Part shown: positions 1-20,175 of the stretch, one piece after another
Layout of the letters: every line of letters starts with the position of its first letter
Position numbering within the stretch: the first letter of the stretch is position 1
DNA from: Nitrospinota bacterium
GTDB taxonomy: Bacteria > Nitrospinota > Nitrospinia > JACRGO01
Length of the DNA: 20,175 nucleotides
Direction: 5' to 3'
NCBI GenBank assembly: GCA_016212295.1
Contig: JACRGO010000216.1
Location: forward strand, 1 to 20,175
The notes under the pieces: generated by a model
The model's database searches: none
What the model was told of the DNA's origin: nothing
Seen by the model: only the letters and a program-made list of their open reading frames with translations
Made by a program: the position numbers and the translations under genes

Positions 1-87
1 CTCAGAAATAATCCTGCGGGGGAGAATAAAGGGATATATTTTAAAATTCAAGTCGGTAACACCCATAAAACGACTATTTTGTTTTAA
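1..87 (+). CDS. C-terminal end of an unidentified protein (partial)
   Basis: Frame 1 is open from the window edge to a TAA at 85-87 and gives 28 residues ending GNTHKTTILF. The alternating hydrophobic pattern near the end would suit a beta strand. The start lies outside the window and nothing identifies the family. It could be a chance open frame, because 28 codons is short. The next gene starts about 50 bp downstream on the same strand. Confidence 0.35.
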   Translation, partial: LRNNPAGENKGIYFKIQVGNTHKTTILF

Positions 88-136
88 AAAACAGTATGTT
101 AGAGCATGCTATGACAATTTTAACCGGACAGCAGTG

Positions 137-568
137 ATGAAAAAATTGTTTTTTTTCTGCGCGGCGGCCTGGTTAACATGCTCCATCAGCAGCGCCGCGG
201 AAAACATTGACATGGCCATAGAAATTCGGGCCGACGACCAATTTACCGGCATTATCGGCAAGGCCACTTATACCGGAAAGGCCATTGAGGTTGTGACCTT
301 TGGCAAGAGCATCGGCAGGGAAGACAGCGTTTTGCCATCGGCTTACGTATACGAAATATTAGAAAAGAAAACCCAAAAGGACGGCATCTATAATGTTAAG
401 TGCCAGAACCAGCTTGGCATTAAATTCTCGGGCGTCATGGACCTTGCTGATTTTCTTCACCCGAAAATATCACTAAAATCACCCAGTGGAATTCTTTTGG
501 TCAGCATTTCACCGGAAGGAACTGAGATGAAGAAGGCGTATCTTCCATCCATGTATTTAGGGAATTAG
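137..568 (+). CDS. Small secreted protein of unknown function
   Basis: A 143-residue protein with a clear Sec signal peptide: MKK, a hydrophobic core LFFFCAAAWLTCSI, then a likely signal peptidase I site around SSAA-EN. The mature part, about 120 residues, has alternating polar and hydrophobic stretches suggesting a beta-rich periplasmic protein. It has one cysteine after the signal region (in KCQNQ) and no motif I recognise. A GTG at 134 directly precedes the ATG at 137; I chose the ATG because MKK is the normal signal-peptide start. No strong ribosome binding site is visible. Location in the periplasm is inferred from the signal peptide only. Confidence 0.6.
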   Translation: MKKLFFFCAAAWLTCSISSAAENIDMAIEIRADDQFTGIIGKATYTGKAIEVVTFGKSIGREDSVLPSAYVYEILEKKTQKDGIYNVKCQNQLGIKFSGVMDLADFLHPKISLKSPSGILLVSISPEGTEMKKAYLPSMYLGN

Positions 569-666
569 CATAGCGCGGCATGGCCGCAACCAAAATAAAT
601 TTCAATAAAATCAATACACTAACTCTGTAAATTTAATGTATTTCCACGCCGACCTTTTTGTCCAGA

Positions 667-695
667 TTGAGCCCAATGCAGTAAACCGGTATAAT
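667..695 (+). promoter_or_regulatory. Sigma70-type promoter of ispE, apparently giving a leaderless mRNA
   Basis: A perfect -10 box TATAAT lies at 690-695 and a 4/6 match to the -35 box, TTGAGC, at 667-672, with a 17-bp spacer. The usual start point, seven bases past the -10 box, is 702-703, which is the first base of the ispE GTG codon. No Shine-Dalgarno sequence precedes that codon, so the message would have no 5' leader. Confidence 0.6.
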
Positions 696-702
696 AATTC
701 CC

Positions 703-1554
703 GTGAATGAATTAACCTTGGAGTCTCACGCAAAAATCAACCTGGCCCTTAAGATAACAGGAAAATACCCAGACGGGTATCACCAGTTGGAAACCATCCT
801 TCAAAGGATTTCCTTAAAGGACCGCATCGTCCTGCGGGAAGCCAGGAAAGGGATAACTGTCACCAGCGATTCCGCCGCTGTCCCCTTGGACTCAACCAAT
901 CTTGCCTGCCGCGCGGCGGAAAAGATAATGGCCCGTTTTGGAATAGATAAGGGAGTGGACATTCATATCGAAAAGAAAATCCCCATAGGGGCCGGACTTG
1001 GGGGAGGCAGCAGCAACGCCGCCACGGTTTTAAGAGGACTGGCTCAAATGTGGGGCCTGGATGCCGGAAGGGAAGAGCTTTCCTCCCTGGCAAGGGAGCT
1101 TGGGGCCGACGTTCCGTTTTTTTTGTACGACAATTGTGCACGAGGCTTTGGCAGGGGAGACTACCTGGAACCCATCTCCACCCAATGCCGGTGGTGGGTA
1201 GCCTTGATTTATCCCAAAATCCACATTTCCACGGCTTGGGTCTACGGCAATTTCAGCATGGAGTTGACAAAAAACGGGGATTATATTAAAATTCTTCAAC
1301 TTTACCTTGAAGAAAATAAGCGGGAAGAAATAGCGGAAAAACTTGTTAATGATCTGGAATCGGTGGTATTTCCCGCCTATCCGGAAATAATGGGACTCAA
1401 AAAGGATTTACTCGAACAAGGGGCGTCCGGCGCTTTAATGTCCGGCAGCGGGTCATCGGTTTTTGGATTATTTCAGGACCGTTCCCTTGCGGAGAAAGCC
1501 TTGAAAAAATTAATTGGCGAAAACGAGGGATTTTTAGCCGAATTCGTGGCCTGA
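703..1554 (+). CDS. ispE: 4-diphosphocytidyl-2-C-methyl-D-erythritol kinase
   Basis: IspE uses ATP to phosphorylate the 2-hydroxyl of CDP-methylerythritol, the fourth step of the MEP route to isoprenoids, in the cytoplasm. The 283 residues match the family length. Visible GHMP-kinase features are the N-terminal AKINLAL with Lys11, the ATP-binding loop PIGAGLGGGSSNAA at about 94-107, GADVPFF with the expected catalytic Asp136, and the C-terminal glycine motif ALMSGSGSSVFG. The GTG start is supported because AKINL then falls at its normal distance from the N-terminus. A perfect -10 box ends 8 bp before it and no ribosome binding site is seen. It begins the ispE-spoVG-tRNA-prs-rplY-pth block. 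Confidence 0.95.
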   Translation: MNELTLESHAKINLALKITGKYPDGYHQLETILQRISLKDRIVLREARKGITVTSDSAAVPLDSTNLACRAAEKIMARFGIDKGVDIHIEKKIPIGAGLGGGSSNAATVLRGLAQMWGLDAGREELSSLARELGADVPFFLYDNCARGFGRGDYLEPISTQCRWWVALIYPKIHISTAWVYGNFSMELTKNGDYIKILQLYLEENKREEIAEKLVNDLESVVFPAYPEIMGLKKDLLEQGASGALMSGSGSSVFGLFQDRSLAEKALKKLIGENEGFLAEFVA

Positions 1555-1621
1555 TGATTTTTCCGGCCTTTCGGCTTTGGTTTTCCAGACTCGCTTTATT
1601 TTAATTTTTTCCTTAAGCCCG

Positions 1622-1912
1622 ATGAACATTACCAAGGTCAGGGTATTTCCAGTCGAAGGAGAAAGGCTTAAAGCTTACGTCAATATAGTAATAGACGACT
1701 GTTTTATTTTAAGGGATTTAAAAATAATTAATGGAAATTCCGGCATTTTTGTAGCCATGCCCAGCAAGAAGCGCAAGGATGGAACTTATCAAGACACGGC
1801 CCACCCCCTGGACAATGAAACCAGGAAAAAAATTGAAGATCCCATTTTGGCGGAATATTATGAAGCCCTGAAAAACCCCGGCAAGGTTTTCTCGGAAGAT
1901 GGGATTGAATAA
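1622..1912 (+). CDS. spoVG: SpoVG-family RNA/DNA-binding regulator
   Basis: SpoVG proteins are small site-specific nucleic-acid-binding regulators, first known from sporulation and septation in Bacillus but widespread outside spore formers. The 96-residue protein carries the family core: MNITKVRVFP at the start, then GNSGIFVAMPSKK and DTAHPLDNETRKKIED. The open frame reaches back to a GTG at 1577, but the extra 15 residues are not part of the family and the ATG at 1622 matches the conserved N-terminus. No good ribosome binding site precedes it. Its place between ispE and prs is the same as in Bacillus subtilis, where purR, ridA and glmU are also present. No other sporulation gene is seen here, so a role in sporulation is not implied. 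Confidence 0.9.
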   Translation: MNITKVRVFPVEGERLKAYVNIVIDDCFILRDLKIINGNSGIFVAMPSKKRKDGTYQDTAHPLDNETRKKIEDPILAEYYEALKNPGKVFSEDGIE

Positions 1913-1997
1913 CCCTTCCTGAACTCTTTTAAAACGCTTGGTAAGTCTGGTTATTTTTCCGGTTTCGATAATTCTCTTAAAAGTATCAATGGACAAA

Positions 1998-2072
1998 AGG
2001 GGCGTCGTCAAGCGGTAAGACTCAGGATTTTGGATCCTGCATTCGGAGGTTCGAATCCTCCCGCCCCTGCCA
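1998..2072 (+). tRNA. tRNA-Gln, anticodon TTG (UUG)
   Basis: A 75-nt cloverleaf. The acceptor stem is AGGGGCG with CGCCCCT, the D arm GTCAAGCGGTAAGAC, the anticodon stem CAGGA/TCCTG around loop TTTTGGA, and the T arm GGAGG-TTCGAAT-CCTCC. The discriminator is G and CCA is encoded. It lies 25 bp before prs on the same strand and may be co-transcribed with it. Confidence 0.96.
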
Positions 2073-2096
2073 AAATATAAAGGTTTAAAGAAAATT

Positions 2097-3038
2097 ATGA
2101 ATAACAATTTGATTGTTTTTTCCGGGCGGTCCAATCAACCCCTGGCCAAGGCCATATGCGGCCATTTGGAAATTGAGCAGGGCGTGATAAAAATAACCGA
2201 TTTCGCGGACGGGGAAATTTTTGTCAAGCTTCAGAATAATGTCAGGGGACAGGACGTATTCATCCTTCAATCGACCAATAATCCAGGCAACACTAATCTG
2301 CTTGAACTCCTGATCATAATCGACGCCGTGAAACGTTCATCCGCCAAGCGCATTACCGCCGTCCTGCCGTATTACGGTTATGCCCGCCAGGACCGGAAAA
2401 CAGAGCCTAGGGTCCCCATAACCTCAAAGCTGGTGGCAAATCTTTTAAGGGCCGCCGGAACGGACAGGGTCTTGACCATCGATCTTCATGCGGGCCAGAT
2501 CCAGGGCTTTTTTGATATCCCAGTGGACCACCTGTTCGCCATGCCGGTGCAGATAAAGTATATAAAGGAAAAAAATATCCCGGACCTGGTGGTGGTTTCG
2601 CCGGACGCCGGAGGCGTGGAAAGGGCAAGGGCCTTTGCCAAGAGGCTGGAGTCCTCCCTGGCCATAGTCGATAAGCGGCGGGAAAAGGCCAACGAGGCCC
2701 AAGTCATGAACGTGATCGGCGATATCAAAGGGAAAAATGTATTGATCGTGGACGACATGATAGATACCGCCGGGACCCTGGTGGAGTCAGCCAAGGCGCT
2801 GTTGCAAAGCGGGGCGAGGAACGTTTACGCTTGTTGTTCCCATCCGGTGCTTTCCGGGCCCGCCTTTGACCGGATAAGAAATTCCTGCTTGAAAGAGGTC
2901 ATTGTGACAGATACCATCCGCCACGATGAAGAAAAAATTAAAGACAACAAACTGACCGTGCTATCGATTGCTCCCCTTTTGGGAGACGCGATTTCAATGA
3001 TTCATAATGAGTCTTCGGTCAGTTCACTTTTTGATTAA
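2097..3038 (+). CDS. prs: Ribose-phosphate pyrophosphokinase (PRPP synthase)
   Basis: PRPP synthase transfers pyrophosphate from ATP to ribose 5-phosphate, giving PRPP for purine, pyrimidine, histidine, tryptophan and NAD synthesis. The 313 residues are the normal class I length. Key motifs are ARQDRK near residue 96, DLHAGQIQGFFD at 129-140 with the nucleotide-binding His131, VVSPDAGGVERAR, DKRR around 192-195 with the catalytic Lys193, and the PRPP loop VLIVDDMIDTAGT at 215-227. The ATG at 2097 gives the standard N-terminus. It sits between tRNA-Gln and rplY, 19 bp before the latter, in the same order as Bacillus prs-ctc. Confidence 0.97.
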   Translation: MNNNLIVFSGRSNQPLAKAICGHLEIEQGVIKITDFADGEIFVKLQNNVRGQDVFILQSTNNPGNTNLLELLIIIDAVKRSSAKRITAVLPYYGYARQDRKTEPRVPITSKLVANLLRAAGTDRVLTIDLHAGQIQGFFDIPVDHLFAMPVQIKYIKEKNIPDLVVVSPDAGGVERARAFAKRLESSLAIVDKRREKANEAQVMNVIGDIKGKNVLIVDDMIDTAGTLVESAKALLQSGARNVYACCSHPVLSGPAFDRIRNSCLKEVIVTDTIRHDEEKIKDNKLTVLSIAPLLGDAISMIHNESSVSSLFD

Positions 3039-3057
3039 TTTTTAATGGAGAACAAGA

Positions 3058-3696
3058 ATGTCCGAGAATTTAGCAGCGTCAATTCGCGCTGAAAGAGGCA
3101 CATGCCCAATGAGAGGCATAAGAAGAAACGGTTTTGTTCCGGGAGTAATATACGGAAAAGATAAATCCGTTTCCATCACCGTTAACGCCAAGGAGTTGGA
3201 GACCCTTATGAAGAAATCCCGCAACCAACTCCTTACCCTCGACCTGATCGAGGATGGAAAAACGGTCGCTGGCAAGATGGTGTTGATCAAGGAAATCCAG
3301 CGCCATCCTCTCAAGGACAATCTTATACATGTTGATTTTTTTGAAGTCGCCATGGATAAAAAACAGAAGATAAAGGTCAGGCTGAATTTCATAGGCGTCC
3401 CCAAGGGAGTCAAGCTTGGCGGGGTTTGCAACTATGTGCGGCGCGATCTGGAGGTCGAATGTCTCCCCGGTGACATCCCGGAAGTGATTGATCTGGATAT
3501 TTCCGGATTGGACGCGGGCCAAAGCATCCATCTCCGGGATTTGGAGCTGAAGGAGGGAGTTAAAATCCTTGGCAATCCCATGGATGTTCTGGTGGCTGTG
3601 GTCAAGGCTGAAGTGGAAAAGGCGGCCCCCGCGGCTGCGGCGGAGGGAACGGAAGCCGCTGGTGAAAAAGCCCCGGAAGCGGCGGCAAAGGCGTGA
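3058..3696 (+). CDS. rplY: Large-subunit ribosomal protein bL25, CTC/TL5 type
   Basis: bL25 binds 5S rRNA in the large ribosomal subunit. This is the long two-domain CTC/TL5 form (212 residues). The N-terminal 5S-binding domain contains the conserved GFVPGVIYGKD around residues 24-34, and a second beta domain ends near residue 185. The tail is low-complexity Ala/Glu/Pro/Lys, as is common in this type. A good GGAG lies 8 nt before the ATG. The TGA stop overlaps the GTG start of pth by 4 bp, so the two are probably translationally coupled, as in other ctc-pth pairs. Confidence 0.95.
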   Translation: MSENLAASIRAERGTCPMRGIRRNGFVPGVIYGKDKSVSITVNAKELETLMKKSRNQLLTLDLIEDGKTVAGKMVLIKEIQRHPLKDNLIHVDFFEVAMDKKQKIKVRLNFIGVPKGVKLGGVCNYVRRDLEVECLPGDIPEVIDLDISGLDAGQSIHLRDLELKEGVKILGNPMDVLVAVVKAEVEKAAPAAAAEGTEAAGEKAPEAAAKA

Positions 3697-4220
3697 GAGT
3701 TGTAGCCGGGTTGGGGAATCCTGGCAGCGAGTACGAGGCAACACGGCACAACATCGGGTTCATGGTAGTGGATTTCCTGGCCGAAAGGCATCGAATCCCT
3801 GTTAATAAAAGGAAGTTCAACTGCCATATAGGCCAGGGTACTATTAAGGGCGTCGGGGTATGGCTGGCCAAGCCCCAGTCATTCATGAATCTGAGCGGAA
3901 AGTCCCTTAAGGCCATTCAAAAGGAACTGGGGCTGAACGCTGATGATTTTATCGCGGTCTGCGATGACATCGATTTACCTTTTGGAAAAACTAAAAAAAA
4001 AAGCAAAGGAGGAGATGCCGGACACAAGGGAATCAGATCAATGATGGAAGAGATGGGAACCGGTGAGTTTTACCGGGTCCGCGTGGGCATTGGAAGACCG
4101 CCGGCGGGCATGGATGTTTCGGACTATGTTTTGTCCCCCTTTTCGATAGAGGAAAAGGGGTCGCTTAAGGCCCTGATAGAATCCGCGGCGGACAAGGTGG
4201 AAGAGTTGTTGATCCTTTAA
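3693..4220 (+). CDS. pth: Peptidyl-tRNA hydrolase
   Basis: Pth releases peptides from peptidyl-tRNAs that drop off the ribosome and so recycles tRNA. The 175 residues contain VAGLGNPGSEYEATRHNIGF with the catalytic His19, QSFMNLSG with Asn66, and CDDIDLPFG with Asp91. Where E. coli has the substrate-binding Asn114 (GGHNG), this protein reads DAGHKGIRS with Lys112; a basic residue here is, as far as I recall, seen in other Pth branches. It is slightly short at the C-terminus compared with the usual 185-195 residues. The GTG start at 3693 overlaps the rplY stop, and the starting sequence MRVVAGLGNPG supports it. Confidence 0.95.
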   Translation: MRVVAGLGNPGSEYEATRHNIGFMVVDFLAERHRIPVNKRKFNCHIGQGTIKGVGVWLAKPQSFMNLSGKSLKAIQKELGLNADDFIAVCDDIDLPFGKTKKKSKGGDAGHKGIRSMMEEMGTGEFYRVRVGIGRPPAGMDVSDYVLSPFSIEEKGSLKALIESAADKVEELLIL

Positions 4221-4247
4221 GGAAAAAAAAGCTTACAATTATCAATA

Positions 4248-4314
4248 CCGCAGAGACACCAAGATTCCAAATTTTTTTAATTTAAAAGCCTTTGGGGCCT
4301 TAGTGTCTTTACGG
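4248..4314. repeat. Imperfect inverted repeat, copy 1 of a two-copy family
   Basis: The left arm CCGCAGAGACACCAAG (4248-4263) and right arm CTTAGTGTCTTTACGG (4299-4314) are complementary at 13 of 16 positions, separated by an A/T-rich loop. A related element is at 11825-11891. It fills the gap between pth and hppA. It has no T-tract, so it is not a classical terminator. Confidence 0.6.
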
Positions 4315-4350
4315 TTAAACCTTTAACCACTTTTTAAAAAGGAAAAAGAA

Positions 4351-6321
4351 ATGAGATTCTTGGCTTATCTGACGCCGCTCCTTGGTTTGTACGGGTTATT
4401 CCTGGCTTGGAAAATTTACGAAGACATCGAGGGAAAAGATGTCGGGAACGATCTAATGCGCGAAATATCGGACGCCATCCATGAAGGCGCCATGGTCTTT
4501 TTGAAAAGAGAATACACTATCATTCTATATTTCATCGCAGCGGTGTTCCTGATACTTTCGATCTTCATCAGCTTCTGGACCGCCTGCGCCTTCCTTGGCG
4601 GGGCGAGCTGCTCCATGCTGGCCGGATTTTTCGGACTGAACGCCGCCACCAAGGCGAATGTGAGGACAGCCCAAGCCGCCAATACGACAGGCCAGGGCGA
4701 CGCCCTTCATATCGCCTTTTCCGGAGGCGCGGTAATGGGATTGGCAGTGGCCAGCCTTGGCCTTGTGGGTATCGGGTTTTTCTATATATTTTTCGGGAGA
4801 GTATCTTCCGTTGACGTCCTGGGCGGTTTCGCAATGGGCGCTAGTTCCATCGCCCTGTTCGCCAGGGTAGGCGGCGGTATCTACACCAAGACGGCCGATG
4901 TAGGCTCCGACCTGGTGGGCAAGGTGGAAGCCGGAATACCGGAAGACGACCCCAGGAATCCGGGAGTTATCGCGGACAACGTCGGAGACTGCGTGGGCGA
5001 CACAGCGGGCATGGGTGCCGACATCTTTGAATCCTATGTAGGCGCCGTTGTGGCCACGATCATCATCGGGGCCTCCATGGGGGAATTGGCGCCTCAGTTA
5101 ATGGCCTATCCTATTCTCCTTGTCATGGTCGGCCTTGGCGCCTCGGTGGCGGGGATAAAATTCATCGAGAACTTGAAGTCCCTTGATCCGGCGGCGGCCC
5201 TCCGTTACGCGACCTTTATCAGCGCCGGGGCCTTTCTGGCCGGCGCATGGATTCTGACTGCGCTCATGGGGCTTGGCATGGGGTATTTTTATGCCATTTT
5301 CGCTGGCTGCTTCGCGGGGGTCGTTATCGGTCTGCTTACCGAGTTTTATACCGGCGGCTCCTCTGTGACCAGGATCGCGGAGGCATCCCAGACAGGGACA
5401 GCTACCCTGGTCATCGCTGGCATGGCCGTGGCCATGCAGAGCGCGGGCGTGACTGTTATAATGCTGGCCATAGGAACGTTCGCGGCGGCGAAATTCGCCG
5501 GCCTTTACGGAATCGCCCTGGCCGCTGTAGGGATGCTGGCCACTGTTGGTATCACCATGTCCGTGGACGCCTACGGTCCAATAGCCGACAACGCCGGGGG
5601 AATAGCCCAGATGAGCAAGCTTGGAGACGAAACCCGGAAGATCACTGACGGGCTGGACGCCTTGGGAAACACCACGGCTGCAATGGGGAAGGGATTCGCC
5701 ATCGGCTCGGCTGGTTTGACCGCCCTGGCCCTCTTCTCCGCTTTTTCCACAGCCACGGGTCTCAAGGCGATCGATTTGCTTGATCCCATGGTCGTGGTCG
5801 GCCTTTTCATCGGCGGGGCCATACCTTTCCTGATCGCGGACTTGACCATGTCCGCTGTTGGAAGGGCGGCCTTCAAGATGGTCAATGAAATCCGCAGGCA
5901 GTTCAAGGAAATCGCCGGTCTTATGGAAGGAACGGGAAAGCCGGATACCGGTCGTTGCATCGATATCTGCACCAAGGCGGCCCTGAAGGAGATGGTGGCT
6001 CCGGGGCTTCTGGCGGTTATCGCTCCAGTGCTAGTGGGCAAGGTGTTCGGGGTTGCGACTCTGGGCGGAATGCTGGCAGGCGCCACCCTGACAGGCGTCA
6101 TGCTGGCGCTTTACATGGCCAACAGCGGCGGGGCCTGGGACAACGCGAAGAAGTATATTGAAAAGGGAAATCTCGGCGGCAAGGGCTCCGACTGCCACAA
6201 GGCGGCAGTCACCGGGGACACCATCGGCGATCCGTTGAAGGACACCTCCGGCCCGGCCATGAATATCCTGATCAAGCTGATGTCCATTGTCTCAGTGGTT
6301 TTTGCGCCGCTGTTTTTGTAA
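4351..6321 (+). CDS. hppA: Membrane-bound ion-pumping pyrophosphatase, probably K+-dependent
   Basis: HppA hydrolyses cytoplasmic pyrophosphate and pumps H+ (or Na+) across the membrane, saving energy from biosynthetic pyrophosphate. The 656 residues form about 16 hydrophobic helices. The signature [20 protein letters not shown] is followed by [30 protein letters not shown], and the C-terminal DNAKKYIE and [14 protein letters not shown] motifs are intact. [12 protein letters not shown] has Ala where K+-independent enzymes have Lys, so K+ dependence is predicted. The transported ion cannot be settled by eye. AAGGA 7 nt before the ATG is a good ribosome binding site. It stands alone between pth and tRNA-Gln(CUG), with an inverted repeat upstream. 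Confidence 0.96.
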
Positions 6322-6334
6322 AATAAATCCCGGA

Positions 6335-6408
6335 TGGGGGATCGTTCAACGGCAGGACAAATGGCTCTGACCCATTTAATCCAGGTTCGAATCCTGGTCC
6401 CCCAGCCA
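6335..6408 (+). tRNA. tRNA-Gln, anticodon CTG (CUG)
   Basis: A 74-nt cloverleaf. The acceptor stem is TGGGGGA/TCCCCCA, the D arm GTTCAACGGCAGGAC, the anticodon stem AATGG/CCATT around loop CTCTGAC, and the T arm CCAGG-TTCGAAT-CCTGG. G is the discriminator and CCA is encoded. It begins 13 bp after hppA and is the second Gln isoacceptor in the window. Two GGTATCCAA repeats follow at 6460 and 6471. Confidence 0.95.
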
Positions 6409-6511
6409 TACAAAACCTTATATTTCAATGAGTTACGACAACCAAAACCCCTAAAAAAGGGTATCCAAAAGGTATCCAAGCCTATATACTTGTTGATTTC
6501 AAAAGCTCATA

Positions 6512-6543
6512 AAAAAACCTCCTGTTTTTACAGGAGGTTTTTT
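6512..6543 (+). terminator. Rho-independent terminator after tRNA-Gln(CUG)
   Basis: The stem AAAAAACCTCCTG (6512-6524) pairs fully with CAGGAGGTTTTTT (6531-6543) around loop TTTTTA. Flanking A- and T-runs make it usable in both directions. Confidence 0.9.
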
Positions 6544-6548
6544 TATTG

Positions 6549-6625
6549 GTGCGCCCGACATGGCGCACCTACTTGAAGGTAAAAGTCCTCTACTTGCCCT
6601 GCAAGGGAAGAGTTAAAGGCGGATC
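6549..6625 (+). mobile_element. Probable 5' fragment of a group IIC intron
   Basis: Six bases after the terminator stem the sequence starts GTGCGCCCGACATGG, the form in which bacterial group II introns begin (GUGYG; the Oceanobacillus iheyensis IIC intron starts GUGUGCCCGGCAUGG). It continues with AAGGTAAAAGTCCTCTAC and GGGAAGAGTTA, like the early part of domain I. Group IIC introns are known to insert directly behind terminator hairpins, which is exactly the position here. After about 75 bp the resemblance ends, and no reverse transcriptase or domain V is seen, so only a remnant remains. The match is from memory and the right end is uncertain. Confidence 0.55.
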
Positions 6626-7133
6626 GCAATAGACCAACTCCTTATCGACCCCTATATTTCGGAAGGCAGGGCGTTTGTTTTTTATAACCGCTCCCCCTCC
6701 CCTTTTGATAGCGCTGCCTGCGGCCAGGACACCCTGCTCCGGCCCTGCCCCCCTTCCCCGGGAACCATCACCGAAAATGGCGTGGTAATATCCTGATGGC
6801 GTTCTTGCATGGCCACTAAAATTTGCGGATGGTTTGAGACAAGATTTCGGGCATAGCCATTTCTAACGAGTTGGCCCACATCGCCGATTCCGAGGGTGCT
6901 GGCCACTATTGACGAATTTGGAAGCATCGCCCGCTATCGCCACTTTCACCGATGGACCCAGGGAAAAATATATAGCGTGTGGGGTGGTTTTGTACCATTG
7001 ATTCCGAAAGAAAAATCGTGGCAAAGCCAAGAGTAGGCTCTTTTTTATGAGTAAGAGAGGGCAAGATATTCGCTTGGCTATCAAGGACCGGCGCGAAGGG
7101 AGGGGAAAAATTTGTCTATAGAAACAAATCAAA
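6626..7133. other. No intact gene; possible frameshifted remnant on the minus strand
   Basis: On the minus strand one frame reads SLGPSVKVAIAGDASKF (about 6911-6962) and an overlapping frame continues NSSIVASTLGIGDVGQLV and on to about 6760. Joined by one frameshift near 6910 these could be the end of a degraded protein that I do not recognise. The C-terminal part runs into G-rich, low-quality coding sequence ending near 6682. I see no promoter, RNA gene or repeat here. Confidence 0.25.
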
Positions 7134-7533
7134 TCATCCCAGCAGAAGGTTATCACTTTGTGATTTTTTAAAAGTCCTTTCTAACATTATTTTAGCATCA
7201 GTAAAGTCAGGGTTTAATAATATAGCTTTTTTAAAAGAATTTTCTGCATTTTGCTAAAAAGGATCTACCTAAATTATAAAACAGAGTTTAATCCTCCGGA
7301 TCCAAGGAAATGGCCAGATTGTACTCTATTATGGCTTCTTTGTAGAATCCTTGCTTTCGAAGGGCGATACCCAATCGATTATATATATGGGTGCCTCCGC
7401 CTAATTTGATTGCCGCTCGAAAGTTTTCAGCAGTTTTTTCTGGCATGCCTGCTTCCAGATATGATTCCCCAATAAATTTTCTGAGTTCATGGTCATTATC
7501 TTTTTTGGTTATTGCTTCGTTGAAATAAATAAT
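7134..7533 (-). pseudogene. Degraded TPR-repeat protein
   Basis: Read from about 7533 downwards, the minus strand gives GIIYFNEAITKKDNDHELRK, then YLEAGMPEKTAENFRAAIKLG, then YNRLGIALRKQGFYKEAIIEY and NLAISLDPED. This is a clean run of TPR helices with the usual Gly, Ala and Tyr spacing. An in-frame TAA at 7288-7290 interrupts it. The same frame then continues TLFYNLGRSFLAK, and a one- or two-base loss near 7247-7254 shifts the reading to QNAENSFKKAILLNPDFTDAK, ending at a TGA at 7134-7136. With a stop and a frameshift it cannot make the full protein. The N-terminal part is missing where a palindrome (7534-7553) begins. Confidence 0.75.
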
Positions 7534-7553
7534 CCCCGCCGCAAGCGGCGGGG
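7534..7553. repeat. GC-rich palindrome at the edge of the TPR pseudogene
   Basis: CCCCGCCGC (7534-7542) and GCGGCGGGG (7545-7553) are perfect complements around two bases, a compact REP-like hairpin. It abuts the truncated end of the TPR pseudogene. I see no second copy in this window. Confidence 0.65.
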
Positions 7554-7580
7554 TATTTGTTGAAGATTTTTTTATAACAT

Positions 7581-7608
7581 CCCCCTTGGTCCCCCTTTTC
7601 CAAGGGGG
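7581..7608. repeat. Palindrome CCCCCTTGG / CCAAGGGGG
   Basis: Two 9-bp arms (7581-7589 and 7600-7608) flank a 10-nt loop that itself contains CCCCC. Similar CCCCCTT hairpins are scattered in many bacterial genomes. It lies 62 bp after the end of the minus-strand cytochrome gene and lacks a downstream T-tract on that strand. Confidence 0.6.
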
Positions 7609-7670
7609 AATACAAGGAAACCCCTTAGCAAGCCACGGGAAATTATCTGATTAAAAATTTTTTTAGCTTT

Positions 7671-8033
7671 TTACAAGGCCATTAAATAATCCACAAGGGA
7701 CTTAATGTCATCCGCGCTTAACCCTTGCACGGCCTTGGGCATCAGCAACTTTGGCTTGAATTTGGCCCCGGCCTTCAGGGCCTCGATCTCCGGTCCACCG
7801 GCGTCAAAGGCCCCTTGGGGATCTTTCAGTATTTTCTCCAGATAAGCCTTGGATGCTCTCTTCCCTATCCCTTTCAAGCCAGGGCCCATGGTCCAGGCGG
7901 TGTTGTCAGCATCTATTTTGTGGCATGCGCTGCACTTTTTAAACGAGGCAGGCGGGTCGCCAGCTTGTGCCTGCCCTGCGGATACAACTAAAAGACCTGC
8001 CAAAACCAATTTAATTCCAATTTTTTTAACCAA
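7671..8033 (-). CDS. Small periplasmic class I c-type cytochrome
   Basis: A 120-residue exported monohaem cytochrome c, an electron carrier in the periplasm; its partner is unknown. A signal peptide (MVKKIGIKLVLAGLLVVSAG, cleavage after AQA) precedes the haem motif CSACH at 34-38. MGPGLKGIGKR follows, as in mitochondrial-type cytochromes, and LLMPKAV provides the sixth ligand Met98. The start is decided by the ribosome binding site. The frame opens with a GTG at 8042 that overlaps a perfect AGGAGG (8042-8047), while the TTG at 8033 lies 8 nt behind that site and gives a normal signal peptide. It is 72 bp downstream of htpG on the same strand. Confidence 0.9.
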   Translation of the reverse strand: MVKKIGIKLVLAGLLVVSAGQAQAGDPPASFKKCSACHKIDADNTAWTMGPGLKGIGKRASKAYLEKILKDPQGAFDAGGPEIEALKAGAKFKPKLLMPKAVQGLSADDIKSLVDYLMAL

Positions 8034-8105
8034 TAGTATCACCTCCTAACTCGAATAAAGGCATAATTTTATATCATTTTTTTTCACCACAAAACGCCGT
8101 CGCTG

Positions 8106-10043
8106 TCAAGGCGTAATGATAATGGAGCCGCGGCCGAACTTATCCAGGATAAGGTCCGTGGATTTTTCCATCATCTCGTTCAGCCTTGGGACCATCTCCC
8201 TTGGATTGGAAATCAGATCGTCCATCATCAGGGCGTTATCAAAAAGCTGAAGGCAGCAGGCGTCAACAGCGTCTGTGTTCTTGCCGGTTTCCAATATTTC
8301 CGCCAAATTCTTTATCAGGTGGTGCTTGGGATTCAACTCGAAGAGCTTTGGGCCTGACTCAAAGTCCTGGTTGACCAGCTTCATCATTTTCTGGATGCTG
8401 GCGGAGGCGCCGTCAGAGCTCAGGACGCAGCACGGGCTGTCAGACAGGCGTTTTGACTCCTTGACGTCCGAGACCTTGGAGCCAAGGACCTTTTTGAAAT
8501 GCTTTAGGAGTTTATCCAGCTTGGCTTCCTCCGCGATGGTCTCTTTCGCGGCGCCTTCCTCGTCCTTGAGGTCCTTGAGCAGGTCAAGGTCCGCCTGGTC
8601 AATGGACTTAACTGGCTTCCCTTCAAATTCACGCAAGCTTCCCAAGAGGTATTCGTCCAGAGGCTCAAGCAGGAAGAGCACCTCTATCTTCTTCTTTTTG
8701 AAGATCTCGATGTGAGGACTCATCTCAAGGGCCTTGCGATTGGCGCCGCAAAGGTAATATATCTCCTTTTGTCCCTCAGGCATGCGATCCACGTACTCCT
8801 TCAGGGAAGCCAACTCCTCGACGTCCTTGCAGGCCGAGGAATTATAGCGGAGGAGGAGGGCCAGTTTGTCCTTGTTGGCGAAATCAGTGTGAACGCCTTC
8901 CTTGAGGATACGTCCGTACTCCTTCCAGAATTTCAGGTATTCCTCCTTCTCCGATTCCGCCATTTTCTGCAGGTGGCCGAGAAACTTGCCTACCACGTTG
9001 GATTTTATCTTATTGAAAAGCGCGTTTTCCTGAATGGTCTCCCTGGACACGTTCAGGGGAAGGTCCTCTGAATCCACCACGCCCCGCACGAAGCGGAGGT
9101 AGTCCGGCAGGAGGTCCTTGCATTCGGTCTGAATGGAAATCTTCTTGGAAAAGAGGCCCAGGCCGTGCGCGATCTTCCCGAACCCGGCCAATTCAAAATT
9201 TTTCTTGGGCACATAGAGAAGGGCGTGTATCTGTATCGGGGCGTCGGCTGAATAATGTATATGGAACATGGGATCGTCCCCGGCGTTGGTCAGGAATTTA
9301 TAGAAGCCGGCGTAATCGTCCTTTTTCAACTCATTCTTGGGCCGCGCCCAAAGCGCCGAGACCTCGTTTATCCGCTTCCCGGCGAGGAAGATGGGGAACG
9401 CGACAAAGCTGGAGTATTTGTTGATGACTTCCTTTATCTTGTCTTTCCCCGCGAATTCCAGCGCATCATCCTTTAAATGAATCTCAACAGTGGTGCCCCT
9501 GTTCTTGCGGCTGGAGGGGAGGATATCAAAGGTCCCGGACCCGTCGGATCTCCATTCCAAGGCTGGCTCTTCCGGAATATAGGACTTCGTTATAACCCTC
9601 AACTCCTTCCCTACCATGAAGGCTGAATAAAAACCGACTCCGAACTGGCCGATGATGTTGATGTTCTTCCTTGCTTCCTCAGTCAATTTTTTTATGAACT
9701 CCAGGGAGCCGGACTTCCCAAGGGTCCCCAGGTTGGCGATGGCCTCCTGGTGGGTCAGGCCGATCCCGTTATCCGATATGGTCAGTATTTTATCGCCTTC
9801 GTTGAAGTCGATATGGATTTCCAGCCCCTTGCCCCTGTCCAGCACTTTTTCGTTCACAAGCTCTTCGTGGCGGACCTTGTCCAGGGCGTCCGAGGCGTTG
9901 GAGACCAATTCGCGAAGGAAGATTTCACGGTTTGTGTATAGTGAGTATACAAGGATGTGCAGGAGTTGTTTGACTTCCGCGTTATATTCATATTTTTCCG
10001 GCTGGGTTTGCGTTTCAGTGGCGCTCAAGGCTGAATCCTCCAT
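8106..10043 (-). CDS. htpG: Molecular chaperone HtpG (bacterial Hsp90)
   Basis: HtpG is the ATP-dependent Hsp90 dimer of the bacterial cytoplasm, which remodels client proteins under stress. The 645 residues contain the N-terminal GHKL ATPase motifs (LRELVSNASDALDK, ILTISDNGIGLT, IGQFGVGFYSAFMV), the middle domain with GVVDSEDLPLNVSRETIQ, and a C-terminal dimerisation domain ending DKFGRGSIIITP. The frame runs back to an ATG at 10151, but those 36 residues (rich in Pro/Ser, then hydrophobic) are not part of the family. The ATG at 10043, giving MEDSALSATE, fits better, although no Shine-Dalgarno sequence precedes it. No CIRCE element is seen upstream. Confidence 0.95.
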   Translation of the reverse strand: MEDSALSATETQTQPEKYEYNAEVKQLLHILVYSLYTNREIFLRELVSNASDALDKVRHEELVNEKVLDRGKGLEIHIDFNEGDKILTISDNGIGLTHQEAIANLGTLGKSGSLEFIKKLTEEARKNINIIGQFGVGFYSAFMVGKELRVITKSYIPEEPALEWRSDGSGTFDILPSSRKNRGTTVEIHLKDDALEFAGKDKIKEVINKYSSFVAFPIFLAGKRINEVSALWARPKNELKKDDYAGFYKFLTNAGDDPMFHIHYSADAPIQIHALLYVPKKNFELAGFGKIAHGLGLFSKKISIQTECKDLLPDYLRFVRGVVDSEDLPLNVSRETIQENALFNKIKSNVVGKFLGHLQKMAESEKEEYLKFWKEYGRILKEGVHTDFANKDKLALLLRYNSSACKDVEELASLKEYVDRMPEGQKEIYYLCGANRKALEMSPHIEIFKKKKIEVLFLLEPLDEYLLGSLREFEGKPVKSIDQADLDLLKDLKDEEGAAKETIAEEAKLDKLLKHFKKVLGSKVSDVKESKRLSDSPCCVLSSDGASASIQKMMKLVNQDFESGPKLFELNPKHHLIKNLAEILETGKNTDAVDACCLQLFDNALMMDDLISNPREMVPRLNEMMEKSTDLILDKFGRGSIIITP

Positions 10044-10160
10044 GAAAAAAATGCAAGTTAACGGTTTAGAATTAAAATTATTGAAAGCCAGATAAATTGA
10101 GGGCCTGCCTATATCGGGAGATGGCGATTTTCGTTCAGAAGGTCTTGGCATTCAAAGCAA

Positions 10161-10189
10161 TATATAAGATCAAACCCTTGATTTGTCAA
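10161..10189 (-). promoter_or_regulatory. Strong sigma70-type promoter for htpG with overlapping half-sites
   Basis: On the minus strand a perfect -35 box TTGACA (10184-10189) and TATATA (10161-10166) are 17 bp apart. The spacer contains ATCAA-ACCC-TTGAT (10169-10182), and a second palindrome CTTGA-TTTG-TCAAG overlaps it (10177-10190). The TCAA/TTGA half-sites recur every 8 bp. The predicted start, about 10154, gives a leader of about 110 nt to the preferred ATG. Confidence 0.6.
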
Positions 10190-10260
10190 GTGCATGCAAA
10201 AAATAGGGCCATGTTTCATTTTACAATTTTTCATAATGTTATTGCGACGCTTCCCCAAAC

Positions 10261-10289
10261 TTGATGTATGCAAACTTATTGTATAAAAT
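10261..10289 (+). promoter_or_regulatory. Possible promoter of the response regulator gene
   Basis: TTGATG (10261-10266) and TAAAAT (10284-10289) are 17 bp apart and lie about 38 bp before the ATG at 10327. The match is moderate (4/6 and 5/6). The region is divergent from htpG. Confidence 0.4.
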
Positions 10290-10326
10290 AATTTCAATTA
10301 TATACCAAACCTGAAAAAAGAAGACA

Positions 10327-10806
10327 ATGCCATCCCAGAATGAAAATGTCGGCAACCAGACGCCTGCGGCCTCAAAACCATCCGATCAAGCCATGCCGGC
10401 AAAAAAGAAAACGATTTTAATAGTGGATGACGATCCGATTATCCTTGACCTGATGGAGGTGATATTGAAAAAGGCGGGTTTTCAAACTGTTTTGGCGAGA
10501 AGCGGCAGGAGCGGCATCCAAAAATTGAATGAAGACGCACGGATTGATATGGCCCTTGTTGACATTGAAATGCCTGAAATCAACGGGATTCAATTGGTGA
10601 AAATGATACGGAACCAGCCTGCCCTGGACAAGATTCCCATCATGATGGTCACGGGAAAATCCACCAAGGAGGACGTGGTGCTTTCCTTTAAAGCCGGCGC
10701 GCAGGATTACATCGTAAAGCCAGTGGCCAAGGCCGTAATGCTCCAGAAAATATGCGCACAATTAAAAATGGACACGCATGACTTGGCCCCAGGGGCAATG
10801 GATTAG
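10327..10806 (+). CDS. Single-domain response regulator (CheY-like receiver)
   Basis: A 159-residue protein: about 27 disordered N-terminal residues followed by one receiver domain and no output domain. The phosphorylation site is intact, with the acidic cluster VDDDP at 33-37, phospho-acceptor Asp79 in LVDIEMPEING, Thr109 in MMVTG and Lys131 in YIVKP. Such proteins pass a phosphoryl signal from a histidine kinase by protein contact. No kinase is nearby, so it is probably an orphan in a phosphorelay or motility or secretion control. It is divergent from htpG, and a REP-like hairpin begins at its stop codon. Confidence 0.93.
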   Translation: MPSQNENVGNQTPAASKPSDQAMPAKKKTILIVDDDPIILDLMEVILKKAGFQTVLARSGRSGIQKLNEDARIDMALVDIEMPEINGIQLVKMIRNQPALDKIPIMMVTGKSTKEDVVLSFKAGAQDYIVKPVAKAVMLQKICAQLKMDTHDLAPGAMD

Positions 10807-10836
10807 GGGGCGGCCTGCTTCGAGACCGCCTCCTAC
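10806..10836. repeat. REP-like hairpin with GTAG head
   Basis: GGGGGCGG (10806-10813) pairs with CCGCCTCC (10826-10833) around a 12-nt loop. On the minus strand the hairpin is preceded by GTAG (10833-10836), the head tetranucleotide of the GTAG class of REP sequences mobilised by TnpA-REP (RAYT) transposases. It touches the response regulator stop codon. No T-tract follows, so terminator function is unclear. Confidence 0.5.
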
Positions 10837-10897
10837 AGTAATTGTAGCTTTAAATTTATTTGAAATTTTGCTTCCACTTTGTTGCGGTTAAGCCGCG

Positions 10898-11806
10898 CTA
10901 TGGTCTTTTTTCAGGGATGAGGATAATTTCCACCCGCCGGTTCCTTTCCCGTCCTTCCTCAGTTTCATTCGTGGCCACTGGCCTTGACTCGCCATAACCG
11001 TTGACTTCCACTTCGTAGCCGGTGAGTTTTTGGGTTCCCATAAAATAATCCCGGACGGCCCCTCCCCTCTTCTCCGATAACTCCTGGTTGGACTCAGTTG
11101 AACCCACGCTGTCCGTGTGTCCCTCAATTACAATGCGGACGCTTGGATACTCCTCTATCTTCAAGACCGCCTTATCCAACTCCTGCCGGGCCTCTGGTTT
11201 TAACGTCCATTTCCCAGAATCGAACAGGACCGAGTTTTTCATCGAGATCTGAATAGCGGACCCTATGGCGCCCACCGCGTTGATATCCGCCCCGGGGTAA
11301 TTCCCGCCGCAACCCGGCGCGTTTGCGTCCTGGAGCCGGACGTAGTGGAATACATCGCCTATTTTCACGAAACTCGATATGTCTATATCCGCCCTGCCGC
11401 CGGAAATTTTACCTATATCGACCCAGTCTTTCCCGTCCTTGGAAATGGATAAATTAGTGGGTTCTATATCAGGCCCAGCCTCGAAGACATAGAGATCGGG
11501 ACCGTTGACATCAATGAGGGCATTATCCGTGAACCGGAGCACCAGTTCCCCGCCGCAGCCGATGACCGCGGCTTTTTTTTGATTGGGAGCGCCGAGGGCA
11601 TAACCGGGGTCTGTTTCCTGGGGACCTGGTCTGCCTTTTTGAAAGGAAACCGCCTCGTCCGCGAAGGAAATGTCTCCCTTGGGGAAGAATACCTTGCCGC
11701 GATGTCCGTCGGAATATTCCTTACCGTTTTTTGCCGCGGCATGGACAAGGCCAGGGGAGGCAAGCATGAATGCAATACAGAAGCTGGTAATCCGCATGAT
11801 TTTCAC
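10898..11806 (-). CDS. OmpA-family envelope protein with an N-terminal beta domain
   Basis: A 302-residue exported protein. After a signal peptide (about residues 1-23, cleavage near VHA-AAK), residues about 30-185 form a beta-sandwich-like domain containing GYALGAPN, GGELVLRFTDN, GPDLYVFEAG and HYVRLQDAN, a pattern seen in surface proteins and in some OmpA-like proteins. Residues about 190-300 are an OmpA C-terminal domain that grips peptidoglycan: SVLFDSGKWTLKPEA, IEGHTDSVGS with Asp232, LSEKRGGAV with Arg247, and a closing GYGESRPVATN and RNRRVEI. It probably links the outer membrane or periplasm to the wall. The GTG at 11806, 5 nt after AGAGG, is preferred to the ATG three codons later. 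Confidence 0.88.
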   Translation of the reverse strand: MKIMRITSFCIAFMLASPGLVHAAAKNGKEYSDGHRGKVFFPKGDISFADEAVSFQKGRPGPQETDPGYALGAPNQKKAAVIGCGGELVLRFTDNALIDVNGPDLYVFEAGPDIEPTNLSISKDGKDWVDIGKISGGRADIDISSFVKIGDVFHYVRLQDANAPGCGGNYPGADINAVGAIGSAIQISMKNSVLFDSGKWTLKPEARQELDKAVLKIEEYPSVRIVIEGHTDSVGSTESNQELSEKRGGAVRDYFMGTQKLTGYEVEVNGYGESRPVATNETEEGRERNRRVEIILIPEKRP

Positions 11807-11824
11807 GGCAACCTCTTTTAATCA

Positions 11825-11891
11825 GCCGCCAAGGACGCGAAGCCCGGCTGAGTTTCTTGTTCCCCTGGCGCTCCTTAGCGTTCTTCGCGGC
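11825..11891. repeat. Imperfect inverted repeat, copy 2 of a two-copy family
   Basis: GCCGCCAAGGACGCGAAGC (11825-11843) and CCTTAGCGTTCTTCGCGGC (11873-11891) pair at 15 of 19 positions. The arm follows the same pattern as the copy at 4248-4314 (CCGC, then AGACRC, then AAG). It lies between the FHA and OmpA-family genes. Confidence 0.6.
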
Positions 11892-11906
11892 TTTCATTAC
11901 GTTCGT

Positions 11907-12659
11907 TTACATAATCTCCCTGAATACCAGCCGGTTTCCGCCTATCCTGATCTCATCCCCGTCTGAGAGGAGTTTTATTTTTTGGACGGTTTCTCCGTTG
12001 ACCTTTGTCCTGGAAAAACCTCCGCAATGCCGGATAACGAATTGTTCCTTACGTCTTTCAATAATGGCGGCCACTTCTCCGCAAAGGAAACCGTGAATCG
12101 GTATGTCCGCATCGGATTTCTTGCCGATAATATTTATGTTTTTTTCCAACATTATTTCCGTGGGCCTGCCTGTGGCCTGGGACTCGGTTATTATCTTGGC
12201 CCTGGCGGAGGCCCCCTTTGGTTTTTCCGGCTCCGGCACGACAGGCTCCGTCTTAGGCGAATCCTTGGGCAGCTTTGACTCCAGCATTTCCTTATATTGC
12301 TTGGTGTCTATAAACATGGTCATGCCGGAGAATTCCTGCTCGTCCTTTTCATGCAAACCTATCAGTGCGCCGCTGGTCCCAAAATCGAACTCCAATATAT
12401 GCTTTCCAACAAGGATTTTGTCGCCTTCCCTGAGTTCATGCTCCTTTACCTTTTTTTCATTGACGAAAATCCCGTTCAGGCTTCCCTGGTCCTTCAGGAT
12501 AAAATGGCCGTCAATCACATCAACAGCCGCGTGCTTCCCTGACACCGCCGTGTTGTCAATAACAATATCGTTGCCAACTATCCTCCCGATGGAAATGTTG
12601 GATTTAAACTGGTATTCCTTCAGGACCTTGTCCTTGAATTTTAAAGTTAATCTAGCCAT
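11907..12659 (-). CDS. Tandem FHA-domain protein
   Basis: A 250-residue cytoplasmic protein. Residues about 1-95 are a canonical FHA domain, a phosphothreonine-binding module: SIGR at 23-26, NDIVID, SGKHAAV with Ser40 and His43, and GSLNGIFVN with Asn62. After a Pro/Glu-rich linker (about 130-150), residues about 155-250 form a second FHA-like fold (NIIGKKSDADIPIHG, TKVNGETVQKIKLLSDGDEIRIG). There the R and S-H phosphate-binding residues are lost (Lys, and CGEVAA in place of SGKH), so it is probably structural. FHA proteins usually pair with Ser/Thr kinases or secretion systems; neither is in view. The ATG start follows a good promoter by about 22 nt. Confidence 0.9.
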   Translation of the reverse strand: MARLTLKFKDKVLKEYQFKSNISIGRIVGNDIVIDNTAVSGKHAAVDVIDGHFILKDQGSLNGIFVNEKKVKEHELREGDKILVGKHILEFDFGTSGALIGLHEKDEQEFSGMTMFIDTKQYKEMLESKLPKDSPKTEPVVPEPEKPKGASARAKIITESQATGRPTEIMLEKNINIIGKKSDADIPIHGFLCGEVAAIIERRKEQFVIRHCGGFSRTKVNGETVQKIKLLSDGDEIRIGGNRLVFREIM

Positions 12660-12687
12660 ATCAAGCCTATTGAAATTTTAGATTAGA

Positions 12688-12716
12688 ATTATCACATAAA
12701 ATATCCAAAATTCCAA
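12688..12716 (-). promoter_or_regulatory. Promoter of the FHA-domain gene
   Basis: On the minus strand TTGGAA (12711-12716, 4/6) and GATAAT (12688-12693, 5/6) are exactly 17 bp apart. The start point would be near 12681, leaving a 22-nt leader. Confidence 0.55.
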
Positions 12717-12726
12717 GAAAAAAAAA

Positions 12727-12753
12727 GGGGCCGGCTCGAATTGAGCCAACCCC
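12727..12753 (-). terminator. Rho-independent terminator behind the tRNA-Ala fragment
   Basis: An 11-bp stem, GGGGCCGGCTC (12727-12737) with GAGCCAACCCC (12743-12753; two G-U pairs on the minus-strand RNA), and a 5-nt loop. On the minus strand a run of T follows. It would have ended the original tRNA-Ala transcript. Confidence 0.85.
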
Positions 12754-12763
12754 TTGATTTTAT

Positions 12764-12808
12764 TGGTGGAGCTGGGCGGGATCGAACCGCCGGCCTCTTG
12801 AATGCCAT
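12764..12808 (-). other. 3' part of tRNA-Ala (anticodon GGC): probable att site of an integrated element
   Basis: Read on the minus strand, the 45 nt give the anticodon loop ATGGCAT, the 3' anticodon stem strand TCAAG, a variable loop, the T arm GGCGG-TTCGATC-CCGCC, the 3' acceptor strand CAGCTCC, discriminator A and CCA. The T at acceptor position 70 suits the G3-U70 pair that marks tRNA-Ala. The 5' stem partner CTTGA and everything before it are absent; instead GCATGGCATGGG follows. Tyrosine integrases use just this segment, anticodon loop to 3' end, as their att core, and leave such a displaced 3' copy at one end. The loop and the first foreign bases form a 16-bp palindrome (12802-12817). 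Confidence 0.85.
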
Positions 12809-13009
12809 GCATGGCATGGGACTACAAGGAGCACATGTAAATAATTGATTAATAAGGGGTTTTTGGCTTGATACCGGTTGTCCCAAACCGTTAAAAACCG
12901 CCGTTTTTGCCGTTCTAATGACACAAAATCCCCACAATCAAATATTTAGTTTTTTTTGAAATTTCATCTTACATAATTCAATTAGGCAAAGCAATATCTT
13001 ATTTTTATA
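12809..13009. other. Junction-proximal non-coding stretch
   Basis: Two hundred bases between the att fragment and the first element gene. The stretch 12880-12915 has short repeated pieces (AAACCGTTAAAAACC, then CCGTTTTTG), which could be integrase or excisionase arm sites but are too short to claim. No gene or promoter is evident. Confidence 0.3.
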
Positions 13010-13633
13010 TTATTTAACATGCTCCAGAAAAAGAGCCATCGGCAACGTTTTTATGTATTTTTCATGCCCCGCATATGCTAATAAAAAACGATATACAGCA
13101 TCATTCCCATGACCAGTTGGAGCAATTTTACAACTCAGTTTCCCCTTTGTTGTAAACGGTAGCATTTTTTTTTGACCAGGTTTATCATTACCTTTTAGTT
13201 TGATTATCTTTTCTATTGCCGTTGCCATCTTTTCCCGCGCCACCCTAATTTCGTTTATAAGGTTATCAATTTCTAATTGATTTGAAAGCGTTTCATTTTG
13301 AACTGCCTCCCAAACCTTTTTTAAGGCGTTTTTCATATAACGGAGTTCAAATCCATTTTGACCAGACACCAGTTCTCTTTGATCTAAAAAATGGATAAGT
13401 TCAATCTCTAAATTTGTTATATATTCCTCAATTTTGGCCCAGGGTGTTTGATCAGTGCCATAAAAATAATTAATTGATGAACATATTTCCGACCATCTGA
13501 AGGGGTGATCGGTATAAATAAAAGACCCAGTAGCTTGGGCTAAAAACATACTTATTTCTAGATTAGGGCTTAACTGCGGTACCATCATTTGCCCCCCGTT
13601 TTTACCAGCAGACAACGGCTGAAGAGTAGCCAA
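13010..13633 (-). CDS. Downstream segment of the interrupted DUF4238/SEC-C gene
   Basis: A 207-residue frame of unknown function. It is in the same frame as the gene ending at 13643: after that TAA the codons read ADPLATLQPLSAGKNGGQ without a break, so the two look like one gene of about 820 codons cut by a single stop. The sequence NGGQMMVPQLSPNLEISMFLAQATGSFIYTDHPFRW reads as conserved protein rather than a new N-terminus. The middle (about residues 60-150) is helical and charged and could form a coiled coil. If translated alone, the ATG at 13588 behind a GGGGGG tract is the likelier start; the listed TTG has no ribosome binding site. Confidence 0.6.
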   Translation of the reverse strand: MATLQPLSAGKNGGQMMVPQLSPNLEISMFLAQATGSFIYTDHPFRWSEICSSINYFYGTDQTPWAKIEEYITNLEIELIHFLDQRELVSGQNGFELRYMKNALKKVWEAVQNETLSNQLEIDNLINEIRVAREKMATAIEKIIKLKGNDKPGQKKMLPFTTKGKLSCKIAPTGHGNDAVYRFLLAYAGHEKYIKTLPMALFLEHVK

Positions 13634-13642
13634 TGGGTCAGC

Positions 13643-15481
13643 TTAGTTTTTCTTTTTTACACATTCGAGAAGATTTTTCAGGTCTTTATCAGAAATACCA
13701 GGTCTTACATGCTTGATACAAGCTTCTAAATTTTCAGTTGGCAGGCTTAAAATAAAACGTTCAAAGTCTTCTTTGACCAAAGTCTCCATCGCTTCTTTTG
13801 ACTTTTCATCCAATTCTACTTTTCCGAGACGTTTCTCTGCCTCTTCCATAACTTGCCTTCGTAATACAGGATTGAAAATACATGGGTCTGGAATTAAATT
13901 TACCTGTCCACTTTCAATTAAAGGCATCAGCTCAATTAAAAAAGTTAAATTTTTAATCGTTTCTTGCCTATATTGCCCTGGGTTATCTATTGGGCTATAG
14001 TCTTTATTCATAATATTTGCATTCAAAAAGGGGCTTTGTATTAATATTTCATCGGCAAAGAGAGAAAATGAAACCACATTCTTATATATAACTCGGGGGT
14101 CTAAAATGCCTATATATAAAGCCCGTACAACTTTTGAATCTGGTCTTGGCAATAAGGACATCAAATCCGTTTCACTTGGCCAAAGCATTGCAACCGCTCT
14201 ATGAATATCGGCAATTTTTTCGTCTGTAAGATTTCGACGGATATTATTCCAATCACTATCTTCATTGATGTTTAGAATTTTCGTAATAATGTGAAAAAAA
14301 CGTAAGTTTCTTTCGCGAATGCTTAACACAGAGCTGGAGGGTTTTTCATCTTCCGCTTTATCGCGACAACACTTTTTATATTTTTTCCCGCTACCACAAA
14401 CACAAGGCTCATTAGCACCAACCTTACCTTTCCTTGGTGCTTTGTTTAAATAATCAGCTTCTTTCTCCGTTCTACCATATTGATCATGGTAAGAAGATGT
14501 GCCGTCTTTGTATCCTACATATATTTCTCCGCCATAGTGATGTAGCTCATCTATGGGTGGCAATAGTGATTTACCAAGATCAGTCCATGATAAATTTATG
14601 TTTTTTTCAGGATAGAGCCACTCTTTTTTCTCTGCGGCAATAAAACGTTTAGCGCGAAACTTTATAATTTGATTAATCATTACGACTTCTTCGTCGCTAA
14701 GTTTTCTTTTGCAAATAGTGTTATCAATTCGAACCAAAGGTTGCCGAAAAGGATTCGCGTTAATTCTATAGGCTTTAGGGTCTGGTAATTTAGGATTACG
14801 TGCATAATCAAGGTTTGTAAGAATCAAACACCGATTACTATCAAGAGGATAAATTGTTTGAGTTGCTTTCATTTCAATTTTAGGATCGTTAGGGTATTCG
14901 CACTCACGAGAGTTTAGGGGGCAGGCAGAATTGTAAATAGTAACGGGGTGGTCAGATACTATAAATTTAAATTCAGAATTATCAGCATACACAATTTCCT
15001 TTACGGATTCGGTCCACAGCGTACAATGAATTAGTCTTATATTTTGCATCTCTTGTAGCAATCCATTGTGGGTTAGTTTGGGAAATTTTGATCTAATCCA
15101 ATCTAATCCCTTTGGTGTACGGATTTTTTGAATATCCATATATTCAAAAAAGTTTGAAAAATTAGCATGCAATTCACTAAATTCCTGATCCACCATAGCC
15201 TTTACTGCCTTTGAGCCAGCGTTGTCAATTGTTCCAAAGAGGTATCGCTCGATTTCATCATTGAGGAAGTCGTAATAAAAAGTCGTGTAAAGATCAGTCT
15301 GATAAAAACATTGAGAGGGACTAAAAGGCCACTGAACACTTTTCTTTGGAATCTTTCTTCCGTTAGATAATTCTATTTCTTCTGGTGAAAGATCTAAATA
15401 ATAAAAAGAACTCTGCTTGGTGGACAGAAATCTTTTTTGATACCATCGTGGAACGTAATGATTATTTCTTATGATATCCAT
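13643..15481 (-). CDS. DUF4238 protein with SEC-C metal-binding motif
   Basis: A 612-residue protein. Residues about 5-290 are a DUF4238 domain, shown by NHYVPRWYQKRF at 7-18 and IVSDHPVTIYN at 174-184. This family is common in mobile and defence-rich regions, and its biochemical role is not established. Residues 357-372 are a SEC-C zinc-binding motif (EPCVCGSGKKYKKCC; Cys360, 362, 371, 372), as at the C-terminus of SecA. Residues 385-612 are helical and unidentified. The ATG gives the standard DUF4238 N-terminus; no Shine-Dalgarno sequence precedes it. Translation ends at a TAA beyond which the same frame stays open for another 210 codons. As the gene next to the att site it is the prime cargo candidate. 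Confidence 0.85.
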   Translation of the reverse strand: MDIIRNNHYVPRWYQKRFLSTKQSSFYYLDLSPEEIELSNGRKIPKKSVQWPFSPSQCFYQTDLYTTFYYDFLNDEIERYLFGTIDNAGSKAVKAMVDQEFSELHANFSNFFEYMDIQKIRTPKGLDWIRSKFPKLTHNGLLQEMQNIRLIHCTLWTESVKEIVYADNSEFKFIVSDHPVTIYNSACPLNSRECEYPNDPKIEMKATQTIYPLDSNRCLILTNLDYARNPKLPDPKAYRINANPFRQPLVRIDNTICKRKLSDEEVVMINQIIKFRAKRFIAAEKKEWLYPEKNINLSWTDLGKSLLPPIDELHHYGGEIYVGYKDGTSSYHDQYGRTEKEADYLNKAPRKGKVGANEPCVCGSGKKYKKCCRDKAEDEKPSSSVLSIRERNLRFFHIITKILNINEDSDWNNIRRNLTDEKIADIHRAVAMLWPSETDLMSLLPRPDSKVVRALYIGILDPRVIYKNVVSFSLFADEILIQSPFLNANIMNKDYSPIDNPGQYRQETIKNLTFLIELMPLIESGQVNLIPDPCIFNPVLRRQVMEEAEKRLGKVELDEKSKEAMETLVKEDFERFILSLPTENLEACIKHVRPGISDKDLKNLLECVKKKN

Positions 15482-15507
15482 AAAAACGATAAATGAGATC
15501 GGTTATT

Positions 15508-15533
15508 ATTATAGGGTGTTGTTATCAAACAAC
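15508..15533 (-). promoter_or_regulatory. -10 box and palindromic operator before the DUF4238 gene
   Basis: On the minus strand a perfect TATAAT (15508-15513) lies 26 bp before the ATG. Four bases upstream of it the palindrome GTTGTT-ATCA-AACAAC (15518-15533) occupies the spacer, and no good -35 box is visible. This is a typical place for a repressor or activator site. Confidence 0.5.
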
Positions 15534-15614
15534 ATTTTACTATGTTTAAGCCTGCTCAATCATTACTAAGGCTGTGGCTTTACAAGATCAACATTCTAAA
15601 ACCTCAAAAATAGG

Positions 15615-15697
15615 GGAGCCTGGGGCGACGGCAGGAGCCAATGAACTTCCTGGGGAGTGAATTTAAGAAGGGTGGAAACCCTTCTTAACCAGGCTCC
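15615..15697. ncRNA. Candidate structured RNA: two hairpins enclosed in a 9-bp stem
   Basis: GGAGCCTGG (15615-15623) pairs with CCAGGCTCC (15689-15697). Inside lie the hairpin CAGGA/TCCTG (15632-15636 and 15648-15652) and a perfect 11-bp hairpin TTAAGAAGGGT-GGAA-ACCCTTCTTAA (15663-15688). Together they form a compact three-way junction with no coding capacity. On the minus strand a T-rich stretch (TATTTTTG) follows. The strand and function are unknown; it could equally be a DNA hairpin element. Confidence 0.45.
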
Positions 15698-15735
15698 TTG
15701 GAAAGCGCTTTGAATTTCCGCTCTTTTAAAGACAC

Positions 15736-15768
15736 AAAAAAAGGGGGCAGGCTGAAAAGCCCACCCCC
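15736..15768 (-). terminator. Terminator after the methyltransferase gene
   Basis: GGGGG (15743-15747) and CCCCC (15764-15768) enclose GGCT-GAAA-AGCC, with a 2-by-2 internal loop. On the minus strand seven T follow. It lies 12 bp past the restored stop codon of the methyltransferase (15780), which supports that end point. Confidence 0.8.
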
Positions 15769-15779
15769 TGAAATCTCCT

Positions 15780-16464
15780 CTATCGTAATCTGCTGATAGC
15801 GATATCGGCATAATTGCGATTGATTTCGATAGAGATATGCTGACGTCCTAATTTTTGGGCTGCGTCCGCAGTGCTACCTGAACCGGCAAAGGGGATCAAG
15901 GATAATGTCATCCTTCCTTGAGTAGGCCCTGATAAGGGGCAATAAGGCCACGAGAGGTTTTTGGGTGGGGTGAAGTTTATTGCCGGTATACTGCCATTCT
16001 AAAACACTTGGAGGAATAATCGGTGGTTGTTTAGGCCATCCCTTCCCCAAAAGATAAGCCGATTCATGATAACGCCCGGCAAAACCCTTGGATGACGGAT
16101 AATTCTTTTTCCAGACAAAATGTTCAAGCGGTTTAAAGCCCGCCGACTTCCACGCGAAGAGAAATTCATCCGCCCGCTGAAAGCCATAAAAACAGATCAA
16201 GAAACTGTTCTTTTTTAAAACACGATAAATTTCTGAAAAAGCGGGTTTGAGCCACCAGCCATTATTATCACCGGTGATGCTTCTGCCATCCCTTGATTTG
16301 TAATTTACAAGATAAGGCGGATCGGTTAAGACCATGTCAACACTTTCGCCGGGCATATTCCGCATTATTTTTAGGCAGTCGCCATAGATAATATGATTGA
16401 CGATGTCGTCAATTTTCAAAGTCTTTGCACTTTGTGGTTCGCATTGTTGGAATACATTGTTCAT
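15780..16464 (-). pseudogene. Beta-class DNA methyltransferase, frameshifted near the C-terminus
   Basis: A phage-type S-adenosylmethionine-dependent DNA methyltransferase (N6-adenine or N4-cytosine; target unknown). From the ATG at 16464: IIYGDCLKIM, the catalytic TDPPY at 47-51, GFQRADEFLFAWK, HPTQKP around 164-169, then DDIILDP. Motif IV thus precedes motif I, the beta arrangement. At 15888-15894 the sequence CCCCTTT has one extra base. Removing it restores FAGSGSTADAAQKLGRQHIS and a TAG at 15780-15782, giving 228 residues, the usual size; uncorrected, the frame ends CRFR at 15874. The loss removes the cofactor-binding FAGSG, so the protein as read is inactive. A sequencing error is possible. 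The frame upstream of 16464 runs into a hairpin and is not coding. Confidence 0.85.
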
Positions 16465-16492
16465 AGTAAAAAAAAGGTTAATGAAATAAAGA

Positions 16493-16519
16493 GGGGCAAG
16501 CCCCATTGAAGCCTGCCCC
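16493..16519 (-). terminator. Hairpin GGGGCA...TGCCCC between two element genes
   Basis: GGGGCA (16493-16498) pairs with TGCCCC (16514-16519), with GC/GC inside. On the minus strand it starts 5 bp after a stop codon, and its T-tract (TCTTTATTTC) is also the leader of the next gene, the methyltransferase. Confidence 0.65.
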
Positions 16520-16524
16520 TTTTT

Positions 16525-16845
16525 TTATTTTGTTTTTTCTAAAATACTTATTATTCTTTCTACTATCGCCTTATCTCTCCCTCCAATGTGCCAATTCATT
16601 ATTTCTTCGGTCTTCATTCCGTCTTTGCCTAAATAATTTTTCCCGTCTTTCCAGTTGTAAATAGTAGCTACTTTTCCATCTTCAAATTTTACCCACCATT
16701 CGGCGTCCGATTTGTAGCAAATAAAGTCGCTTTTTAATGGCTGGCCAAAGGCATCAACCAATTTTTGGAAGGAAGATATTATTTCTCCCTGAAAGCATGT
16801 TCCTGTGATTTTGATTTTTCTATTATTGTGAGTTGAGAATTTCAT
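16525..16845 (-). CDS. Small phage-associated protein of unknown function
   Basis: A 106-residue cytoplasmic protein. The stretch DAEWWVKFEDGKVATIYNWKDGKNY followed by TEEIMNWHIGG matches what I recall of a small protein family common in tailed phages and prophages, whose function is not known. It looks like one compact alpha/beta domain with no membrane segment. It is preceded by the shared leader (16857-16872, 11 nt before the ATG) instead of a Shine-Dalgarno sequence and followed by a GGGGCA/TGCCCC hairpin. Confidence 0.8.
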   Translation of the reverse strand: MKFSTHNNRKIKITGTCFQGEIISSFQKLVDAFGQPLKSDFICYKSDAEWWVKFEDGKVATIYNWKDGKNYLGKDGMKTEEIMNWHIGGRDKAIVERIISILEKTK

Positions 16846-16856
16846 GGTTAAAAATT

Positions 16857-16872
16857 GGTTAAGAAATAAAAA
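16857..16872 (-). promoter_or_regulatory. Shared leader motif, copy with consensus sequence
   Basis: On the minus strand this reads TTTTTATTTCTTAACC, 11 nt before the ATG at 16845. Near-identical copies precede the starts at 16464 (copy 16476-16491), 17161 (17174-17189), 18351 (18362-18378) and 19477 (19492-19509). An orphan copy lies at 17923-17939 just past the stop of the gene ending at 17941. No Shine-Dalgarno sequence occurs at these starts. Confidence 0.7.
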
Positions 16873-16900
16873 GGGGCAAGTCAGTTGCCGGACCTGCCCC
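16873..16900 (-). terminator. Hairpin GGGGCA...TGCCCC upstream of the small phage-type gene
   Basis: GGGGCA (16873-16878) pairs with TGCCCC (16895-16900), and GTC/GAC pairs inside. On the minus strand it is followed at once by CTTTTTATTTCTTAACC, so the T-tract and the leader of the next gene coincide. Confidence 0.7.
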
Positions 16901-16915
16901 CCAAGACCCTGACGG

Positions 16916-17161
16916 TCAATTTTTAGTTTCCGTTTTCTGAGCGTAATAGGAAAACTTACTCAGCTTATCGCCTTTCAGCAAAACTTTATTACCCTTTCCA
17001 TTTTCCAGATAAACCAACTTGGTGGCAGGGTCAAAAACGGCTTTTACATCAGCCTGAAAGTCCTTTTGAACTTCGGCGTATTTGTCCAAAAGCCGGGCGA
17101 TCATTTTTAGTTCGCGGAAGGCAAGCCCGGTCAGGTTCAAGGAAATGATTTTCTTGTTCAT
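16916..17161 (-). CDS. Small hypothetical protein
   Basis: An 81-residue lysine-rich soluble protein with no family I recognise. The first half is helical (AFRELKMIARLLDKYAEVQKDF), and the second half alternates like a beta hairpin (TKLVYLENGKGNKVLLKG). Gene order, the shared leader 12 nt before the ATG (17174-17189) and the hairpin after its stop show it is one of the element's gene units. It may be a phage accessory or nucleic-acid-binding protein, but only its basic character hints at that. Confidence 0.7.
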   Translation of the reverse strand: MNKKIISLNLTGLAFRELKMIARLLDKYAEVQKDFQADVKAVFDPATKLVYLENGKGNKVLLKGDKLSKFSYYAQKTETKN

Positions 17162-17188
17162 GATTAAAAAAGTGGTTAAGAAATAAAA

Positions 17189-17224
17189 ATCCCCGCCTAG
17201 AGGGTTAAAATCCAGGGTGGGGAT
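17189..17224 (-). terminator. Hairpin ATCCCC...GGGGAT upstream of the 81-residue gene
   Basis: ATCCCC (17189-17194) pairs with GGGGAT (17219-17224), with weaker CC/GG pairing inside. On the minus strand it runs straight into TTTTTATTTCTTAACC. This is the same hairpin-leader layout as at 16873-16900. Confidence 0.6.
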
Positions 17225-17254
17225 AAGGTATATGTAAAAAGGTATATCTGGAAA

Positions 17255-17457
17255 CGCTTAAGAAGTTCCAGGCTAGACCCTGGGCGATTTAAGCGACTAT
17301 CGGCCTCTTAATTTTTTGGCTGGTTTTTTTGAAGTTTGCAAAAACGCCAAGGAGTCAAGGTGGAGCCCCGCCTTGGCGGGGACTACCTTGACGCCCTCCG
17401 CAAGGACAATGCTGAACCATGCCACACCGCGATAATGAAAAAGGCCGGTCGCTTAAA
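17255..17457. repeat. Structured block 1: nested inverted repeats with alternative pairings
   Basis: TTTAAGCGAC plus CGGCCT (17288-17306, with a TAT bulge) pairs with AGGCCG plus GTCGCTTAAA (17442-17457), a 16-bp stem. It encloses a hairpin GTCAAGG...CCCCGCC-TT-GGCGGGG...CCTTGAC (17354-17392) and a smaller TTGGC/GCCAA pair. The same TTAAGCG (17289-17295) can instead pair with CGCTTAA at 17255-17261, closing a hairpin with CCAGG/CCTGG. The two forms exclude each other. No coding capacity is seen. Confidence 0.6.
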
Positions 17458-17518
17458 TGCCCTATCCGAAGGGGAAAACAGTTTTCAAAAAAACAAAAAA
17501 CAAAAACAAAATAAAAAA

Positions 17519-17760
17519 GGCGTCCGGGGGGTGTTGGGGGACCTCCCCCGACCCTGCCTGCTTAGATGTGTCTGTTAGTCGGCATTCGTTCAGAAGGCAG
17601 AATAACAGTTAACACCATCAAGCAGGCAGGGTCGGGGGAGATTTTTCCTATTTGCGCAAGAGCTATTTCCGCTTTCTCTTCCCCAATTGCAAGAAAGGGA
17701 GAAAGCTGTAAATAGCCGTAAGCATTAGGAAAATCTGCCCCCGACACCCCCCAGGACGCC
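17519..17760. repeat. Structured block 2: 242-bp three-way inverted repeat, MITE-like or ncRNA
   Basis: The outer arms 17519-17540 and 17738-17760 form a 22-bp stem (GGCGTCC with GGACGCC, then a G-run with a C-run, one bulge). Arm A is a perfect 21-bp stem, 17543-17563 with 17620-17640; its loop pairs again through GATG/CATC and CTGTTA/TAACAG. Arm B pairs ATTTTTCCTA with TAGGAAAAT, GCTATTT with AAATAGC and GCTTTCTC with GAGAAAGC. Almost every base is paired. A-rich stretches of similar sequence flank both sides. On the minus strand a long T-rich run follows. Confidence 0.75.
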
Positions 17761-17794
17761 ACAAAAAAATAAAAAAGAAAAAAAAGAAAAAGAG

Positions 17795-17848
17795 TATAAG
17801 ACTGGATTTTGTAGTCATCTTATACCCTATCTTATAGGCAATCTTATA
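17795..17848. repeat. Iteron-like array: three ATCTTATA repeats at 12-bp spacing plus an inverted copy
   Basis: ATCTTATA occurs at 17817-17824, 17829-17836 and 17841-17848, each followed by a different 4-bp spacer, so the period is exactly 12 bp. TATAAGAC at 17795-17802 is an inverted copy with one change. The array lies between structured block 2 and the S74-like gene. It may bind a replication or regulatory protein. Confidence 0.65.
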
Positions 17849-17940
17849 GGGAGAGACAAAAGGAGAGAGGATAGAACGAAGGGCGTTGGTTAATTATACC
17901 GGGGATTAGGTCGTTTTAAAAAGGTTAGGAAATAAAAAAT

Positions 17941-18351
17941 TTACTGCTTCTCCAAGGCTTGTATTCTCTCCTCTATGTTTTTCAAGCCGCCTTGCTGTTC
18001 CTTGATGGCTTCCACAACCACCGGAAACAGCCCGTCATAATCAACGGACTTTATCCCGTCTTTGTTCTCACTCACCAGCTCCGGCAAAACCGCCTCTACC
18101 TCCTGGGCAATGACCCCCATTTGTTTTCCCTCACCCCTGGCTTTGTCCTTCCAATAGTAATTGACCCCGTTCAAATTCAGGAGCTTGGCCAAGGCGTGCT
18201 CAATCGGGCTAATTTTAATTTCCACTTCTCCGGCCAAGACTTTTTCCCGGGCTAAATGGAAAAAAGAAATAAAAGTAAGACTGGCGGCGAAAAGGAGAAA
18301 TGACCATAAGATTTTCTTCCGCAAGCCGGAAAAGACTTTTTTGAGTTTCAT
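17941..18351 (-). CDS. Membrane-anchored, truncated S74-type (intramolecular chaperone) protein
   Basis: A 136-residue protein. Residues about 14-30 form a membrane helix after a basic N-terminus. Residues about 48-120 match the S74 chaperone domain: ISPIEHALAKLLNLNGVNYYWKDK, MGVIAQEVEAVLPELV and YDGLFPVVVEAIKEQQ. The end is a short coiled coil. The Ser-Asp self-cleavage site that opens the domain (SDSRLKKD in its neighbour) is missing, so it cannot cleave in the known way and has no fibre portion. It is a clear paralogue of the gene 67 bp upstream. The leader variant 18362-18378 precedes the ATG by 10 nt. Confidence 0.8.
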   Translation of the reverse strand: MKLKKVFSGLRKKILWSFLLFAASLTFISFFHLAREKVLAGEVEIKISPIEHALAKLLNLNGVNYYWKDKARGEGKQMGVIAQEVEAVLPELVSENKDGIKSVDYDGLFPVVVEAIKEQQGGLKNIEERIQALEKQ

Positions 18352-18418
18352 TGGGAGTTTTGATTAAGAAATATAAAAGGCGGGCAAATCTTTGAGGTTT
18401 GGAAAAATAAAAAGCGGA

Positions 18419-19477
18419 CTATCCTTGCTCTTCCAAATTCAGCACTTGTTCCCGAAGCTCCCTGATGGAAGCTCCTTGCTCCGTAATGGTCTTTTGCTGT
18501 TCCTTGATCGCTTCAATCAGCGCCCCGACCAAGTTGGCATAGGCGACCGATTTCATCCCTTCTTTGTCGGTCTTCACCAGTTCGGGGAAAACTTTTTCCA
18601 CCTCCTGGGCAATCACGCCCATTTGCAAACCCTGATCTTGGTTTTTGTCTTTCCAGTAAAAATTAACCCCGTTGAGTTGCAAGACTTTGGCGAGAGCGTT
18701 CTGGATGGGGCGAAGGTCTTTTTTGAGGCGGGAGTCGGAGGTTTGGGTAATTGTCGGGGCGGTGATAGTGCCTTTGGCGGTGATATTTCCACCTCCACCA
18801 CCAGCATCAAGACCCACATTTACATCTCCACTCACATTCACCTTCCAATCACTATTATTTATCTCAAGTGTCTTGCCATTACTATACTCAGAAACTCCTA
18901 AGCTATTTTTACTGGCGTTATCCGCAAAAATTACTTTATCAGTAGCGATTTTTAAGACACCGTGATCGCCCGCTGTGGTCTTTGGAATTCTTTTGTACAC
19001 AATACGAGCGCCATAATCAAAACCGCTAACGGCGTTAGTAAAATCCATAATTACAGGGGCATCTTTATTGGTTGTTTTAAGCTCAAGAGTTGCCTGATTT
19101 GCACTTGTTAGATTGAGAGCAACATTTTTCGCACCTGTTAAATTAAGAGCAACATCATTTGGATTTGTCGCGCTTAACCGCTCATTGTTTGAGTTAATGT
19201 TAACATTACCTATATGGTAAGTATTATCAATTCTTCCCATGGTTTTTGCTAACTCCGGTTTCGTCACCCACACGCTCGCCACATTCCCCAGTTCCGGGGT
19301 GGTCTGCGGGGGTTCGCCGGGGGACCAGTAGGTGTTGGTGGTGGAAACATTACTACCAACAAAAGCGGCAGAGACTATAAAATAAGCACTAAGCAAAAAA
19401 GCGATGGTCAGAAGCGAGGCAATAACAGCCTTAGACCATTCCCTGAAAAGAGCGTGGATTTTTTGGAGAGCTTTCAT
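18419..19477 (-). CDS. Membrane-anchored surface or fibre protein with S74 self-cleaving chaperone domain
   Basis: A 352-residue protein. A basic N-terminus and membrane helix (residues about 17-40) are followed by an Asn/Thr-rich beta region with internal repeats (DVALNLTGAKNVALNLTSA), a glycine turn (GGGGG) and the S74 domain from residue 247: SDSRLKKDLRPI, NGVNFYWKDK, MGVIAQEVEKVFPELV, IEAIKEQQ and a coiled-coil end. In phage tail spikes this domain trimerises the fibre and then cuts itself off before the Ser-Asp. The frame extends to 19579, but the ATG at 19477, 14 nt behind a copy of the shared leader (19492-19509), is the likely start. The membrane helix suggests a cell-surface rather than a virion protein. 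Confidence 0.85.
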   Translation of the reverse strand: MKALQKIHALFREWSKAVIASLLTIAFLLSAYFIVSAAFVGSNVSTTNTYWSPGEPPQTTPELGNVASVWVTKPELAKTMGRIDNTYHIGNVNINSNNERLSATNPNDVALNLTGAKNVALNLTSANQATLELKTTNKDAPVIMDFTNAVSGFDYGARIVYKRIPKTTAGDHGVLKIATDKVIFADNASKNSLGVSEYSNGKTLEINNSDWKVNVSGDVNVGLDAGGGGGNITAKGTITAPTITQTSDSRLKKDLRPIQNALAKVLQLNGVNFYWKDKNQDQGLQMGVIAQEVEKVFPELVKTDKEGMKSVAYANLVGALIEAIKEQQKTITEQGASIRELREQVLNLEEQG

Positions 19478-19621
19478 TTTATTTGGATTTTTGTTAAGAA
19501 ATAAAAAAAGATTAATTAATTTTTTAGCGAAAAAAACCATAGCCAAATTTCCCCCCAAAAAGGCGGAGAAGCTGACCATGGAGAAAAGAAACAGCGGTCA
19601 ACTGTTTGCTTAAAGAGGTCT

Positions 19622-19732
19622 TTAGTTCGCCCCCCCCCCCCCCTTAGCTTTGGAGGTTTGGCGCTTTCCCTTCACCTTTGGCTCTTTGGGGAATTTACAA
19701 AGCTTTTCGTTGTTGATTTTTTCTTCGGACAT
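19622..19732 (-). CDS. Mini-ORF containing a run of 14 G (14 C on the plus strand)
   Basis: From the ATG at 19732 the frame gives MSEEKINNEKLCKFPKEPKV, KGKRQTSKAK, then Gly4-Ala-Asn and a stop: 36 residues, very basic. The 14-base tract is at 19630-19643. With one more G the frame would instead stay open for about 35 further codons (ELKTSLSKQLTAVSF and on), and with one fewer it would read through RTKDLFKQTVDRCFF. The N-terminal part looks coding, but no family is known and no good ribosome binding site is seen. The tract could be a phase-variation switch or a sequencing artefact. Confidence 0.4.
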   Translation of the reverse strand: MSEEKINNEKLCKFPKEPKVKGKRQTSKAKGGGGAN

Positions 19733-19783
19733 ACAGGGAGGGAAAGAGGACTTAAACGCCGCTATTTTACACCCTCTTTTGTA

Positions 19784-19829
19784 AAAAGTCTAGCCAAAAA
19801 CCGTGATTTTTTCCACCTTTTAGACTTTT
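19784..19829 (-). terminator. Inverted repeat at the end of the last gene
   Basis: AAAAGTCTA (19784-19792) and TAGACTTTT (19821-19829) are perfect complements around a 28-nt loop. The arm overlaps the TAA of the gene at 19828-20055, and its other end runs into T on the minus strand, so a weak terminator is plausible. Confidence 0.5.
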
Positions 19830-20055
19830 ACTGAGCGGGAAGATCCTGCGCGCAACGGCCACCAATATCGGGGCTTCCATAGCCCATTTCTATGCCACCT
19901 TTAGCGGCTGGTCGTAAACGATAGGTTGGGCTGGCGTTGTCTACAGGGTCCACCTCGGCACGGAGAGGATTAAAAGCCCCTCCTTTAAGCACTGCTCCCG
20001 GTCCACTTTTTGGGGGGATATGCCCTTGTTTGGTTTTACTATAGAGCCTACGCAT
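19828..20055 (-). CDS. Small protein resembling the C-terminus of FGE-like or FISUMP-like domains
   Basis: A 75-residue basic protein. GAVLKGGAFNPL near residues 20-31 and SPDIGGRCAQD near the end recall the closing motifs (R-G-G-S-W/F ... G-F-R-C) of formylglycine-generating-enzyme-like and related surface-protein domains. The long N-terminal part of such a domain is absent, so it is either a fragment or an unrelated short protein. The ATG at 20055 follows a T-rich, Shine-Dalgarno-less leader. A hairpin overlaps its stop. The remaining 120 bp to the window edge hold no gene I can support. Confidence 0.45.
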   Translation of the reverse strand: MRRLYSKTKQGHIPPKSGPGAVLKGGAFNPLRAEVDPVDNASPTYRLRPAAKGGIEMGYGSPDIGGRCAQDLPAQ

Positions 20056-20175
20056 AAATTAAAAAACAACAAATCAATTTTAAAAAACCCAACAAAATCA
20101 ATGAGTTAGGATTTTAGGGTCTATGGGTAAATTGAAAACCAGTAAATATAAACTTGTCAATTTTGAAGCAGTCCC

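Follow-up and report, generated by a model that had tools for sequence, protein, structure and literature searches.

A 242-nt element at positions 17519 to 17760 is a real structure, is unique in all the collections searched, does not encode a protein and lies in foreign, phage-like DNA. The window analyzed here, 20,175 nt in length, is one whole contig of a Nitrospinota bacterium and ends at position 20175. The element, referred to below as E2, is probably terminator-like; we place the probability that it serves as an oversized intrinsic terminator, or transcript 3'-end barrier, for the minus-strand S74 gene upstream of it (17941 to 18351) at roughly 0.4. This reading is outside the three options that a preliminary description of the sequence had offered, namely a non-autonomous inverted-repeat transposon (MITE), an origin and a structured RNA. 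A mobile element or an RNA gene is less likely. The significance of E2 is modest, and consists in the fact that the strongest fold sampled in the host genome is a one-off in foreign phage-like DNA and not a multi-copy palindrome.

Fold, uniqueness and rank of the element

Recomputing the fold bore out both the structure and the coordinates given for it in the preliminary description. E2 is a three-way folded element, assigned to the minus strand as the strand of its putative terminator action; its component stems are given without strand. The outer stem is formed by 17519 to 17540, of which the inner 15 nt correspond to inverted repeat I7, and 17738 to 17760, and on the plus strand comprises 22 pairs, one of them a U.G wobble; a single A is bulged out in the second half. 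Arm A (17543 to 17640) is closed by a 21-bp stem (17543 to 17563 with 17620 to 17640) that is 100% complementary, with a 56-nt spacer whose interior is partly paired. Arm B (approximately 17640 to 17735) is an imperfect multi-stem hairpin. The ends of the element read GGCGTCC/GGACGCC and its G+C content is 0.54.

The minimum free energy of the plus strand is -148.8 kcal/mol, compared to -77.8 ± 4.6 kcal/mol for dinucleotide shuffles (z of -15.5, with 0 of 200 shuffles as good), and that of the minus strand is -145.5 kcal/mol (z of -13.8). Most of this surprise resides in arm A, which reached z values of -11.5 and -14.0 when folded alone; the value for arm B alone was about -4. The fold contains 94 to 99 pairs in total. 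The element had been described as almost fully paired, and the pairing is indeed extensive, but the wording is slightly generous since 54 of the 242 bases on the plus strand and 44 on the minus strand, about a fifth, are unpaired. The G.U pairs did not tell the strands apart and favored neither. The statement that E2 contains no gene held up: the longest overlapping ORF is 80 aa with a TTG start, and no credible gene is present.

Relatives of E2 were sought widely. The element is single copy in its own genome, where nothing beyond its own inverted copy was found, and further copies were absent from 76 other Nitrospinota genomes, from 379 genomes of the Patescibacteria (the phylum of a Kaiserbacteria record) and from 384 genomes of the phylum Omnitrophota. 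No match was obtained in phage records or in plasmid records. Using Rfam at the gathering score, E2 was unmatched and the window yielded only two tRNAs, while a lax search of E2 returned only hits well under their cut-offs, such as eukaryotic miRNA hairpins. A known repeat or RNA family to which E2 could belong was thus looked for and none was found. In addition, 75 genome loci with S74 relatives had no E2-like DNA nearby.

Several weaker matches were considered and set aside. Matches of 23 to 50 nt in the Patescibacteria and Omnitrophota genomes were taken as chance; one lies within a dnaN-coding stretch, several share one purine-rich stretch of E2, and the four loci inspected from the Patescibacteria search had no comparable fold. 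A 16-mer of arm A was present in six viral contigs, in which the second arm is absent.

The rank of E2 within its own genome was assessed by a palindrome census over stretches totaling approximately 0.84 Mb, sampled from the 3.7-Mb host genome, counting arms that match perfectly over 18 bp or more and are separated by no more than 260 nt. Long palindromes proved to be common in this sample (37 separate places), and 36 of the 37 had related sequence elsewhere in it, at 2 to 46 places each; E2 was the sole singleton. Like E2, the other long palindromes (CACACCCCGGCCTTCGGCC..., CCCCCTTTG..., AAGTGACTAAAGTT...) have long perfect arms and some are nested, but they are multi-copy and share no sequence with it. 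Palindromes nested within palindromes were seen at L025:1270-1515, L043:13084-13300 and L024:8780-9100, which belong to multi-copy families of the host genome. By fold energy corrected for G+C content, E2 is the strongest segment in two scans of the approximately 0.84 Mb sampled from the host genome (-7.5 and -7.7 SD). A long palindrome as such is therefore ordinary in this genome, while E2 stands outside its repeat families and has the most extreme fold. In the first scan a single segment ranked above E2, and it came from a different genome of the same class, G052. That segment (L027:3300-3606) is a near-perfect palindrome of approximately 300 nt between S74 genes.

The phage-like island

E2 is located in a compositionally foreign, phage-like island of approximately 7 kb (12950 to 20000, without strand), the right end of which is uncertain. 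The tetranucleotide correlation between island and host is 0.41, whereas 54 equally sized host pieces gave 0.73 ± 0.06 and never fell below 0.59, and the G+C content of the island is 0.36 to 0.45 as against 0.49 in the host. The island edge (12844 to 12941) recurs on other contigs beside unrelated genes, and part of it matches the end of a gene that, read by eye, putatively encodes a tyrosine integrase. Genes in the island include those for a DUF4238/SEC-C protein with relatives on plasmids, a DNA methyltransferase that covers 188 of 221 profile positions and lacks the domain end, a 106-aa protein for which viral contigs contain 91 relatives, and a pair of S74 proteins of the tail-fibre type. 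In a relative of the same genus, the syntenic FHA gene (66% identical) borders other DNA on the island side; the island is therefore absent there, which is uninformative for E2 alone. In our best explanation, the island was acquired horizontally.

Other features were observed at the island borders and ahead of its genes. Both 12844 to 12941 and 20040 to 20066 recur on contigs of the same genome (C193, C30, C152 and C200), as if there were several islands of one kind sharing their ends. Although neither ARAGORN nor Rfam finds a tRNA at 12740 to 12830, this segment reads by eye as the minus-strand 3' part of a tRNA-Ala gene and may be the island's attachment-site fragment. A leader repeat, TTTTTATTTCTTAACC on the minus strand, was found at 16470 to 16492, 16850 to 16872, 17167 to 17189, 17916 to 17938, 18355 to 18377 and 19492 to 19505. 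Five of the minus-strand island genes carry it immediately ahead of their start codons; the remaining copy follows straight on the stop codon of the gene at 17941 and has no ORF behind it. Contig C142 holds a sixth gene with this leader, downstream of a good sigma-70-like promoter. The 104 exact matches to the repeat in viral contigs were judged to be chance.

Proposed termination of the upstream transcript

E2 sits in a 780-nt non-coding gap between two minus-strand genes. Upstream on that strand is the S74 intramolecular-chaperone gene of tail-fibre type (17941 to 18351) and downstream is a gene for an 81-aa protein (16916 to 17161), for which relatives were sought and none found. On the minus strand the outer stem passes straight into UUUUUUAUUUUG, and the junction reads ...GGACGCC followed directly by TTTTTTATTTTG. 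This T-tract (TTTTTTATTTTGTTTTTG) belongs to a flank at 17483 to 17518 that is A-rich on the plus strand. A second A-rich flank, to which no strand is assigned, occupies 17761 to 17793, and the plus strand has no T-tract after E2. Only on the minus strand, on which both flanking genes lie, does a T-tract adjoin the outer stem. This argues for a terminator, as does the location of E2, which follows a gene of matching orientation in a gap free of genes. The strength of the fold on this strand (z of -13.8) and the fact that E2 is neither a member of a repeat family nor a known RNA were also counted in favor. Among the terminator-like sites found between 15500 and 20175, the three with the longest stems likewise belong to the island's minus strand and combine GC-rich stems with T-tails and ordinary loops.

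If minus-strand transcription proceeds through E2, arm B would emerge from the polymerase and fold first, followed by arm A. Folding of the arms would bring one half of the GC-rich outer stem next to the other. The stem may then close once the polymerase has arrived at the UUUUUUAUUUUG tract, and the transcript so released would have a very stable end. E2 would then be transcribed, would stop transcription and would protect the transcript that ends in it. E2 resembles an intrinsic (Rho-independent) terminator in that, read on the strand of the upstream gene, its GC-rich stem leads directly into a T-tract, but the loop of E2 is approximately 200 nt, consists itself of two long hairpins and contains an excess of pairing. 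Ordinary terminators have small loops, and terminator function requires nothing like 94 to 99 pairs. A simple terminator scanner that allows loops of 3 to 8 nt did not report E2, which counts against the assignment, as does the observation that the plus strand folds as well as the minus strand. Because the small loop of the textbook terminator is missing, we keep the probability of this model where it stands above. Should it be correct, E2 would be a natural, very large multi-hairpin terminator and would test the limits to which a terminator loop can be stretched.

Other readings of the element

The best of the alternatives, though unlikely, is a structured non-coding RNA or long 5' leader on the minus strand, extending from 17920-17893 through E2 and a second structured segment, E1 (17283 to 17462, without strand). 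E1 is single copy, shares the gap with E2, is built on a long-range ATTTAAGCGAC..GTCGCTTAAAT stem and is significant by itself (z of -5.2 and -6.7); the fold of the whole gap (z of -12.6) and the extreme fold of E2 on both strands are also consistent with an RNA. A promoter-like site, TTTAAA-16-TATAAT (17893 to 17920, minus strand), identified by consensus match only, is the top-scoring minus-strand site in the scanned stretch, and transcription from it could run through E2 and E1. Such a transcript might work as an RNA itself or as the leader of the gene at 16916 to 17161. Against these proposals, no Rfam match above threshold was obtained, E2 has no homologue in the collections searched and hence no covariation, the G.U pairs favor neither strand, and the T-tract abutting the outer stem suggests the end of a transcript and not its body. 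If E2 nevertheless works as an RNA, a phage-like island would carry an orphan structured RNA; the full version of this proposal, an RNA of approximately 700 nt with E2 and E1 as two large domains and no relatives in family databases, appears quite improbable.

The MITE option had been raised together with the observation of similar A-rich flanks, suggested as possible target duplications. The flanks are indeed similar, with 14 of 15 bases matching, but 625 of 2000 flank shuffles were equal, which is the level of chance, and the bases abutting the stem differ. We consider a MITE unsupported on account of this chance-level similarity and the lack of a target duplication abutting the stem; E2 is also single copy genome-wide and absent from all relatives searched. 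A MITE is expected to have further copies and usually a target duplication, and small mobile repeats of this type typically have TA termini, are A+T-rich and are usually shorter than 200 bp, with named exceptions (PMC2229807). E2 shares with bacterial MITEs a terminal inverted repeat, the lack of coding sequence and an almost fully paired RNA, and its two-armed fold resembles the two-armed folds described for the CIR repeats of Caulobacter (PMC2229807). It differs in being single copy, 242 bp long and not A+T-rich, and in having neither a target duplication nor TA ends. REP/BIME repeats, which are short palindromes of high copy number, were ruled out by the single copy, and an integron attC site was rejected as no fully complementary RYYYAAC / GTTRRRY pair 40 to 180 nt apart is present in the window.

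It is distinctly unlikely that E2 is a solitary palindromic, MITE-like insertion that arrived with the island and whose relatives reside in an unsampled donor. The terminal inverted repeat, the absence of an ORF, the foreign nature of the island and the wealth of long, sometimes nested, multi-copy palindromes in the host genome are all compatible with such an arrival. These points are offset by the singleton status of E2 among the 37 long palindromes, by the empty searches of Nitrospinota, the two other phyla, phages and plasmids, and by flanks that show chance-level similarity and no target duplication at the stem.

Equally doubtful is a functionless quasi-palindrome that arose while the island was decaying, either by template switching or by the stacking of insertions. 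Partial decay is suggested by the methyltransferase without its domain end and by the island edge, which is a repeated remnant, and the searches yielded no relative that would point to conservation. However, several events would be needed because the outer stem, arm A and arm B differ in sequence, and arm A is still perfect across 21 bp. Least probable is a DNA-level site of a former phage or plasmid, such as a replication, single-strand or packaging origin, for which the large gene-free gap does offer palindromes and A-rich tracts, together with 2.8 copies of a 12-bp direct repeat (ATCTTATAGGCA, 17817 to 17850, adjoining an A-rich tract). Against it, this direct repeat departs only mildly from expectation (4 of 100 island shuffles were as good), and phages and plasmids gave no match. 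No replication initiator or relaxase was present among those island proteins that were scanned, but the contig stops within the island or close to it.

A structure of partly similar layout was seen in a phage contig, IMGVR_UViG_3300045540_000039, which carries a relative of the 106-aa island protein. Like E2, it has a long perfect stem in a gene-free gap (L328:5371-5486); it differs from E2 in having no sequence relation to it, in forming one hairpin and in containing T/A-rich tracts in the loop. This hairpin lies just upstream of a sigma-factor-like gene.
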